The notes under the pieces: generated by a model
Database searches by the model: none
What the model was told of the DNA's origin: nothing
The model's input: the letters and a program-made list of their open reading frames with translations, nothing else
Shown: in pieces, positions 1-64,000 of the stretch
Layout: each line of letters opens with the position of its first letter
Position numbering within the stretch: the first letter of the stretch is position 1
Origin: Sphingobium herbicidovorans
GTDB lineage: Bacteria > Pseudomonadota > Alphaproteobacteria > Sphingomonadales > Sphingomonadaceae
Direction of reading: 5' to 3'
Assembly: GCF_002080435.1 (NCBI RefSeq)
Contig: NZ_CP020538.1
Location: forward strand, 2,661,501 to 2,725,500
Length of the DNA: 64,000 nt
Made by a program: the position numbers and the translations under genes

Positions 1-581
1 GGCGTCCAATGCCCCACCGCATGAAGGGCGAGGCGATCGAGCCAGGCGCGGTCGGCATCCGGCTCGGCGTCGCGGACCTCAAGCTCTGTCACCAGCGCGC
101 GAGCGTGGGCCGCCGCCATGCCAGGCCGTAGACCAAGATCCAGCGCGACCGGGCAGGCCGAGGTGACAATGTCGCGCTGCCCGGAGCGGGCGATCAGGAT
201 AGTGGGCCTGCCCCACAAGCGCCTCCAGCTTATCGCAGGCGCTGAACCGCCGCCGCCTTCACCGGGTGCCATGGCCTTGAAGGGATGCTCGGCGGCTTCA
301 CTCCTGCGGCCCATCTCGCGCATGGACGGACGTTGAGGAGCCGGCAAGGCGTCGATGTCGGACTGGTTGGGCTTATGTCCTGGCGCTCCTTCTCGCGCCC
401 AGCGCGCACCGGGCCGCCAGCCGCCGCCGCGCGGCACGGAGCATGCGCCTGGATCATCGTCGATCGGCCGCGCGAAACGGGGCGCGGCCGGGACGTGCTC
501 AAGCGGCCTGGCTGGCCGCTCCAACCGCCGCAATCGCTCGATGGCGAGTTGCGGCAGGTAGAGCGAGGCGACCCGTGTCAT
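1..581 (-). CDS. imuB: ImuB, Y-family polymerase-like mutagenesis protein (3' end outside window)
   Basis: The reading frame begins at the ATG whose first base is 581 and runs off the left edge; 193 residues are visible. It opens with MTRVASLYLPQLAIERLRR, the usual ImuB start, followed by a charged, Gly/Pro-rich insert of about 100 residues and then the start of the Y-family domain (GRPTILIARSG, later LDLGLRPGMAAAHARAL). ImuB is a catalytically inactive Y-family protein that links ImuA and DnaE2 to the sliding clamp during damage-induced mutagenesis (known for the family). It overlaps the imuA 3' end by 83 bases, so the two are translationally coupled. dnaE2 would be expected just beyond the window. 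Confidence 0.85.
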   Translation of the reverse strand, partial: MTRVASLYLPQLAIERLRRLERPARPLEHVPAAPRFARPIDDDPGACSVPRGGGWRPGARWAREGAPGHKPNQSDIDALPAPQRPSMREMGRRSEAAEHPFKAMAPGEGGGGSAPAISWRRLWGRPTILIARSGQRDIVTSACPVALDLGLRPGMAAAHARALVTELEVRDAEPDADRAWLDRLALHAVGHWT

Positions 582-1191
582 CGCACGCTTCCAGTTCGAG
601 GGAGAAGGGGACGCCGTTACGCTGGCGAACCAGCTCGACCGACCAGCGGGCGCGGCCCACCCCCGGATGAGGAAGGGGCGCAGAAGGTAGGCAGCCGATC
701 CGCCAGCGTGTCATCGCCGAGGAGAGCCCGCTCAAGGGACAGCGCTCGCGCAACCGATGGCGCCGGTAGAGCAGGATTGGGGTCTTGCCGTCGGAAGCCG
801 CGAGTTGCAGCCGGCGGGTTGCGGTCTGATCCGCCGCCTTCACCTCCGCAATGACGCAGGCCAGTGATCCATCGCGCAGGGCATCCTCCGCCATGGCGAG
901 AACGGCGCTGTCCTTCAGGCCTTGCGCATAGAAAATCCGGTCGGGGCCAAGGCCCACCTGTTCAAGACCTGGGGCATAAAGGTCAAAACGGCTCAAGGCC
1001 CAGAAAATCTCGGCCTTCTCGCGCGCCGCGAAGCGCGCGGCAATACCGGCGGCAAAGAGAGTGGCGGCGGCATCGTCGTTCAGCGTTGCCGAAGCAGCGG
1101 CAATCTCATGCAGGCCCGCGCCATGCAGACCATGGTCGGCAAGCCGGTCATCCATCTCCGGCAATCCGAAAGGCAGCGAAGCGGCCTGCAC
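499..1191 (-). CDS. imuA: ImuA, RecA/SulA-like translesion mutagenesis protein
   Basis: The 230-residue product has the ImuA signature LPFGLPEMDDRL near the start, then GLHEIAA, and ends RLALPAATRHR as usual for the family. ImuA works with ImuB and DnaE2 in SOS mutagenesis. The start is a GTG. The frame stays open upstream to a stop at 1249-1251 but has no ATG or better GTG, so the N-terminus is slightly short and uncertain. A perfect LexA box lies about 100 bases upstream (1295-1309), which fits SOS control of an imuA-imuB operon. Confidence 0.82.
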   Translation of the reverse strand: MQAASLPFGLPEMDDRLADHGLHGAGLHEIAAASATLNDDAAATLFAAGIAARFAAREKAEIFWALSRFDLYAPGLEQVGLGPDRIFYAQGLKDSAVLAMAEDALRDGSLACVIAEVKAADQTATRRLQLAASDGKTPILLYRRHRLRERCPLSGLSSAMTRWRIGCLPSAPLPHPGVGRARWSVELVRQRNGVPFSLELEACDDTGRLALPAATRHRAIAAVGAASQAA

Positions 1192-1294
1192 CGAGCAGCT
1201 CTGCCCGAGGCTCGCGCGAAAGGTCGCAACAGCATCAGCTGAGGCTGATCAAGAGAAAGAGAAGGGTTGGGCATGGGAACATATCGACTCAGAT

Positions 1295-1309
1295 GTTCCC
1301 TTTATGTTC
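1295..1309 (-). promoter_or_regulatory. LexA (SOS) box for imuAB
   Basis: The plus strand reads GTTCCCTTTATGTTC, that is GTTC-N7-GTTC, the alphaproteobacterial LexA direct repeat; on the coding strand it is GAACATAAAGGGAAC. It sits between the broken DUF1810 gene and imuA and points to damage-inducible transcription of imuA-imuB. Seen directly; the LexA role is from known alphaproteobacterial regulation. Confidence 0.85.
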
Positions 1310-1378
1310 CGTTGTCGCGCGGGATTCGTCAAGGCTGATGAATCCTGCCGCTCCAGTCTCTTGGCGTGGCTTATCGGC

Positions 1379-1801
1379 TCAACCTTTGAGCATCTGCAGC
1401 GTTGCTGGATCCCGCGCACCGTCAAACCAGCGGTCCAGCGCCTCGGCAAAGAGCGGCTAAGGGTCAGCCCACTCGAACAGCGTCAAAGAGGAGCGCAGCT
1501 TCGTGGCGTCGACAGAACCCAAGACCGCGGCCGGGTCCTGGCTCCTGAGTGCCTGCAGCGCCGACACGCACTCGAGATAGCGGGTGCCGAGCAAGCCATG
1601 GGCGAGATAGGCACGGGCTTCGGCGAGCGAGGCAATGCCGTAATAATGGGCAGTCGGGCTCTGGCCCAAACCACGAAGCTGCGGGAAGATGAACCACATC
1701 CAGTGCGAGCGTTTTGCACCCGCCCGAATTTCCGCCAAGGCCGTATCATAGATTTCAGCCTGCGCCTCGACGAAGCGCGCGAGGGTCGCATCGGCTGTCA
1801 T
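1379..1801 (-). pseudogene. DUF1810 family protein interrupted by an in-frame amber codon
   Basis: The open part (1457-1801) gives 114 residues with typical DUF1810 content: RFVEAQ near the start, then WMWFIFPQLRGLG and HYYGIASLAEARAYL. It ends at TAG (1457-1459) after LTLFEWADP. The same frame then continues with PLFAEALDRWFDGARDPA and a stop at 1379-1381, which restores the usual family length of about 140 residues. Homologues often have Glu here, so a GAG-to-TAG change is the likely event. The start overlaps the SRAP stop as ATGA, so the two were one operon. DUF1810 function is unknown. The truncated product may be inactive, or the base may be a sequence error. Confidence 0.8.
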
Positions 1802-2418
1802 CGAACGAGCCCTCCCTGTGCGGGTGGGGCACCATAGACCTGGGTGACGGGCAGGCTACCCGGCGGCAGCCAGCGCAGTACCTCATTGGTCGGCACCGTC
1901 GGATCAAGCCAGTCGGCCCATTGGTCGCGGGTGAGCGGGATGATCTGGCGATGATGATAGGGCGCAACGTCGGGGCCTGCATCCATGGTCAGCATCGTGA
2001 ACGCCTCGCCAGCAGCGCTCTCGCGCCAGATGCCCGCGATGCAGAACCATGGGTGATCCCTCATGGTGAACAGCCATTTGTCGAGCCGCTTCTGTTTCGG
2101 GTCTGCCGGGTCGGTGAATTCATAGAAGCCGTCCGCCAGGATCAGGCAGCGGTGCGAACTGAATGCGCGTCCCTCGCTGCGGAAGTTGTAGACAGGTTTG
2201 CCCCTCGGGCCGGGCCAGCTCCAGCGCCTGTTTACCAGTTCGCCGATGCCCCGTTCGCCTTCAACGGAACGGAGGATGGGCGCTATGTCGGTGATCTTGA
2301 TGTCCTCGCGCGCGGGCACATTGGGCGCGCCTTCAGGCATTTTGATCTTGATCTGCAGATTTTCAAAATCCTCGGCGATCGAGGCGATGTCCACCTCAAG
2401 GCGGTAGTCGTTGCACAT
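1798..2418 (-). CDS. SOS response-associated peptidase (SRAP/YedK/HMCES family)
   Basis: SRAP proteins cross-link through Cys2 to abasic sites in single-stranded DNA and protect them. I chose the start at 2418 because it puts Cys directly after Met (MCNDYRLEV), as the chemistry requires; a longer frame exists but would bury that Cys. Visible conserved residues are Cys2, Asn78 in YNFRSEGR, Glu100 in ADGFYEF and His155/156 in APYHHRQII, so this copy looks catalytically complete. Length is 206 residues, normal for the family. It lies 79 bases after vapC and overlaps the DUF1810 gene by ATGA. Confidence 0.9.
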   Translation of the reverse strand: MCNDYRLEVDIASIAEDFENLQIKIKMPEGAPNVPAREDIKITDIAPILRSVEGERGIGELVNRRWSWPGPRGKPVYNFRSEGRAFSSHRCLILADGFYEFTDPADPKQKRLDKWLFTMRDHPWFCIAGIWRESAAGEAFTMLTMDAGPDVAPYHHRQIIPLTRDQWADWLDPTVPTNEVLRWLPPGSLPVTQVYGAPPAQGGLVR

Positions 2419-2497
2419 TGCATGATCCTCACCAGCTGCGCCTCTTGCTCCCGGCCATTCAACAAACAGGGTTCGTCTTATGGCGGGCCTTGCTCCT

Positions 2498-2893
2498 CTA
2501 GGCTGTTTCGATGTCGGTCTGAGGAAAGTCGTCGCCCTTGTAGAGGAGCGGCACGCCGGCAATCCGGGCACAAGCATAGGCAAAGCAGTCGCCGAAGTTG
2601 AGGGAAGCCGGATGCCGTGACTTCCCGTAGCGATCATAGGCATCGATCGCGTGATCTCGGGCCTCTGGCGGTACCGCTGTGACCTGAATTTCGGCAAGGG
2701 CGAGAAATTCCTCTACGGCTTCATGAGCGTGACGAACCTCCAGGTCGAGAATCCGAGAAATTGCTAGGACCGTCTCCCAGACTGCGAGGGGGGATGTGAT
2801 ACGGACGCGCGCCTTCTGGAGGCGAGCCAACAGCTCCGGAGCGTCGCCTTCGGCAGCCAGTATCGATGTAAGAGCGGACGCGTCCACAAACAT
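2498..2893 (-). CDS. vapC: VapC-type PIN-domain ribonuclease toxin
   Basis: The 131-residue protein has the PIN domain layout: MFVDASAL with the first acidic residue, E in AVWETVLA, D in LNFGDCFAYA, and a final acidic residue in YKGDDF. These four form the metal site of VapC nucleases. The start codon shares one base with the vapB stop (TAATG), the usual coupling in this module. In the family the toxin cleaves tRNA or rRNA when the antitoxin is degraded; its target cannot be told from sequence. Confidence 0.88.
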   Translation of the reverse strand: MFVDASALTSILAAEGDAPELLARLQKARVRITSPLAVWETVLAISRILDLEVRHAHEAVEEFLALAEIQVTAVPPEARDHAIDAYDRYGKSRHPASLNFGDCFAYACARIAGVPLLYKGDDFPQTDIETA

Positions 2894-3138
2894 TATGGTT
2901 CACCATAGAGGCTGTCGATAAATTCCTTGTCGGCCGTTCGTCCCGCAGCAGGTCCCGCTTTTGCACGCAGGGAATGGGCAAACGCCAATCCGCGTTCCAC
3001 CAGCGAAGGCATTTGCTGCTCGCGCTCGAGCTCGTGTCGCAACGCCCGGCGAACGGCTTCGGTCTTGCTTATTTTTTGCAGCATCGCCAGACGCTCTGCC
3101 ATCCGGTTCACTTCATTATCCTTGACGTAAAGTGACAT
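2893..3138 (-). CDS. vapB: VapB-type (PSK/Rv0623-like) antitoxin
   Basis: The 81-residue product MSLYVKDNEVNRMAERLA resembles the PSK-type VapB antitoxins: an N-terminal DNA-binding strand and helix (TEAVRRALRHELE), then a C-terminal tail that would wrap the toxin (DKEFIDSLYGEP). The start at 3138 is supported by GGAGG seven bases upstream; a longer frame to 3195 lacks such a site. It is the first gene of the vapBC pair, and an AT-rich inverted repeat in its promoter probably serves for autoregulation. Confidence 0.85.
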   Translation of the reverse strand: MSLYVKDNEVNRMAERLAMLQKISKTEAVRRALRHELEREQQMPSLVERGLAFAHSLRAKAGPAAGRTADKEFIDSLYGEP

Positions 3139-3159
3139 GGGATATCCTCCGATAAGTTG

Positions 3160-3178
3160 GATATACTTTATATATATC
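3160..3178 (-). promoter_or_regulatory. Inverted repeat in the vapB promoter, probable VapBC operator
   Basis: GATATA-N7-TATATC lies 22-40 bases upstream of the vapB start in the only strongly AT-rich stretch nearby, overlapping likely -10 sequence (TATATA on the minus strand). Antitoxin-toxin complexes usually bind such repeats. The repeat is seen directly; the binding is inferred. Confidence 0.5.
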
Positions 3179-3243
3179 AGTGGAACAACACCCATCGACG
3201 CTGGAACGAAAACCGGTCGCGCCGCGCCTTGCTGCCGACCGTC

Positions 3244-3258
3244 GTTCTCTGTATGTTC
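3244..3258 (+). promoter_or_regulatory. LexA (SOS) box immediately upstream of the second SRAP-like gene
   Basis: GTTCTCTGTATGTTC is a perfect GTTC-N7-GTTC and matches the imuA box at 13 of 15 positions. It ends five bases before the ATG at 3264, so the transcript would be leaderless or nearly so. Damage induction is inferred from this sequence. Confidence 0.75.
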
Positions 3259-3263
3259 CTATT

Positions 3264-3782
3264 ATGGACTCGAGCGCAACTCCATTCGATACGGCCGCTG
3301 CGGGAAGCCGGCGTGCGATCATCAGGCGAAACCCCAATGACGCAGCTGAGATCGAGATGATCGAGGCGGTCTGGGGTTCCAATCCGCAGTTCAGCGACGG
3401 CATTTCCTATGAGTTCATCCGTGTTGAAGGAAAGCGCTTCGCCAGCAACCGCTGCCTGGTACCGGCGTCCGAATTCCATATCCGCAATGGTGAGAAGAAA
3501 TTTCGCGCCTTCAGGGAAGACGGCAATTTCTTTTATTTGGCTGGGATCTGGGAGCCGCCCATGGGTGACTGGCCGGTCAGCTATCGTATCCTCACGGTCG
3601 ATGCCAATCCCGAGGTAATCCGCTATCAGGCTCGCCATGGAGCGATTATCGAGCGGCGTCAGGTCATGCAGTGGTTGGACCTGAGCCGTCCCGAGTCAGA
3701 ACTGCTCGTGACGCCACCGGCTCAGATGTTCCGAATCGAGGAGATTTTGACGAAACCGGTTCAGACCAGCCTCGCCTTCTGA
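3264..3782 (+). CDS. Degenerate SRAP-like protein lacking the catalytic Cys2
   Basis: The 172-residue product keeps the SRAP core (NRCLVPASEF, FFYLAGIWE, YRILTVDANPEVI, RHGAIIE, MQWLD). It lacks the N-terminal Met-Cys, and the residues aligned with the catalytic Asn and Glu of the neighbouring SRAP are Glu and Ile (SYEFIRVEG; SEFHI). A GTG start at 3180 is possible (200 residues) but would place the LexA box inside the gene and has no ribosome site. Another frame across 3251-3337 reads CSYYGLER, reminiscent of a SRAP N-terminus but without a start, so an old frameshift is possible. It may be a non-enzymatic paralogue or a decaying gene. Confidence 0.7.
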   Translation: MDSSATPFDTAAAGSRRAIIRRNPNDAAEIEMIEAVWGSNPQFSDGISYEFIRVEGKRFASNRCLVPASEFHIRNGEKKFRAFREDGNFFYLAGIWEPPMGDWPVSYRILTVDANPEVIRYQARHGAIIERRQVMQWLDLSRPESELLVTPPAQMFRIEEILTKPVQTSLAF

Positions 3783-3849
3783 TCGAGGCAGCGAGCGTGC
3801 GGGGATGGGTCACGGTAGCCAGTACGGTCAAGGTTATGCCGAGCATCCG

Positions 3850-4035
3850 CTAGCGTGATCGGCGGTGAAAAACGGCACGGCCGAACATCGCAAAGGCGGC
3901 GATGAACGCCCATCGGAACCCAAAGGCCAAGACCTCGGTCGGCCAAACCGGATGGCCGCCATAGCGAGCGATCGATAGCGTGAGGGCACTAAGAGTGACG
4001 AGCGCCAACAGGAGCCAGATCGGGCGGGGATGCAT
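3850..4035 (-). CDS. Putative small two-helix membrane protein
   Basis: The frame starting MHPRPIWLLLALVTLSALTL encodes 61 residues with two hydrophobic segments (about residues 6-22 and 34-52) and a basic end (FHRRSR). I do not recognise the family. The surrounding 470 bases between the SRAP-like gene and the integrase hold nothing else I can support. Support is limited to the sensible hydrophobic pattern. Confidence 0.35.
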   Translation of the reverse strand: MHPRPIWLLLALVTLSALTLSIARYGGHPVWPTEVLAFGFRWAFIAAFAMFGRAVFHRRSR

Positions 4036-4253
4036 GCCTCGCACTGCCACGGCTGACGGCAAAACTCCAGATCGCGCTGCGCCAATTTGTCCAGCGAGCC
4101 GATTGGGCAGTTAGATGTATGATTCGGAAATCCTGCCCCCGCGAACTGAAAGTGACCGATCGGGCCCGCCGCAGCAAACCTCTCCCATTGGCTTTGCAAA
4201 CCCGACCCCTCCCGGTCACATCCGCCGCTCTCCGAGTCACAGGACGCACGAAA

Positions 4254-5495
4254 TCATGCGATCAAACGGAGATAGTCTTCGCTCGCGATATCAGAATCTA
4301 CTGCGATTATCTGCGACAAGTGATCGTTCCAGGCCTCAAGCGCGGCTCGCTTTTCATCGCGCCAATCATGCCGTTGATAGATGCCCGCCACGCCGGATCG
4401 AGCTAAGCCTACGTGATTTAGCACAGCCTCGGTAACTTCGAAGCGGACACCCAGACGTTGAAAATTCGTCGCCAGGGTGCGTCTGAGATCATGCAAACGC
4501 CAGGGGGGCAAGGCGGACCCGCGTTCTGCCGTGATTGCGCGGTCCACCTTCAATTTACCTTTGTGATAGCCGGTGAATGAGCCGCCCCTGGAGGTCAAAA
4601 AGAGCCTTCCATGACCGGGCCACTGCGCTCCCCCGGCGACGTCATCAAGGACGCGGATGGCAAGGTCGTTCAAGGGGATCGTATTCGCCTTGCCATTCTT
4701 CGCCCGTGTGCCGGGAAGGGTCCAAAGCTTTTCGGCGCGATCGAGCTCCTCCCATGCAATCTTAGACACCTCTTCTCGGCGTTGGCCAGTTACTATGAGG
4801 AGCCGAACTATCGGACCGAAACAAGGATCTGCTATAGGAGCGTGCTTCCAGATTCTTTTAAGCTCATCGTCGGCGAGCCAGCGCTCCCGTGGCGTGACAG
4901 GAGGCGGCGTCTCCATACCTTCCGTAGGACTGCGCTCGAGATCGCCTCGGCTGACGGCCCAGCGAAACATGCGTCTGATCACTGCGAAGACATCTCGCCG
5001 CTTGGCGATCTGACTGACGGGCATGGCGTCGAGAACAGCGGCTATGTCGGATCGGGTGATCTGCGGCAGCGGTTTGTTCTTGAGTATGGGCTTAACATGC
5101 AGTCGGAGGGAGCGCTTGACCATTTTTGTCCACCCCTCTCCCCTCACTGAATTACCGAAGAGATCCGCGTAGTTGGAGAAGGCGAGATCGACGGCCTCCC
5201 GCCGCCGCAATTTGTCTGCTTCGACCGGGTCTCGGCCTTGCGCGACAAGGATCAGGAGGCGCTCTGCTTCGGTGCGAGCGGTCGTCGGTGTCCAGGGGGA
5301 TCCGTGCCTACCAATTGTATATCGCCGCGTAGCAGCCTCACGGCCGCCCATCCTGTATTGGAGGACGTAGGAGATGGCTCCTGATTTGGTAAATTTGGCC
5401 CCGAACCCTTTGGTATCGAGGTCCCAAACAAAGCCGATATAGCCTTGGGACACCAACGAATCGACGGTCCGCTTTGTGATTTTTCCATTCGCCAA
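4254..5495 (-). CDS. Tyrosine recombinase/integrase, P4-type with DUF4102 arm-binding domain
   Basis: The 413-residue protein has an N-terminal arm-binding domain (about 1-90, FVWDLDTKGFGAKFTKSG), a core-binding domain (about 105-200) and a catalytic domain. Catalytic residues are visible: Arg239 (VTGQRREEV), His335 and Arg338 (LHDLRRT), His361 (LNHVG) and Tyr373 (GIYQRHD). Such enzymes integrate genomic islands, usually at tRNA or conserved gene ends. It is the last gene before the core gene trmB, so the island edge is probably between 5495 and the trmB 3' end, with the island extending left. Direct repeats at 5523-5543 could be arm sites. Confidence 0.92.
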   Translation of the reverse strand: MANGKITKRTVDSLVSQGYIGFVWDLDTKGFGAKFTKSGAISYVLQYRMGGREAATRRYTIGRHGSPWTPTTARTEAERLLILVAQGRDPVEADKLRRREAVDLAFSNYADLFGNSVRGEGWTKMVKRSLRLHVKPILKNKPLPQITRSDIAAVLDAMPVSQIAKRRDVFAVIRRMFRWAVSRGDLERSPTEGMETPPPVTPRERWLADDELKRIWKHAPIADPCFGPIVRLLIVTGQRREEVSKIAWEELDRAEKLWTLPGTRAKNGKANTIPLNDLAIRVLDDVAGGAQWPGHGRLFLTSRGGSFTGYHKGKLKVDRAITAERGSALPPWRLHDLRRTLATNFQRLGVRFEVTEAVLNHVGLARSGVAGIYQRHDWRDEKRAALEAWNDHLSQIIAVDSDIASEDYLRLIA

Positions 5496-5522
5496 CTTGG
5501 GGCCTCCCGCCTAGCGTGCCGA

Positions 5523-5543
5523 GTAATCACCGGGTAATCACCG
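5523..5543. repeat. Direct repeat next to integrase, candidate arm-type site
   Basis: GTAATCACCG occurs twice (5523-5532 and 5534-5543) separated by one base, 28 bases upstream of the integrase start. P4-type integrases bind short direct repeats close to their gene. The repeat is seen; the role is inferred. Confidence 0.45.
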
Positions 5544-5626
5544 TAGCGGAAAACACTGCTAAAAGACTACCAGGCTGGCGTAGGCAGGTCAGAAAAAACC
5601 TTTCTTTTTCAACGCTATAATACGAT

Positions 5627-6322
5627 CTACCTACGTCTCCAGCGCACATACCACACTTCGTGGCCCAGGCTTCGGGCCTTGGCTTCGTAGCGGGTTTCGG
5701 GCCAGCCGCCGGGGCGGGTGAGGAAGTCCTTGGGATCGTTCGCCAGCCAGTCGAAATCGGGATGGCCGTTCATCACCATCAGCGCCCAGCGAAGATAGAC
5801 CGGATGATCGGTGCCGAAGCGGAACTCGCCGCCGGGTTTCAGCTTGCGCGCGATCATTCCGACCGGGCCGGGGTTCATCATGCGGCGCTTGGCGTGGCGC
5901 GCCTTTGGCCAGGGGTCGGGATGGAGCAGATAGACGAAGCTCAATGCCCCGTCGGGGATGCGCGAGAGGACTTGCAGCGCGTCGCCCATATGGACGCGGA
6001 CATTACCGAGCGCCTTGTCGCGAATATGGCCGAGCGCGGTGACGACGCCGTTCAGGAATGGCTCGCAGCCGATGAAGCCATGGTCGGGCAGCATATCCGC
6101 GCGATAGGCCATATGCTCGCCGCCACCGAAGCCGATTTCAAAATGGAGCGGGCGGTCGTAGCCGAAAAGGTCGGCGGCGGTGATTTCGCCTTCTTCGGGG
6201 ACCGAGACGGCGGGGAGCAGCGTATCGACGAGTTGCTGCTGGCCTGCGCGGAGCTTGTGCCCCGACTGGCGGCCGTAAAGGCGGTTGAGCGTGGTGGGGT
6301 CGCCGGATTTGTGCGCGGTCAT
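5627..6322 (-). CDS. trmB: tRNA (guanine-N7)-methyltransferase
   Basis: The enzyme methylates G46 of tRNA with S-adenosylmethionine. The sequence shows the SAM-binding stretch LHFEIGFGGGEHM, then GCEPF, and the family motif HPDPWPKARHAKRR. I prefer the ATG at 6322 (231 residues); the frame extends to a TTG at 6364, which falls in the hairpin that follows metK. It is co-directional with metK, whose product makes the methyl donor. Its 3' end faces the integrase and may be the attachment site. Confidence 0.93.
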   Translation of the reverse strand: MTAHKSGDPTTLNRLYGRQSGHKLRAGQQQLVDTLLPAVSVPEEGEITAADLFGYDRPLHFEIGFGGGEHMAYRADMLPDHGFIGCEPFLNGVVTALGHIRDKALGNVRVHMGDALQVLSRIPDGALSFVYLLHPDPWPKARHAKRRMMNPGPVGMIARKLKPGGEFRFGTDHPVYLRWALMVMNGHPDFDWLANDPKDFLTRPGGWPETRYEAKARSLGHEVWYVRWRRR

Positions 6323-6361
6323 GGGCGCGCGCTTAGCGGGACGGAGCCATGGGGGCAAGGG

Positions 6362-6396
6362 CAAGGCGCGCAGGGATTATCTCCCCGCGCGCCTTG
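6362..6396. other. Long hairpin between metK and trmB
   Basis: Arms 6362-6376 and 6382-6396 pair over 15 positions with one mismatch around the loop TTATC. No T-run follows on the minus strand, so it is probably an mRNA processing or stability element rather than a classical terminator. Confidence 0.5.
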
Positions 6397-6417
6397 GTCA
6401 TTGAGCAGCTTTGAGCG

Positions 6418-7623
6418 TTAGAGCGCCGCCTTCAGCTTTTCGATCAGGTCGGTGCGTTCCCAGGGGAAGAAGTCGCCTTCGGGCTTGCGGCCGAAATGGC
6501 CATAGGCGGCCGAGGGGCGATATATGGGCTTATTAAGGCCAAGATGCGTGCGGATGCCGCGCGGGGTCAGGCCGCCCAGTTCCTTGATCGACTTGATCGC
6601 TTCTTCGATCTTTGCATCGTCAACGCTGCCGGTGCCGTGGGTATCGACATAGAGCGACAGCGGCTCGGACACGCCGATCGCATAGGCGAGCTGGATCGTG
6701 CAGCGGCGGGCAAGCCCGGCGGCGACGATATTCTTCGCCAGATAGCGGGTGATGTAGGCGGCAGAGCGATCGACCTTGGTGGGGTCCTTGCCCGAAAATG
6801 CGCCGCCGCCATGGGGCGATGCGCCGCCATAGGTGTCGACGATGATTTTGCGCCCGGTGAGGCCAGCGTCGCCATCAGGCCCACCGATTTCAAAGCTGCC
6901 GGTCGGGTTGATGTGATAGACGGTTTCGTCGCTGAGCAGGTCGCCGGGCAGGACTTCGGCGATGACGCCCTTCACATAGTCCTTCAGCTCGGCTTCCTTG
7001 GCGCCCGTGTCATAGCCCGGCGCATGCTGGGTCGAGACGACGATGGCGGTGGCGGCGGCAGGCTTGCCATTTTCAAAGCGCAGCGTGACCTGGCTCTTGG
7101 CGTCCGGTTCCAGGAAGGGCGCGCGGCCGCTGTGGCGGTCGGCGGCCATCTTCGCCAGGATCTTGTGGCTGTAGTCGAGCGTGGCGGGCATGAGGTCGGG
7201 GGTTTCGTCACAGGCGAAACCGAACATGATGCCCTGGTCGCCCGCGCCTTCATCCTTGTTGCCCGCGGCGTCCACGCCCTGCGCGATGTGCGCGGACTGG
7301 GCGTGAAGGTTGTTTTCGAAGCGGAAAGTTTCCCAGTGGAAGCCGTCCTGTTCATAACCGATGCGCTTTACGGTTTCGCGAACGGTCCGTTCGATCTCTT
7401 CCTGCGCACCGGGCGCCCATGCGCCGTCTTCATAGACGCCCTTGCACCGGATTTCACCAGCGAGGACGACGAGCTGGGTCGTGGTCAGCGTTTCGCAGGC
7501 GATGCGGGCTTCGGGGTCCTTGGAGAGGAAGAGATCGACGATGGCGTCGGAAATCTGGTCCGCAACCTTGTCGGGATGGCCTTCGGATACGGATTCCGAG
7601 GTGAAGAGATAGTTGCTGCGCAT
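6418..7623 (-). CDS. metK: S-adenosylmethionine synthase
   Basis: The 401-residue enzyme makes SAM from methionine and ATP in the cytoplasm. Visible signatures include GHPDK (residues 15-19), the hexapeptide-type motif [10 protein letters not shown], and [19 protein letters not shown]. Length is close to the alphaproteobacterial norm. The start is preceded by GGGAG. A perfect AT-rich inverted repeat (7657-7676) in the 60-base gap to lnt is a candidate operator. Confidence 0.97.
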
Positions 7624-7656
7624 GGGACTCCCGTTAGCAGGCTGGCTTGAAAAGCG

Positions 7657-7676
7657 ACATAAAGAAAAGTTTATGT
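7657..7676 (-). promoter_or_regulatory. Perfect AT-rich inverted repeat upstream of metK, candidate operator
   Basis: ACATAAA-N6-TTTATGT has perfect 7-base arms and ends 34 bases before the metK start. Methionine-cycle genes in proteobacteria are often under repressors or riboswitches; I see no clear SAM riboswitch here. A repressor site is an inference. Confidence 0.45.
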
Positions 7677-7682
7677 GCCCTA

Positions 7683-9239
7683 TTAGCTTTTCGTTCTGGG
7701 GATGGCAATGGCCAGACCGGCAAGCAGCATCATGAACAGGATGGACGCCCAGTTGCCCAGCCGCGCGAACAGCGTTGGGGGCAGGGCTGGCGGCAGCGCG
7801 CCGTCGAGGAAACCGGCGCGGTTCAGGCCCAGCGCGCGCAGCACATGGCCGCGCGCATCGACGACGGCGGAGACGCCGGTGGGGGTGGAGCGGATGATGG
7901 GGATGCCCTCTTCAATGGCGCGCAGGCGGGCTTGCGCGAGATGCTGGACCGGCCCCCAACTGCCGAACCAGGCGTCGTTGGAGGGGTTGAAGAGGAAGGC
8001 GGGGCGATTGGCCGCGTCGATCACCTGCCCTGAGAAAATGATTTCATAGCAGATCTGGACGCCCATCTTGATTTCCGGGCGGCCTAGCGTGGCGGGCAGG
8101 GGCAGGCTTTGCGGGCCGGGGCCGGGCCAGAAATCGGCGTCACCGGGCACGAGGCGCGACAGGCCGATTGGCTGGAGCAGGGCGCGCATGGGCAGATATT
8201 CGCCATAGGGGACAAGGTGCGCCTTGTCATAGCGGCTGAGCAGCTGTGCCTGGGGCGAGACGATAAAGAGGCTGTTGTTCGCGCCCGCCAGCGCGTTGGT
8301 GGCGACGCCATTTTCCTCCACCTGCTTGAAATAGACCTTCGTCGCGCCGGTCATCAGCAGGTCGCCGGGACCGAGCAACGCGGCGAGGCGGGCGCGCCAT
8401 AGCGGTTCCATGTCGAGATAGGCGGGGATCGCGGCTTCCGGCCAGAAGATGAGGCGGGGGGCGGGCCGCTGTTCGCCGGACAGGCGGGCGAGGGTGCGGA
8501 AATGCGCCTCCTCTAGCTCCGGCGAATATTTTTCATCCTGGCCGATGTTCGGTTGAACGACGCGAATGCGCGGTGCGCCTGCGGGGGTCGGCGGCGCGGG
8601 GGCAAGGAGGCCCCAGAGCGCGAGGGCGCAGAGCGGCGCGGCTATCGCGGCGGCGGGGAACCAGCGGCGACGGAGGCCTAGCAGGATGGCTCCGGCCGCG
8701 AGGATCGTCAGCGCGCCGAGGCCATAGGTGCCGATCAGCGTCGCCGCGATGGCGATGCCGGTGGGGAGCAGCGTGACGCCGAGCGGGTTCCACGCAAAGC
8801 CGGTGAAGGCCACGGCGCGCAGATATTCGCTGGCGATCCAGCAGGCGGCGAAGAGGAGGATGAAGGGAAGGCCGCTGCGTTCGGCCCGGAGCAACTTGCC
8901 GGACAACCACCACGCGCCCAAAGCCGCAAGGGCGGGATAGACGGCGAGATAGAGCGACAGGATGACCACCGCGCTATAGCCGAACCAGTGCGGCATCGCG
9001 TCCTGGAAGCTGAAGGCGTGGGCGATCCAGTTGAGGCCCAGCGTGAAATGGCCAAGGCCGAACAGCCAGCCGCGGGTGAAGGCTGCGCGGGGCGCGGGTG
9101 CGCGCGCGATAAGCCAGAGGAGCAGCGCGAGGCAGGCGAGGGTGACGGGCCAGAGCCGAAGTGGTTCGAAGCCGGTGGCGGCGAGGAATCCTGCGCCAAG
9201 CGCGCCGAGCCGGGGATAGCGGGCGAACATGTCCTGCAT
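7683..9239 (-). CDS. lnt: Apolipoprotein N-acyltransferase
   Basis: Lnt adds the third acyl chain to lipoproteins in the inner membrane. The 518-residue product has about six N-terminal membrane segments, then the nitrilase-fold domain. The catalytic triad is visible: Glu in [13 protein letters not shown], Lys in [14 protein letters not shown], Cys in [10 protein letters not shown]. The ATG at 9239 leaves an 11-base gap to the upstream gene; an earlier start at 9284 would overlap it. It probably shares a transcript with the YqaA gene. Confidence 0.95.
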
Positions 9240-9250
9240 GGACCGAGCGA

Positions 9251-9886
9251 TCAGCGCAGCGTGGCCATGGTGGCGCCGCTGCATGCGTCGCTCTTGTCCC
9301 CGCCGCCCGACAGCATGGAGGCCGCGATGAAGCCGCCGACGACAAGGACCAGGAAGGCTGCGGAGAGCAGGCCCAGATATTTTTCGATGAACGCCTTTAT
9401 GGGGCGACCGAATTTCCAGAACAGAAAGCCCACCAGCATGAACTGGAATGCGCGGGACAGGATGCTCGCCCAGATAAAGGTGAAGAGGGGGAGGCCGATG
9501 AAGCCCGCAGTGATGGTTATGAGCTTGAAGGGGATCGGCGTCGCGCCCTTCACCAGGATGATTTCCGCGCCATATTCGCGCAGATAGCAGGCGGCGACCG
9601 GGAATTTGGAGGCCAGGCCAAGGGTGTCGAGTATCTGCTGCCCGACCGCTTCATAGAGGAAAAAGCCGATGGCATAGCCAAGCATGCCGCCCAGCACCGA
9701 GGCGAGCGTGCATATGACGCCAAAGCGGATCGCGCGTTCCGGCCGGGCAAGGCACATGAGGCCGAGCAGCGGATGCGGCGGAATAGGAAAGAAGCTGGAT
9801 TCCATGAAGGATATGACGAAGAGCCAGCGTTCGGCATGGGCGTGGGCGGCTTTGGCCAGCGTCCACTGATAGAGCTTGGTGAGCAT
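9251..9886 (-). CDS. YqaA/DedA-family (VTT domain) membrane protein
   Basis: The 211-residue protein has the DedA/YqaA pattern: FMESSFFPIPPHPLL near the first helix, a Gly-rich second helix (LASVLGGMLGYAIGFFLYE), KGATPIPFKLITITAGFIG, and a last membrane segment near the C-terminus. Family members are thought to act as lipid scramblases or transporters in the inner membrane. It lies directly upstream of lnt in the same direction. Confidence 0.88.
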   Translation of the reverse strand: MLTKLYQWTLAKAAHAHAERWLFVISFMESSFFPIPPHPLLGLMCLARPERAIRFGVICTLASVLGGMLGYAIGFFLYEAVGQQILDTLGLASKFPVAACYLREYGAEIILVKGATPIPFKLITITAGFIGLPLFTFIWASILSRAFQFMLVGFLFWKFGRPIKAFIEKYLGLLSAAFLVLVVGGFIAASMLSGGGDKSDACSGATMATLR

Positions 9887-9955
9887 CGGTGGCGGACGTA
9901 GCGGAGATTGAAACCGACCGCCAGCGCTTTCCTTTTCATGACAAAGGCGAAATTG

Positions 9956-9983
9956 TTGACCCGGTGCGGGGCGCCTCTAGAAT
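9956..9983 (+). promoter_or_regulatory. Sigma70-type promoter for the 10003 gene
   Basis: TTGACC and TAGAAT are separated by 16 bases and lie 19 bases before the ATG at 10003, with a strong AGGAGAAGG ribosome site between. This settles the downstream start for that gene. Confidence 0.6.
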
Positions 9984-10002
9984 CGGGGCAAAGGAGAAGG
10001 TC

Positions 10003-10245
10003 ATGCTAGGCATGGGAGAGGGCGCATGCTCGTTTGAATTCAACACCGATCCCGCGACGTTCAAGGTGGGCGACACAGTGAGCTATCGCGTGACGGGGAG
10101 CCTTGAAGGCATGCCCTTTGTCGGCACGCTGCTGGAGGTGCATGAGGATCATGTCGTGCTGACGTCCGATCCGGAGGATAAGGCGAGCCGGATGCGGGCG
10201 ACGCGCGAAAGCCGCCCGGTCGTGCGCGAGGAAGACATATGCTGA
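10003..10245 (+). CDS. Small conserved-looking hypothetical protein
   Basis: The 80-residue product has a short beta-rich core (FKVGDTVSYRVTGSLEGMPFVGTLLEVHEDHVVLTSD) that reads like a small SH3/OB-type barrel, followed by a basic tail (ASRMRATRESRP). I do not recognise a named family. The start is fixed by the promoter and ribosome site just upstream. The TonB-like gene starts immediately after its stop. Confidence 0.6.
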   Translation: MLGMGEGACSFEFNTDPATFKVGDTVSYRVTGSLEGMPFVGTLLEVHEDHVVLTSDPEDKASRMRATRESRPVVREEDIC

Positions 10246-10246
10246 G

Positions 10247-11070
10247 GTGACGGCGTTGACGCGCGGGCGGCGTGTGGGCAAGACCCCATTTCCGCATCAG
10301 CAGCCCGGCCGTTATTTCGTGACACTGACTTCCCCATCATGGTCCAGGGTGCGCGAGCGCGGCGGCGGCCTGCTGTTTGCGCTGGGGCTGAATGGTTTGC
10401 TGCTGCTGGCGTTGCTGACGCTGTCGCCGCAGCCTGAGCCGCGGGTCGAGGATCCCCGTCAGCCGGTGACTTTCGAAATGGCCGCTGCGCCCGAAGCCAG
10501 GGCGGAGAAGAGCGAGCAGCGGCAGGAGAAGCGGGCCGAGGCGGCGGAAGCGCGCAAGCCCGCCGTCGTCCAGCCGCCCAAGCCATTAGAGACGCCCACG
10601 GAAGAACGGCCCGCGACGTTACCCTTCCTGCAACTCGACCGCGCGCAGATGGCGTCAGCGGACATCGGCAAGATGGCGCGCAAGGATGTGGGCGAAGGCG
10701 CATCGGGCCAGGGGGACAGCCGCATGGCGGCTGGGCCGGGCGAGGGGCCGGGCGGCGTGCATCTGTTCGAGGCGGAATGGTATCGGCGGCCAAGTCATGC
10801 GGAATTGTCCACCTATCTGCCCGCGAGCGCGCCGGGCGACGGATGGGGGCTGGTGGCCTGCAAGACGGTTGAGAATTTCCGTGTCGAAAATTGTCAGGCG
10901 CTGGGCGAATCGCCGCAAGGGTCGGGCTTTGCACGGGCGGTGCGGCTGGCCGCGTGGCAGTTCATGGTGCGCCCCCGCGCGTGAACGGCAAGCCGATGAT
11001 CGGCAGTTGGGTGCGGATCAGAATCGATTACAGTCGCAAACTGGTGGACGGCGGCGCGGCTGGCATGTGA
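10247..11070 (+). pseudogene. TonB-like energy transducer, frameshifted near the C-terminus
   Basis: The open frame (10247-10984, GTG start) encodes a basic N-terminus, one membrane segment (GLLFALGLNGLLLLALLTL), a Pro/Glu/Arg-rich periplasmic linker and a C-terminal domain (GWGLVACKTVENFRVENCQ). It stops right after QFMVRPRA. One base added to the C5 run at 10972-10976 continues the frame as RPPRVNGKPMIGSWVRI and so on to the stop at 11070, which supplies the expected final beta strand of a TonB-type domain. It is therefore one 274-residue gene with a one-base loss, more likely a sequencing slip than a real null. The partner receptor is unknown. Confidence 0.7.
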
Positions 11071-11134
11071 TTTAGGTTGCGTTTCGATACTTGTTTGGCA
11101 TGATCCGCCCATTGACCGATCCGGGAGGAATATC

Positions 11135-11788
11135 ATGATCATCTATGGTGCGCGGGTTTCACCCTTTGTCCGCAAGGTCATCGTCTTCGCCGCAGAAAAA
11201 GAGCTGGCGGTAGAGGTGAAGCCGGGCGGGTTCGGGCAGGGCGGGGAAATCTTCGCCCAGGCATCTCCCTTCGGCAAGATACCGGCATTTCAGGATGGCG
11301 ATTTCCTGATCAGCGACAGCAGCGCGATCATAACCTATATGGATGCTGTCCAGCCTGAACCGAACCTGATCCCGCTGGAGCCGAAGGCGCGGGCTCGGAC
11401 AATATGGTATGAGGAATTTGGCGATACCATCGTGCAGGCGGCGGGCGCTGCGATCTTCTTCAACCGCGTGGTCGCGCCGCTGATGGGCATGCCGCAGGAT
11501 CTGGCGGCGGCGGAAAAGGCAGAGGCCGAAGCTCTGCCGCGCGTGCTGGATTATATCGAGAAGACATTGCCTGACAGCGGTTTTCTGGTGGAGGATCGAT
11601 TTACGTTGGCCGACATCGCGGTCGTGTGCCCGCTGATGAATGTCGGCTATTGCGATACGGTGCAAATCGCGGATCGTTGGCCAAAAGTTGGACAATGGAT
11701 GGAGCGGATGCGCGCGCGCCCCAGCTTTGCCGCTGCCCTGGAGATTGAAATCCCGCAGATCGAGAAAATGAAGGACAAGCTGAAATAA
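11135..11788 (+). CDS. Glutathione S-transferase family protein
   Basis: The 217-residue protein has the thioredoxin-fold N-terminal domain (MIIYGARVSPFVRKVIVF, then GKIPAFQDGDFLISDSSAII) and the helical C-terminal domain (FTLADIAVVCPLMN, a GST motif). Substrate cannot be told. GGGAGGAA lies eight bases before the ATG. It is the last gene before the GTA cluster. Confidence 0.9.
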   Translation: MIIYGARVSPFVRKVIVFAAEKELAVEVKPGGFGQGGEIFAQASPFGKIPAFQDGDFLISDSSAIITYMDAVQPEPNLIPLEPKARARTIWYEEFGDTIVQAAGAAIFFNRVVAPLMGMPQDLAAAEKAEAEALPRVLDYIEKTLPDSGFLVEDRFTLADIAVVCPLMNVGYCDTVQIADRWPKVGQWMERMRARPSFAAALEIEIPQIEKMKDKLK

Positions 11789-11857
11789 CCTATTTGGAAC
11801 ATTTATCTTGACATCGTCACGCTGTTCTGGCAGGAATGTCGATATTGGGAGTTGTGA

Positions 11858-11910
11858 GTCGCCGCAGCGGTGACGAGGCAAGGGCTGGTCCGGTTGGACC
11901 GGCCCTTTTT
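11858..11910 (+). terminator. Hairpin plus intrinsic terminator before the GTA cluster (possible small RNA 3' end)
   Basis: A first hairpin (GTCGCCG-CAG-CGGTGAC, 11858-11874, one G-T pair) is followed by a terminator: arms 11882-11891 and 11896-11905 with loop GGTT, then five T. It lies 70-120 bases after the GST stop, and the first terminase gene starts 30 bases later. It may simply end the GST transcript, or be the 3' part of a short RNA. Confidence 0.65.
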
Positions 11911-11940
11911 GCTTGGGGATGAGCGGGAGGACAGCGTGGC

Positions 11941-12513
11941 ATGGCAAAGCAGGAGGACGGAGCCGGGACGAGGCGTTTTTCCGGGAAGGCGAGCGATGGC
12001 CCGGACCGCGTCCTGACTGTGCAGCGCAGCCAGCGCGGTGCGGCGGGAAGCGGAGCGCAGGTCAGGGCCGTGCGCAAGGATGGTTGGACAGAGGCGAGGC
12101 GCAAGAGCTTCATGGAAACGCTGGCCGCGACCTGCAATGTCAGCGAGGCGGCGCGGGTGGCCGGCAAAAACCTGTCGAGCGCCTATTATCAGAAGCGGCG
12201 CGATCCGGGCTTTGCGCGGGAATGGGCGCAGGCGCTGAGCATCGGTTATGCCGAGTTGGAGGCCCTGCTGCTGCGGCAGGCGCTGTTCGGGACGGAGCAG
12301 GAAGAAGTGGTGCTGGATGCGCAGGGGCAGGTGAAGAGCCGCAAGCTGAAGCGCGGGCATCCCAATGCGGTGGCCGTGCGGCTGCTGGTGCAGCATCAGC
12401 GCGAAGCGGCGGGGAGGATCGCGGCGGATGCGGTCGACAGGCCCGATGGCGAGGATGCTGTCGAACGGCTGCGCAAGGCGCTGGAGAGAGTGCGGGAGAA
12501 GAGGGGGGATTGA
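11941..12513 (+). CDS. GTA gp1: small terminase subunit
   Basis: The 190-residue product carries a helix-turn-helix (WTEARRKSFMETLAATCNVSEAARVAG) followed by a long helical region, as in small terminases and RcGTA gp1. In the GTA it works with the large terminase to package random host DNA. GGGAGGA precedes the ATG. It opens the structural cluster, 31 bases after a terminator, so a promoter must lie nearby, but I see no clear -35/-10. Confidence 0.85.
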   Translation: MAKQEDGAGTRRFSGKASDGPDRVLTVQRSQRGAAGSGAQVRAVRKDGWTEARRKSFMETLAATCNVSEAARVAGKNLSSAYYQKRRDPGFAREWAQALSIGYAELEALLLRQALFGTEQEEVVLDAQGQVKSRKLKRGHPNAVAVRLLVQHQREAAGRIAADAVDRPDGEDAVERLRKALERVREKRGD

Positions 12514-12631
12514 GTAGGGATCGATGTTTCGCGTCGGCCCCTGCTCATCGCCAAACATTCAGGCTGCCAGTGACGCAAAGGAAGTGACTGACGACGAAGT
12601 AGAGGCTGAGCGCGGGAAGGGAGCAAGGCCT

Positions 12632-13966
12632 GTGGGGGGCATTTCGGATTTCGAGCGGTTGGCGGCGCTGCCCGACGAGGCGCGCGAGCGGGTGTTGGCC
12701 GGGCTGAACGGCGCGGCGGCGCAGGCGTTGGCGCATGATTGGGAATGGCTGGCGCGGCCCGAACAGTTGGCGCCCGAAGGCGACTGGCGCATCTGGCTGA
12801 TGATGGCCGGACGCGGATTTGGCAAGACGCGGGCCGGAGCGGAATGGGTGCGCGCCATCGCCGAACGGGACGGGCGGGCGCGGATCGCTTTGGTCGGCGC
12901 GACGCTGGGCGAGGCGCGCAGCGTGATGGTGGAGGGACCGTCCGGGCTGCTGGCGGTTGCGCCATGGTGGAACCGGCCAGCCTTTTCTCCCGCGCTGCGG
13001 CGGCTGATATGGCCCAATGGCGCGATGGCGCTGCTGTTCGGCGCGGCGGACGCGGAATCGCTGCGTGGGCCGCAGTTCAGCCATGGCTGGGCGGATGAGA
13101 TCGCCAAATGGCCGGGCGGCGAGGCGGCGTGGGACAATCTGATGATGGGCATGCGGCTGGGCGATCGGCCGCGCGTGCTGGCGACGACGACGCCGCGCCC
13201 GGTGCCGCTGGTGCGGACATTGGTGGCGGGGAAGGACAATGGCGTCGTGGTGACGCGCGGGCGAACGGCGGACAATCTGGCGAACCTGGCGGATGGCTTC
13301 GTGGCGGCGATGGAGCAGAGCTATGGCGCGACGCGGCTGGGGCGGCAAGAACTGGAAGGCGAGCTGATCAGCGACGTCGAGGGCGCGCTGTGGAGCCGCG
13401 ACCTGCTGGAGCGGTGCCGGGTGGCGCATGTGCCCGAGCGGGAGGATGGCGGCGCGCTGCTGTCGCGGGTGGTGGTGGGCGTCGATCCGCCAGCGTCCGC
13501 GCATGGCGATGCGTGCGGGATCATCGTAGCGGGACTGGGCGGCGACGGGCGCGCTTATGTAATTGCCGATGCAAGCGTCGAGAAGGCGACGCCGGAGGGC
13601 TGGGCCCGCGCGGTCGCGCAGGCGGCGGCGCAGCATGGCGCGGACCGGGTGATCGCGGAGGCCAATAATGGCGGCGCGATGGTGGAAAGCGTGCTGCGCG
13701 CGGCGGAGGCGGCGCTGCCGGTGCGGCTGGTGCATGCGAGCCGGGGGAAGTCGGCGCGGGCAGAACCGGTGGCGGCGCTGTATGAGGCGGGACGCGTGCG
13801 GCATCGGGGGGCCTTCTGGACGCTGGAGGATGAGATGTGCGGGCTGGTGGCCGGTGGCGGCTATGTGGGGCCGGGCCGGTCGCCCGACCGGGCCGACGCG
13901 CTGGTGTGGGCGCTGAGCGAACTGATGCTGGGACGGCGCGGACAGGCGCGGGTGCGGCCGGTGTGA
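12632..13966 (+). CDS. GTA gp2: large terminase (ATPase/nuclease)
   Basis: The packaging motor. Walker A is visible in MMAGRGFGKTRAGAEW, an acidic pair in GWADEIAKW, and the RNase H-like nuclease begins at VVVGVDPPASAHGDACGI with later acidic residues (IAEANNGG, SPDRADALVWA). I prefer the GTG at 12632 (444 residues, homologous sequence begins just after, AAGGGAG upstream). An ATG at 12524 would add 36 residues that do not look like the family. Confidence 0.92.
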   Translation: MGGISDFERLAALPDEARERVLAGLNGAAAQALAHDWEWLARPEQLAPEGDWRIWLMMAGRGFGKTRAGAEWVRAIAERDGRARIALVGATLGEARSVMVEGPSGLLAVAPWWNRPAFSPALRRLIWPNGAMALLFGAADAESLRGPQFSHGWADEIAKWPGGEAAWDNLMMGMRLGDRPRVLATTTPRPVPLVRTLVAGKDNGVVVTRGRTADNLANLADGFVAAMEQSYGATRLGRQELEGELISDVEGALWSRDLLERCRVAHVPEREDGGALLSRVVVGVDPPASAHGDACGIIVAGLGGDGRAYVIADASVEKATPEGWARAVAQAAAQHGADRVIAEANNGGAMVESVLRAAEAALPVRLVHASRGKSARAEPVAALYEAGRVRHRGAFWTLEDEMCGLVAGGGYVGPGRSPDRADALVWALSELMLGRRGQARVRPV

Positions 13967-14027
13967 GGAACCGCGCCGGCTTGCCCGGCGTACTGTTGCA
14001 GTGAATTTTGTGTGAGGAGTGAAGGTC

Positions 14028-14366
14028 ATGAAGCTGGCCAGAATCATGATGATAGCCGCTGGCGCGACGCTGGTTGCGACGCCGGTGATGGCTGCGTCGC
14101 TGAGCAGCAAGGAACGGGCGCGTGTGGCCCGCGCGGCTCCACGGGACAGGGATGATGTGCGCTATTGCCTGTTGCAGGCGAAGAAGGGGCGTGATCGCGG
14201 GACTGTGATCGGCGCGGCTGGCGGTGCTGGCGTGGGCGCTTTGGCGGGCGGCAACCTGGGCGAATCCCTGCTGGCTGGCGCGGCGGGCGCCGTGGCGGGG
14301 CGTGTGATCGGAAAGAGCGAGGGAACGAACGCGGAGTGTGATCGGGTGTTGCGGCGTAATCCTTGA
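14028..14366 (+). CDS. Glycine-zipper membrane protein inserted between GTA gp2 and gp3
   Basis: The 112-residue product has a signal peptide (MKLARIMMIAAGATLVATPVMAA) and a Gly/Ala-rich membrane hairpin (IGAAGGAGVGALAGGNLG, then AGAAGAVAGRVIG), typical of the glycine-zipper 2TM family of envelope proteins. GAGGAG lies upstream of the ATG at 14028. It has no known phage role and sits between terminase and portal, followed by a palindromic repeat. It reads as a host cargo gene inside the cluster. Confidence 0.75.
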   Translation: MKLARIMMIAAGATLVATPVMAASLSSKERARVARAAPRDRDDVRYCLLQAKKGRDRGTVIGAAGGAGVGALAGGNLGESLLAGAAGAVAGRVIGKSEGTNAECDRVLRRNP

Positions 14367-14405
14367 GATGAAGGGAGAGGGCGTTCCCCTCTCCAGGTTA
14401 TGGTA

Positions 14406-14453
14406 GGCGGCGAGCCGCCAACCTTCACCATCCTCTCCCCTGAACGGGAGAGG
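14406..14453. repeat. Bipartite palindromic element, copy 1 (before GTA gp3)
   Basis: Two hairpins are separated by 12 bases: GGCGGC-GA-GCCGCC (14406-14419) and CCTCTCCC-N6-GGGAGAGG (14432-14453), followed by a T-rich stretch. The layout matches the copies at 16518 and 17732, including the spacer pattern starting AA and ending AT. It ends 26 bases before the portal start. Another partial stem lies just upstream (about 14373-14393). Confidence 0.7.
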
Positions 14454-14479
14454 ATTTTGTTTTTGTGGCGGGGGCTTTC

Positions 14480-15607
14480 ATGAAATTGTTCGGGGCGAAG
14501 GCGGCGCGTTCGGGCGCGCGGCCGGTGTTGGCGCGTGCCTGGGGATCGGGCGCGATGGCTTTGGGGGAGTGGCCTGCTTCCTATGAGGCGCAGGTGCGCG
14601 CCGGGGTGATCGGCAATCCGGTGGCGCAGCGGGCGTTGCGGCTGGTGTCGGAAGGCGCGGGCGCGACAACGCTGGCGGTGAATGGGGTGGAGGATGCGGA
14701 GTATGGCCGTGTGGCTTCGCTGTTGACGCGTTGTTCGGCGGGGCAGGGGCTGGTCGAGACACTGGCGAGCCATTTGATGCTGCACGGCAATGGCTATGTG
14801 CAGGTGATGGCGGGCGCTGACGGCAAGCCTGCCGAGCTATATGCGCTGCGGCCCGAGCGGGTGAGCGTTGAGGCTGACGCGCGAGGGTGGCCTGCGGCTT
14901 ATCTCTATCGCGTGGGGGATAGTGTGACGCGGTTGATGCCGGAGGATGGCGTTGGGCGGGCTTCGATCCTGCACCTGAAGGCGCTGCATCCGCTGGACGA
15001 TCATTATGGGCTGGGTTGTGTCGGCGCGGCGGCTGGGGCGGTGGCGATCCACAATGCGGCGACGGTGTGGAACAAGGCTCTGCTGGACAATGCGGCGCGG
15101 CCTTCGGGGGCGATGGTCTATGATCCGGGAGACGGGTCGGTGATGTCGCCTGAGCAGTTCGAGCGGGTTAAGCGGGAGATGGAGGTCGCTTTTTCCGGTG
15201 CGGCCAATGCGGGGCGGCCGATGCTGCTGGAGGGCGGGCTGGATTGGAAGGCGATGAGCCTGACGCCGGCGGAGATGGATTTCGTCGGCCTGAAGGCTGC
15301 GGCGGCGCGGGAGATTGCGCTCGCCTTTGGCGTGCCGCCGATGTTGATGGGCCTGCCGGGCGACAATGCCTACGCCAATTATCGCGAGGCGAACAAGGCG
15401 CTGTGGCGGCAGACGATATTGCCGCTGGTGGGGAAGATCTGCGGCGGGCTGGCGCAGGGGTTGCAGGGGTGGTGGCCGGGGCTGACGCTGGCGGCGGATA
15501 TGGATGCGGTGCCTGCCTTGTCGGATGAGCGGGCGGCTTTGTGGGAGCGGGTGGCGAGCGCGGATTTCCTGACGGCGGACGAGAAGAGGGCGATGCTGGG
15601 GATTTGA
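14480..15607 (+). CDS. GTA gp3: portal protein
   Basis: HK97-family portal protein of 375 residues, forming the ring through which DNA enters the capsid. Typical segments are VAQRALRLVSEGA, LLLHGNGYVQ-like LMLHGNGYVQVM, and the C-terminal MLMGLPGDNAYANYREANKALWRQTILPL. I use the ATG at 14480 (MKLFGAK); a GTG at 14465 is also possible. Confidence 0.92.
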   Translation: MKLFGAKAARSGARPVLARAWGSGAMALGEWPASYEAQVRAGVIGNPVAQRALRLVSEGAGATTLAVNGVEDAEYGRVASLLTRCSAGQGLVETLASHLMLHGNGYVQVMAGADGKPAELYALRPERVSVEADARGWPAAYLYRVGDSVTRLMPEDGVGRASILHLKALHPLDDHYGLGCVGAAAGAVAIHNAATVWNKALLDNAARPSGAMVYDPGDGSVMSPEQFERVKREMEVAFSGAANAGRPMLLEGGLDWKAMSLTPAEMDFVGLKAAAAREIALAFGVPPMLMGLPGDNAYANYREANKALWRQTILPLVGKICGGLAQGLQGWWPGLTLAADMDAVPALSDERAALWERVASADFLTADEKRAMLGI

Positions 15608-15609
15608 GG

Positions 15610-15754
15610 TTCGCGCAGAGGCGCAGAGGGCGCAGAGGGCGCGGAGGGCGCGGAGGGCGCGGAGGTTCTTGATTCACGCGGAGGCGCGGAGATTTTTGAG
15701 GGCCGCCTTTGGGCGGCTTTTTGTTGCTCTGCGATCTCTGCGGCTCTGCGCGAA
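15610..15754. repeat. Tandem 9-base repeat island with inverted ends
   Basis: After the portal stop, about six units of the type GCGCAGAGG/GCGCGGAGG run from 15613 to about 15665, followed by a degenerate restart (TTCACGCGGAGG, 15674). The island ends with CTCTGCGCGAA (15744-15754), the exact reverse complement of TTCGCGCAGAG at 15610-15620. An intrinsic-terminator-like hairpin sits inside. It separates the portal gene from g3.5. Confidence 0.75.
15702..15722 (+). terminator. Intrinsic terminator-like hairpin between GTA gp3 and g3.5
   Basis: GCCGCC-TTTG-GGCGGC is followed directly by five T. It would terminate or attenuate transcription coming from the portal gene. Confidence 0.6.
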
Positions 15755-15773
15755 AATAATCGGGAGTGGGCCG

Positions 15774-16094
15774 ATGAAATATGATGGCGAGATGCTGGCG
15801 CGGCTGGTGGCGCAGGCTGAGAGCGCGCCGGGGCAGGCGGACATGGTGATGATCCGCGCTCTGATTGAGGAGGCGAGCGAGCTGGGCGCGGGGCGGGCGC
15901 TGGAGCGGCTGGGGCTGTCCGATCGCAGCGCGGAGGGGGATGTGCGGGAATTGCGGGAGCTGCTGTCGGCATGGCGCGACGCGAAAAAGGCGGCGCGCGG
16001 CGCTGTCGTCGGCTGGGCCGTGCGGATCGTGATGGCGCTGATCCTGCTGGGCGTTGCGGTGAAGGCGGGCCTGATCGGGATGGTGCGCGGATGA
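15774..16094 (+). CDS. GTA g3.5 protein (DUF6127-like)
   Basis: The 106-residue product begins MKYDGEMLARLVAQAE, is helical, and ends in a membrane-like segment (WAVRIVMALILLGVAVKAGLIGM). It occupies the g3.5 position between portal and protease as in other GTA clusters. Start chosen at 15774, with GGGAGTGGG upstream; the longer frame runs back into the repeat island. Function is unknown. It overlaps gp4 by ATGA. Confidence 0.8.
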   Translation: MKYDGEMLARLVAQAESAPGQADMVMIRALIEEASELGAGRALERLGLSDRSAEGDVRELRELLSAWRDAKKAARGAVVGWAVRIVMALILLGVAVKAGLIGMVRG

Positions 16095-16504
16095 GCGGGC
16101 CGGAGCCTTGTGAGGATGTCCGGTTCGCGGGCTATGCGGCGGTGTTCGACCGTATGGATCATGGCGGCGATGTGGTGCGTCCGGGCGCCTTTGCAGGTGT
16201 GGCGGCGGGCGTGCCGCTGCTGTGGCAGCATTCGCCCGGCGATGCGATCGGAACCGTGGAGCGGGTCGAGGAAGATGCGCGCGGATTGCGGGTGATCGGG
16301 CGGGTTTCACGGCGGACCAGCGCCGGACGGGCGGCGGCGCGCGCGCTGAAGGACCGGACGGTGGACGGCCTGTCCTTCGGCTATCGGGTGCGCGAGGCGC
16401 GGGGGGCTTCTCCGCGCGAACTGCTGGCTTTGGAGCTGGTGGAGGTGAGCGTCGTCACGCACCCGATGCAGCCATTGGCGCGGGTGATTGCGGTGGAGGG
16501 GTAG
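16091..16504 (+). CDS. GTA gp4: HK97-type prohead protease
   Basis: The 137-residue protein shows the family pattern: FAGYAAVFDRMDHGGDVVRPGAF, LLWQHSPGDAIGTV (catalytic His), and DGLSFGYRV (catalytic Ser region), then VEVSVVTHPMQPLA. It trims the capsid N-terminal scaffold. Start overlaps the g3.5 stop by four bases, showing coupling. A bipartite repeat separates it from the capsid gene. Confidence 0.9.
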   Translation: MSGPEPCEDVRFAGYAAVFDRMDHGGDVVRPGAFAGVAAGVPLLWQHSPGDAIGTVERVEEDARGLRVIGRVSRRTSAGRAAARALKDRTVDGLSFGYRVREARGASPRELLALELVEVSVVTHPMQPLARVIAVEG

Positions 16505-16517
16505 CAAGCCCCCTCAT

Positions 16518-16579
16518 CCAACTTTGCCTGGCCAGCGAGCTGGCAAGGCTTCGTATCCTTCTCCCCGGTGGGGAGAAGG
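16518..16579. repeat. Bipartite palindromic element, copy 2 (before GTA gp5), with terminator-like end
   Basis: Hairpins GCCAGC-GA-GCTGGC (16531-16544) and CCTTCTCCCC-GGT-GGGGAGAAGG (16557-16579), spaced by 12 bases. The whole 62-base unit matches copy 3 at 17732 at most positions. Copy 2 is followed by seven T (16580-16586), giving a textbook intrinsic terminator 18 bases before the capsid start. Confidence 0.85.
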
Positions 16580-16604
16580 TTTTTTTATGTCTGAGGAGTG
16601 GTGG

Positions 16605-17720
16605 ATGACGGACCAGTTGGAAGCGAGCTTTGACGCGGTGGTGCAGGGTGAGCGCATCGAGGCGCTCGAAGGGGAGATTGCGGCGCTGAAAGGGGTGCTG
16701 GTGCAGCAGCAGCGGCCTGCGCTGGATGGGGTGAAGGGCGGGGCCTTCGACCCCAAGCGGGCGGCGTTTGTCGATCGCTATTTGCGGCAGGGGCTTGAGG
16801 CGGGCGTGGAGCTGAAGAGCTTTTCGGGCGCGAGTGGCGCTGCGGGCGGCTATGCGGTGCCGCGCGAGATCGACCAGATCATCGACGCGACGCTGAAGAG
16901 CATTTCGCCGATCAGGTCCATCGCCAATGTCGTGCGGACGGGCACGGCGGGTTATCGCAAGCTGGTGACTTCGGGCGGCATTGTGTCCGGCTGGGCCAGC
17001 GAGACGGGCGCGCGGGCGGAAACGGGGACGCCCAGCTTTAACGAGATCGTGCCGCCTTCCGGTGAGCTGTACGCCAACCCGGCGGCGAGCCAGGCGATGC
17101 TGGACGACGCGCAGTTCGATGTCGAAGGCTGGCTGGCGGGGGAGATCGCCCGCGAGTTCGCCGCAGCCGAGGGCGCTGCCTTCGTCAACGGCAATGGCAC
17201 GGACAAGCCCAAGGGTTTCCTGACCTACGCAACCACCAATGAAGCCGACGGCGTCCGTGCTTTCGGGTCGCTGCAATATGTCGCGGCGGGCGCGTCGGCG
17301 GGCTTTGCGGCCACCAGCCCGCAGGACAAGCTGATCGACCTGGTGCAGAGCCTGCGCGCGCCCTATCGTCAGGGGGCCGTGTTCGTGATGAATTCGGCGA
17401 CGCTGGCGGTCATTCGCAAGATGAAGACGAGTGATGGCGCGTTCATCTGGCAGCCTTCGCTTAGCGCCGGGCAGCCAGCGACGCTGCTGGGTTATCCGGT
17501 GGTCGAGGCCGAGGACATGCCGGATATCGCGGCGGGATCGCTGTCCATCGCCTTTGGTAATTTCCAGGCGGGCTATGTGATTTCCGAACGCAGCGAGACG
17601 AGCATCCTGCGCGATCCGTTCAGCAACAAGCCGTTCGTGCATTTCTATGCGGTCAAGCGGATCGGCGGCGCGGTCGCCAATTCCGAGGCGATCAAGCTGA
17701 TGAAATTCTCGGCTTCGTAA
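16605..17720 (+). CDS. GTA gp5: HK97-fold major capsid protein
   Basis: The 371-residue product has an N-terminal coiled delta domain (ERIEALEGEIAALKGVLVQQQ) that the protease would remove, then the HK97 fold (AAGGYAVPREIDQIIDATLK, YRKLVTSGGIVSGWASE, FVNGNGTDKPKGFLTY, GYPVVEAEDMPDIA). ATG 16605 is preceded by GAGGAG; ATG 16587 lies in frame directly after the T-run and lacks a ribosome site. Confidence 0.94.
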   Translation: MTDQLEASFDAVVQGERIEALEGEIAALKGVLVQQQRPALDGVKGGAFDPKRAAFVDRYLRQGLEAGVELKSFSGASGAAGGYAVPREIDQIIDATLKSISPIRSIANVVRTGTAGYRKLVTSGGIVSGWASETGARAETGTPSFNEIVPPSGELYANPAASQAMLDDAQFDVEGWLAGEIAREFAAAEGAAFVNGNGTDKPKGFLTYATTNEADGVRAFGSLQYVAAGASAGFAATSPQDKLIDLVQSLRAPYRQGAVFVMNSATLAVIRKMKTSDGAFIWQPSLSAGQPATLLGYPVVEAEDMPDIAAGSLSIAFGNFQAGYVISERSETSILRDPFSNKPFVHFYAVKRIGGAVANSEAIKLMKFSAS

Positions 17721-17731
17721 CGGCCCTTCTT

Positions 17732-17794
17732 CCAACTTCGCCTAGCCAGCACGCTGGCAAGGCTTCGTATCCTTCTCCCCGCGAGGGGAGAAGG
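17732..17794. repeat. Bipartite palindromic element, copy 3 (before GTA gp6)
   Basis: Hairpins GCCAGC-AC-GCTGGC and CCTTCTCCCC-GCGA-GGGGAGAAGG (17771-17794) with the same 12-base spacer as copy 2. Differences from copy 2 fall mainly in loops, so both stems are kept. It ends six bases before the gp6 ATG and lacks a T-run. Confidence 0.85.
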
Positions 17795-17800
17795 ATCATT

Positions 17801-18352
17801 ATGCGGGAGGGGCTGGTGCTGGTGCGGGACGAAGTGGTGACGCCGGGCGCGTCGCTTGAGGAATTGAAACACTATCTGCGGATCAGCGGGAACGCGGAGG
17901 ACGGGCTGCTCGACGGGCTGCTCAAGAGTGCGACGGCGCTGTGCGAGCAGTTTGTCGGGCAGTGGCTGATCATCGGCGAGGCGCGGGAGACGGTGCGGGC
18001 GGATGGCAGCTGGCAGCGGCTGTCGGCGACGCCGGTGGTGGCGATATTGGGCGGGGAGGCTGTGGCCCCGGACGGCGGCGCGGAGGTCTTGCCCGCCGAT
18101 GCCTATGCGATCGACATCGACGCGGCGGGCGATGGATGGGTGCGGGCGCGGCCGCTGGATGGTCGGCGCGTGCTGGCGGTGCGCTATCGTGCGGGGATGG
18201 CCGAGGATGCCGATGGGCTGCCAGAGGCGATCCGCCACGGGATCGTGCGGCTGGCGGCGGAGAATTTCGCCGCGCGAGAGGGCGAGACGGCGAGCCCGCC
18301 CGCCGTGGTGGGGGCGCTGTGGCGGCCATGGCGGCGGATGCGGCTGGCGTGA
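17801..18352 (+). CDS. GTA gp6: head-tail connector/adaptor
   Basis: The 183-residue product has the connector pattern LEELKHYLRISGNAEDGLLDGLLKSATALCEQFVGQWL with a C-terminal helix (PEAIRHGIVRLAAENFAARE). It attaches below the portal. It follows directly on repeat copy 3 and overlaps the next small frame. Confidence 0.87.
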   Translation: MREGLVLVRDEVVTPGASLEELKHYLRISGNAEDGLLDGLLKSATALCEQFVGQWLIIGEARETVRADGSWQRLSATPVVAILGGEAVAPDGGAEVLPADAYAIDIDAAGDGWVRARPLDGRRVLAVRYRAGMAEDADGLPEAIRHGIVRLAAENFAAREGETASPPAVVGALWRPWRRMRLA

Positions 18353-18543
18353 GGGTGCGGGTGCTGGCGCGGCTGGTGGAGGCACGGGCGGCGCGGCGGC
18401 GGCGAGAGGTGGCTGACGCGATGCTGGCGGCTGGGGTGGAGGCGCAGGTCGAGGGGGAGGCGGTGCGGCTGTCGGGGCGGGGACTGCTTCGACGGTGGGC
18501 GGACGACCTTGCTGTGCGCGAGGCGGGAAGGGGCAGGGGATGA
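18349..18543 (+). CDS. Small basic protein at the GTA gp7 position
   Basis: A short frame with GTG start overlapping the gp6 stop (GTGA) encodes 64 residues, rich in Arg and Ala (VRVLARLVEARAARRRREVA). An ATG at 18328 would give 71. It occupies the place of RcGTA gp7 (head-tail stopper), but is much shorter and I see no clear similarity. It ends in an ATGA overlap with gp8, so coupling supports it as a real gene. Confidence 0.6.
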   Translation: MRVRVLARLVEARAARRRREVADAMLAAGVEAQVEGEAVRLSGRGLLRRWADDLAVREAGRGRG

Positions 18544-18938
18544 GCGCGGAAGTGACGGTACGGGCGGCGGCGATCGCGGCGCTGCGCGAGGATACGGTTT
18601 TGATGGACGGGCTGAACGGCCTGTTCGACGGACAGCCGGTGCGGGCGAGCGTGCCTTATGCGGTAGTTGGTGAATGTCTTGCGAGCGACTGGGGCGGGAA
18701 GGGGCTGGACGGACGCGAGTTGCGGCTGTCGATCAGCCTGCATGATGCGGGCGAGACGCCGGGGCGATTGGCGATGCTGCTCGGTCGGATCGAGCCGGTG
18801 GTGCAGGCCGCCGACGGGGGCGAGGGCTGGCGCATCGTCGGCGTGCGGCTGATCCGGTCGCGGCTGGTGAAAGCGCGCGACAGGGACGGTTGGCAGGCGG
18901 TGGTCGATTACCGGCTGCGGGTGGTGAGGGAAGGATAG
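18540..18938 (+). CDS. GTA gp8: DUF3168 tail terminator/completion protein
   Basis: The 132-residue product (AALREDTVLMDGLNGLFDG, YAVVGECLASDWGGKGLDGRELRLSI, RLVKARDRDGWQAVVDYRLRV) matches DUF3168 tail-completion proteins, which cap the tail tube at the head side. The start overlaps the previous stop by ATGA. It ends the second block of the cluster: an opposite-strand gene follows. Confidence 0.87.
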   Translation: MSAEVTVRAAAIAALREDTVLMDGLNGLFDGQPVRASVPYAVVGECLASDWGGKGLDGRELRLSISLHDAGETPGRLAMLLGRIEPVVQAADGGEGWRIVGVRLIRSRLVKARDRDGWQAVVDYRLRVVREG

Positions 18939-18948
18939 GCTATTGGCC

Positions 18949-18973
18949 CGTCGACAGGCCCAGGGCGAACGAC
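18949..18973. repeat. Dispersed sphingomonad-type short repeat (GTCGACAGGCCCAGGG type)
   Basis: The sequence after the gp8 stop resembles the intergenic repeat with core CGACAGGCTCAGGGCGAACG that I know as frequent in sphingomonad genomes. Only one copy is in the window, so the call rests on prior knowledge. Confidence 0.4.
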
Positions 18974-19073
18974 GCCAAGAGGTTCGGGACGAGCAGGGTC
19001 AAGGGGGTGAGCTTGGCTCGCCTATATGTCGTTGCGATCATGCCGCCATGGACGTGGTCACAGTTCAGCCGCC

Positions 19074-19388
19074 CTATCTCGAATAATCTTCGAATTCTTC
19101 GGTAACTTTGTCGAAATATTCGGCGATCTGGTCGTCCGCTTCCGCCTGGGCATCCTGTTCCGACATGCCCGCAGATTTTTCGTCGGCGACGATGGCGGCG
19201 CGGAAGGCGGCTTCCCTGGCGCTACACCTGGACTTCACCGCCGATCGGAAACCGGCGAGCGACAGCTTCTTGTCCAGCGCCGAGCCGACCTCCTTCGACA
19301 GGCATTCCGAAAAGGCCTTGCGGCCAGCGCCAACGGCGTCGCCTTGGGGGGCGGCGGCCAGCATCAGCATGAGGGAAGCGAAAAGCAT
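19074..19388 (-). CDS. Small secreted protein on the opposite strand inside the GTA cluster
   Basis: The 104-residue product has a short signal sequence (MLFASLMLMLAAAPQGDA) and a charged helical mature part with two Cys (FSECLSKEV; KSRCSAREAAF). It resembles small secreted hypothetical proteins that I associate with sphingomonads; function unknown. It lies between gp8 and gp9 and reads against the cluster, so it cannot be part of the GTA transcript. Confidence 0.65.
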   Translation of the reverse strand: MLFASLMLMLAAAPQGDAVGAGRKAFSECLSKEVGSALDKKLSLAGFRSAVKSRCSAREAAFRAAIVADEKSAGMSEQDAQAEADDQIAEYFDKVTEEFEDYSR

Positions 19389-19444
19389 TTCGACCTCTCC
19401 AGCCCCCCGATTCTTACACGGTTTAACCTACAGGAGAATGCTCC

Positions 19445-19852
19445 ATGAGCGTTGAAAAAGGAAGCGCATTTCTATTGAAAGTGGGCGATGGCGGGTCGCC
19501 TGCGGCCTATGCGACGGTCGCCGGAATGCGCACGACGCAGCTGTCGGTGAATGGCGAGGCGGTGAACATCACGTCCAAGGATTCCGGGGGCTGGCGAGAG
19601 CTGCTTTCGGGCGCGGGCGTGCGGTCGGTCAGCGTGTCGGCGGCAGGCATATTCACCGGATCGGCGGCGGAGGTCAGCATCCGCAATCATGCGCTGGCCG
19701 GGACGATCGAGCAGTTCGAATTGAGCTTTGAAAGCGGCGAGCGGATGCGTGGGCGCTTTCTTGTGACGCGGCTGGACTATGCCGGGGATTATAATGGCGA
19801 GCGCAACTATGCCCTGAGCCTGGAAAGCTCCGGCCCGGTGGTGTCCGAATGA
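19445..19852 (+). CDS. GTA gp9: major tail tube protein
   Basis: The 135-residue product matches the TP901-1-type tail tube family: EKGSAFLLKVGDGGSPAAYATVAGMRTTQLSVNGEAVNITSKDSGGWRELL. It polymerises into the tail tube. AGGAG lies before the ATG in the 56-base gap after the opposite-strand gene; a promoter must be there or upstream. Confidence 0.9.
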   Translation: MSVEKGSAFLLKVGDGGSPAAYATVAGMRTTQLSVNGEAVNITSKDSGGWRELLSGAGVRSVSVSAAGIFTGSAAEVSIRNHALAGTIEQFELSFESGERMRGRFLVTRLDYAGDYNGERNYALSLESSGPVVSE

Positions 19853-20160
19853 GCGGGGCGAATAGCGCCAGGGGCGAGGCAGCGCTGGAACTGGGCGGTG
19901 AGACGCTGCGGCTGCGGCCGAGTTTCGCGGCGCTGGTGGCGGCCGAGGATGAACTGGGGCCGCTGTTCGATCTGGTGGACCGGGCGGCGGAGGGGAAATT
20001 GTCGCTGTCCGACATCGCCGCGCTGTTCTGGCACTGCCTGGTCGATCCGCCGCGCGGGCTGACGCGCGAAGCGTTGGGCGAGGCGATCGTCGATGCAGGG
20101 CTGGCGAAGCTGTCGCCGGTGCTGCGCGGCATCCTGAAGCAGATATTGGGGGGACGATGA
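19849..20160 (+). CDS. GTA gp10: tail assembly protein (GTA family)
   Basis: The 103-residue product (GETLRLRPSFAALVAAEDELGPLFDLVDRAAEGKLSLSDIAALFWHCL) fits the gp10 tail-chaperone family. ATGA overlaps on both sides couple it to gp9 and the following small gene. Confidence 0.85.
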   Translation: MSGANSARGEAALELGGETLRLRPSFAALVAAEDELGPLFDLVDRAAEGKLSLSDIAALFWHCLVDPPRGLTREALGEAIVDAGLAKLSPVLRGILKQILGGR

Positions 20161-20351
20161 GCTTCTTCAAAGCGGCGGCGCGGCTGGCGGGCGTTGCGGG
20201 GTGGCTGCTGGGCTGGCGGCCGGACGAGTTCTGGCGATCGACGCCGGTCGAGCTGGAGGCGGTGCTGCGGGCCGCGCGTGGCGACGATGAGCCGGATGCA
20301 GGGATGGATGCGGGGGAGCTGGAGCGGCTGCGGGCGGTGATGCCGGATTGA
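20157..20351 (+). CDS. GTA gp10.1: small tail assembly chaperone (DUF2376-like)
   Basis: The 64-residue product SFFKAAARLAGVAGWLLGWRPDEFWRSTPVELEAVL matches the small phage tail chaperone family found between gp10 and the tape measure. It overlaps gp10 by ATGA. Confidence 0.82.
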   Translation: MSFFKAAARLAGVAGWLLGWRPDEFWRSTPVELEAVLRAARGDDEPDAGMDAGELERLRAVMPD

Positions 20352-20387
20352 GGCCGGGGTGCATTTTGTTGGCTGCGGGAGGGGCGG

Positions 20388-20939
20388 ATGGACGAGGAAA
20401 TCGAGACGCTGGTGGTGCGGGTGCGGGCCGACACGCAGGGCCTTTCGCGCGATGTGGAGGCGATGCGCGGGGAATTGGAAGGGCCGTTGGCTTCGGGGGC
20501 GGAGCGGGCGGGGCGACGGATCGAACAGGGCCTGTTGCGCGCGGTGCGGAGCGGACGGTTCGGCTTTGAGGAGTTGAAGCAGATTGCCCTGTCCGTGCTG
20601 GAGGAGATTGCGGCGGGCGCTGTTCGGTCGGGGGCGAGCAGCGTCGGGGGCGTGGGTGGTTCCTTGCTGACACTGGGGGCGGCGGCGCTGGGCCTGCCGG
20701 GGCGGGCGACGGGTGGGCCGGTCGCTCCGGGGCGCGCCTATGTGGTGGGCGAGCGGGGGCCGGAGCTGTTCGTGCCGACCGCCAGTGGTCAGGTGGTGGC
20801 CAATGGCGGCGGCGGCGGCCGGGACGTGCGAGTGAACATAGCCGTGCAGGGGCGCGGCGAGGGATGGGACAATGCCCGGCTGCTGGCGCGCAGCGCGCGG
20901 CAGGTGGCGCGAGCAGTCAAGGGGGCGCTGAACGGATGA
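20388..20939 (+). CDS. GTA gp11: short tape measure protein
   Basis: The 183-residue product has an N-terminal helical part (ETLVVRVRADTQGLSRDVEAMRGELEG), a Gly/Ala/Leu-rich middle (GGVGGSLLTLGAAALGLPG) and the C-terminal tape-measure motif ATGGPVAPGRAYVVGERGPELFVP. It is very short, as in RcGTA, implying a stubby tail. Confidence 0.85.
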   Translation: MDEEIETLVVRVRADTQGLSRDVEAMRGELEGPLASGAERAGRRIEQGLLRAVRSGRFGFEELKQIALSVLEEIAAGAVRSGASSVGGVGGSLLTLGAAALGLPGRATGGPVAPGRAYVVGERGPELFVPTASGQVVANGGGGGRDVRVNIAVQGRGEGWDNARLLARSARQVARAVKGALNG

Positions 20940-23266
20940 GTGGTCTGGGCTACTGGCTGGCGGACGCGCGGCGGGGACAGGAAGCGCGGTTCATGAAGCG
21001 GTTTGCGCCGACGCACTGGACCGTCAATTTTCCGCGCCCGATGATGGCGAGCGTGGTGACGACAGCACCGGACGCTTTGCGCGCCGATGCTGTCTTTTAT
21101 GGGTCCGGCGATCTGGCGGGCCTTATCTGGGAAGCGGAGGATAAGTGGAGCCATCCGCTGCTCGCCTACGAAACGTCGCGGGATTTCCGGGACTGTGTGC
21201 TGCGCTTCCGCTGGCGCAGCGGGGGGCTGAAACGGCTGGACGAGGTGCATGGCCCGACGCTGACGATCGAGGGGCGCAATGCGGCGGGTTCTCCACGATC
21301 CTGGTATGTGCGGCTGTGGAACTATGCGAACGGGTCCGCGGAAGATGCTGAAATAACGCTCGACTTCGCCGCATTGAATGGTGGGTTCCTGCTGCCGGGC
21401 GAGGCCGATCCGGTTTGGGCCGGGGACGTGGACCGGATGTTCATTTCGCTGACGCCGCCGGATTATGATGCCGGTAGCACCCCTTTCGCGGCCGGTGTGG
21501 AAGGCTGGGCCGAGCTGTCAAACATAAGATGCGACGGCGCGGGATCGGTGCTGGGCGTCGGCGATGTCATGGTGCCGGAGCATGGCCTGTCCATGGCGAC
21601 GGGCTATGACGACTGTTTCAACCAGACGCCTGAGCGGGTCGTCGCCGCCATCCATGCGCTGGGCTATCGCGGCGACATCAATCATTATGTGGGGATGAGC
21701 CATTATTTCCGGCTCGAACCGCTGGGTGGCGGATTCTACGTCAGCCTGGCGGGCGGTGTGCTGAATGCGCCGTGCACAGCCTGGCATGACGACTTCGCGC
21801 GACGGGCGAAGGCTTTGGGGCTGGGCGTGATCTGGTCGCTTTCCTATGAGCTGCTGGACGCCCATTGCTGGAACGACTGGAAACAGCGGGCGGAAAATGG
21901 CGATCCGGCGCTGACCGGCTGGTCGCCGCCTTCCACCCTGCTGTCGCCCGCGCATGACGGGGCGATGAGCTATTTGCGATTGGTCGCCGGGGCGTTTGTT
22001 TCCATCGGCTTGGGCGCGGGGATTCCGATCAAGTTTCAGGTGGGCGAGCCATGGTGGTGGGTGATGCCCGCCGATGGACGCATCTGCATCTATGACGACG
22101 CGGCGCGGCTGGCCTTTGGCGGAAGTCCCGTGTCGATTCCCGATGTGCGGGGCGCGTTGAGCGGGGCGCAGACGGCGCTGCTGGATCAGGCGGGCGCGAT
22201 GCTGGCGGCGTCGACGGCGGCCCTGTGCGCCTGGGTGAAGGGCGTCGCGCCGGGGGCGGTGACGCTCCTGCTCGCCTACCTGCCGACCGTGCTCGATCCG
22301 TTGGCCCCGGAAGCGAAGCGGGCGAACATGCCGGTCGGCTGGGCTTGGCCTGCGTTCGATGTGTTGCAGCTGGAAGATTATGACTGGGTGACGGAGGGGC
22401 GGCCAAGCCGCACGGCGCGCGGCATCGAACTGGCGACGACGCGGCTCGGCTATCCGGTTGAGGAGCAGCATTATTTTTCCGGCTTCGTGCTGATGCCGGA
22501 GCAGGCCGCGCAATGGGCGCGCATCGCCGATGCGGCAGAGGCTGCGGTGCAGAGGGGGACCGCTGCGACCTTCATCTGGGCGCTGCCGCAGGTGGCGCGC
22601 GATGGCTTCACCTGCTTCAGACTTCAGGGGGACGATGATATGCAAGCCTTTGACGATGTGGCCTTTCCACTGGCCATCGGGCGGGAAGCGAGCCTGGCTC
22701 CTGCCTTTTCGACGCAGATCGTGGAAAGTCCTTCAGGCCATGAGCGGCGCAGCAGCGACTGGGCGGATGCGCGTTTGTCCTTCGACGCGGGGCCGGGGGT
22801 AAGATCGGAAGCGGACATTGGCGCGCTGATCGCCTTTTTCCGTGCGCGGCGGGGGGCGGCGCGGGGGTTCCGCTTTACCGATCCCTATGATGACCGCAGT
22901 TGCGGCATGGGGGAGGTTCCCGGACCGCTGGACCAGCGGCTGGGGATTGGCGACGGCGTTCGGACGGAGTTCGGGCTGCAACGCTTTTACGGGCAGGGCG
23001 AGGATGCGCAGGTGCGGCGCGTCACCCGCCCGGTTGCGGGGAGCATCCGCATTGCGGTGGATGGCGTCGAGATGACCGCCGGGTGGAGCCATGCCGGGTT
23101 GGGCGTCATAGCCTTTGATGAAGCGCCGGGGGCAGGCGCGGTGCTGACGGCGGGGTTCCGCTTCGATGTGCCGGTTCGCTTTGCGGAGGACCGGCTGGAC
23201 ATCAACCGCGCGACATTCGCGGCAGGCGAAGCGCCTTCGGTGCCGTTGGTGGAGATACGGGAATGA
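20936..23266 (+). CDS. GTA gp12: distal tail protein (DUF2460) with large N-terminal extension
   Basis: The 776-residue product is much longer than RcGTA gp12 (about 210). The last 200 residues are the DUF2460 domain (RRSSDWADARLSFDAGPGVRS, ARGFRFTDPYDD). The first 570 residues contain a beta-rich start (FPRPMMASVV, WSHPLLAYETSRDFRD, WYVRLWNYANG) and a TIM-barrel-like region with aromatic, acidic motifs (IKFQVGEPWWWVMPADG, VLQLEDYDWVTEG). It resembles what databases call non-contractile tail sheath proteins, from memory. ATGA overlaps link it to gp11 and gp13. Confidence 0.88.
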   Translation: MSGLGYWLADARRGQEARFMKRFAPTHWTVNFPRPMMASVVTTAPDALRADAVFYGSGDLAGLIWEAEDKWSHPLLAYETSRDFRDCVLRFRWRSGGLKRLDEVHGPTLTIEGRNAAGSPRSWYVRLWNYANGSAEDAEITLDFAALNGGFLLPGEADPVWAGDVDRMFISLTPPDYDAGSTPFAAGVEGWAELSNIRCDGAGSVLGVGDVMVPEHGLSMATGYDDCFNQTPERVVAAIHALGYRGDINHYVGMSHYFRLEPLGGGFYVSLAGGVLNAPCTAWHDDFARRAKALGLGVIWSLSYELLDAHCWNDWKQRAENGDPALTGWSPPSTLLSPAHDGAMSYLRLVAGAFVSIGLGAGIPIKFQVGEPWWWVMPADGRICIYDDAARLAFGGSPVSIPDVRGALSGAQTALLDQAGAMLAASTAALCAWVKGVAPGAVTLLLAYLPTVLDPLAPEAKRANMPVGWAWPAFDVLQLEDYDWVTEGRPSRTARGIELATTRLGYPVEEQHYFSGFVLMPEQAAQWARIADAAEAAVQRGTAATFIWALPQVARDGFTCFRLQGDDDMQAFDDVAFPLAIGREASLAPAFSTQIVESPSGHERRSSDWADARLSFDAGPGVRSEADIGALIAFFRARRGAARGFRFTDPYDDRSCGMGEVPGPLDQRLGIGDGVRTEFGLQRFYGQGEDAQVRRVTRPVAGSIRIAVDGVEMTAGWSHAGLGVIAFDEAPGAGAVLTAGFRFDVPVRFAEDRLDINRATFAAGEAPSVPLVEIRE

Positions 23267-24078
23267 GCGGGCTGGAGGCTTTGGAGCAGCGCCTATCGAC
23301 GCTGGCATTCTGCTGGCGGCTGGAGCGGCGGGATGGCGTGACGATTGGGCTGACCAGCCATGATCGCGACCTGGAGATAGGGCAGGTCCGCTACCGCGCG
23401 GCTCCCGGCGTCATGCCGTCCGCCGTCCGCAGCGGGATTACGGCGGATGGGAGCGATACGGACCTGCAAGGCGCGCTGGTCGCCGACGCCATCAGCGAGA
23501 CTGACCTGATGGCGGGGCGGTGGGACGGCGCGGCGCTGGAACTGCGGCTGACGCAATGGGAAGCGCCCGGCGCAATGTGGCTGCTGCTGGCCAAGGGCGA
23601 GATTGGCAGCGTGGCGCGGAAGGCGGGCGCTTTCACGGCGGAGCTGGTGGGGGCGATGGCGGCCCTGAAAGCGCCGGTCGCGCCGTCCACTTCGCCCGAT
23701 TGCCGCGCGCGGCTGGGCGACAGACAGTGCCGGGTCGACCTGGAGCCGAGGCGGCGGGTCGTTGCGGTGACGGGCGTGGAGGCGAGCGATGTCGGAGTTT
23801 CAGGGCTTGAGGCGGGGGCCTATGCATTTGGCGCGCTGCGATGGATGACTGGCCCTAATGCCGGGATGGCGCAGGCGGTGGTGGACAATGGCGCGGATGT
23901 CCTGACCCTTGCCGATCCGCCGCCCTTCGCGGTCGTTGCGGGGACTTTGGCGCTGCTGACGGAAGGGTGCGACCGGCAGTTGGAGACGTGCCGGACACGC
24001 TTTGCCAATGTCGTGAACTTCCGGGGCGAGCCTTATCTGCCGGGAACCGACCTGCTGACCCGCTATCCGGGCGCATGA
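23263..24078 (+). CDS. GTA gp13: DUF2163 tail hub protein
   Basis: The 271-residue product has the DUF2163 pattern: RRDGVTIGLTSHDRDLEI, the central RLGDRQCRVDLEPRR, and the C-terminal LTEGCDRQLETCRTRFANVVNFRGEPYLPGTD, which carries the paired Cys of iron-sulfur-containing hubs. Coupled by ATGA on both sides. Confidence 0.9.
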   Translation: MSGLEALEQRLSTLAFCWRLERRDGVTIGLTSHDRDLEIGQVRYRAAPGVMPSAVRSGITADGSDTDLQGALVADAISETDLMAGRWDGAALELRLTQWEAPGAMWLLLAKGEIGSVARKAGAFTAELVGAMAALKAPVAPSTSPDCRARLGDRQCRVDLEPRRRVVAVTGVEASDVGVSGLEAGAYAFGALRWMTGPNAGMAQAVVDNGADVLTLADPPPFAVVAGTLALLTEGCDRQLETCRTRFANVVNFRGEPYLPGTDLLTRYPGA

Positions 24079-24497
24079 GGGGCAAGATGGCGGACCGGAT
24101 CGTCGCGGCGGCGCGCGATCTGGTGGGGGTGCGCTTTCGGTTGCAGGGCCGGTGCCGGGCAGGGGGACTGGACTGCATTGGGCTGGCGGCGTTGGCGCTG
24201 GCTGAGGCGGGGCACCGATGCGCCGTGCCTGGCGGCTATGGGCTGCGGTCGGGTGACGAGCCGCTGGCGCGGCGCTGGCTGGATCTGGCGGGGCTGTGGG
24301 CCGTGGATGAGGCGCGGCCGGGCGATCTGGCGCTGGTGCGGCCGGGGCCGCTGCAACTGCATCTGATGATCGTGACGCAGGGCGGGCATGTGCATGCCCA
24401 TGCCGGGCTGGGGCGCGTGGTCGAAACGCCGGGGCAATCGCCCTGGCCGGTGATCGGCCATTGGCGGACGAGGGAGGACGAAACATGGCGACATTAG
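24075..24497 (+). CDS. GTA gp14: NlpC/P60-type cell wall peptidase
   Basis: The 140-residue protein has catalytic Cys in GLDCIGLAALAL and His in HVHAHAGLGRVVE, with RPGDLALV in between. In the GTA it helps penetrate the recipient wall. It overlaps gp13 by ATGA and gp15 by 13 bases. Confidence 0.88.
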   Translation: MRGKMADRIVAAARDLVGVRFRLQGRCRAGGLDCIGLAALALAEAGHRCAVPGGYGLRSGDEPLARRWLDLAGLWAVDEARPGDLALVRPGPLQLHLMIVTQGGHVHAHAGLGRVVETPGQSPWPVIGHWRTREDETWRH

Positions 24498-26680
24498 TGC
24501 TGACCGCGCTGGGCACCGCGATCGGCGGGCCGCTGGGCGGAGCCATCGGCGGCCTGATCGGCGGTAGTTTCGATCAGGCCGTGCTGTTCAAGCCGAAGGG
24601 GCGTGAAGGGCGGCGGCTGACCGACCTGCAATTGCAGACGTCAACCTATGGCGCGCAGATCCCCAAGCTGTTCGGCAGGATGCGCGCGGCTGGATCGGTC
24701 ATCTGGGCGACGGACCTGAAGGAAAAGCGGAACAAGAGCGGCGGCGGCAAGGGGCGGCCGAGCGTCACGAGCTACAGCTATTCGGCAAGTTTTGCTGTCG
24801 CCTTGTCCGCGCGCAAGGTGCGGGCGGTGCGGCGGATCTGGGCCGATGGCAATTTGTTGCGCGGGGCGGCGGGCGATTTCAAGACGGGGCTGAATGCGTT
24901 TCGGCTGCATTTGGGGGATGAGGATCAGGCTGCGGACCCGTTGATCGCGTCGGCGATGGGGGTTCCGCTGACGCCTGCGCATCGAGGGGTCGCCTATGCG
25001 GTGTTCGAAGATCTGCAACTTGCAGACTATGGCAACCGCATTCCTTCGCTGACGTTCGAGGTCGAGGCGGATGGGGGGCCGGTGACAATCGGGGCGGTGG
25101 CTTCGGACGTTAGCGGAGGCTTGCTTTACGCGGCGGTCGCCGGATCGGTCGATGGCTTTGCTGCGGGCGGAACGGATGTGAGCGACGCAATCGCTCCGCT
25201 GGCCGAGGCGTGGGATCTTGCGTTTGTCGCCGATGAGGACGGGCTGCGGCTGGCCGGTACGAGCGTCGTCGGACCGCCATCTGACATCGGCGCTGCCGTG
25301 CTGTGCAGGCGTATCAACGGGCGCGCCGTCGATCCTGTCGAACAATCCAGCGATGGCGCGGAAACCGTGCCGCTTTCCCTGTCGCTGCGCCATTATGACC
25401 CGGCGCGCGATTATCAGGCGGGGGTCCAGAGGGTGAGCCGCCCCGGCGCGGGCCGTGTCGAGCAGGGTATGGACCTACCCGTCACCATGTCCGGCAGCGC
25501 CGCACGGCAACTGGCGGCAAGGCGGTTGGGCCATGGTTGGGCCGGTCGATCGACGATGACGCTGCGCTGCGGCTGGGACGCGCTGCGCCATCAGCCGGGG
25601 GAGATCGCGACGGTTGAAGGGCTGCCGGGGCTTTGGCGGATCGAAGAGCGCGAATGGGAGGCGATGGCCGTGCGGCTGGCGCTGCGTCGGGTGCCGGGAG
25701 CGGGAGGCATATTGCCGCAGGGCGCGTCTTCCGGTGCGATCGTGCGGCAGTCGGATGCGCCGCATGGGCCGACGACGCTGATGCTGGTCGATCTGCCGCC
25801 CTTACGGGACGCGGCGGCCGTTGCGCCGTTGATCGTTGCGGCGGCGAGCGGCGGCGAAGGATGGAGGAACGCCGCCCTGTTCGCCATGAGCGATACGGGC
25901 GAGGCGGTTCCTGTGGGCTATGCCGCACCCCGCGCCGTGATGGGCCAGGCGGACGAGGCGCTGGGCGAAGGCAGTTGCACGCTGATCGACGCGGTCAACA
26001 GCCTGAACGTGACCCTGATTGCCGATGACATGGAACTGGACGACGCGGATGAAGCGGCCCTGGCGCAGGGGCGCAACCTTTGCCTCGTAGGCAGGGAACT
26101 GCTGCAATTTTCTCGCGCGGTGCAGACGGGCGCGGCCAGCTATCGGCTTGAGGGGCTGCGGCGCGGGCTTTGCGGCACCGAATGGGCGGTGGCCGCGCAT
26201 GTGGCCGGTGAGCGGTTCCTTTTGATCGAGGACGACCGGCTGGCTGAGCCCTATGCGGGGCAGGGAAGCAGTGAGATCGGTGGCATGCTGCGGCTGGCGG
26301 CCATCGGCATTGGAGACGCAGAGCCAGCGGAGGCGATGCTGACCGTCAGCGGAGAAGCCGTGACGCCGGTTTCGCCGGTCCACCTTCGCGCCGTGCCCGA
26401 TGGGACAGGCGGCTGGAACGTCAACTGGACGAGGCGGAGCCGGAACGGGTGGCGCTGGGCCAGCGGCGCTGATGTACCGCTGGGCGAGGAAAGCGAGCGT
26501 TATGAATTGCGCGTGCTGAGCGGCGGCAGCCTCCTCCGGCGGGTCGAAACGCTATCCCCGGACTGGGCATATGGCGCTGCGGCGGTAGCCGCCGATGGCG
26601 GGGGCGTCGTGACGATCGAAGTGCGACAGATCGGCGCATTCGCCCTTGGGCGGCCCGCGCGGATTGCCCTCACCCTTTGA
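24485..26680 (+). CDS. GTA gp15: baseplate/tail hub and fibre protein
   Basis: The 731-residue product begins MATLVLTALGTAIGGPLGGAIGGLIGG, then YGAQIPKLFGRMRAAGSVIW, the usual gp15 start, and ends in beta-rich repeats. It is clearly shorter than the RcGTA counterpart (about 1,300 residues), which contains a GTA TIM-barrel domain that I cannot see here. The ATG at 24485 is used; a start at 24461 is possible. Confidence 0.87.
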   Translation: MATLVLTALGTAIGGPLGGAIGGLIGGSFDQAVLFKPKGREGRRLTDLQLQTSTYGAQIPKLFGRMRAAGSVIWATDLKEKRNKSGGGKGRPSVTSYSYSASFAVALSARKVRAVRRIWADGNLLRGAAGDFKTGLNAFRLHLGDEDQAADPLIASAMGVPLTPAHRGVAYAVFEDLQLADYGNRIPSLTFEVEADGGPVTIGAVASDVSGGLLYAAVAGSVDGFAAGGTDVSDAIAPLAEAWDLAFVADEDGLRLAGTSVVGPPSDIGAAVLCRRINGRAVDPVEQSSDGAETVPLSLSLRHYDPARDYQAGVQRVSRPGAGRVEQGMDLPVTMSGSAARQLAARRLGHGWAGRSTMTLRCGWDALRHQPGEIATVEGLPGLWRIEEREWEAMAVRLALRRVPGAGGILPQGASSGAIVRQSDAPHGPTTLMLVDLPPLRDAAAVAPLIVAAASGGEGWRNAALFAMSDTGEAVPVGYAAPRAVMGQADEALGEGSCTLIDAVNSLNVTLIADDMELDDADEAALAQGRNLCLVGRELLQFSRAVQTGAASYRLEGLRRGLCGTEWAVAAHVAGERFLLIEDDRLAEPYAGQGSSEIGGMLRLAAIGIGDAEPAEAMLTVSGEAVTPVSPVHLRAVPDGTGGWNVNWTRRSRNGWRWASGADVPLGEESERYELRVLSGGSLLRRVETLSPDWAYGAAAVAADGGGVVTIEVRQIGAFALGRPARIALTL

Positions 26681-26710
26681 TACCCGAACAACTCGGAAAG
26701 GAAATTGGCC

Positions 26711-27214
26711 ATGACCATGGATGCGACCCCTCGCTGGATGCTGCCGCAGCTTTTTGCCGGGCAGGCGCAGAAGGAGGTTTTTCACAACGAGGCGCTGGTG
26801 CGGATCGACATGCTCCTGCATGGGCAGGCAGAGAGCGCGGACGAGGATTCTCCGCCGCCATCGCCCATGGTGGGACAGTGCTGGATCGTTGCGGCGGGCG
26901 CGACGGGCGACTGGGCAGGGCAGGATGGCGCGGTCGCCTGCTGGACAGAGGGCGGGTGGCGCTTCGTCACGCCGCGGGCGGGGTTGGCGCTCTGGGTCGC
27001 GGACAGGGGATATTCAATGGCGCACAATGACGGCGCATGGCGAAATTCGCCGGTCCGCGCCGACGGCTTTCATGTGGGCGGCGTGCGGGTCGTGGGTGCG
27101 CGGGAGGGCGCGATCCCGGCCCCCGCCGGGGGAAGTTCCGTCGACAGTGAGGCACGGGCTGCGATTGGTTCCATCCTGTCCGCAATGCGGAGCCATGGTT
27201 TGATCGAGCCATGA
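26711..27214 (+). CDS. DUF2793 protein, GTA-associated
   Basis: The 167-residue product (RWMLPQLFAGQAQKEVFHNEALVRIDMLLHG, GQCWIVAAGATGDWAG, WRFVTPRAGLALWVADRG) matches DUF2793, found at the ends of alphaproteobacterial GTA and prophage tail regions. Its role is probably fibre or receptor binding (inference). GGAAAGGAAA precedes the ATG at 26711. It closes the cluster. Confidence 0.85.
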   Translation: MTMDATPRWMLPQLFAGQAQKEVFHNEALVRIDMLLHGQAESADEDSPPPSPMVGQCWIVAAGATGDWAGQDGAVACWTEGGWRFVTPRAGLALWVADRGYSMAHNDGAWRNSPVRADGFHVGGVRVVGAREGAIPAPAGGSSVDSEARAAIGSILSAMRSHGLIEP

Positions 27215-27320
27215 CTTGCCGATGTCCGGTTATTACAATGCGTGGCCACAGAAATGCTTAATCTACCGGGTCATACGTCGGCCATGATGCATTTGTGCAA
27301 CAGTTTCACCAAATGTGGAC

Positions 27321-27349
27321 TTGCCATGAAACTTTCTTGCCGATACATG
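27321..27349 (+). promoter_or_regulatory. Possible ompA promoter
   Basis: TTGCCA and TACATG are spaced by 17 bases and end 42 bases before the ompA ATG. The -10 is weak. The rest of 27215-27391 holds no other feature I can name. Confidence 0.3.
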
Positions 27350-27391
27350 GTTTCAGCAGTCCTTCGTGACACTTTTGAAAGGGGAATTCAG

Positions 27392-28480
27392 ATGCGGAAG
27401 CTTGCCCTCGCGGCTGCGCTTGCGACCACCGTCTTGGCCACACCGGCCTTGGCGCGTGATAACAGCTGGTACATTGGTATCCACTCAGGCGTCGTTCTTG
27501 TCGAAGACCAGGACATCACCTTCACCCCCGGCTTCGATCCCAACACCGGCGCCCCCACTGCCAGCAGCACGCTGGAAGATGTGGACTATCACAAGGGTTG
27601 GGACGGCGACGCCGTCATCGGTTACGACTTCGGTGGTTTCCGTCTGGAAGCCGAAGCTGGCTACAAGCGCGCCAAGGTCGATCTCGACAAGAGCGGCTTC
27701 GGCGGTTCGGCGTCGGCTCTGTCGTTCATGCTGAACGGCCTGCTTGACTTCGGTTCGGACGATGGCCTGCAGGGCTTCGTCGGCGGCGGTGTAGGCGTTT
27801 CGCGCGCCAAGCTGGCCAACGACCTGGTCAATGACAGCGACACCGGCTTCGCCTGGCAGGCTCTTGCTGGCGTTCGCTACCCGCTGACCAACAACCTCGA
27901 CGTGTCGTTGAAGTATCGCTTCTTCAACCAGGACGACATCAACCTCGTCCCGGCATACACCACGGCTGTTGGCGTTGCTGGCGGTGACGTCGAAACCAAG
28001 CTGCGCACCCACAGCCTGCTGCTGGGTCTGACCTACAACTTCGGTGGTGAACCGGCTGCTCCGCCGCCGCCCCCGCCGCCGCCCCCGCCGCCCCCGCCGC
28101 CCCCGCCGCCGCCTCCGCCGGTCGCTGAGTGCAGCCCTGGGCCGTACATCGTGTTCTTCGAATGGGACAAGTCGGACGTCACGCCTGACGCCGCCACCAT
28201 TCTGGACAACGCGGTTTCCGCCTACAGCAACTGCGGCAGCGCCCAGGTCATGCTGGCAGGCTATGCGGACCGTTCGGGTTCGGCCTCGTACAACGTCGGT
28301 CTGTCGCAGCGCCGTGCTGACGCAGTCAAGGCCTACATGGCGTCGAAGGGTATCCCTGACGGCGTGATGACGACCCAGGCGTTCGGTGAATCGAACCCCC
28401 GCGTCGAAACCGCCGACGGTGTTCGCGAACTGCAGAACCGTCGCGTGGAAATCACCTACGGTCCGGGTTCGGGCATGTAA
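27392..28480 (+). CDS. OmpA-family outer membrane protein
   Basis: The 362-residue product has a signal peptide (MRKLALAAALATTVLATPALA), an eight-strand barrel (WYIGIHSGVV, VIGYDFGGFRLEAEAGYKR, LLLGLTYNFGG), a linker of 20 consecutive prolines and an OmpA-C peptidoglycan-binding domain (YIVFFEWDKSDV, GYADRSGSASYNVGLSQRRADAVKAYM, NRRVEITY). It anchors the outer membrane to the wall and is probably abundant. Start at 27392 with AAGGGG upstream; a longer frame runs through the promoter region. A strong terminator follows. Confidence 0.95.
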   Translation: MRKLALAAALATTVLATPALARDNSWYIGIHSGVVLVEDQDITFTPGFDPNTGAPTASSTLEDVDYHKGWDGDAVIGYDFGGFRLEAEAGYKRAKVDLDKSGFGGSASALSFMLNGLLDFGSDDGLQGFVGGGVGVSRAKLANDLVNDSDTGFAWQALAGVRYPLTNNLDVSLKYRFFNQDDINLVPAYTTAVGVAGGDVETKLRTHSLLLGLTYNFGGEPAAPPPPPPPPPPPPPPPPPPPPVAECSPGPYIVFFEWDKSDVTPDAATILDNAVSAYSNCGSAQVMLAGYADRSGSASYNVGLSQRRADAVKAYMASKGIPDGVMTTQAFGESNPRVETADGVRELQNRRVEITYGPGSGM

Positions 28481-28515
28481 GCAATTTCCATCCTTGCGGG
28501 TGGGAACAAGGTCGA

Positions 28516-28543
28516 GGGGCTGGTCGAAAGACCGGCCCCTTTT
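28516..28543 (+). terminator. Intrinsic terminator of ompA
   Basis: Arms 28516-28525 and 28530-28539 pair around a GAAA tetraloop and are followed by TTTT, 36 bases after the ompA stop. Confidence 0.85.
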
Positions 28544-28814
28544 CCTTTGGCTCGATCGAGATAGGACAGGCTCTCTCGCGGGGTGTGGTTGACGCGTGAT
28601 CCGACAATGCTGATCCGGATCATGCTCCCTATATCCTGGGTTGGCGCATTTTCCCGGCCAGCAGGTGATGCCACCGGCTTCGAAAAAGCTCCCATGCTGT
28701 TTTCAGGGAATGAGCCGGACAAAGTTCAGCTGGCCTGGAAATGGCGATTATATCCGCAACAAACCGCTTTTCATCGCGTTCGTTATTCATGCTTTGCCGG
28801 GAGTTGAATTTATC

Positions 28815-29366
28815 ATGAAAAATGTCCCCCTTGTCTTTGCATTGTCGATGGCGGCCAGCCTTTCCGCTTGCGCGAGTGCGGATAGCGGCGCTGTAAATTC
28901 GGGATCTGGCTCTACGGCCAGCGCGCGGGCCGCCTTGCTGGCGGCGGATGGATCATCCCGTGGCGACGCGACGGTGACGGAAATGGCAGACGGTCTGCAT
29001 GTTGCGGTGCGCGCGACCGGCGTGTCGCCTGGCGTTCATGCGGTTCATGTGCATATGACCGGAACCTGCACGCCCCCGGATTTCAACAGCGCAGGCGGGC
29101 ATTGGAATCCCACGGGCCGACAGCATGGCAGGGATAACCCGGCTGGCATGCACATGGGCGACATGCCCAACATGACCGCAGCGGCCGATGGTACGGGAAC
29201 GATGGAATATGTCATTCCGGGCGGCACGCTGCGTTCGGGCGCCCATCCCTTGCTGGATGCAGATGGCGCTGCGGTCGTGATTCATGCGCAGGCCGATGAC
29301 AATAAGAGCGATCCTGCCGGAAATGCGGGCGGGCGCATCGCATGCGGGATATTGTCCGCGGGCTGA
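28815..29366 (+). CDS. Cu/Zn superoxide dismutase-family lipoprotein
   Basis: The 183-residue product has a lipoprotein signal (MKNVPLVFALSMAASLSACAS). The SOD fold residues are present: HAVHVHMTGTC (two copper His), GGHWNPTGRQHG and GMHMGDMPN (zinc ligands) and AAVVIHAQADD (last copper His). It would detoxify superoxide in the periplasm. The 270 bases upstream to the ompA terminator hold no other gene I can support. Confidence 0.9.
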   Translation: MKNVPLVFALSMAASLSACASADSGAVNSGSGSTASARAALLAADGSSRGDATVTEMADGLHVAVRATGVSPGVHAVHVHMTGTCTPPDFNSAGGHWNPTGRQHGRDNPAGMHMGDMPNMTAAADGTGTMEYVIPGGTLRSGAHPLLDADGAAVVIHAQADDNKSDPAGNAGGRIACGILSAG

Positions 29367-29388
29367 TCGGCTTCGTGTCTGCGGACGC

Positions 29389-29934
29389 CTAAAGCCGCTG
29401 CGGGGCTGCCGGGTAGACAGCGCCAACATCATAACGCGCTCCTGCCTGCGTCAGATGGCTTTCGAAGAGAATGAATCTGTCGATCAGGAAGGGAGGGCTG
29501 GAAAGCGCTGCGTTGTTGGACAGGAAGCTGTCCGTCATGCCGCCGGATCGGCTGAAACGGGCGAGAGTGATATGGGGCAGATAGGCGCGTTGATCCGCTG
29601 GAAAGCCGGCATCGACGCAGGCGCGGTCGATCTTGCGGTGGAGTTGGGTGAGGGAATCGCGGGGTTGTACGCCGGCCCACAGGGCGTCGATCCGTCCCCT
29701 CCGGTCGAATTGACCGACGCCTGACAGCGAGATCGGGAAAGGGGCGAAGCGGATCGTCGCCAGCGCGGCGGCCAGATCGTCAGCTCGACGCGGATCGGTG
29801 TCGCCGACAAAGCGCAAGGTGAGGTGCAATTGATCATCATCCTGCCACCGCGCGCCCGGAACGCCACCCATGACCGACAAAAGCCTGGCCCGAATGTCCG
29901 CAGGCGGACGGATGGCTATGAAGAGACGGTGCAT
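29389..29934 (-). CDS. thpR: RNA 2',3'-cyclic phosphodiesterase
   Basis: The 181-residue protein belongs to the 2H phosphoesterase family, with both HxTx motifs (LHLTLRFVG and LPHITLARF) and the start MHRLFIAIRPP. It opens 2',3'-cyclic phosphates on RNA. It converges with the SOD gene and diverges from the BI-1 gene. Confidence 0.92.
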   Translation of the reverse strand: MHRLFIAIRPPADIRARLLSVMGGVPGARWQDDDQLHLTLRFVGDTDPRRADDLAAALATIRFAPFPISLSGVGQFDRRGRIDALWAGVQPRDSLTQLHRKIDRACVDAGFPADQRAYLPHITLARFSRSGGMTDSFLSNNAALSSPPFLIDRFILFESHLTQAGARYDVGAVYPAAPQRL

Positions 29935-29982
29935 ATTGCCGATATAGGAATGCCCATGTCATTGACTATGGCGGGTGGTCAC

Positions 29983-30011
29983 TTGAATTGCTCGCAAGAT
30001 AGGGCGATAAT
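29983..30011 (+). promoter_or_regulatory. Sigma70-type promoter for the BI-1 gene
   Basis: TTGAAT and GATAAT with a 17-base spacer, followed by AAGGAGAA close to the ATG at 30053. Leader would be about 35 bases. Confidence 0.6.
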
Positions 30012-30052
30012 AGACAGACCGGTGGATATGTGCCGGCGAAGGAGAATATCTC

Positions 30053-30787
30053 ATGGCCAATTGGTCTGATCCCCGCTCGGGCGTAGCCGGCTTCGGCGGG
30101 ACGACGGTAGCGCGTGGTGAGGCGTTCGACGCCGGTCTGCGCAGCTATATGCTGTCGGTTTACAATTATATGGCGAGCGGCGTGCTTCTGACCGGCATTG
30201 TCGCGATGCTGTTTGCCTCGAGTGGGCTGGCCGCTCAAATATTGATGGGCCCCGGCATTCTGAAATATGTCATCATGTTCGCGCCGCTGGCCTTTGTCAT
30301 GGTGCTGAGCTTTGGCATCAACCGGCTGTCGACGGTGACTGCGCAGGCGCTTTATTGGGCTTACGCGGCGGTGATGGGGCTTTCGCTCTCATCCATCCTG
30401 CTGGTTTATACCGGAACCTCTGTCGCGCAGACCTTCTTCGCAACGGCGGCGGCTTTCGCTGGCCTTAGCCTGTGGGGATACACCACGAAAAAGGATCTGT
30501 CGGGCTTTGGCACCTTCCTGATCATGGGTGTGGTTGGCCTGTTGGTTGCCTCGCTCATCAACCTTTTCATGCGCTCCAGCGCGATGGATATGGTGATCAG
30601 CTTCATCGGTGTGCTGCTGTTTGCGGGCCTGACCGCCTATGACACGCAGAAGATCAAGAGCATCTATGTCCATGTCGCGGGCACGGAGATGGTTGGCAAG
30701 TCGGTGGTGATGGGGGCGCTGAACCTCTATCTCGACTTCATCAACATGTTCCTGTTCCTGCTGCGCTTCATGGGCAATCGCGATTGA
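30053..30787 (+). CDS. Bax inhibitor-1/YccA-family membrane protein
   Basis: The 244-residue protein has about seven hydrophobic segments and the BI-1 features: a soluble N-terminus, MLSVYNYMASGVLLTGIVAM, GLSLSSILLVYTG, and the final AYDTQKIKSIY followed by NLYLDFINMFLFLLRFMG. Homologues act as pH-sensitive calcium leak channels or interact with FtsH; the bacterial role is not settled. Confidence 0.92.
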   Translation: MANWSDPRSGVAGFGGTTVARGEAFDAGLRSYMLSVYNYMASGVLLTGIVAMLFASSGLAAQILMGPGILKYVIMFAPLAFVMVLSFGINRLSTVTAQALYWAYAAVMGLSLSSILLVYTGTSVAQTFFATAAAFAGLSLWGYTTKKDLSGFGTFLIMGVVGLLVASLINLFMRSSAMDMVISFIGVLLFAGLTAYDTQKIKSIYVHVAGTEMVGKSVVMGALNLYLDFINMFLFLLRFMGNRD

Positions 30788-30812
30788 TCGCGACAGCATA
30801 GCGACCTTCGAC

Positions 30813-30843
30813 AAAGGCCCGGCGGATCCTTCGCCGGGCCTTT
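30813..30843. terminator. Bidirectional intrinsic terminator between BI-1 and GST genes
   Basis: A 12-base perfect stem (30813-30824 with 30832-30843) with A- and T-runs at its base lies between two convergent genes. Confidence 0.8.
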
Positions 30844-30846
30844 CGT

Positions 30847-31476
30847 TCATTCGGCCCTTTTCATCTGGGCGATCAGCGCGCCATCCATTTCCTTTTGCCG
30901 CTTGTAAGCGGGGCGTTCGCGCAGGCGGTCGGCATAGGCTTCGAAAGCCGGTCGCGATGGCATGGTGCCGAAGGTCAGGCCCCAATCCACCTGTGCGCCG
31001 ACATAGACATCGGCCGCCGTGAACTGATCGCCGCAAATCCATGCCGGTACTGAAACCGCGCGTTCCAGTGCGTCGATGCTATGATCGAATGTCCCATAGC
31101 CCGCCATGCGATCGCGCCCCTCGGGCACGACGAAGCCCAAAGCCTTGTTGGTGACAGCTGCTTCCACGGGCCCCGCGGCGAAAAAGAGCCAGCGGTAATA
31201 GTCGGATCTATCGCTGACGGCTGGAGCCAGTCGGGCATCGGGGAAAGCGTCCGCGAGATAGGCGCATATCGCGGCTGCTTCGGTGACGACCTTGCCGCGA
31301 TGAACGATTGCCGGGACTTTGCCCATTGGATTGATCGCCAGATAGTCGGCGGATTTCATGCCGTCGCTGTAATCCAGCACCACCGTCTCATAGGGCTGAC
31401 CGACTTCCTCCAGCATCCAGCGGGCGATCTGTCCGCGCGACATGGGGTTGGTGTAAAGAGTGATGTCTGCGGGCAT
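30847..31476 (-). CDS. Glutathione S-transferase family protein
   Basis: The 209-residue product has the thioredoxin-like domain (ITLYTNPMSRGQIARWMLEEVG, MGKVPAIVHRGKVVTEAAAICAYLA) and C-terminal helical domain (QFTAADVYVGAQVDWG). Substrate unknown. Distinct from the GST at 11135. Confidence 0.92.
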   Translation of the reverse strand: MPADITLYTNPMSRGQIARWMLEEVGQPYETVVLDYSDGMKSADYLAINPMGKVPAIVHRGKVVTEAAAICAYLADAFPDARLAPAVSDRSDYYRWLFFAAGPVEAAVTNKALGFVVPEGRDRMAGYGTFDHSIDALERAVSVPAWICGDQFTAADVYVGAQVDWGLTFGTMPSRPAFEAYADRLRERPAYKRQKEMDGALIAQMKRAE

Positions 31477-31552
31477 GCGCGAGGCTCCTTGGACCGGGGG
31501 GCGAGGGGAGGTGATCCTGCTGCCGACGATAGGGCAGCGCGGACATAGTGAA

Positions 31553-31578
31553 AAGGGCGGCCCGTGAGAGCCGCCCTT
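31553..31578 (-). terminator. Intrinsic terminator of clpA
   Basis: A 9-base GC-rich stem with loop of eight (31553-31561 with 31570-31578), followed by TT on the minus strand, 28 bases after the clpA stop. Confidence 0.65.
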
Positions 31579-31605
31579 CCTTGTTTCACGATCGGTTCGC
31601 GAGGG

Positions 31606-33924
31606 TTATTTCGCGGACTCTGCGGGCTTGGCCTTGCCACCCTTCTTGCCCTTTTTGGGGGCTGCGGGGGTGATTTCGAAGGCGAGGGCCTCGTCCTTCA
31701 GCCGGACATGGACTTCGCCGCCATGCACCAGCTTGCCGAACAGCAGTTCCTCGGCCAGCGGCTGCTTGATCTTTTCCTGCATCAGGCGGCCCATCGGGCG
31801 CGCGCCATACAGCTTGTCATAGCCTTTCTTGGTCAGCCAGCTCTTGGCCTCATCATCGAGGGTGATGTGGACATCGCGGTCGGCCAGCTGCAATTCGAGC
31901 TGGAGCACGAACTTATCGATAACCCGCGCGACAATTTCCGGCGGCAGATAGCCAAACGGAACGATGGCATCGAGACGGTTGCGGAATTCCGGGGTGAAGA
32001 GCTTTTTCACCGCATCTTCCTGCGCATCCTCTCGGGTGATTTCGCCAAAGCCGATGCTTTCCTTCGCCATGTCCGACGCACCGGCATTGGTGGTCATGAT
32101 GAGGATAGTGTTGCGGAAATCCACCGTCTTGCCGTGGTGATCGGTCAGGCGGCCATTGTCCATCACCTGCAACAGGATGTTGAACAGGTCGGGATGCGCC
32201 TTCTCGATTTCGTCCAGAAGCAGCACGCTGTGCGGATTCTGATCAACCGCGTCGGTGAGCAGGCCGCCCTGGTCATAGCCGACATAGCCCGGAGGCGCGC
32301 CGATCAGGCGGCTAACGGAATGCCGTTCCATATATTCCGACATGTCGAACCGCTGGAGCGGAATGCCGAGCAGCGTTGCGAGTTGACGCGCGACCTCTGT
32401 CTTGCCGACACCGGTGGGGCCGGAGAAGAGATAGTTGCCGATCGGCTTGTCAGGATCCCGCAGGCCCGCCCGCGACAGCTTGATCGCGGAGGACAGCACC
32501 TCGATCGCCCGGTCCTGACCGAAGACGACGCGCTTCAGGTCGGTGTCGAGCGAACCCAGCACCGACTTGTCGTCGGCCGACACGGTCTTGGGAGGGATAC
32601 GCGCCATGGTGGCGATGACCTGCTCGATCTCCTTGGGCGTGATCGTCTTCTTCCGCTTTGACGGGACAACCAGCATCTGCATCGCGCCGACTTCGTCGAT
32701 CACGTCGATCGCCTTGTCAGGCAGCTTGCGGTCGTTGATGTACCGCGCCGACAACTCCACCGCCGCCTTGATCGCGTCCGGGGTGTATTTGACGTTATGA
32801 TGCTCCTCGAACGCGCTCCGAAGGCCGGCGAGGATCTTGATCGTATCCTCAACCGTCGGTTCGTTGACGTCGATCTTCTGGAACCGGCGCAGCAGGGCGC
32901 GGTCTTTTTCGAAATGGTTGCGGAATTCCTTGTAGGTGGTGGAACCGATGCAACGGATCGTGCCGCCCGACAGCGCGGGCTTCAGGAGGTTCGACGCATC
33001 CATCGCGCCGCCGCTGGTCGCGCCCGCGCCGATGACCGTGTGGATCTCATCGATGAAGAGAACCGCGTGCGGCATCTTTTCAAGTTCGGTGACGACCGCC
33101 TTCAGGCGTTCTTCAAAATCGCCGCGATAACGGGTGCCAGCCAGCAGCGCGCCCATGTCGAGCGAATAGATCACCGCTTCCTTGAGGACATCGGGAACGT
33201 CGCCCTCGACGATCTTGCGCGCAAGGCCTTCCGCGATGGCGGTCTTGCCCACGCCCGGATCGCCCACATAGAGCGGGTTGTTCTTTGACCGGCGGCACAG
33301 GATCTGGATGGTCCGGTCGACTTCGGAAGCGCGACCGATCAGCGGGTCAACCTTGCCCCGCGCCGCCTTCTCATTGAGGTTGACCGTGAACTGCTCCAAG
33401 GCACTGTCCTTTTTGCCCTTGCTGTCCTGCGTCTTCTTTTCCTCTTCCTGCGCGCCTTTGGTTTCGCGGGTTTCGGGCGCTGCCGTGCCCTTGCCCACGC
33501 CATGGCTGATATAGCTTACCGCATCGAGGCGGCTCATATCCTGCTGCTGGAGGAAATAGACGGCATAGCTCTCACGCTCAGAGAAAAGCGCGACGAGGAC
33601 ATTGGCTCCCGTCACTTCATCCTTGCCCGAGGACTGGACATGCAGGATCGCGCGTTGAACGACGCGCTGGAAGCCGCTGGTGGGGGAAGGGTCGCTGGAA
33701 CCCTCGACCTTGAGGCTATCGAGTTCGCTGTCGAGATATTGGGTGACTGCATCGCCGAGTTCGCCAAGCTCCACGCCGCAGGCCTGCATCACCTTTGACG
33801 CATGTTCGTCATCGATCAGCGCAAGAAGCAGATGCTCCAGCGTGGCATATTCGTGACGACGCTCGGACGCATGGGTCAGCGCGTTGTGCAGGGTGGTTTC
33901 AAGGGCGGGTGCAAAAGATGGCAT
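31606..33924 (-). CDS. clpA: ATP-dependent Clp protease ATP-binding subunit ClpA
   Basis: The 772-residue protein has the double Clp-N repeat (about 1-145), a first AAA domain with GDPGVGKT, and a second with GPTGVGKT. The ClpP-docking loop IGFGE is present. It ends in a Lys/Ala-rich tail (KKGKKGGKAKPAESAK). ClpA unfolds substrates for ClpP. Start at 33924 matches family N-termini (MPSFAPALETTLHNAL); a longer frame to 33996 exists. No clpS is adjacent. Confidence 0.96.
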   Translation of the reverse strand: MPSFAPALETTLHNALTHASERRHEYATLEHLLLALIDDEHASKVMQACGVELGELGDAVTQYLDSELDSLKVEGSSDPSPTSGFQRVVQRAILHVQSSGKDEVTGANVLVALFSERESYAVYFLQQQDMSRLDAVSYISHGVGKGTAAPETRETKGAQEEEKKTQDSKGKKDSALEQFTVNLNEKAARGKVDPLIGRASEVDRTIQILCRRSKNNPLYVGDPGVGKTAIAEGLARKIVEGDVPDVLKEAVIYSLDMGALLAGTRYRGDFEERLKAVVTELEKMPHAVLFIDEIHTVIGAGATSGGAMDASNLLKPALSGGTIRCIGSTTYKEFRNHFEKDRALLRRFQKIDVNEPTVEDTIKILAGLRSAFEEHHNVKYTPDAIKAAVELSARYINDRKLPDKAIDVIDEVGAMQMLVVPSKRKKTITPKEIEQVIATMARIPPKTVSADDKSVLGSLDTDLKRVVFGQDRAIEVLSSAIKLSRAGLRDPDKPIGNYLFSGPTGVGKTEVARQLATLLGIPLQRFDMSEYMERHSVSRLIGAPPGYVGYDQGGLLTDAVDQNPHSVLLLDEIEKAHPDLFNILLQVMDNGRLTDHHGKTVDFRNTILIMTTNAGASDMAKESIGFGEITREDAQEDAVKKLFTPEFRNRLDAIVPFGYLPPEIVARVIDKFVLQLELQLADRDVHITLDDEAKSWLTKKGYDKLYGARPMGRLMQEKIKQPLAEELLFGKLVHGGEVHVRLKDEALAFEITPAAPKKGKKGGKAKPAESAK

Positions 33925-34080
33925 GTCTATACTACTCCTGGCCCCAAAGAGGGACGGTGTTGAACCATATGTCGGCATTGCTCGACGGTTGATCAAGGAG
34001 GGGCCCTCGATCGCCGGAATTGCCAGACTGCCCGTGCCCGGAGAAACCCTTGTCAGGGCCGCAGAGGGCGGGGCGCAGGT

Positions 34081-34278
34081 TCATCGTTTGAATAACGCCT
34101 CGGCACTTGCTTTGTGGTTAACGGCGTTTTCAATTTTTGATCGGGTTCGGGCGATTTCGCCCTCCAGCGCCTTGATCCGCGCTTCCAGATCGGCAACGGA
34201 CAGCGGACCCAAATCCTGTCGAAGCAGTTGGGCCAGCGGATCATCAACCTTGCGAGGCAGATCGTTGTCCATGTCCAT
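34081..34278 (-). CDS. DUF1192 protein
   Basis: The 65-residue product (DDPLAQLLRQDLGPLSVADLEARIKALEGEIARTRSKIENAVNHKASAEALF) is a short coiled coil and matches DUF1192, common in alphaproteobacteria. Function unknown. Divergent from the quinone oxidoreductase gene. Confidence 0.88.
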   Translation of the reverse strand: MDMDNDLPRKVDDPLAQLLRQDLGPLSVADLEARIKALEGEIARTRSKIENAVNHKASAEALFKR

Positions 34279-34379
34279 GAATGCCAATGTTGACCGTGAA
34301 GGCTGGTCTGTCAATAAGGCGCTTGAGCCGCTGGTTGAATATTGGTGCGGCGCAACATCGTTGCTGGGGGACAGCCATC

Positions 34380-35384
34380 ATGGCGGTTGATAACGCACTG
34401 CCCGACGAAATGACGGCGATCGCCATTTCCGTCCCGGGCGGTCCCGAAGCATTGGCGCCGGAGCGGCGCCCGCTGCCTGTTCCAGCCGCCGACGAAGTCC
34501 TGATCCGTGTCGCCGCCGCTGGCGTGAACCGGCCCGATGTGATGCAGCGGCAGGGCAAATATCCGCCTCCTCCGGGAGCGTCCGACATACCGGGTCTGGA
34601 GGTTTCGGGGACGGTCGTCGCAGCCGGCGGCAACGCCGAGCGGCTGATCGGGCAGCGTGTGTGCGCGCTGCTGTCCGGCGGAGGCTATGCCGAATTTGCA
34701 GTGGCGCCAGCGGGGCAGTGCTTGCCCGTGCCGGATCATTATGATCTGGTGGAGGCAGCGGCGCTCCCCGAAACGCTCTTCACCGTTTGGACCAACCTGT
34801 TCGAACGCGCTTATGTCGTCGGCGGCGAAACCGTATTGGTGCATGGCGGGACGAGCGGCATCGGCACCATGGCGATTTCGCTGTGCCGGCTGTTCGATGT
34901 CCGCATCATCGTTACGTGCGGCAGCGACGCCAAATGCGAACAGGCAAAGGCGTGGGGCGCGCACCACGCCATCAATTATCGCGAGCAGGATTTCGTCGAG
35001 GAAGTGAGCCGGATTACCGGTGGTCAGGGCGTGCAGGCGGTGCTGGACATGGTGGGTGGCGATTATGTGCCGCGCAACCTTCAGTGCCTGGGCGACGATG
35101 GCCGCCATGTGTCGATCGCGGTGCTGGGTGGGGCAAAGGCCAGCGTCTTTCTGCCAGCGGTCATGGCCAAGCGGCTGACGTTGACTGGATCGACATTGCG
35201 GCCCCGTTCCTCCGAGTTCAAAACTCTGGTGGCGGAAGAGCTGGTGCGCGAGGTCTGGCGCTTTGTCGAGCAGGGGCAATTGCGGCCTGCGATGGATCAA
35301 TGCTTCCCTCTTGCCGAAGCGGCGAAAGCACATGCGCGGATGGACGCAGGTGAGCATTTCGGAAAGATCGTGCTGATCGCCTGA
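34380..35384 (+). CDS. NAD(P)H-quinone oxidoreductase, PIG3-type zinc-free MDR
   Basis: The 334-residue product has the MDR fold: RVAAAGVNRPDVMQRQGKYPPPPGA, ETLFTVWTNLFERA, the nucleotide-binding HGGTSGIGTMAISL and VLDMVGGDYV. No structural zinc Cys set is visible. It reduces quinones with NADPH. A start at 34410 (MTAIAISVPGG) is an alternative. Confidence 0.92.
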   Translation: MAVDNALPDEMTAIAISVPGGPEALAPERRPLPVPAADEVLIRVAAAGVNRPDVMQRQGKYPPPPGASDIPGLEVSGTVVAAGGNAERLIGQRVCALLSGGGYAEFAVAPAGQCLPVPDHYDLVEAAALPETLFTVWTNLFERAYVVGGETVLVHGGTSGIGTMAISLCRLFDVRIIVTCGSDAKCEQAKAWGAHHAINYREQDFVEEVSRITGGQGVQAVLDMVGGDYVPRNLQCLGDDGRHVSIAVLGGAKASVFLPAVMAKRLTLTGSTLRPRSSEFKTLVAEELVREVWRFVEQGQLRPAMDQCFPLAEAAKAHARMDAGEHFGKIVLIA

Positions 35385-35484
35385 CCCTTCCCTGGTGTAG
35401 CATTTCCGTCACATCCGGCGCGGAGTTGTAACATTGCGCCGCTAAAGATCCGGTCCCGAGGACAATAGCTCCAGGGGCTGCATC

Positions 35485-36345
35485 ATGAACGCCATCACGC
35501 GCTTGCCATTTCTGGCGGATCTGGAAGAGGGCACGCATTGTCTCGACACACCAGAGAGGCCCGCGACCCGCCGTCGTTACCGCACCATCTGGATATCGGA
35601 CATCCACCTCGGCACGCGGGGTTGCAACGCGAAGATGCTGATCGATTTCCTCGACAGCGTCGATAGCGAGACCATGTATCTGGTCGGCGACATCATAGAT
35701 GGCTGGCGGCTCAAGAAGCGCTTCTATTGGCCCGCAGCGCATAATGACGTGGTTTGGCGCATAATGAAGCGCGCCAAGCGGGGCACACGCGTCGTCTATA
35801 TCCCCGGCAATCACGACGAAATGTTCCGCCAGTTCACGGGCCTCAATTTTGGCGGAGTGGAGATCCGGCGCAAGGCGATCCACGAGACCGCCGACGGGCG
35901 CAAGCTCCTCGTCCTGCATGGCGACGAGTTTGACACCATCATGCTTGCCCATCGCTGGCTGGCCTTTGTGGGAGACGCCGCTTACAGCATGCTGATGCGG
36001 CTGAACTTCGTGGTGAATGCCGTGCGGCAGCGCATGGGGCTGCCTTATTGGTCTCTCAGCAAGATGGCCAAGCACAAGGTCAAGAACGCCGTCGAGTTCA
36101 TTTCCCGTTTTGAAGAGGTGGTTTCGCATGAAGCCGGCGCGCGCGGCGTCGATGGCGTCGTGTGCGGCCATATCCACAATGCCGAGATGCGCGAGATCGG
36201 CGGGATCCAATATTATAATGACGGCGATTGGGTCGAAGGCTGCACGGCGCTGGTCGAACATTTCGACGGTAGTATGGAGGTGCTGCACTGGGCCGATGAG
36301 GTTGCGGCCCGCAGCGCTGGCGAGCAGGAGCTGCTGGCGGCGTGA
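35485..36345 (+). CDS. Metallophosphoesterase, UDP-2,3-diacylglucosamine diphosphatase-like
   Basis: The 286-residue protein has all calcineurin-type motifs: SDIHLGTRG (DxH), VGDIIDGW (GDxxD), IPGNHDE (GNHD), VLHGDEFD and GHIHNAEM. It resembles the LpxH-like phosphoesterases found beside a glycosyltransferase in alphaproteobacteria. Its stop overlaps the next start (TGATG), so the pair is one operon, likely for glycolipid or lipid A handling. Confidence 0.88.
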   Translation: MNAITRLPFLADLEEGTHCLDTPERPATRRRYRTIWISDIHLGTRGCNAKMLIDFLDSVDSETMYLVGDIIDGWRLKKRFYWPAAHNDVVWRIMKRAKRGTRVVYIPGNHDEMFRQFTGLNFGGVEIRRKAIHETADGRKLLVLHGDEFDTIMLAHRWLAFVGDAAYSMLMRLNFVVNAVRQRMGLPYWSLSKMAKHKVKNAVEFISRFEEVVSHEAGARGVDGVVCGHIHNAEMREIGGIQYYNDGDWVEGCTALVEHFDGSMEVLHWADEVAARSAGEQELLAA

Positions 36346-37372
36346 TGCGTATCGTCATCGTGACCGACGCCTGGCTTCCCCAGGTCAATGGCGTCGTGCG
36401 GACGCTTCAGACCATTCAGGCGGAGTTGGAGGCGAGGGGGCATCTGGTCAAGGTGATCTCCCCCGATCTCTATGGCTCCATTCCCTGTCCAACCTATCCG
36501 GAAATCCGGCTCGCCTTCGTCAGGTCGGGCGCGGTGGGGAAAGCGATTGCCGCGTTTCAGCCCGACGCTGTCCATCTGGCCACCGAAGGGCCACTCTGCC
36601 TGGCCGCGCGGCGCTGGTGTCTGCGTGGGGGGTGCCGTTCACCACTGCCTATCACACGCATTTCCCCGACTATGTCGCCCGCCGGACGGGGCTGCCCGCC
36701 CGCTGGTTCTGGTCCTATATCCGCTGGTTCCATGGTCCCGCCCAGGCGGTTCTGGTTTCGACAAAATCCGTCCGGCAGCAGCTCCGCTCCCATGGTTTGG
36801 CGCAGGTGCGCCCATGGGGCAGGGGCGTCGATCTTTCCGCATTCACGCCCGATGCGACGCCGCCAGAGTTGTTCGCGGGGTTGGCGCGCCCAATCCAGCT
36901 TTATGTGGGCCGCGTCGCGATAGAGAAGAATCTCGAGGCTTTCCTCGCCAGCGACCACCCCGGCAGCAAGGTCGTGGTGGGCGACGGTCCGGCGCGGGCG
37001 CAGCTGGAGCGGGCCTATCCGGACGCGCATTTCATGGGAGCGCTGTTCGCTGAAGAACTGGCGGGCGCTTACGCAGGCGCGGACGTTTTTGTATTTCCCA
37101 GCACGACCGACACGTTCGGCCTGGTGATGATTGAGGCGCTGGCCTGTGGTACGCCCGTCGCCGCCTATCCGGTGACCGGGCCGATCGACATCGTGACGCC
37201 GGAATGTGGCGCTTTGGCGGAGCGGTTGGACGATGCGATCGCCGCAGCCCTGCTGTGTGACCGTGCGGCCTGCGCGGCGCATGGGCGCAGCTTTAGCTGG
37301 CAACGCAGCGCGGATGAGTTCCTTACGGCGCTTCATTGCATCGACCCTGCCGTCATGGACAGTGCTGCCTGA
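36345..37372 (+). pseudogene. GT4-family glycosyltransferase, frameshifted
   Basis: The N-terminal part (MRIVIVTDAWLPQVNGVVRT to HLATEGPLCLAARRWCLRGG) is in one frame and the rest (GVPFTTAYHTHFPDYVARRTGLP onward, with QLYVGRVAIEKNLEAFL and PSTTDTFGLVMIEALACGTPVAAYP) is in another. One base added to the G6 run at 36627-36632 joins them into a normal protein of 342 residues. Related enzymes transfer mannose or glucose to lipids. The shift looks like a sequencing or assembly slip because both halves are fully conserved. Confidence 0.85.
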
Positions 37373-37421
37373 CGCTTTTCCTTGCTCCACGGGGCTCCAT
37401 GCACTATCTCGGATCGGGCGT

Positions 37422-37442
37422 GGCCGCCCTGCTTGGGCGGCC
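37422..37442 (+). terminator. Terminator-like hairpin before the TrcR gene
   Basis: GGCCGCCC-N5-GGGCGGCC, followed nine bases later by TTTTT (37450-37454). It ends the glycosyltransferase unit. Confidence 0.55.
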
Positions 37443-37471
37443 CTTGTCATTTTTAGTGCCGGAGAATCCCC

Positions 37472-38170
37472 GTGTCCCAGCCTCTCATGCCCCATGCGAC
37501 CGCCAGCTGGCTGGTCGACAATACTGCGCTGAGCTTTGATCAGATTGCGGAGTTTTGCGGGCTGCACATTCTGGAAGTGCAGGCGATCGCCGACGACACC
37601 GCCGGTATCAAATATACCGGCCGCGACCCCGTCCGCGCGCATGAGATCACCATGGAGGAAATCCACAAGGGTGAAGCGAACCCGGACTATCGCCTGAAGA
37701 TGCTGAAAGGCCCCGAGCCTGTCCGCCGTACCAAGGGCCCGCGCTATACCCCGGTTTCCAAGCGCCAGGACAAGCCCGACGGCATCGCCTGGATCCTGCG
37801 CAACCATCCCGAGATTTCGGACGGGGCGATCGGCAAGCTGATCGGCACCACCCGCACCACCATCGCCGCGATCCGCGACCGCACGCATTGGAACATTTCC
37901 AACATCGTGCCGAAGGACCCGGTGACGCTGGGCCTGTGTTCGCAGCGTGAACTGGACGCGCTGGTGACGAAGGCCGCGAAGAAGGCCGGTATCGAAGCGC
38001 CGACCGATTCCCGACTGGACGGTGACCGTGAGGCGCTGATCGAAGAGCTGCGCCGCGAACGTGACGATGCCGCTCGCCGGGCCGAGGAAGCGTTGAAGAG
38101 CGAATCCGAACTGATTTCCGGCACCGCCACCATCCTGGATCCGTTCAGCAATAACCAGGGTCAGGTTTGA
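37472..38170 (+). CDS. TrcR-type cell cycle regulator (DUF1013)
   Basis: The 232-residue protein has the DUF1013 signature from the start (MPHATASWLVDNTALSFDQIAEFCGLHILEVQAIADD) and a conserved middle (PDGIAWILRNHPEISDGAIGKLIGTT), with a C-terminal coiled coil. Alphaproteobacterial homologues are annotated as cell cycle transcriptional regulators. GTG 37472 has GGAGA upstream; ATG 37487 is an alternative. Confidence 0.92.
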   Translation: MSQPLMPHATASWLVDNTALSFDQIAEFCGLHILEVQAIADDTAGIKYTGRDPVRAHEITMEEIHKGEANPDYRLKMLKGPEPVRRTKGPRYTPVSKRQDKPDGIAWILRNHPEISDGAIGKLIGTTRTTIAAIRDRTHWNISNIVPKDPVTLGLCSQRELDALVTKAAKKAGIEAPTDSRLDGDREALIEELRRERDDAARRAEEALKSESELISGTATILDPFSNNQGQV

Positions 38171-38250
38171 TCCTTTAAGGTCATCCCGACATCAAGGCTG
38201 TCCGGCAACAGGCGGTCTTGATGTCAGGACGCGCTGCGCCGCATTACCTG

Positions 38251-38268
38251 CTTTACGCTTGCGTAAAG
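38251..38268. promoter_or_regulatory. Perfect palindromic operator upstream of the acyl-CoA ligase
   Basis: CTTTACGCTTGCGTAAAG has perfect 8-base arms and ends 25 bases before the ligase ATG. It resembles the LiuR-type consensus (TTTACGTnnACGTAAA) known for fatty and branched-chain acid catabolism in proteobacteria. Binding is inferred. Confidence 0.65.
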
Positions 38269-38293
38269 CAACTGCCTCACATACACCTTGTGC

Positions 38294-40000
38294 ATGGAGA
38301 GCAGCGATAAGGTCTGGCAGGACCGCTATAATCATCCCGTTCCCTGGGATCAGTCCTTTCCTCCCATGTCGATGGTGGACATGGTCGTGGACAGCGCGAC
38401 GGCCAATCCCGACGCGGTGATGATCGATTTCATGGGTCGCAAGACGACCTATGGCGACATGCTCCATACCATCCGCCGCATCGCCAAGGGGTTGCAGGAT
38501 ATGGGCGTGCGGAAGGGAGACCGGGTGGGTCTCTACCTTCCCAACGTGCCCCATTATGTCGCGGCCTATTATGGGGCGATGATGGCTGGTGCGACCGTCG
38601 TTAACTTCTCCCCCCTCTATACCGCTGCCGAGCTGGAACATCAGGTCGAGGACAGCGGAACGAAGATCCTCTTCACCTTGTCCGCCGCCGCATTGCTGCC
38701 CACCGCGCAAGAGGTGCTCGACAACAGCAGTCTTGAACGGTTGATCGTCGGGTGCGTGGCAGAGGCGCTGCCGCCCGCCAAATCCGTACTCTTTCGCATA
38801 TTCAAGCGCAGCGAAACCGCGCCTGTGCCGCATGACCCGCGCGTTACCAACTATTCCGACCTGCTGCGCCACGGAGAGAATCCGGCGCCGGTCGATATTG
38901 ATCCGGTCAACGATGTCGCCTTGCTGCAATATACCGGAGGGACCACGGGGCGTCCCAAGGGCGCCATGCTGACGCATCAGAACCTGACCGCCAATGCTCG
39001 CCAGATTCGCCTGATCGATCCGCATCCCGAACTGGTCGATCGCATCATCGCGGTGCTCCCGTTCTTCCACGTGTTCGCCAACACCTGCGTCCTTAACCGG
39101 ACGGTGTTGAATGGCGGGGAAATGGTGATGCTGCCGCGCTTCGAAGCGGTGCAGGTGCTGGCCGCGATCCAGCGGACCGGCCCTACCTCAATGCCGGGCG
39201 TGCCAACCATGTATCAGGCGCTGCTGGATCATCCGGCAACGCCCAACATCGACTTTTCCTCGCTGCGTCTGTGCATCTCCGGCGGCGCGCCGCTGCCGCT
39301 TGAACTCAAGCATCGGTTCGAGGCCGTGACAGGCGCAAAGCTGTGCGAGGGCTATGGCCTTACCGAAAGCAGTCCGGTCGTCTGCTCCAATCCCTATGAG
39401 GGTCTGAACAAGGCGGGCACGGTGGGCCAGCCCGTTCCTGGTACGCATGTGAAGCTGGTCAATCGGGAGGATCCGACCCGCCCGCCGCCGCCCGGAGAGC
39501 CGGGTGAGCTGGTTTTTTCAGGCCCGCAGATCATGAAAGGCTATTGGCAGAGGCCCGACGCGGACAAGGAAGTTTTCGTCGATGGCTGGCTGCGCACCGG
39601 CGACGTCGGGCTGATCGACGAAGACGGCTATGTGAAGATCGTCGATCGTTTGAAGGACATGATTGCGGTGGGCGGCTTCAAGGTTTTCCCGAGCCAGGTC
39701 GAGGAGGTCCTCTACCATCATCCCTCCGTCAAGGAAGCGCTCGTCATCGGCATTCCCGACGCCTATCGCGGGGAATGTCCCAAGGCTTTCGTCACGCTTC
39801 AGGAAGGGACGGAGATTGACGGCGAGGGGCTGAAGGCGTGGCTTAATCCGCAGTTGGGCAAGCATGAGAAAGTCTGCGAGGTGGAGGTTCGACTGAACCT
39901 GCCCAAGACGCTTGTCGGCAAGCTGTCACGCAAGGAACTGGTTGCCGAAGAACGCGCCAAGGCCGAGCGAGCAGCCGGACAGGCTGGAACCGCCGCCTGA
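38294..40000 (+). CDS. Long-chain fatty-acid--CoA ligase
   Basis: The 568-residue adenylate-forming enzyme has the AMP-binding motif YTGGTTGRPKGAML, CEGYGLTESSPV, and DGWLRTGDVGLIDEDGYVKIVDRLKDMI near the C-terminus. It activates fatty acids for beta-oxidation. The C-terminal tail is Ala-rich. Start taken at the ATG 38294; a TTG six bases earlier is in frame. Confidence 0.94.
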   Translation: MESSDKVWQDRYNHPVPWDQSFPPMSMVDMVVDSATANPDAVMIDFMGRKTTYGDMLHTIRRIAKGLQDMGVRKGDRVGLYLPNVPHYVAAYYGAMMAGATVVNFSPLYTAAELEHQVEDSGTKILFTLSAAALLPTAQEVLDNSSLERLIVGCVAEALPPAKSVLFRIFKRSETAPVPHDPRVTNYSDLLRHGENPAPVDIDPVNDVALLQYTGGTTGRPKGAMLTHQNLTANARQIRLIDPHPELVDRIIAVLPFFHVFANTCVLNRTVLNGGEMVMLPRFEAVQVLAAIQRTGPTSMPGVPTMYQALLDHPATPNIDFSSLRLCISGGAPLPLELKHRFEAVTGAKLCEGYGLTESSPVVCSNPYEGLNKAGTVGQPVPGTHVKLVNREDPTRPPPPGEPGELVFSGPQIMKGYWQRPDADKEVFVDGWLRTGDVGLIDEDGYVKIVDRLKDMIAVGGFKVFPSQVEEVLYHHPSVKEALVIGIPDAYRGECPKAFVTLQEGTEIDGEGLKAWLNPQLGKHEKVCEVEVRLNLPKTLVGKLSRKELVAEERAKAERAAGQAGTAA

Positions 40001-40042
40001 TCGCACCTATGTTCCGGCGCCAGGCAGAATAAGGACAGGCAA

Positions 40043-40576
40043 ATGGCGCAAGACATCGCGACGCTGGCAGGCGGCTGCTTCTGGTGTACCGAAGCGGTGT
40101 ACCAAAATCTGAAGGGCGTCCAGGCAGTCGAAAGCGGCTATATTGGGGGGCAGCGACCCAATCCGACCTATGAGCAGGTATGCTCTGGAGCGACAGGCCA
40201 TGCCGAGGCGATCCGCATCACCTACGACCCGCAGGTGATTTCCTACGGCGATCTGCTCGACATCTTCTTTGCGACGCATGATCCCACGACGTTGAACCGG
40301 CAGGGTAATGACGTGGGCACCCAATATCGCTCGGCCATCTTTCCCCGTTCGTCCGAGCAGGAGGCCGAGGCAAGAGCCGCGATTGCGCGCGCGCAGCCCG
40401 ATCATGGCAGCCCCATCGTCACGACCATCGAAGCCGACGCGCCCTGGTATCCGGCCGAGGACTATCACCAGAAATATTGGGAGCGCGCAGGAGATCGGAA
40501 CCCCTATTGCATGGCGGTCATCCCACCCAAGCTCGCCAAGCTGCGCAAGGGGTTTGCTGAGCGGATCGAGGGCTAG
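40043..40576 (+). CDS. msrA: Peptide methionine-S-sulfoxide reductase MsrA
   Basis: The 177-residue enzyme has the catalytic motif GGCFWC (nucleophile Cys12), [24 protein letters not shown], and [23 protein letters not shown], all diagnostic. It repairs oxidised methionine. AAGGACAG lies upstream. Confidence 0.96.
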
Positions 40577-40684
40577 ACCGGCCATGTAGACCGCCGCAAG
40601 GGGTTGGCTGCATCCCCCTTTCCGCCTAGGGTGGGGTTAATCCCGGCAGTTTCATCCTGCATCAAGTGTTTCAGAGGGCTCCGA

Positions 40685-40951
40685 GTGCGCGTAATTTATT
40701 CATTGGCTGCGGCCGGGGTCATGCTGATGCTGCCTGGCTGCATTGCGAAGACGGCGCTGGACGTCGCGACCATGCCGGTGCGCGCTGGAGCGCAGGCTGC
40801 TGACTGGGCGACCACCAGTCAGGACGAAGCTGACCGTAATTATGGCCGTCGCATGCGTGAGCAGGAGGCGCGGGAGAGCCGGGAACGCAAGAAGGCGGAA
40901 GAACAGCGCCGCCGCGAATGCCGGCGCGCCGGTTACAAGGATTGCGGCTGA
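40685..40951 (+). CDS. Small lipoprotein
   Basis: The 88-residue product begins with a GTG and a lipoprotein signal (RVIYSLAAAGVMLMLPGC), followed by an acidic-basic helical tail (EQEARESRERKKAEEQRRREC). Function unknown. A longer frame from 40604 would hide the signal. Confidence 0.65.
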   Translation: MRVIYSLAAAGVMLMLPGCIAKTALDVATMPVRAGAQAADWATTSQDEADRNYGRRMREQEARESRERKKAEEQRRRECRRAGYKDCG

Positions 40952-40957
40952 CCTGCT

Positions 40958-41911
40958 TTAGGCTGCCGCCCTTTGCAGCCGGTCGTTGATCGCGATCCCG
41001 ATACCCGCATCGGGTATCGGTGCAACAGCGATCTGCGTGGCCGCGCTTGCATCAGCGATATGCAGGGCGGCGAACAGATTGGCAGCTGCTTCCTGCACAT
41101 CGGCATCGGGGCTGAGGTTGATATTGCAGGGCATCAATCCGAAACCGATCAGATATTCGTCCTTTTCAGCCTTCAGCGCGTTGAGCCGAACCGGCTTTGA
41201 CGGCGCATAATGGCTCTCCAGCTGACCGGGGGCTTCGATCTTTTCATCGCCGCTGGTCACCACGGCAAGCCCCGTCGCCTGTTCCAGCATCTGTGCCGTG
41301 ACCGGCCCGGGCCGCAGCAATCTTATGCGGTCAGCCTCAGGCGCGACAATCGTGGATTCCAGCCCTTCGCTGGTCGGCCCTTCATCCAGGATCAGCCGCA
41401 CCTTGCCATTCAGGCTGGCGAGAACATGTTCCGCCCGCGTCGGGCTGATCGCGCCGCTGCGATTGGCAGAGGGTGCGGCGAGCGGGCGTCCGCTTTCCCG
41501 GATCAGTGCGCGCATTGCGGGGTGGGCAGGCAGTCGGAGCGCCACCGTCGGCAGTCCCGCCATCACGAGGGGCGACAACCCGCTTGTGTCCCGCACCGGC
41601 AACACCATTGTCAGCGCGCCCGGCCAGAAGCGTGCGGCTAGCTTTTCCGCCACGGGCGAAAAGACCGCAAGCTGCTCCGCCATTTCCTTGTCCGCGACAT
41701 GAACGATCAGCGGGTTGAAGCTCGGTCGCCCCTTGGCGCTGTAGATTGCCGCGACGGCGCTGGAATCCGTCGCATCGGCGGCGAGGCCATAGACGGTTTC
41801 CGTCGGCACCGCGACCGGCTCGCCTGCTCGAATCAGCAGCGCGGCTTCGCGTAGAGCCTCCCTGCCATAAGGACAGATCCGGGTGGAAAAGGCAGGATTT
41901 GGGATGGTCAC
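40958..41911 (-). CDS. L-threonylcarbamoyladenylate synthase with Sua5 domain
   Basis: The 317-residue enzyme makes threonylcarbamoyl-AMP for tRNA t6A37. Visible: IRAGEPVAVPTETVYGLAADA, SAKGRPSFNPLIVHV, FWPGALTMVLP, RPLAAPSANRSGAISPTRAEHV in the YrdC domain, then a C-terminal Sua5 domain (GQLESHYAPSKPVRL). GTG start at 41911; the frame extends upstream but the extra part is not family-like. Confidence 0.93.
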   Translation of the reverse strand: MTIPNPAFSTRICPYGREALREAALLIRAGEPVAVPTETVYGLAADATDSSAVAAIYSAKGRPSFNPLIVHVADKEMAEQLAVFSPVAEKLAARFWPGALTMVLPVRDTSGLSPLVMAGLPTVALRLPAHPAMRALIRESGRPLAAPSANRSGAISPTRAEHVLASLNGKVRLILDEGPTSEGLESTIVAPEADRIRLLRPGPVTAQMLEQATGLAVVTSGDEKIEAPGQLESHYAPSKPVRLNALKAEKDEYLIGFGLMPCNINLSPDADVQEAAANLFAALHIADASAATQIAVAPIPDAGIGIAINDRLQRAAA

Positions 41912-42021
41912 GGCCCCAGCGGTATAAGCTCGACCGCAGGAGAGTAAAAGACCATTACTACAGCAGAATGACAGGAACTTGACCGCTTGCCGGGGCTGGG
42001 GAGGGGGGCTAAGCCCGGCCC

Positions 42022-42840
42022 ATGAACGACAACCTCCTGAGCCGCATTGCCGAAGCACTCGAACGGATCGCGCCGCCGCCCGCCCGTTCGGCGGACCTTG
42101 CCGCCGCTCCAGCCTATGTGTGGGATGGCGTGGCGATCCAGGCGGTCGAAGCATTTGCGCCGGTTGATTATGACCTGCTGACCGGTATCGACATGCAAAA
42201 GGAGACGCTGCTTGAAAACACGCGCCGCCATGCCGCTGGTCATGCCGCGCATGACGTCCTCCTCTGGGGCGCGCGAGGGACTGGCAAGTCGGCGGTTGTC
42301 GCCGCCGTTGTCGATCGGCTTCAGCGTGGGGGCGAGGATGTCGCCTTGTTGCAATGTGCGATAGATGAGCTGGGCAGCCTGCCGCGCCTGTTCTCATTGC
42401 TGCGCGCCACGCAACGCCCGTTTATTCTGTTCCTCGATGATCTTGGCTTCGACGAAAATGGCGTGGGCGATGCGCGGGCGCTGCGCTCGCTTTTACAGGG
42501 TGGTACAGCCGCGCGCCCGGCCAATGTCCGCCTCTATGTGACATCCAATCGCCGCCACATCGTTCCGCGCCATCTTTCCGAACAGGATGATCCCGTCAAT
42601 CCACGCGACGTCATCGACGACAAGATGGCGTTGTCCGATCGCTTCGGCCTTAGCCTGGGCTTCCATGCCATGGACCAGGATGCCTATGTCGATATCGTGA
42701 GCGGCTATGCGGCCAGCCTTGGCCTGACCTTCGATCCGCTTGAGGCCATCCAGTGGGCGACCCAGCGGGGCAGCCGGTCCGGCCGTGTCGCCTGGCAATA
42801 TGTGGTTGAACTTGCGGGGCGCAACGGCATCGCCATCTGA
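42022..42840 (+). CDS. DUF815 AAA-type ATPase
   Basis: The 272-residue protein has Walker A (LLWGARGTGKSAVV), Walker B (FILFLDDLGF) and sensor-like VRLYVTSNRRHIVPRH. DUF815 proteins are predicted ATPases of unknown role. It converges with the sorbosone dehydrogenase gene, whose stop abuts. Confidence 0.9.
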   Translation: MNDNLLSRIAEALERIAPPPARSADLAAAPAYVWDGVAIQAVEAFAPVDYDLLTGIDMQKETLLENTRRHAAGHAAHDVLLWGARGTGKSAVVAAVVDRLQRGGEDVALLQCAIDELGSLPRLFSLLRATQRPFILFLDDLGFDENGVGDARALRSLLQGGTAARPANVRLYVTSNRRHIVPRHLSEQDDPVNPRDVIDDKMALSDRFGLSLGFHAMDQDAYVDIVSGYAASLGLTFDPLEAIQWATQRGSRSGRVAWQYVVELAGRNGIAI

Positions 42841-44169
42841 TCAGCGTGCGCCGGTAACTCGCCAGATAATGCCGCCAACGTCGTCGCTGACCAAAAGCGC
42901 GCCCTTGGCATCGGCGGCGACATCGACGGGTCGGCCGCGCGCGTTTCCATCCGCGTCGAGGAAGCCGGTCAGCACATCGACCGGCTTCGCCTTGCTGACC
43001 TCGCCATTCGCGGCGAAGGGTACGAAGACCACCTTGTAACCGGCGGCTGGTTTGCGGTTCCAGCTGCCGTGCAGACCCACGAAAGCGCCGTTCGCGAACG
43101 AACCGCCAATCTTTACCTTGTCGGCAAATGTCAGGCCAAGAGGGGCGACGTGATTGCCCAGCGCATAGTCGGGCCTTTTGGTATATTCGCGCAATTCGGG
43201 CCGCTGCGGTTGCACGCGGCGATCCTCATAGCCGCCCCAATAATTCCATGGCCAACCGTAGAAGCCGCCAAATTCCAACCGCGTCAGATAGTCGGGCACA
43301 AGGTCGCTGCCCAACATGTCGCGTTCATTGACGACACCCCATAGCGCCCCGCTATTGGGTTCGAATGCCAGACCCACCGGATTGCGGAGTCCAGAAGCGT
43401 AGATGCGATAGCCGCCGGTCTTGGGATCGACCTCTAGCACGGCGGCGCGGTTGGCTTCGCTGTCCAGCCCGTTTTCACCGATGTTGCTGTTGGAGCCAAC
43501 GCCGACATAGAGCAGCCCTTCGGGGCTCACCGTCAGGCTTCTGGTCCAGTGATTGTTGGGCGCACCGGCTGGGAGATTCAGGATCTTGCGTCCCTTTGCC
43601 GTGATGCGCGTGTCGCCTGGCTTGTAGGGGAAAGCCATTAGTGCATCGGTATTCGCGACGTACAAAGTGTCGCCGACGAGCGCCATCCCATAGGGGGAAT
43701 GGAGGCCCGTCAGGAACGCCGTCTTTGTTTCCGCGCGGCCGTCGCCATCGGCGTCGCGCAGCAACGTGATCCGGTTGGCCGAAGGCACGCCTGCGCCGGC
43801 TTTATCCATCAGATAGGTCATGACCCGATCGACGATTCCGCTGATCGGCCGGGGCGGGCTGTTGGTTTCGGCGACCAAAATGTCGCCATTGGGCAGCGTC
43901 AGCATGGACCGGGGATGCGCCAGTCCTTCGGCAAAGCGCGCGACGGCCAGGCCTTGCGCCGCCGTTGGCTTCTGATCGGCGGTCCAGACCTTCACCTCGG
44001 CCACGTTGATGGTCGGGATCAGCTCGCTGCGCGGCGCGGTGAAAACCGGTTCCTTGCCTGTGTCCGCGCCTGCCGCCAGCTGCGCTTTATCCCCTTGCGC
44101 CAGATAGATAATGACGCCCGTAGCGATGAGCAGGATGATAAGGGTGATGGCGATCAGATGTTTCTTCAT
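42841..44169 (-). CDS. PQQ-type sugar (sorbosone-like) dehydrogenase, beta-propeller
   Basis: The 442-residue product has a membrane anchor (AITLIILLIATGVIIYLAQG) and the propeller motifs GLAHPRSMLTLPNGDILVAE, GLHSPYGMALVGDTLYVANTD, YASGLRNPVGLAFEP and GFYGWPWNYWGG. Homologues oxidise sugars with PQQ in the periplasm; substrate unknown. Confidence 0.9.
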   Translation of the reverse strand: MKKHLIAITLIILLIATGVIIYLAQGDKAQLAAGADTGKEPVFTAPRSELIPTINVAEVKVWTADQKPTAAQGLAVARFAEGLAHPRSMLTLPNGDILVAETNSPPRPISGIVDRVMTYLMDKAGAGVPSANRITLLRDADGDGRAETKTAFLTGLHSPYGMALVGDTLYVANTDALMAFPYKPGDTRITAKGRKILNLPAGAPNNHWTRSLTVSPEGLLYVGVGSNSNIGENGLDSEANRAAVLEVDPKTGGYRIYASGLRNPVGLAFEPNSGALWGVVNERDMLGSDLVPDYLTRLEFGGFYGWPWNYWGGYEDRRVQPQRPELREYTKRPDYALGNHVAPLGLTFADKVKIGGSFANGAFVGLHGSWNRKPAAGYKVVFVPFAANGEVSKAKPVDVLTGFLDADGNARGRPVDVAADAKGALLVSDDVGGIIWRVTGAR

Positions 44170-44211
44170 GCGCCCTTGTCTATGCTGCGATCAATCGCGC
44201 GGCAAGGCGTC

Positions 44212-44385
44212 CTATTGCCCCCGTTCGCGCAGCCACAGCAGCAACGCGATCACCCCGCCCAGCGCCGCTCCAGCCAGCAGCCCCGCGCTGGGCTGACCCA
44301 GCATGCCGCCCGCTATTGCGCCCGCCAGGATAAGGAACGCGATGATGGCGCCAGCGCCGGTCGGATTCTTCTTGCCGTTGGTCAT
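44212..44385 (-). CDS. Small two-helix membrane protein
   Basis: The 57-residue product (TNGKKNPTGAGAIIAFLILAG, then GLLAGAALGGVIALLLWL) has two membrane helices and a polar end. Start at 44385; a longer frame begins at 44487. Unknown function. Confidence 0.6.
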   Translation of the reverse strand: MTNGKKNPTGAGAIIAFLILAGAIAGGMLGQPSAGLLAGAALGGVIALLLWLRERGQ

Positions 44386-44600
44386 CCCCCGAGCCCTTGC
44401 CACGGCCGGGACGACAAGGCCAGCGCCTTTGCTCGATGCGCCATTCCGGGACGTCGGTTGTGCCGCCGCTGGACGGGTGTGCCGCATCGGGACTTGGCTA
44501 ATGGGTTGTTCACCCTCGAAAACCGCCGCCTTCGGACGAAGCGCGAAACTGGCACAAGGATTGAACGGAAGCGCTTATCGGGTTTCAATCGGGGGTCGTC

Positions 44601-44810
44601 ATGCAGTTGCCATATCTTTCGGGTCGGCGGAGCTATGAGGACGCGGCCGAACTCATGGCGGCTTTTGGTGACAATGCAGGCTATGAGGCTGCAGCGCGCG
44701 CCGACCGCAGCCGGGACCTGGGCAACCACATCCATTTCTGCCACTGGCGCCAGATCGAGCGGCTCATCGTGCTGCTGACTCATGATGCACCGCTGGGAAC
44801 GGTTCACTGA
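44601..44810 (+). CDS. Small hypothetical protein
   Basis: The 69-residue product (QLPYLSGRRSYEDAAELMAAFG, HIHFCHWRQIERLIVLLT) looks like a small sphingomonad protein with a conserved HFCHWRQIER segment. Function unknown, cytoplasmic. Confidence 0.65.
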   Translation: MQLPYLSGRRSYEDAAELMAAFGDNAGYEAAARADRSRDLGNHIHFCHWRQIERLIVLLTHDAPLGTVH

Positions 44811-44843
44811 CCCAGTACGCAACCGATCGATAACTTGGTCGGC

Positions 44844-45788
44844 TCAGAGCCGCAGACCTGCGGTCTCTGGTAGTCCGGCGAGAATGTTGAGGTTCTGCAC
44901 AGCCGCGCCCGCCGCGCCCTTGCCGAGATTGTCGAGCGCCGCCACCAGCCGCACCTGACCTGCCGCCTCATTGCCGAACACGAACAGTGCGAGCCGATCG
45001 GTCGCGCCCACATGTTCAAGCGCAAGCTGGCTGGTCGTGGCGCTTTCCTCCAGCGACGCGACGCTCACCAGCGGAGATCCGGCATAAGCCTCCGCCAAGG
45101 CTGCATGAATGTCCCTCACCTTGGGTGCGGCCGCCATGGCGTTCAACTGCAGCGGCACTTCGACGATCATGCCGCGATAGGCATTGGCCACAGCGGGCGC
45201 GAAAATCGGCGCGTGAGCGAGGCCGGAATAACGCTGCATCTCCGGGATATGCTTGTGCGCCAGGCTGAGGCCGTAGGGACGGAAAGCGGTGGGCGCACCC
45301 TGCGCCGCTTCAAACTCCGCGATCATCGCCTTGCCGCCGCCCGAATAGCCGGACGCGCCCGAGACGGAGACAGGCCAGTCAGCAGGAAGCAGCCCCGCGA
45401 GGACCAGTGGCCGAACCAGCGCAAGGAAGCCGGTTGGCCAGCAGCCCGGATTGGAAACGAACCGCGCATTCGCCAGCTTTTCCCGGTGGCCCGGTTCCAG
45501 TTCGGCGAAACCATAGGTCCAGCCTGCCGCCACGCGGTGCGCCGTGGACGCGTCGATCACGCGCGTATGGCCGTTGTCTATCAGAGCCACAGCTTCCCGT
45601 GCGGCATCGTCCGGCAGGCACAGGATGACAATGTCCGCGGCGTTCAGTGCTTCCCGGCGCGCGCCCGCATCCTTTCGCTTGTCGTCATCCAGCGTGATGA
45701 CGGACAGTTCAGGCCGTCCCTCCAGCCGCTCGACGATCTCCAGGCCGGTGGTGCCAACGCCGCCATCGATGAAAATCTTATGGGTCAC
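44844..45788 (-). CDS. argC: N-acetyl-gamma-glutamyl-phosphate reductase
   Basis: The 314-residue enzyme reduces N-acetylglutamyl phosphate in arginine synthesis. It starts at GTG 45788 with KIFIDGGVGTTGLEI (NADP site) and has the catalytic Cys in SNPGCWPTG and HKHIPEM. This is the shorter type 2 ArgC. The GTG overlaps the stop of the upstream C40 peptidase gene (GTGA), an unusual partner. Confidence 0.94.
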   Translation of the reverse strand: MTHKIFIDGGVGTTGLEIVERLEGRPELSVITLDDDKRKDAGARREALNAADIVILCLPDDAAREAVALIDNGHTRVIDASTAHRVAAGWTYGFAELEPGHREKLANARFVSNPGCWPTGFLALVRPLVLAGLLPADWPVSVSGASGYSGGGKAMIAEFEAAQGAPTAFRPYGLSLAHKHIPEMQRYSGLAHAPIFAPAVANAYRGMIVEVPLQLNAMAAAPKVRDIHAALAEAYAGSPLVSVASLEESATTSQLALEHVGATDRLALFVFGNEAAGQVRLVAALDNLGKGAAGAAVQNLNILAGLPETAGLRL

Positions 45789-46693
45789 GCGCCGATCCTC
45801 CGCCGCGAAATGACAGGTTGCGCGTGGTCGATGGCTAACCGCGACACGACATCGGCCAGAGGTTCGATCACTACCGCCATCCAGTGCGCGTTGGCATGCA
45901 GCAGGTTTTCGGCGTCCGTCATGATGCCGACATGGCCGGGAAAGAAGATGAAGTCGCCGCGCTTCGCCGCTTCGTCCGAAGGAAGGGGGCTGCCGATTGC
46001 ATCGCGTTGAAGGTCGGTGTCCCTGGGCGCGCTGATGCCGCACTGGCCCAACGCCACCTGCGCAAGTCCCGAGCAGTCGATGCCGCGATGACCCCGTCCG
46101 CCCCAGACATAGGGCTGTCCAAGGTAGCGCAGCGCCACGGCGACCCAATCGGTCTCCAGCGCATCGACGCTTACGGCGTGCCGTGCATGCACAAAGCCTT
46201 CGGCGCAGGCGATGAAGCCATCCTGCGCTTCTCCCCGGAACAGCGCTCCACCTGGCCAGTAGTCGCGTACCGGTGATTTGATGTCTGGCGCGCTGAACAG
46301 AGGTGCGGTCCCCGCGAAGACGCGATGATTCGTTTCCTCGTGGATATCCAGCGCATCGCGCCGCACGTAGCCGACATAGCCGTCATGCCCACAGAAGCCC
46401 CAAGCCCAGTCGGTCGTTACGTCCAGAGCATGGAAGCTTTCGCCCCGCAGCAATTCGCTGACCGCGGTCGCGGTGATGGAAGGCGCGGAGAGCAGGGGAG
46501 CGCCGGCAGCGACGCAGGTCAGCTCGATCGCCCTAGCGTAATGCGCCGAAAACAGCACGCCCGCCAGCGACAGATCCGCCAGATCGCCGCGCGCAGCGTG
46601 AATCCGGCTGTCGAGCTTTACAGAGCGGCCATCCAGCTTGAATCGAATGCGTTCAGGGGGTGCGTTCCGCGGAGGAGAGTTCATGGAGTTCAT
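45785..46693 (-). CDS. NlpC/P60 (C40) peptidase with SH3-like domains
   Basis: The 302-residue protein has two SH3-type regions (about 50-170) and a C-terminal C40 domain: YLGQPYVWGGRGHRGIDCSGLAQVAL (Cys) and FFPGHVGIMTDAE (His). It cleaves peptidoglycan stem peptides. No signal peptide is visible. Start at 46693 or 46684; both overlap the MarR gene. Confidence 0.88.
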   Translation of the reverse strand: MNSMNSPPRNAPPERIRFKLDGRSVKLDSRIHAARGDLADLSLAGVLFSAHYARAIELTCVAAGAPLLSAPSITATAVSELLRGESFHALDVTTDWAWGFCGHDGYVGYVRRDALDIHEETNHRVFAGTAPLFSAPDIKSPVRDYWPGGALFRGEAQDGFIACAEGFVHARHAVSVDALETDWVAVALRYLGQPYVWGGRGHRGIDCSGLAQVALGQCGISAPRDTDLQRDAIGSPLPSDEAAKRGDFIFFPGHVGIMTDAENLLHANAHWMAVVIEPLADVVSRLAIDHAQPVISRRRIGA

Positions 46694-47060
46694 CGCGGCC
46701 GGTTCCTGCGATGAAATGGTGAAAGGCGTCAAGGAATTCCGCCCCTTTGGGGGTCCGTGTGATGAAAATATTACGTCGATCGGCGGCATCCCGCTCACGG
46801 CGGAGGTAGCCGAGTGCTGACAGCTTGTTGAGCGCCCGCGTAATGACCGGCTTGGAAACGTGGAGCGCTTCGGCGAGTCCCCTGACGGTGTGAGGGCCTG
46901 ACATGATGTAAACGGTCATCATCAGCGCCATCTGCCGATTGGTAAGATCGGGCCTGCCGGATCGTACATAATCGACCAGCGTACGCATCCATTGGCCAAG
47001 CGGTTTCAGACCCGGGCGGTTCAGCTCAGTCGTCTGATCCTGTGCAGAGGAGACATCCAT
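46653..47060 (-). CDS. MarR-family transcriptional regulator
   Basis: The 135-residue protein has a winged helix (TVRGLAEALHVSKPVITRALNKLSALGYLRRERDAADRRNIFI). Ligand and targets unknown. The gene overlaps the C40 peptidase start, which suggests co-transcription. Confidence 0.88.
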   Translation of the reverse strand: MDVSSAQDQTTELNRPGLKPLGQWMRTLVDYVRSGRPDLTNRQMALMMTVYIMSGPHTVRGLAEALHVSKPVITRALNKLSALGYLRRERDAADRRNIFITRTPKGAEFLDAFHHFIAGTGRDELHELSSAERTP

Positions 47061-47115
47061 GACCCGGTAACGCACAATGGCCAATCCGGTTGCGTAACGG
47101 CCTCACGTCACGGGA

Positions 47116-48519
47116 TCATTTCTGCGTTGAATTTCCATAGCGCTGCTGAAGCAGATGGAAAACCGCCCGCAATCCGAGCGCTTCGCCGCCCTTTGGTCGG
47201 CCAGGTCGGGGGGAAGGGCGCCAGGCGAAGGTGTCCAGGTGCATCCATTTTGTCTGGTCCGGGACGAAGCGTTTGAGGAAGAGGGCGGCAGTAATGGCGC
47301 CGGCAAAGCCGCCTTCGCCTGCATTGTTGATGTCTGCGATGTCAGACTTGAGCATTTCCGCATAGCCGTCCCAGAGCGGTAGCCGCCAGGTCGGGTCGTC
47401 TACCTCAACGCCAGCGGCGTCCATGTCGGCGGCGAGGTCATCATCATTCGTGAAAAGGGCGGGAAGGTCGGGCCCAACCGCGACGCGTGCCGCGCCGGTA
47501 AGGGTTGCATAATCGATGACCAGTTCCGGCTTGCTCTCCCCAGCCAAGGCCAGCGCATCGGCCAGCACCAGCCGTCCTTCCGCATCGGTGTTGCCGATCT
47601 CTACCGTCAACCCCTTGCGGCTGCGCAGTATATCTCCAGGCCGGAACGCATTGCCGCCCACCGCATTTTCTGCCGCCGGAATCAACAGATGCAACCGCAC
47701 AGGCAAGTGCGCGCCCATGATCAATCTGGCCAGCGCCAATGCGTGCGCTGCCCCGCCCATGTCCTTCTTCATGAGGCGCATGGCCGAGGAAGGCTTGATA
47801 TCCAGCCCGCCGCTGTCGAAGCAGATGCCCTTACCGACAATGGCGATGAGGGGGTGCGCGGGATCGCCCCAATGCAGTTCGATAAGGCGGGGTGCGAACG
47901 CCTTGTCGGCCGCGCGGCCAACGGCATGGATCATCGGAAAGCCTTGTTCGAGCGGATCGCCCTTGGTGACGGTGAAGCGCGCCCCAAAACCCTCGGCCAC
48001 CTTCGCCGTTTCAGCTTCGAGTTGCGCAGGGCCCATGTCCCCCGCCGGTATGTTGACCAGATCCCGCACCAGCGCGACGGCTTCGGCCAGCCGGACGGCC
48101 GGATCGATCTGGGCAATCTCTTCCGTCAGCAGCACGCGCGCGCCGGTTGAATTTTCATCGCGGCGATAGCGGTCGAAGCGATACTGCGCGGTCAGCCAGC
48201 CCAGCATCGCTGGCCCGGCTTTGCCGTCTGCGAGCCGATAGTGCCCCTCTGGAAGGACTTCCGCCAACTTGGCGAGGCACCAGCTGCCCAGTTTCGATCG
48301 GTTAGCGACACCAGCGATGACCGACCAATCGGCGGAACCATCGCCTGGGATGATTGCATATTCGTAGCCCTTGCCCGCGAATTTCTGCGCGGCGGTGATC
48401 TCGCGCACTCGCTCCGGTTGGGCGTTGAGCCAGGATTCGAAGCTCTCCGCATCGACGAGATGGATCATATGAGCGGCCTGATTGTTGTCCGCTCTGAGCA
48501 GGTTGGAATAATCGGTCAT
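47116..48519 (-). CDS. Leucyl aminopeptidase family protein (M17)
   Basis: The 467-residue enzyme has the M17 metal motifs: GKGICFDSGGLDIKPSSAM and NTDAEGRLVLADAL, plus the DMGGAAHALALA region. It removes N-terminal residues from peptides using two metals. Confidence 0.94.
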   Translation of the reverse strand: MTDYSNLLRADNNQAAHMIHLVDAESFESWLNAQPERVREITAAQKFAGKGYEYAIIPGDGSADWSVIAGVANRSKLGSWCLAKLAEVLPEGHYRLADGKAGPAMLGWLTAQYRFDRYRRDENSTGARVLLTEEIAQIDPAVRLAEAVALVRDLVNIPAGDMGPAQLEAETAKVAEGFGARFTVTKGDPLEQGFPMIHAVGRAADKAFAPRLIELHWGDPAHPLIAIVGKGICFDSGGLDIKPSSAMRLMKKDMGGAAHALALARLIMGAHLPVRLHLLIPAAENAVGGNAFRPGDILRSRKGLTVEIGNTDAEGRLVLADALALAGESKPELVIDYATLTGAARVAVGPDLPALFTNDDDLAADMDAAGVEVDDPTWRLPLWDGYAEMLKSDIADINNAGEGGFAGAITAALFLKRFVPDQTKWMHLDTFAWRPSPRPGRPKGGEALGLRAVFHLLQQRYGNSTQK

Positions 48520-48655
48520 GCCTGGAGTCTGGACAAGGACGCGATGGTTTGAAAGCCCAATTTTCGCCGCGTTGTCGTCTCACTCCGACCACGCAGCATT
48601 TGCGTGGCGCAGGCAACAGGCCTAGATTGACGCAAAGCCAAAGAAGGAGAGCGAC

Positions 48656-48859
48656 ATGATGATGCATGGCGATAATGCACGGCTTCAGGCGCTTAGGGCG
48701 CGTGCTTACCAGCTGGCCGAAACCGGGCGGTTCGATGGCGCTCATGCGGTCGAACAGGCGCTGGTCGCGGAAGGGTGGGCCAATGCCGCCGCGGCCTTGC
48801 AGAGCGGCTATACCCGCAAGGCGATCAGCGAGCGTTGTCTGGCAGCCAAGCCGCATTGA
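48656..48859 (+). CDS. Small hypothetical protein
   Basis: The 67-residue helical product (LQALRARAYQLAETGRFDGAHAVEQALVAEGWANAAAALQ) starts after AAGGAGAG. Its stop overlaps the next ATG (TGATG). Function unknown. Confidence 0.7.
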   Translation: MMMHGDNARLQALRARAYQLAETGRFDGAHAVEQALVAEGWANAAAALQSGYTRKAISERCLAAKPH

Positions 48860-49704
48860 TGCTGCGCCAGATTAATGGGAAGGCAGGGCCGCTCCTCGGA
48901 CTGACCCTGTTTTTCTGCGCCTGTTCTCCGTCGGCGCAGGATCAGGCAGGAACAACCGCCAACCACAGCGGAAATGATACGGCGACGGCAAAGTTCGTCA
49001 GCCGTATGGCGGGTGCGGAACAGTCAGCGGCGCCATCCGCGAAGCCATTTCAACAATCTGAAAAGACGGATCTGCTCGAATTCCTATATGCTTGGCCCGC
49101 GCAAGCGGCTGCGGTGCCGGACATCGTGGCCAAGTTTCGCAAGGATATGGACAGCGGCAAGGCCGACGCCTTGAAAATGGCCGCAGACGATCGCAAGTCC
49201 GCCCAGCAGTCGGGCTTTCCCTTCCATGCCCATAGTCTCGAAACGCGCTGGACCGTCGCTGCGGACACGCCCCGATTTCTTTCGTTGCAGTCGAGCCGTT
49301 ACACTTACACGGGCGGCGCGCATGGCATGACCGGCTATGATACGCTGCTCTGGGACAAAGCGCGCAAGCGCGAGACGAGCATGAGAACTGTCATGACGTC
49401 ACCGTCCGCCTTCGCGGCAGCAATAGGTGATGCTTTCTGTTCCGGCCTTGACCAGGCAAGAGCGGAAAAGCGCGGTGGTCCTGTCATGCGCGGTGATGAT
49501 CCCTTCACTGAATGCGTCGATCCGATGAAGGAAACATTGGTGCCTGTCTCCAAGGACGGCAAGCTGATCGACGCCATTAAAGTCGTGATCGGCCCCTATA
49601 GCGCCGGACCCTATTCAGAAGGCACCTATGAAGTTCTGCTGCCGGTGGGTGAGGCGATGCGCAAAGTCATCAAGACCGAATATCAGGATGCCTTCGCCAG
49701 ATAG
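48859..49704 (+). CDS. DUF4163/DUF3298-type lipoprotein
   Basis: The 281-residue product has a lipobox (LLGLTLFFCACS) and a periplasmic domain with RYTYTGGAHGMTGYDTLLWD, then VVIGPYSAGPYSEGTYEVLLPVG, typical of the DUF3298/DUF4163 family (RsiV-like). Role probably at the envelope; ligand unknown. Confidence 0.83.
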   Translation: MLRQINGKAGPLLGLTLFFCACSPSAQDQAGTTANHSGNDTATAKFVSRMAGAEQSAAPSAKPFQQSEKTDLLEFLYAWPAQAAAVPDIVAKFRKDMDSGKADALKMAADDRKSAQQSGFPFHAHSLETRWTVAADTPRFLSLQSSRYTYTGGAHGMTGYDTLLWDKARKRETSMRTVMTSPSAFAAAIGDAFCSGLDQARAEKRGGPVMRGDDPFTECVDPMKETLVPVSKDGKLIDAIKVVIGPYSAGPYSEGTYEVLLPVGEAMRKVIKTEYQDAFAR

Positions 49705-49746
49705 ATCGGTTCGCCGGACTTATGCATGGCTGTCGCTAGCTGCGCG

Positions 49747-51113
49747 CTATGCGGTGGGCACCCCGAAAAGATCGTGCTCATCGGCATCTTCGATCCTTAC
49801 ATCGAAGACGTCGCCTGCCTTGCGGCCTTCACCGACATCGCGCAGGAATACATTGCCGTCGATTTCCGGCGCATCTGCCTGGCTGCGCGCGGTTGCGCCG
49901 ATCGATCCATCCTCGTCCGGTTCGCCGACCTCATCCACAATGACGGGCAGCACCCGCCCGACTTTCGCGGCCAGCTTCGCGGCGCTGATCGCGGCGGTTT
50001 TTTCCATGATCCGCTGATAACGCTCTTCCTTCACCGCCTCCGGCACCGCGCCGGGCAGATCATTGGCAGCCGCGCCTTCGACAGGTTCGAAGCGGAATGC
50101 TCCCACCCGGTCCAATTGCGCCTCGTCCAGCCAGTCGAGCAGATATTGGAAGTCCGCTTCCGTCTCGCCGGGAAAGCCGACAACGAAAGATGACCGGATC
50201 GCTATATCGGGGCAGATGTCTCGCCATTTGCGGATACGGTCCAGCACCTTTGCCTCGTTCGCCGGGCGCTTCATGGCTTTCAGCACATTGGGCGATGCAT
50301 GCTGAAACGGAATGTCGAGATAGGGTGTCAGCAGCCCTTCGGCCATCAACGGGATCACATGATCCACATGGGGTAGGGGTAGACATAATGCAGGCGCACC
50401 CAGGGCGCATTGCCCTCGGCCGTGCGCAATTGACCAAGCTCGCGGGCCAGATCGGTCATGTGCGCGCGGACTTCGCGGCCCTTCCAGTTGCGCGGCTCGT
50501 GCCGGGTATCGACGCCATAGGCCGATGTATCCTGACTGATGACCAGCAGTTCCTTCGTCCCGGCGTGTACCAGTTTTTCCGCTTCGCGCAGCACCGCGTC
50601 CACGCGCCGCGAAACCAGGTCGCCACGGATCGAAGGGATGATGCAGAAGGAGCAGCGATGGTTGCAGCCCTCCGAGATCTTCAGATAGCTGTAATGGCGC
50701 GGCGTCAGCTTGAGTCCGCCTTCGGGCACCAGATCGACAAAGGCATTGGGCACCGGCGGCGAAGCGTCATGCACCGCATTGACCACCTGCTCATATTGAT
50801 GCGCGCCCGTGACCGCCAGCACCTGCGGGAATTTCTGGCGGATCAGTTCCGCTTCATCGCCCATGCAGCCTGTGACGATGACGCGGCCATTTTCCGCAAT
50901 CGCCTCACCAATGGCTTCCAGCGACTCTTCCTTGGCGGAGTCGAGGAAACCGCAGGTGTTGACCAGCACCACGTCCGCCCCGGCATAGTCGGCCGACATC
51001 AGATAGCCGTCGGACCGCAGCTTGGTCAGGATGCGCTCGGAATCGACCAGATTCTTGGGACAGCCGAGCGACACCATGCCGACCTTCGGCGCTTCAGGAA
51101 TTTTGGTTGCCAT
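49747..51113 (-). pseudogene. rimO: Ribosomal protein S12 methylthiotransferase RimO, frameshifted
   Basis: RimO methylthiolates an aspartate of ribosomal protein S12. The 5' part (start 51113, [18 protein letters not shown], radical-[11 protein letters not shown]) and the 3' part ([25 protein letters not shown], with TRAM domain) are in different frames. They meet at HYVYPYP, where one base added to the G4 run at 50370-50373 (plus strand) restores [10 protein letters not shown]. The corrected protein has 455 residues, normal for RimO. Most likely a homopolymer slip in the assembly. Confidence 0.9.
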
Positions 51114-51166
51114 GATCGGCGCGCACATAGGGATTTTTGCGCCAAATGTCACGCGACACTGAAAGG

Positions 51167-52225
51167 TCAGCGTAAATCGGGAGTCTCGCCGACGGCATCC
51201 CCTTGAACGATCTCGATGATAAGATCGCCCGGTTCCAGTTTGCGGGCGCCGTCTTCCCAAAAGCCGACCACATCTGCGCCGCGATGAATCCGCAAGCCCA
51301 ACCCCGTCGTGATGGCCGACAGAGGCTTGCCGATTTCCTCCGGCAACACCGATCGCTCGTTCAGCTTCACCCGTCCGCCTGACGCAGCCAGGTCCGCCAT
51401 ATAATCGGCGATATGGCGCCCGCTCGTGCTCCCTGCCAGCAGCAGCCCGGCAAAGCTGACCGGATTGATCACGGTCGTCGCACCCGCCTGCCGTGCAGGA
51501 AGTTCGTTGTCCTCATTACGCACGACGATACTGATTGGCAGGCGCGGCGCGAGGTGCCGTGCGGTGAGCGTGATCAGGATAGAAGTGTCGTCGCGTCCCG
51601 CCGACACGATCATTGTGCGCGCGCGGTCGATGGCGACATCCTTCAACGTCCTGTCGCGCGTCGAATCGCCGCACATGACATTGCAGCCCAGATCCTCGGC
51701 CTCAATCAGCGCCCTTTCCTGGGGATCGACGACTACGATCTCGCGCGGATTGACGCCGCGCGCCAGCAGTTCGCGCACAGCCTCGCCGCCACTGGTCCCA
51801 AATCCGGTGACGACGATATGATTATGCAGATCAGCCTGAATACGCGCCATGCGCCACCTGTAGAAGATATTGCGGAGGAAAAGGTTATAGGCCGTTCCGA
51901 GAAAGATCAGCCAGACGAAGAGCCGTATCGGCGTCACCAGCAACGCTTCGAACAGGCGTGCCGCCGGGCTTACCGGCACAATGTCGCCATAGCCTACGGT
52001 CGTTACCGTGACGGTCGTGAAATAGAGAACGTCGATGAAGCTGATATGGTTGTCCAGATTGTCCTTCAGTCCGTCTCGCCCGAGCCAGTGCAGCGCAAGA
52101 ACCACTGCGATCAGTCCGAAGACCAGCGCCACCCGCCATGCGAGGTCAGCCCATATCGGTATCGCCGACCGCCGTCGCAAAAAGCCGGTCTGGGCCATTG
52201 GGAGGCGGGCGGGATTGATCCTCAT
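51167..52225 (-). CDS. Potassium channel with RCK (TrkA-N) domain
   Basis: The 352-residue protein has two membrane helices around the selectivity filter [13 protein letters not shown], then the RCK domain ([40 protein letters not shown]) and a TrkA-C part ([18 protein letters not shown]). Start at 52225 or the ATG at 52198. Confidence 0.92.
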
Positions 52226-52244
52226 CGCGTGCGCGGCCTGCCCG

Positions 52245-53009
52245 TCACTTCACAAACAGTCGAGCCGTGGCGGCCATCGCGCTATCTTGCGTCAGATCGT
52301 AATGAAGCGGTGTAACCGTCACATAACCCTCCGCGATTGCGGCCAGGTCGCTGCCCTCGGGCACTGCTGAACTGCTTCCCAGGCCGAACCAGTAATAGTG
52401 ATAGCCACGCGGGTCGGTCCCTTCGACGATACGCGTCCGGTCAATGTCGTGGAACCCCTGCCGCGCAACGCGGATGCCCTTCACCGCCTGAGGATCGATA
52501 GCCGGGAAGTTCACGTTGAACAGCAAGCGCGGGCTCGCGGGCATGGCGATCAACGGTCGTAATACCTGTTCTCCCCAAGCGCGGGCCGTGGCGAACGGGA
52601 CGGCGTCGCCCATCCCCTCGCGCGAGTAGACCTGGCTCAAGGCTATCGACTTGATGCCCGAGATAGCACCTTCCATCGCGGCGGAGACTGTGCCGGAATA
52701 TGTCACATCCTCGGCCAGGTTGGCGCCACGGTTGACGCCGGAAAGAATCAGGTCCGGCTTGGCGTCCTTCATCAGTTGTCCGACCGCCATCATCACGGCG
52801 TCAGTCGGAGTACCGGTGACGCTATAATGCCGCTCGCCATGTTGGTGAATGCGCAGGGGACGCGTCAGCGTCAGGCTATGGCCGGCGCCCGACTGCTCCT
52901 CCGACGGAGCCACGATCCAGATATCGTCGGAAAGTGTCCGCGCAATTTCCTCCAGCACCTTCAGGCCGGGCGCGTGCACGCCATCATCATTAGTGAGCAG
53001 GATACGCAT
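52245..53009 (-). CDS. surE: 5'/3'-nucleotidase SurE
   Basis: The 254-residue phosphatase starts MRILLTNDDGVHAPGL with the metal-binding aspartates and has SGVNRGANLAEDVTYSGTVSAAMEG. It lies downstream of serS on the same strand. Confidence 0.95.
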   Translation of the reverse strand: MRILLTNDDGVHAPGLKVLEEIARTLSDDIWIVAPSEEQSGAGHSLTLTRPLRIHQHGERHYSVTGTPTDAVMMAVGQLMKDAKPDLILSGVNRGANLAEDVTYSGTVSAAMEGAISGIKSIALSQVYSREGMGDAVPFATARAWGEQVLRPLIAMPASPRLLFNVNFPAIDPQAVKGIRVARQGFHDIDRTRIVEGTDPRGYHYYWFGLGSSSAVPEGSDLAAIAEGYVTVTPLHYDLTQDSAMAATARLFVK

Positions 53010-53103
53010 AGACACTCTCTAACATCCGTTCGCATCGAGCGAAGCCGAAAAGCCGATTCCCCCATTTCTCGACATCGCCGGAAACGAACGGGGCAGGCAG
53101 TGA

Positions 53104-54390
<1,287 letters not shown>

Positions 54391-54472
54391 CTATGCCGTT
54401 CCGCGTCAAGCCGCGCAACCCTGCGCGCTCCCGGCCGTTTGTCAGGTGAATGATAAGGGAAAGGAGCCGATA

Positions 54473-54913
54473 ATGTGGATTGATCATGGCGCGATGGTTC
54501 TTGTCGCCGATGGACGCAAGATGCTGGTGTTCAGGAACAAGGGTGACCGCATGAATCCCAATCTGGAAGCCGAAACGGTCAAGGTGCAGGACAATCCCTA
54601 CGACCGGGATCACGCATCTGACGCGCCCGGCCGAGTATTTAATTCAGTGGGCAGCCGGCGTAGCGCCATGGAGCAAACCGACTTTCATGAGCTGGAAGAG
54701 ACGCGCTTCGCGGTGGAAGCCGCCGATCTGCTCAAGCGGGGCGCCCTTTCCAACGATTATGAAAAGCTGATCGTCGTTGCGCCGCCCACGGCTTTGGGCG
54801 AAATGCGCAAACATTATCACAAGGAAGTGCAGAGCCGCCTGGTGGGAGAGATCGCCAAGGATCTGGCCAATCATCCCGTGCCTGAGATTGAGCGGATCAT
54901 CGCCCAGAGTTGA
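54473..54913 (+). CDS. Host attachment family protein (CpmA-like)
   Basis: The 146-residue product (VLVADGRKMLVFRNKG, FHELEETRFAVEAADLLKRGALSNDYEKLIVVAPPTALGEMRKHYHKEV) matches the host-attachment family known from Agrobacterium virulence studies. Biochemical role unclear. AAAGGAG lies nearby upstream. Confidence 0.88.
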   Translation: MWIDHGAMVLVADGRKMLVFRNKGDRMNPNLEAETVKVQDNPYDRDHASDAPGRVFNSVGSRRSAMEQTDFHELEETRFAVEAADLLKRGALSNDYEKLIVVAPPTALGEMRKHYHKEVQSRLVGEIAKDLANHPVPEIERIIAQS

Positions 54914-54941
54914 ACAAAGGTCGTAACCAAGGCGACAACGA

Positions 54942-54969
54942 AAAGGGCGGTCCACCAAGGCCGCCCTTT
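54942..54969. terminator. Bidirectional intrinsic terminator
   Basis: AAAGGGCGG and CCGCCCTTT pair around a 10-base loop, between the convergent host-attachment and poly-Ser genes. Confidence 0.75.
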
Positions 54970-54995
54970 CTGATTGTCATGCGCTTGTCAGGACG

Positions 54996-55819
54996 TTAGG
55001 CAGCTTTCTTTCGCTCGGCGAACCGCCGCCTTGCGATCAGTGCGATGGCCCCGGCACCGAATAGCAGGACCATCGGCGGCGCAGGGACTTCCGTGCCCCC
55101 GGTGCTGGTCGATCCCCCGGAACTGCTCGAAGAGCTGGAAGACGAACTGCTCGAAGATGAGCTTGAGGAGGAAGAGGAGGATGACGACGACGAGCTGGAG
55201 CTCGAACTGGAAGACGATGAACTGCTCGTCACGTTACCGCTGGACGTGGACACATTCCCGCTCGATGTCGATACGTTGCCGCTGGAGGTAGATACGCCAC
55301 CTGTCGATGTGGAAACCCCGCCGGTGGAAGTGGAAACCCCGCCCGTCGAAGTCGAAACGCCACCTGTTGTCGAACTGGTCGAGCTGCTGATCCCGCCGGT
55401 GGAACTGCTGGTCGAGGATATCACCACCGATCCGCCGCTGCTTCCGCCGCCGCTGCCGCCGAAGAACCCACCGATGAAGCCGCCCCCCCAAAGCCGCCAC
55501 CACCAGCCATCACTACCGGCGCCGCGCCGCCGCCCGACATGACCGGCATTTCACCTGCCACCATCGGCGGAGGCAGGGGGATTGGCGCGCCCTGCGTAGT
55601 CACCGTGAGGGTTTGCGGGGCGCAGGACGTGACCGTCTTGACGACCTTGCGCTTTACGGCGCGGACGGGATAGCGCTTGCGTGGCGCCGCCTTCGCGCTC
55701 TTGGAGCTGTGGACCACTGCGGGCCGGGGGCTTTCCGCGACATGCACCGCGCCCCCACCTATGATCGCACCACCGCAGGTGCAGGCGCATAATTTGGCCA
55801 ATGCCATCCGTACCGACAT
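54996..55819 (-). pseudogene. Poly-Ser surface protein with PEP-CTERM-like end, frameshifted
   Basis: The first frame (55819 to 55421) encodes ALAKLCACTCGGAIIGGGAVHVAE, a basic middle and a Gly-rich end. The second (to 54996) encodes repeated STSTGGVS/STSSGNVS units, a run of about 30 Ser, and VPAPPMVLLFGAGAIALIARRR, a PEP-CTERM-like sorting signal. One base added to the C7 run at 55483-55489 joins them, giving 274 residues with a continuous Gly-rich linker. It is probably exported and sorted by an exosortase-type system; no exosortase gene is in the window. Confidence 0.7.
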
Positions 55820-56247
55820 AGGGATCCACTCTTGTTCATCTTCAAGCTGTTCTGGTCATATCCGTTGACATCAACGACCGGAGAGCTGTTGCCTTCGTAT
55901 AACAACGCAAAAGAACAGGTTAACTTCAACACTGTTAACCTTGAATGTGGTCGATAAGTGGATGAGGTATATAACGAAAGGCCAACTTTTATGGTTAACG
56001 TCTCATTATGAAACGCCGATCGTTGCTTGCGAGTATTTGTATTTTCCAAGGGGAAGTGATCGATGAGGGGCAGGAGGCTTTTGCCAACCCCGCCCTTTTT
56101 TCGTTGACCCGCTGGTCATGGCGGTAGTGACCGTTCAGTGGAATGCGTGCTTGTGTCGTCTCTCACCGCTCGTTATTAGGCGCCGTCAATCATAAGTCAT
56201 GGGCGACCGGCAGTTTTCCGCCGGCGCCTCTCGAGTCGGAGAGCCAG
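55820..56247. other. AT-rich intergenic region with inverted repeats
   Basis: This 428-base gap between the poly-Ser gene and dksA holds two perfect inverted repeats: CGTTGA-CA-TCAACG (55863-55876) and GGTTAAC-N9-GTTAACC (55918-55940), with another GGTTAAC at 55993-55999. They lie 45-180 bases upstream of the minus-strand gene and may be operators. I see no gene; dksA control elements probably lie in the right part. Confidence 0.5.
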
Positions 56248-56712
56248 ATGGCATCGGTCCTGAATTCCGATAAAGACGGCCAAAATCCGCCAAAATCGGC
56301 TGTAATGCTTCCCCCCGACTATCGCCCTTCGCCTGATGAAGAGTTCATGAATCCCATGCAGCTCGAATATTTCCGGCGGCGGCTCTGGGACTGGAAAAAA
56401 CAGATACTGGCAGAGGCGGAAGGCACACTTGCCGTTTTGCAGAATGAACCGCTCCGGGAGCCCGATCTGAACGATCGAGCGTCGAGCGAGACGGATTGGT
56501 CCATCGAACTGCGCACCCGCGATCGCCAACGCAAGCTGATCTCCAAGATCGATGCCGCGTTGCGCCGTATTGACGAGGGCGAATATGGATATTGCGAAGT
56601 GACCGGCGAACCGATCTCGCTCGGACGCCTCGAGGCGCGGCCAATCGCAACCATGACGGTCGAGGCGCAGGAGCGGCATGAGCGTCAGGAAAAGGTTTCG
56701 CGCGACGATTAA
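56248..56712 (+). CDS. dksA: RNA polymerase-binding protein DksA
   Basis: The 154-residue protein has the coiled-coil arm (FRRRLWDWKKQILAEAEGTLAVLQNEP), the tip region DRASSETDWSIELRTRDRQRKL and the C-terminal globule (GEYGYCEVTGEPISLGRLEARPIATMTVEAQERHER). Only one of the four zinc-finger Cys remains, as in many alphaproteobacterial DksA proteins. It tunes transcription with ppGpp. Start at 56248. Confidence 0.93.
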   Translation: MASVLNSDKDGQNPPKSAVMLPPDYRPSPDEEFMNPMQLEYFRRRLWDWKKQILAEAEGTLAVLQNEPLREPDLNDRASSETDWSIELRTRDRQRKLISKIDAALRRIDEGEYGYCEVTGEPISLGRLEARPIATMTVEAQERHERQEKVSRDD

Positions 56713-56775
56713 CGCTTTGTCCACCGCTCGCTGGCAAGATCCGGGAAAATAGCGGGTCATTGCAAGGGATTGGAC

Positions 56776-57138
56776 ATGGACAGCGATCAGGGAATGGCGG
56801 AACGAGGCCCGGCTCGGTCGGGTCCGCGTGACAGCCTGTTCCTGCTCACCAACTTGAAATCGAGCGAGGGTACGCCGCTTGGTCGTGCGCGCGTGCGCAA
56901 CCTCTCCGCGACCGGTCTGATGGCCGATTGCGAACGGCCAGTGCCCGCGGGTTCGGTCATCATGCTCGAGCTACGCGGCGTGGGCCGCGTCAACGGCAAG
57001 GTTGTTTGGTCTCGCGAGGATAAGATTGGCGTCGCCTTCGACGAAGAAATCGACCCGCAACTTGCTCGCAACCCCGTATCTGTCGGGGCGCGCGAACGCA
57101 CGCCCACCTATTTTCGTCTGCATCAAATCGGTCGGTAA
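56776..57138 (+). CDS. PilZ-domain protein
   Basis: The 120-residue product has a single PilZ domain with RVRNLSATGLMADCE (the NxSxxG motif) and VNGKVVWSREDKIGVAFDE. A clear RxxxR is not obvious, so c-di-GMP binding is uncertain. It follows dksA by 63 bases. Confidence 0.85.
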   Translation: MDSDQGMAERGPARSGPRDSLFLLTNLKSSEGTPLGRARVRNLSATGLMADCERPVPAGSVIMLELRGVGRVNGKVVWSREDKIGVAFDEEIDPQLARNPVSVGARERTPTYFRLHQIGR

Positions 57139-57255
57139 GAAATGAGCGCAGGTTTATGCGGTAGTGCGCTCGTCCCCTTCATTTTCCTGTAGGGGAAGGG
57201 AAGGGAAGGGCGGGCGGCCTGCCTGGCTACGCCGCGCCCCTCTCTCAATGTCGGA

Positions 57256-57411
57256 TCAGTTTCGCGACATTTCCTCTTTCAGCCGCAATTTCTGCTTCTT
57301 GAGCGAGGCGACCAGAATCGCGTCCGGCATCGGCCGACTCGACTCCGCCTTAATTCGCGCCTCAAGCCCTGCATGCTTGGCCGAAAGAGCTGAAATGTGG
57401 CTATTTTCCAT
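57256..57411 (-). CDS. DUF465 (YdcH-like) small protein
   Basis: The 51-residue product (HISALSAKHAGLEARIKAESSRPMPDAILVASLKKQKLRLKEEM) matches DUF465, a short helical hairpin. A second DUF465 gene is divergent at 57579. Function unknown. Confidence 0.85.
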   Translation of the reverse strand: MENSHISALSAKHAGLEARIKAESSRPMPDAILVASLKKQKLRLKEEMSRN

Positions 57412-57578
57412 GACATTCTCCTGATGAGGGTAATGGACGAATGAGTAGATCATAATTCAATCGCTCTGTCTTTCCGCGAATCGGGCTTTGCGACAGGTCG
57501 CGCGCAAATTTGCGATGGTCCGATTGGGCATGCCGGGCTATCAGGGGCCGTCCGCAAATGGCTGAAAGTGGGTAGTGG

Positions 57579-57776
57579 GTGAGCCGGGAAGACATCATGC
57601 GACGGCTGGAACTGCTGCGGGTCGAGCATCGCGATCTCGATGACGCCATAGCCGCGCTTGTCGAAAGCGGAGGCCGCGACCAGATGCAGGTTGCACGCCT
57701 GAAGAAGCGCAAGCTGCGGCTGCGTGACGAGATCGCTCTGCTCGAAGATGCGCTCGTCCCCGACATCATCGCTTGA
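57579..57776 (+). CDS. DUF465 (YdcH-like) small protein
   Basis: The 65-residue product (REDIMRRLELLRVEHRDLDDAIAALVESGGRDQMQVARLKKRKLRLRDEI) is a second DUF465 protein with the conserved LKKRKLRLRDEI end. GTG start at 57579; an ATG at 57597 is possible. It is divergent from the other copy. Confidence 0.85.
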   Translation: MSREDIMRRLELLRVEHRDLDDAIAALVESGGRDQMQVARLKKRKLRLRDEIALLEDALVPDIIA

Positions 57777-57876
57777 AGGCTATTGACCGATTGTTGGTTA
57801 ACTTCGGTCAGACCGGCCCTGAATGAGACAATCTCACCGGAAACGCGCGCGTCGGGACTGACAAGCGTACGCTTTT

Positions 57877-58374
57877 ATGTCAGTGATTCGGCCTATGTCT
57901 CGTGCCGTCACTCTTGACCGTGGCCTGCATCGACGCCTGGTCGATGGCCTTTATCTGGAAGCCATGGTCATGGCCGACGAAGCGCGCGCCTATTTCGATC
58001 TGCGCGATACGGATGAGCCGGAATTGGAAGACCCCCTCCGCCGGGTTTCCTTTGCATGCGAATCGCTCAAGGTCACGACACGGCTGATGCACATAATCGC
58101 CTGGCTGCTGAGTCAGCGGGCATGGCAGCGCGGTGAGATCGCAGACGCGGACCTGGCGGACGAAAAATACCGGCTTGGCCGCGCGACCAATACGGATGCC
58201 GAGATCGTGGCGTCTTTCCCTTTTGCTGCGCGCGCAATCATCGAGGCGAGTCAGGACCTTTATGACCGGGTTGCGCGCCTGCAGGATCGCATGGACCGGA
58301 TGGCCGGTTCGCGTGGTCAGCGGGAAAGCAGCCCGGCTCGCGCGTTGATGGATCGGCTGAACACAGCCTTTTGA
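57877..58374 (+). CDS. DUF1465 protein
   Basis: The 165-residue product (LVDGLYLEAMVMADEARAYFD, SFACESLKVTTRLMHIIAWLLSQRAWQRGEI) matches DUF1465, an alphaproteobacterial family of unknown function, co-directional with tamA. Confidence 0.9.
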   Translation: MSVIRPMSRAVTLDRGLHRRLVDGLYLEAMVMADEARAYFDLRDTDEPELEDPLRRVSFACESLKVTTRLMHIIAWLLSQRAWQRGEIADADLADEKYRLGRATNTDAEIVASFPFAARAIIEASQDLYDRVARLQDRMDRMAGSRGQRESSPARALMDRLNTAF

Positions 58375-58449
58375 AATCTGTGCAAGACCTGGCGCGATCA
58401 TTGCCATACGGGCTGGCGCTTCCTTTCCCATTTGGGCTAGACCGTTGAT

Positions 58450-60495
58450 ATGAACACGGGCTTGCGGACTTGGCGCCGCGTATCAGCCATGTCGCAAGCC
58501 ACCCGGCTTCTTGCCCTGCCGCTCTTGCTGGCGGCCCCGGCCGCTTATGCCCAAACCGCTGCATCGCCGGGGAGTGCCGCCGATCCCGAGATGCAACTCG
58601 ACCCAATGCCGGACCTGGGTGTGGATTGGCCGGATATGGAGCAGTTCGATACCGTCGCGCCCCTGCAACCGGATCCAGCAGATGTCGTCGATATGACTCA
58701 GCCGCCGGAAGAGGAAGCGGCTGATCCCGTTGAGGAGGAAACGGATCAAGTCACGGACTTCGCGGATTCGGGCGAAGAGCGGCGATACTCGGTGCAGTTG
58801 AACGGTATCGACCAGATTGCAGATGTGCAGTTCGACACCCGCTTCAAGGAATTGTCGGTCCTGCGAGAGGGCGAAGGGAAGCCAGCCAATCTTGCGCAGA
58901 TAAATCGGCGCATCAAGGAAGACAGTGAACTGCTCGACCGCCTGCTGCGCGCCAAGGGCTATTACGCCGCCCGCATCCGCAGTTCCGTTTCTCCACCTTC
59001 GCCGGGTGGAGACCGGTTGGGCGTGCGTTTCGACATCGTTCCGGGTGTACGTTATCTGCTCTCTTCCATCGATCTTCCGGGGCTGTCTGCGGCAGGAGAA
59101 CGCGCACCCAAGCTGCGGGAGGCCTTTGCAGTCCACTCTGGCGACCCCGTCGATGCCGACGCCATTCTCGCGGAACAGGAATCCCTGTCGGTCGCTCTGC
59201 TCGAAAGCGGTTTCCCCTTCGCGCAGGTCGGCGAACCGGAGGTCCGTATCGACCATGAAGAGCGCAAGGGCGATCTGGACATCGTCGTGACGCCGGGCGC
59301 CTACCGGACTTTCGGATCGATCATCCTGAATGACGAAAAGCTGTTCAGCGCCCGGCATGTGGCGCGGATCGCCCGCTTTGATCGAAACGACCCCTATATG
59401 GCGTCGGATGTCGAGGATTTGCGGAGTGCAATCGTTGCAACGGGACTTGTATCATCGGTCACGTTGACGCCCAAGGACGCTGGTGACGGCGAACATGTCG
59501 ATCTGGCGGTAGATGTCCACCCAGCACCGCTTCGTACGATCGCCGGGGAACTGGGCTATGGCACGGGCGAAGGTTATCGCGCCGCCGTCAGTTGGCAGCA
59601 CCGAAATCTGTTCCCGCCCGAAGGCGCGGTTACATTGCGCGGGGTGTTGGGCACGCAGGAGCAGACGGCGTCCTTCACCTATCGGCGCAACAATTTCCGC
59701 AAGCGAGACCATGTGCTGACCGGACTTTTTTCGGTCAGCAACATCAGGCGCGATGCCTATGACGCCCGGACGATCACCCTGTCCGGCGCGCTGGAGCGGC
59801 AGAGCAACATCCTGTTCCAGAAAAAATGGGTCTGGCGGGTCGGTACTGAATTGATCGCGTCGGACGAAAGAGATGCTTTCAGCGGGGGCAGCAGGCGCAC
59901 CTTCCTCATCGCAGCAGTGCCACTCAGTTTGACCTATGACGGCAGCGACGATCTTTTGAACCCGACCAGCGGGTTCCGGCTCGGTGGTCGCCTCAGTCCC
60001 GAACTTTCTTTCCAGAACAGGACATTTGGTTATTCACGCGTCCAGTTGGACGGCAGTATTTATCAACCTGTCGGCGATCGCATCGTGTTCGCTGCGCGGG
60101 CGCGGTTCGGGACTATCCTGGGTTCGACAGTCGATCAGATTGCGCCGTCCCGCCGTTTCTATGCGGGCGGCGGTGCTTCGGTAAGGGGCTATGGCTATCA
60201 GGCGATTGGCCCACGCGATGCCGATAATGATCCAATCGGCGGCAAGAGCCTCGCTGAATTCTCGCTGGAATCGCGCGTACGGTTCGGCAATTTCGGCGTC
60301 GTGCCTTTCATTGATGCAGGCAATATTTCCACCAGCTTCCTTCCGCGGTTTCGCGACCTGCGCATCGGTGCTGGCCTGGGCGTGCGCTATTACAGCAGCT
60401 TTGGACCTATCCGCGTGGATGTGGGCACGCCGTTGAACCCGCAGAAGGGCGATCCGCGAATAGCTGTTTATGTCTCGTTGGGGCAGGCCTTCTGA
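58450..60495 (+). CDS. tamA: TamA, outer membrane autotransporter assembly protein
   Basis: The 681-residue Omp85-family protein has a signal (LLALPLLLAAPAAYAQ), an acidic Pro-rich spacer, POTRA domains (about 100-320) and a barrel ending with GQAF. The barrel motif GGGASVRGYGYQAIGPRD is typical. Its stop overlaps tamB (TGATG). TamA and TamB together build outer membrane proteins and move lipids. Confidence 0.92.
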   Translation: MNTGLRTWRRVSAMSQATRLLALPLLLAAPAAYAQTAASPGSAADPEMQLDPMPDLGVDWPDMEQFDTVAPLQPDPADVVDMTQPPEEEAADPVEEETDQVTDFADSGEERRYSVQLNGIDQIADVQFDTRFKELSVLREGEGKPANLAQINRRIKEDSELLDRLLRAKGYYAARIRSSVSPPSPGGDRLGVRFDIVPGVRYLLSSIDLPGLSAAGERAPKLREAFAVHSGDPVDADAILAEQESLSVALLESGFPFAQVGEPEVRIDHEERKGDLDIVVTPGAYRTFGSIILNDEKLFSARHVARIARFDRNDPYMASDVEDLRSAIVATGLVSSVTLTPKDAGDGEHVDLAVDVHPAPLRTIAGELGYGTGEGYRAAVSWQHRNLFPPEGAVTLRGVLGTQEQTASFTYRRNNFRKRDHVLTGLFSVSNIRRDAYDARTITLSGALERQSNILFQKKWVWRVGTELIASDERDAFSGGSRRTFLIAAVPLSLTYDGSDDLLNPTSGFRLGGRLSPELSFQNRTFGYSRVQLDGSIYQPVGDRIVFAARARFGTILGSTVDQIAPSRRFYAGGGASVRGYGYQAIGPRDADNDPIGGKSLAEFSLESRVRFGNFGVVPFIDAGNISTSFLPRFRDLRIGAGLGVRYYSSFGPIRVDVGTPLNPQKGDPRIAVYVSLGQAF

Positions 60496-63400
60496 TGGGG
60501 GAGGATCAGCCTCAGGACAAACCAAGGCGCCGCCGCGCATGGGATGCGGGGTGGCAGCGCTGGCTGACTGGACTGTTCGCCCTTTTGCTGGTTATTACTG
60601 CGGGTGCGGTTGTCTGGCTCGATACGTCGGCAGGACATCGGTTCCTGGCCTCGCGTATCGCCGGGATCAGCCCGCCTTCCGGCCTTCGCATACGTGTCGA
60701 TCGGATCGAAGGCAGCATATATCGGCGTGCGGTGCTGCATGGCGTCACGCTGTCCGATCCCAACGGAGTTTTTCTGGCCGCGCCGCGTGTGGAACTGGAT
60801 TGGTGGCCGCTGGCGTGGCTTTCCAATCGGCTCGACATTGACCGGCTGGCTATCCCGGTTGCCAGGCTCCACAAATTGCCGCGGCTCAATCCCTCCAGGC
60901 AGGAAGGGCCGATCCTTCCCGGCTTCGACATTCGGCTGATGGAGTTTTCCGTAGGCCGCCTTTTGATCGACAAAGGGGTGAGCGGGCGGGCGCAGACCGC
61001 GACTATTTCCGGCGATGCGGATATTCGCGGGGGACGCGCGATCATCGACCTCTCCGCGCGCGCGCTGGATGGAGAGGATGCTCTCAACATCGCGCTGGAC
61101 AGCCGACCCGATGATGATCGCTTCGACCTCGACGTCACCCTTAACGCGCCGCGAGGCGGCGTCCTGGCGGCGATGGCCGGATTGCGACAGGACGGCAATC
61201 TTCGCGTCCGGGGCAAGGGCAGTTGGACCCGCTGGGACGGCCGCCTTGCAGCTACGCTGGATGGCTCCCCGGCGGTCGATATGGCTTTGGCGGCACGAAG
61301 CGGAATATACGCTGCTACCGGGTCGATAGAGGCATCCGCCATTGCCGGGCAGGGACTGCTACAGCGGCTCTCCGTGCCGCGCATCGCGATAAAGGCGCGC
61401 GGGTCGTTGAAGGAGAGGGTGGTCGATGGCACCCTGTCGCTGCGCTCGGCGGCTGTCGACATCCATGCAGACGGCGCTATCGATCTGCGCAACAACGCGC
61501 TCGACAATATATTGCTCGATGTGAAGCTGACGCGGCCGCAGGCGCTGTTGAAGTCGATGCGCGGGCAAGATGTGGCGGCGAAGGTACGGCTCGATGGACC
61601 CTTTTCGGCGTTCGGTTATGAATATCTGTTAAGCGCCAGGCAGCTCACCTTTGACCGCACGGTCATCAGCGATGTGCGCGCTGACGGCAAAGGGCGCAAG
61701 GCGAAGAATGGCGCTACACTGATCCCTGTTCGCCTGCGCGCGCGGCGACTGGATGGGCAGGGCGAGCTGCTTGAGGGAATCGTCCGCAATTTCATGCTGG
61801 ATGGCATGTTGCAACTGAAGGGGCAGCAGATCGTCAGCAATGCGATGACGATTCGGTCTGACAAGCTGAACGGCAAGTTGCTGATGCTCGCCGACCTCAA
61901 GACCGGCCGATATGACTTTGGACTGGACGGGCAGATACGTAGCCTTTTCATTCGCGGTCTCGGCATTGTCGATCTCACCTCAAAGCTGCGGGCCGTGCCG
62001 GGGCCAAAGGGCGCATTCAGCCTGAGTGGGAGCGCGATGGCCAGGATGCGCCGGTTGGACAACAGCTTCCTGCAAGGGCTGGGCGGAGGGCTCCCGGTCC
62101 TCAAAAGCGGTCTGTCGTTGGGGCCTGACGGTCAGCTGATGTTCACGGGGCTGCGCCTTGAAGCGCCGCTGCTCAGCGTCTCGGCAAATGGATATCGCCG
62201 TCGCGACCGGACCTTCCATTTCGAAGGAAGTGGCACCCATAGCCGATACGGACCCCTACGGCTCACACTGGATGGCAGGATCGAGCGGCCGACCGTCGAT
62301 CTGCTGCTGAACCGGCCACTGGATGCGCTGGGGGTCACCGACATGCGGGTACAGCTCGACCCCAATAGCGAAGGGTACAGCTTCACGGCGCAAGGGGGAT
62401 CGACGCTGGGCGCCTTTACGGGGAATGGCGCCATACTGCTTCCCCCCGGGGGACAAGCCGTGGTGAGGGTTGCCCAACTTGCTGCGTCCGGGGTGACGGC
62501 AAGCGGGGACTTGCGCCCGGTCACCGGTGGCCTTGACGGGCAACTGGCTGTGGCCGGCCCCGTGAAAGGCAGCATCGCCTTTACGCCGGTGAACGCGATG
62601 CAGCAGCTGGTCCTCAAGCTGGACGCGGCCGACGCCAGCTTTGCGGGCCCAACCATTATCGCGGTGAGACGCGGGAAGCTGGACGCAACGGTTCTGCTCG
62701 ATCCGGCAGGCACATCGATCAAAGCTACCGTGCAGGCGCGCGGCTTGCGCGTCGGCGGACTGCTGATTGGTCGCCTGGCTGCAAATGCCGATCTTGTGGG
62801 CGGGCGGGGTTCGGTGAAAGCCAGCGCGTCGGGCCAGCGAGGGCGCCTGTTCGACCTGCAGGGGGATGCCGAGGTTGAACCGGATCGGATCCGGGTCGCA
62901 GCGCGCGGCACGATCGACAAGCGCTCGATCCGCCTGACCCGCACGGCGGTCTTTACCCGCAGTGCTGATGGCTGGCGGTTGTCGCCCGCGACGATCAGCT
63001 ATGCGGGGGGATCGCTGCAAATCGGCGGAGAATTGAGCGGCATGACGACAAGCATCGAAGGACGCATGCAGAAGCTGCCTCTTTCGCTGCTGGATATTGC
63101 GTATGACAATCTGGGTCTGGGCGGCACGGCCACTGGCTCGCTCAGCTATGTTCACACGCGCGGCGCGATGCCTGTCGGAAAGGCGGAACTGCGAGTGCGG
63201 GGCCTATCCCGATCCGGATTGTCGCTCAGTTCCCGACCGGTCGATGCGGGGGTCAACGCAGTCCTGACACGTGATCGGCTGGCGGCGCGCTTGTTGTTCG
63301 CCGTCGGCGGGCAGACTATCGGCCGGGCCCAGATATTGCTGACGCCGCTTGGCGTGGAAGGCAGCCTTGTGGAGCGGTTGAACCGGGCGCCGCTATTTGG

Positions 63401-64000
63401 GCAACTGCGTTATAGAGGCACGGCAGACACGCTGTGGCGCCTCACCGGGGTTGAGATCATCGATATTTCCGGCCCGGTGAGCGCTTCTGCGGACGCGCGT
63501 GGGACGCTGGGCAACCCCGTGATTGCAGGTTCTCTCTCAACCGATGACGCCGCCATAAACAGTGCCGTCACCGGTATGCGGCTGCATAATGTGAAGGCGC
63601 GAGGCCAGTTTTCGGGCGCACAACTTGTCATGTCGAGCTTTTCCGCCAACGCCCAGAATGGCGGAACTGTCACGGGTGCGGGCAGCTTCACTTTTGCCGG
63701 GATTGCTGGTGTGGCGATGGAATTGCGGTTGCAGGCGGATAACGCCGCCCTACTGGAACGGGATGATATCGCTGCAACCGTGACCGGGCCAATCACGTTG
63801 CGATCGAATGGGGCCGATGGCACCATTGGCGGCGACCTGCTGCTCAACCGGAGCCGCTTCACCTTGGGCCGGGCCGCAGCCATAGCGCAAATTCCGGAGC
63901 TGCGCGTTACCGAAATCAACCGAAATGGTGAGGAAATTGAGCGCCCGCGCGCGAAGAGACCATGGGCGCTGGCGATCAAGACGCGTGCTCGCAATCGCCT
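60495..64000 (+). CDS. tamB: TamB translocation/assembly module (3' end outside window)
   Basis: The frame is open from 60495 to the window edge, 1168 residues visible. It starts with a membrane anchor (WLTGLFALLLVITAGAVVWLD) and continues as repetitive beta-rich AsmA/TamB-type sequence (SGRAQTATISGDADIRGGRAIIDL and similar). The conserved C-terminal DUF490 domain would lie outside. TamB spans the periplasm and works with TamA. Confidence 0.92.
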   Translation, partial: MGEDQPQDKPRRRRAWDAGWQRWLTGLFALLLVITAGAVVWLDTSAGHRFLASRIAGISPPSGLRIRVDRIEGSIYRRAVLHGVTLSDPNGVFLAAPRVELDWWPLAWLSNRLDIDRLAIPVARLHKLPRLNPSRQEGPILPGFDIRLMEFSVGRLLIDKGVSGRAQTATISGDADIRGGRAIIDLSARALDGEDALNIALDSRPDDDRFDLDVTLNAPRGGVLAAMAGLRQDGNLRVRGKGSWTRWDGRLAATLDGSPAVDMALAARSGIYAATGSIEASAIAGQGLLQRLSVPRIAIKARGSLKERVVDGTLSLRSAAVDIHADGAIDLRNNALDNILLDVKLTRPQALLKSMRGQDVAAKVRLDGPFSAFGYEYLLSARQLTFDRTVISDVRADGKGRKAKNGATLIPVRLRARRLDGQGELLEGIVRNFMLDGMLQLKGQQIVSNAMTIRSDKLNGKLLMLADLKTGRYDFGLDGQIRSLFIRGLGIVDLTSKLRAVPGPKGAFSLSGSAMARMRRLDNSFLQGLGGGLPVLKSGLSLGPDGQLMFTGLRLEAPLLSVSANGYRRRDRTFHFEGSGTHSRYGPLRLTLDGRIERPTVDLLLNRPLDALGVTDMRVQLDPNSEGYSFTAQGGSTLGAFTGNGAILLPPGGQAVVRVAQLAASGVTASGDLRPVTGGLDGQLAVAGPVKGSIAFTPVNAMQQLVLKLDAADASFAGPTIIAVRRGKLDATVLLDPAGTSIKATVQARGLRVGGLLIGRLAANADLVGGRGSVKASASGQRGRLFDLQGDAEVEPDRIRVAARGTIDKRSIRLTRTAVFTRSADGWRLSPATISYAGGSLQIGGELSGMTTSIEGRMQKLPLSLLDIAYDNLGLGGTATGSLSYVHTRGAMPVGKAELRVRGLSRSGLSLSSRPVDAGVNAVLTRDRLAARLLFAVGGQTIGRAQILLTPLGVEGSLVERLNRAPLFGQLRYRGTADTLWRLTGVEIIDISGPVSASADARGTLGNPVIAGSLSTDDAAINSAVTGMRLHNVKARGQFSGAQLVMSSFSANAQNGGTVTGAGSFTFAGIAGVAMELRLQADNAALLERDDIAATVTGPITLRSNGADGTIGGDLLLNRSRFTLGRAAAIAQIPELRVTEINRNGEEIERPRAKRPWALAIKTRARNR

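Follow-up and report, generated by a model that had tools for sequence, protein, structure and literature searches.

A short two-hairpin repeat recurs around the head genes of the GTA cluster of Sphingobium herbicidovorans and probably acts there, judging from its sequence and position, as a transcription stop that has to be overridden for particle production. The repeat (unit of ~68 nt) belongs to a dispersed, REP-like two-hairpin family of the Sphingomonadales whose copies are strongly over-represented in the GTA, where nearly all of them point one way. Our main reading, to which we assign a probability of roughly 0.55, is that these repeats may have been co-opted around the head genes as sense-oriented internal terminators or attenuators, with an override of the GafZ/GafA type. 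All coordinates refer to the window, the whole 64,000-nt stretch of DNA that was analysed.

Direct reading of the sequence confirmed the original prediction that two-hairpin elements stand directly 5' of the portal, capsid and gp6 genes, with gaps of 26, 25 and 6 bases to the ATG codons at 14480, 16605 and 17801 (Table 1). In copy 1, the inner stem-loop of hairpin 1 (14406-14419, GGCGGC-GA-GCCGCC) is followed by a 12-base spacer, counted to CCTCTCCC, and by hairpin 2 at 14430-14455. The inner hairpin and, after the spacer, hairpin 2 lie at 16531-16544 and 16557-16579 in copy 2, and at 17745-17758 and 17771-17794 in copy 3. The predicted spacer length is correct, but the spacer is not fully unpaired, as its AGGC (ACC in copy 1) pairs with an upstream GCCT (GGT) and lengthens hairpin 1 past a purine-purine mismatch. 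Copies 2 and 3 share 77% identity across 87 nt, and the hairpin differences between them do fall mostly in the loops, as had been noted, and at the mismatch. Copy 1 is a diverged member of the family (model E 4.7e-6, against 1.2e-21 and 7.0e-21 for the other two); its membership is based on the shared design and the model. BLAST with copy 1 in its own genome gave no sister (best other match E 0.098). All three copies fold stably, with RNA folding z-scores of -4.80, -2.75 and -5.52 for copies 1, 2 and 3; none of 200 shuffled sequences per copy was as stable. No Rfam family matched the elements above its gathering score, and the one sub-threshold match lay elsewhere (15173-15221). Another repeat, of the TTCGCGCAGAGG type, also occurs in the GTA gaps.

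Table 1. Genes and hairpins of the portal-capsid region, in window coordinates.
Feature	Positions	Strand	Evidence and remarks
terL	12524-13963		upstream of copy 1 and portal
Extra 8-bp hairpin, GGAGAGGG..CCCTCTCC, just 5' of copy 1	14374-14394	+	fold of 14366-14464
Copy 1 hairpin 1, pre-portal: GGT-A-GGCGGC-GA-GCCGCC-A-ACC	14402-14423	+	aligned with 26 relatives' loci; covariation; R1 match over copy 1 14390-14456, 33.3 bits
Copy 1 hairpin 2, intrinsic-terminator-like	14430-14455	+	terminator scans; interrupted T-rich tail to 14464
Portal gene	14480-15604	+	PF04860 E 1.2e-72
Terminator-like hairpin and T-run in portal-DUF6127 gap, outside the two-hairpin family	15700-15719	+	terminator scan; within a folded inverted repeat upstream of DUF6127
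Copy 2 hairpin 1, pre-capsid: GCCT-G-GCCAGC-GA-GCTGGC-A-AGGC	16526-16549	+	reading, fold; R1 match over copy 2 16514-16581, 88.2 bits
Copy 2 hairpin 2, 10 bp, loop 3, then TTTTTTT; intrinsic-terminator-like	16557-16586	+	terminator scans; hairpin and T-run end 18 bases 5' of capsid ATG
Major capsid gene	16605-17717	+	PF05065 E 8.9e-88; TIGR01554 E 3.5e-108
Copy 3 hairpin 1, post-capsid/pre-gp6	17740-17763	+	reading, fold; R1 match over copy 3 17728-17796, 85.5 bits
Copy 3 hairpin 2, 10 bp, loop 4, without T-run	17771-17794	+	6 bases 5' of gp6 ATG
gp6-like head-tail connector gene	17801-18349	+	PF05135 E 1.5e-6; TIGR02215 E 2.9e-18

Copies 1 and 2 carry the signature of an intrinsic terminator, a GC-rich stem with a T-run directly behind it, although the tract after copy 1 (ATTTTGTTTTT) is interrupted; copy 3 continues with ATCATTATG and lacks a T-run, though its stem is a perfect 10 bp. 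Both copies 1 and 2 scored as terminator-like in a scan of the window, whose overall yield of 17 lay slightly above that of shuffled sequence (11.7 +/- 3.3). Across Sphingobium, T-rich tails followed 21 of 51 GTA copies, compared with 2 of 40 other copies, in a count that covered 60 of 126 matches given (51 counted as Sphingobium), included one copy adjoining a capsid remnant among the 40, and relied on an automatic stem finder that placed the stem end wrongly in some rows.

Comparison with the GTA clusters of relatives revealed terminator-like hairpins at the capsid and portal junctions in many loci. A hairpin with a T-run was found 5' of the capsid gene in 47/78 loci (33/34 in the nearest set, L016-L051) and 5' of portal in 24/69 (22/29 in the nearest set, to which this pre-portal terminator is nearly confined, with 2/40 among the other loci). 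Terminator-like hairpins also lie 3' of the capsid gene in 36/80 loci (32/36 in the nearest set) and 5' of the homologue of the gene at 20388 in 11/68; most other junctions of the GTA seldom have them. Base-shuffled controls upstream of capsid and portal yielded 0.0, and antisense controls 1/78 before the capsid gene, 0/69 before portal and 0 after the capsid gene. An element similar to copy 1 stands before portal in 26 relatives' loci.

Before the capsid gene, the usual hairpin of the relatives is of the GCGGTCC..GGGCCGC-T type known from Sphingobium terminators, whereas in the window this stem is missing and the repeat hairpin occupies its place, abutting the T-run. The same arrangement of repeat hairpin and TTTTTTT is found in a second genome (G010), and a third (G011, capsid 98% identical) has the repeat together with GGCGGTCC..GGGGCCGCCC-TTTTT. 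We infer that in S. herbicidovorans the repeat hairpin took over from an older pre-capsid terminator stem beside the T-run. The exact GCGGTCC..GGGCCGC-T type has 0 matches in the whole S. herbicidovorans genome, window included. With overlapping matches taken once, the 23 low-contig genomes described below each contain 0 to 5 sites of this type, and 15 of them have it also before the capsid gene; as it is found elsewhere in 21 of the 23, we dropped it as a GTA-specific family and regard it as a general terminator type.

Of the functions offered by the original prediction, namely transcript ends, RNA stability and the relative dose of head proteins, the setting of transcript ends appears to be the best supported by these features. 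GTA copies would be maintained sense-oriented and act as stem-loops in the RNA, with hairpin 2 and its downstream T tract serving as the terminator and hairpin 1 as a conserved companion stem. In non-producing cells, read-through into portal and capsid would be stopped, and in producing cells RNA polymerase, made anti-terminating by a GafZ/GafA-type regulator as in Caulobacter, would pass these sites, possibly with incomplete efficiency, in which case the hairpins would also influence the amount of each head mRNA. A terminator directly 5' of the capsid gene would lower capsid output unless overridden. As GTA production is lethal to the cell, a control step between the promoter and the head genes matters. 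A broader scheme, which we offer tentatively and regard as rather doubtful, is that Sphingobium GTAs recruited the REP-like family as interchangeable, strand-selected terminator modules bracketing portal and capsid, that the head genes need an anti-terminated polymerase, that partial read-through helps to set head stoichiometry, and that the repeats serve as a supply for replacing decayed terminators. Anti-termination has reportedly been described in an eLife paper for the Bartonella GTA.

The closest known system is terGTA of Caulobacter crescentus, which, according to Tran & Le 2024 (PMC11150451), is a terminator in the GTA cluster that is bypassed by GafZ and consists of three 150-bp GC-rich direct repeats with inverted repeats, right after the terminase gene. 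Copy 1 (14402-14464) likewise lies in the GTA cluster, downstream of terL and before portal. Unlike terGTA, the Sphingobium elements are ~68-nt units of a dispersed family, standing 5' of portal and on either side of capsid, and no 150-bp tandem repeats of the terGTA kind were found in the window (longest direct-repeat family 87 nt, among the 20 of 28 families listed), nor were direct repeats seen by eye in the part read between terL and portal. Termination and anti-termination are established for terGTA and proposed for the Sphingobium elements, which are likened to it by description. By domain match only, the S. herbicidovorans genome, like that of Caulobacter, encodes a protein with DUF6456 (PF20057), the annotation of GafA homologues (G000:C1:1264415-1264804, E 3.3e-38); among 14 control genomes, PF20057 matched only in Caulobacter. 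With GafZ-overridden internal terminators already known in Caulobacter, the elements suggest that a comparable scheme operates in a second bacterial order. The precise positions, before portal and on both sides of capsid with a repeat family supplying the stems, would give anti-termination studies in sphingomonads defined sites to work on and make the family a concrete candidate for the recruitment of REP-like repeats into regulation.

The hairpins might instead act between cistrons in mRNA stability or processing, leaving transcription running but fixing the 3' ends of processed segments, so that the capsid mRNA would decay at a rate of its own and the relative dose of head proteins would be set. 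Terminator-like or repeat hairpins flank the capsid gene on both sides, and the post-capsid copy keeps its perfect stem without a T-run, both of which would suit such a role. It is also favored by statements in PMC9765227 that an RcGTA particle contains 145 capsid copies and that two genes, the capsid gene among them, show significantly higher codon adaptation. We nevertheless consider this reading rather unlikely, since a mere exonuclease block would not need the T-rich tails that are over-represented right after the stem in GTA copies, and since terGTA is a direct terminator precedent in a related GTA.

In order to place the elements within the genus, copies were sought with a covariance model, because the exact second-hairpin pattern, which matches only two of the GTA copies, understates the family. 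In the 4.24-Mb S. herbicidovorans genome, the model found 4 copies at E <= 1e-3, 3 of them inside the GTA. Hundreds of randomly scattered copies without stem conservation, the outcome named in advance as speaking against a GTA role, are not what these counts show, nor do they agree with the enrichment, shared direction and compensatory stem changes described below. Copies occur in 68 of the 81 genomes of the genus sample, our own included, at 0-54 per genome, and the family is scattered across genus and order. Enrichment was measured in a set of 23 Sphingobium genomes of low contig number. It comprises 24 of the 27 sampled genomes of the same genus with <=10 contigs (left out were G023, G049 and G062, with 18, 53 and 0 copies), less two dropped afterwards (G047, no capsid; G059, partial capsid), plus our own. 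The 20-kb capsid interval (-8 to +12 kb of the capsid start) held 58 of 225 copies compared with 0.94 expected by length, a ~60-fold enrichment, and all 58 pointed in the GTA direction; raw counts include copies at orthologous places, which are not independent events, so the small number of independent events makes the argument from direction and enrichment weaker than the counts suggest. This interval contained 2-6 sites in 15 of the 23 genomes, in each more than every other 20-kb window, and no unit in 4; other windows never exceeded 2 sites in any genome. Orientation in the GTA is not absolute, as two further loci each carry a reverse copy next to a forward one, between terL and portal in L060 (5713-5776, E 9.7e-9) and downstream of capsid in L048 (14162-14217). 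Outside the GTA lay 167 copies, among them 42 closely spaced pairs, every one of which is inverted. That these copies also act as codirectional 3'-end terminators was considered and dropped, as both orientations were present at 40 loci inspected by eye with a home-made gene caller.

These data also bear on whether the elements are passive REP-type mobile repeats that gather in roomy GTA intergenic gaps and have no role. The dispersal of the family, its inverted pairs outside the GTA and, in L060, inside, and the presence of the TTCGCGCAGAGG-type repeat in the same gaps are what such repeats would show. The codirectionality and enrichment, even discounted for few independent events, the T-rich tails, the repeated occupation of the same GTA junctions and the presence of a repeat hairpin next to a T-run in place of the absent usual terminator stem speak against it, and we judge this reading unlikely. 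Both alternatives in the original prediction, a regulatory element and a REP-type repeat, are partly right.

Like REP/BIME, the family consists of dispersed short extragenic palindromes, often in inverted pairs outside the GTA; unlike them, it is nearly always codirectional inside. REP elements have a conserved GTAG/GGAG tetranucleotide at the hairpin foot, and none was obvious by eye in our family alignment A3. The RAYT domain Y1_Tnp (PF01797) was found in 3 of 9 genomes (G000, G007 and G009), being present in one with 46 copies and one with 0 and absent from those with 54, 53, 33 and 33; its absence from the two richest leaves RAYT unsupported as driver of the family. A further resemblance is to the RIME or mosaic palindromes of rhizobia, another alphaproteobacterial group, which are likewise intergenic and contain several hairpins. 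RIME occur in another bacterial order, are likened here by description, and we know of no link between them and GTAs. They are mentioned in PMC2573895. A literature search of papers available without subscription found none linking REP-type repeats to sphingomonad GTAs.

Aligned copies indicate that the stems are maintained through compensatory change, in agreement with the preservation originally proposed. In A3 (54 of 56 matches of a search, plus L005), 13 of 20 pairs changed on both sides (100 cells compared with 31.7 shuffled), and in the pre-portal alignment A1 (the window and, of the 38 loci of L016-L062 mapped to portal, the 26 with a visible element, the other 12 being left out), 11 of 19 did so (43 compared with 15.3). 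Wobble pairs in the pre-portal element were biased to the sense strand (53 G-U and 14 A-C cells). The plain family alignment gave equal numbers (54 and 57), partly from misaligned second hairpins, and structure-fitted alignments gave 27 G-U and 14 A-C for mostly GTA copies and 20 and 21 outside the GTA; A4 counted 64 rows, the forward matches among the best 66, of which at least one (L005) is not from a GTA, and A5 counted 53 of 54 rows. A role at the DNA level, in which a nucleoid protein, gyrase or the packaging/recombination machinery binds the units, would fit their palindromic form and the equal wobble counts outside the GTA but is very improbable given the pre-portal single-strand bias, the orientation and the T-runs, which point to RNA. 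The usual pre-capsid hairpin, aligned in A2 from 32 of the 47 capsid loci within L016-L062 (the other 15 were omitted, as was the window, which lacks this hairpin), covaried weakly, with double changes at 2 of 9 pairs and 96 of 500 shuffles as high, because it hardly varies.

The original prediction had placed three two-hairpin elements in the window, before the portal, capsid and gp6 genes, and both their existence and their positions proved right, with significant folding. In each element, hairpin 1 consists of a 6-bp stem with a 2-nt loop and 3-4 more pairs beyond a purine mismatch, and 6-7 unpaired bases separate it from hairpin 2, which is C/G-rich and some 10 bp long. The alignment of the repeat family (A3, 55 sequences) has 90.8% of cells paired and double changes in 13 of 20 pairs, with 100 double-change cells compared to 31.7 in shuffles and 0 of 500 shuffles as high. 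Pairing reaches 98.5% in hairpin 1 and 82.9% in hairpin 2, where it is lower because the loops differ in length. In a separate alignment of the pre-portal element (27 sequences), double changes occur in 11 of 19 pairs (43 cells vs 15.3), and 53 G-U cells compared to 14 A-C cells constitute an excess that points to a sense RNA. This excess was absent from the plain alignment of the two-hairpin family (54 G-U vs 57 A-C), and the figures from structure-fitted alignments were 27 vs 14 among copies mostly from GTAs, 20 vs 21 among copies outside. Judged from these alignments, the structure of the elements is maintained through compensatory change.

Family searches were conducted with an nhmmer profile built from relatives' copies and with a covariance model, R1 (68 positions, 20 pairs), which at E <= 1e-3 detected four copies in the window's own 4.24 Mb genome, a Sphingobium-type genome whose closest capsid relatives are Sphingobium. 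Copies were present in 68 of 81 genomes of a genus sample (0-54 per genome) and, at E <= 1e-6, in 22 of 118 genomes of an order sample (maximum 43 per genome). These copy counts indicate that the two-hairpin repeat is a family dispersed through the order.

Features of the GTA cluster in the window and R1 copies in its own genome
Feature	Window position	Location	E value	Remark
terL	12524-13963	GTA cluster
Small protein		GTA cluster		weak glycine-zipper match
Portal	14480-15604	GTA cluster
DUF6127 protein		GTA cluster
Prohead protease	16091-16501	GTA cluster
Capsid	16605-17717	GTA cluster
gp6-like connector	17801-18349	GTA cluster
Tail genes		GTA cluster		include distal tail protein, Rcc01695 family
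Megatron-like protein		among tail genes		match under family cut-off
R1 copy, pre-portal		own genome	4.7e-6
R1 copy, pre-capsid		own genome	1.2e-21
R1 copy, post-capsid		own genome	7.0e-21
R1 copy		own genome	3.7e-12	adjoins gene read by eye as purQ

Placement of the copies was compared across 23 genomes, the window's own and 22 of the same genus that have no more than 10 contigs and whose capsid gene is intact; three otherwise qualifying genomes, one of them holding 53 copies, were left out. The region between 8 kb before and 12 kb after the capsid start contained 58 of the 225 copies, vs 0.94 expected by length, and all 58 lay on the same strand as the GTA genes, at recurring junctions directly before capsid, directly after it, before portal and at several others. 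The 167 copies outside this region included 42 pairs less than 150 bp apart, every one of them inverted. After close copies were merged into sites, the GTA region was richer than every other 20-kb window in 15 of the 23 genomes; three genomes tied at one site, one (G038) had fewer sites there than elsewhere, and four had none there, one of these having zero copies anywhere. Across 80 relatives' loci and the window, profile matches with E <= 1e-10 were 47 forward vs 1 reverse; at 1e-3 the figures were 68 vs 4. Exceptions to the single direction are a reverse R1 copy between terL and portal in locus L060 and another downstream of capsid in L048, each with a forward copy beside it; these forward/reverse pairs, in or close to the GTA cluster, span 5609-5776 in L060 and 14162-14330 in L048. 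Repeat counts include shared ancestry, and by our own reading independent placements are far fewer, at roughly eight to ten position clusters. In one genome (G059:C1:380963-381261), the capsid is reduced to a fragment (query residues 299-371) with the sole repeat copy (E <= 1e-3) directly after it.

Terminator-like sites were called with a home-made rule (stem of at least 7 pairs, at least 5 of them G-C, loop of 3-8, at least 5 T in 7), under which base-shuffled sequences gave 0.0-0.7 sites. Sense sites within 150 nt upstream of gene starts were found before capsid in 47 of 78 loci (33/34 in the nearest set, L016-L051) and before portal in 24 of 69 (22/29). Other starts in map order gave 0/2 for terL, 0/27 for the next gene, 5/67 for DUF6127, 2/71 for protease, 3/32 for gp6 and 0/40, 0/11, 3/70 and 0/70 for those following. 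The 20388 homologue is an exception (11/68, all in L016-L051, and absent in the window), after which the counts are 0/8, 0/65, 1/62 and 0/9. Downstream of the capsid stop, sites occurred in 36 of 80 loci (32/36 in the nearest set), with 0 antisense; the other genes gave 0/70 after gp6, 7/72 after portal, 3/62 after terL and 23/77 after protease, the last partly representing the same gap as the pre-capsid sites. A T-rich tail (at least 4 of 8) follows 21 of 51 GTA repeat copies vs 2 of 40 others (Fisher p 6e-5, with species not independent).

Most near relatives carry a hairpin, GGGCGGTCC-loop-GGGCCGCCC-TTTTT, between the repeat (where present) and the capsid start. This hairpin is of a general terminator type, which 15 of 23 genomes have at the pre-capsid position and 21 of 23 have elsewhere. 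G011, whose capsid is the closest among the other genomes compared (98%), has both repeat and hairpin; the window and genome G010 are without the second pre-capsid hairpin, and there the repeat hairpin directly abuts TTTTTTT. The simplest account would be loss of the older stem, with the stem of the repeat taking over at the T-run. After capsid, the second hairpin is kept in G003, G008, G080 and G050 and absent in the window, G010 and G011.

Internal GTA terminators with anti-termination are already known from Caulobacter, and REP-like repeats are common. Passages of PMC11150451 describe repeats just downstream of the Caulobacter terminase gene as a strong terminator, terGTA, through which GafZ lets part of the polymerases pass. 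A search of the open literature found neither this repeat family, nor its concentration in sphingomonad GTAs, nor terminators bracketing the capsid gene. Beyond the observed anatomy, conservation, position and strand of the elements, we infer termination, anti-termination and a dosage effect: by analogy with Caulobacter, the Sphingobium elements probably serve the GTA operon as internal terminators or attenuators, which would guard the portal and capsid genes. The main rival is that the hairpins affect the stability of mRNA segments, which better fits the window's post-capsid copy, as this has no T-run. For the terminator reading, a candidate regulator domain is DUF6456, given as the annotation of GafA homologues in passages of PMC9638019 and PMC9765227. 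In the window's own genome, one protein scores above the DUF6456 cut-off. The gene with this GafA/GafZ domain adjoins an opposite-strand helix-turn-helix (HTH_31/HTH_3) gene at L096 1495-2608 (G000:C1 about 1264409-1265522).

Additional structures were observed around these genes. Terminator-like hairpins of 12 pairs flank the GTA region on both sides (window 11880-11907 and 28514-28541). The portal-DUF6127 gap (window 15610-15754) contains an extended inverted repeat, TTCGCGCAGAGGCGCAGAGG..CTCTGCGGCTCTGCGCGAA, which folds with a z of -7.04, includes GCGCAGAGG/GCGCGGAGG units in several copies and carries a terminator-like hairpin within its loop; L016, L022, L044, L059, L092, L095 and L110 share the 19-base core. 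Many relatives have capsid-gp6 gaps of ~1.8-2.5 kb, and the one in L042 (about 11113-13503) holds coding sequence that, judged by eye, looks tail-fibre-like.
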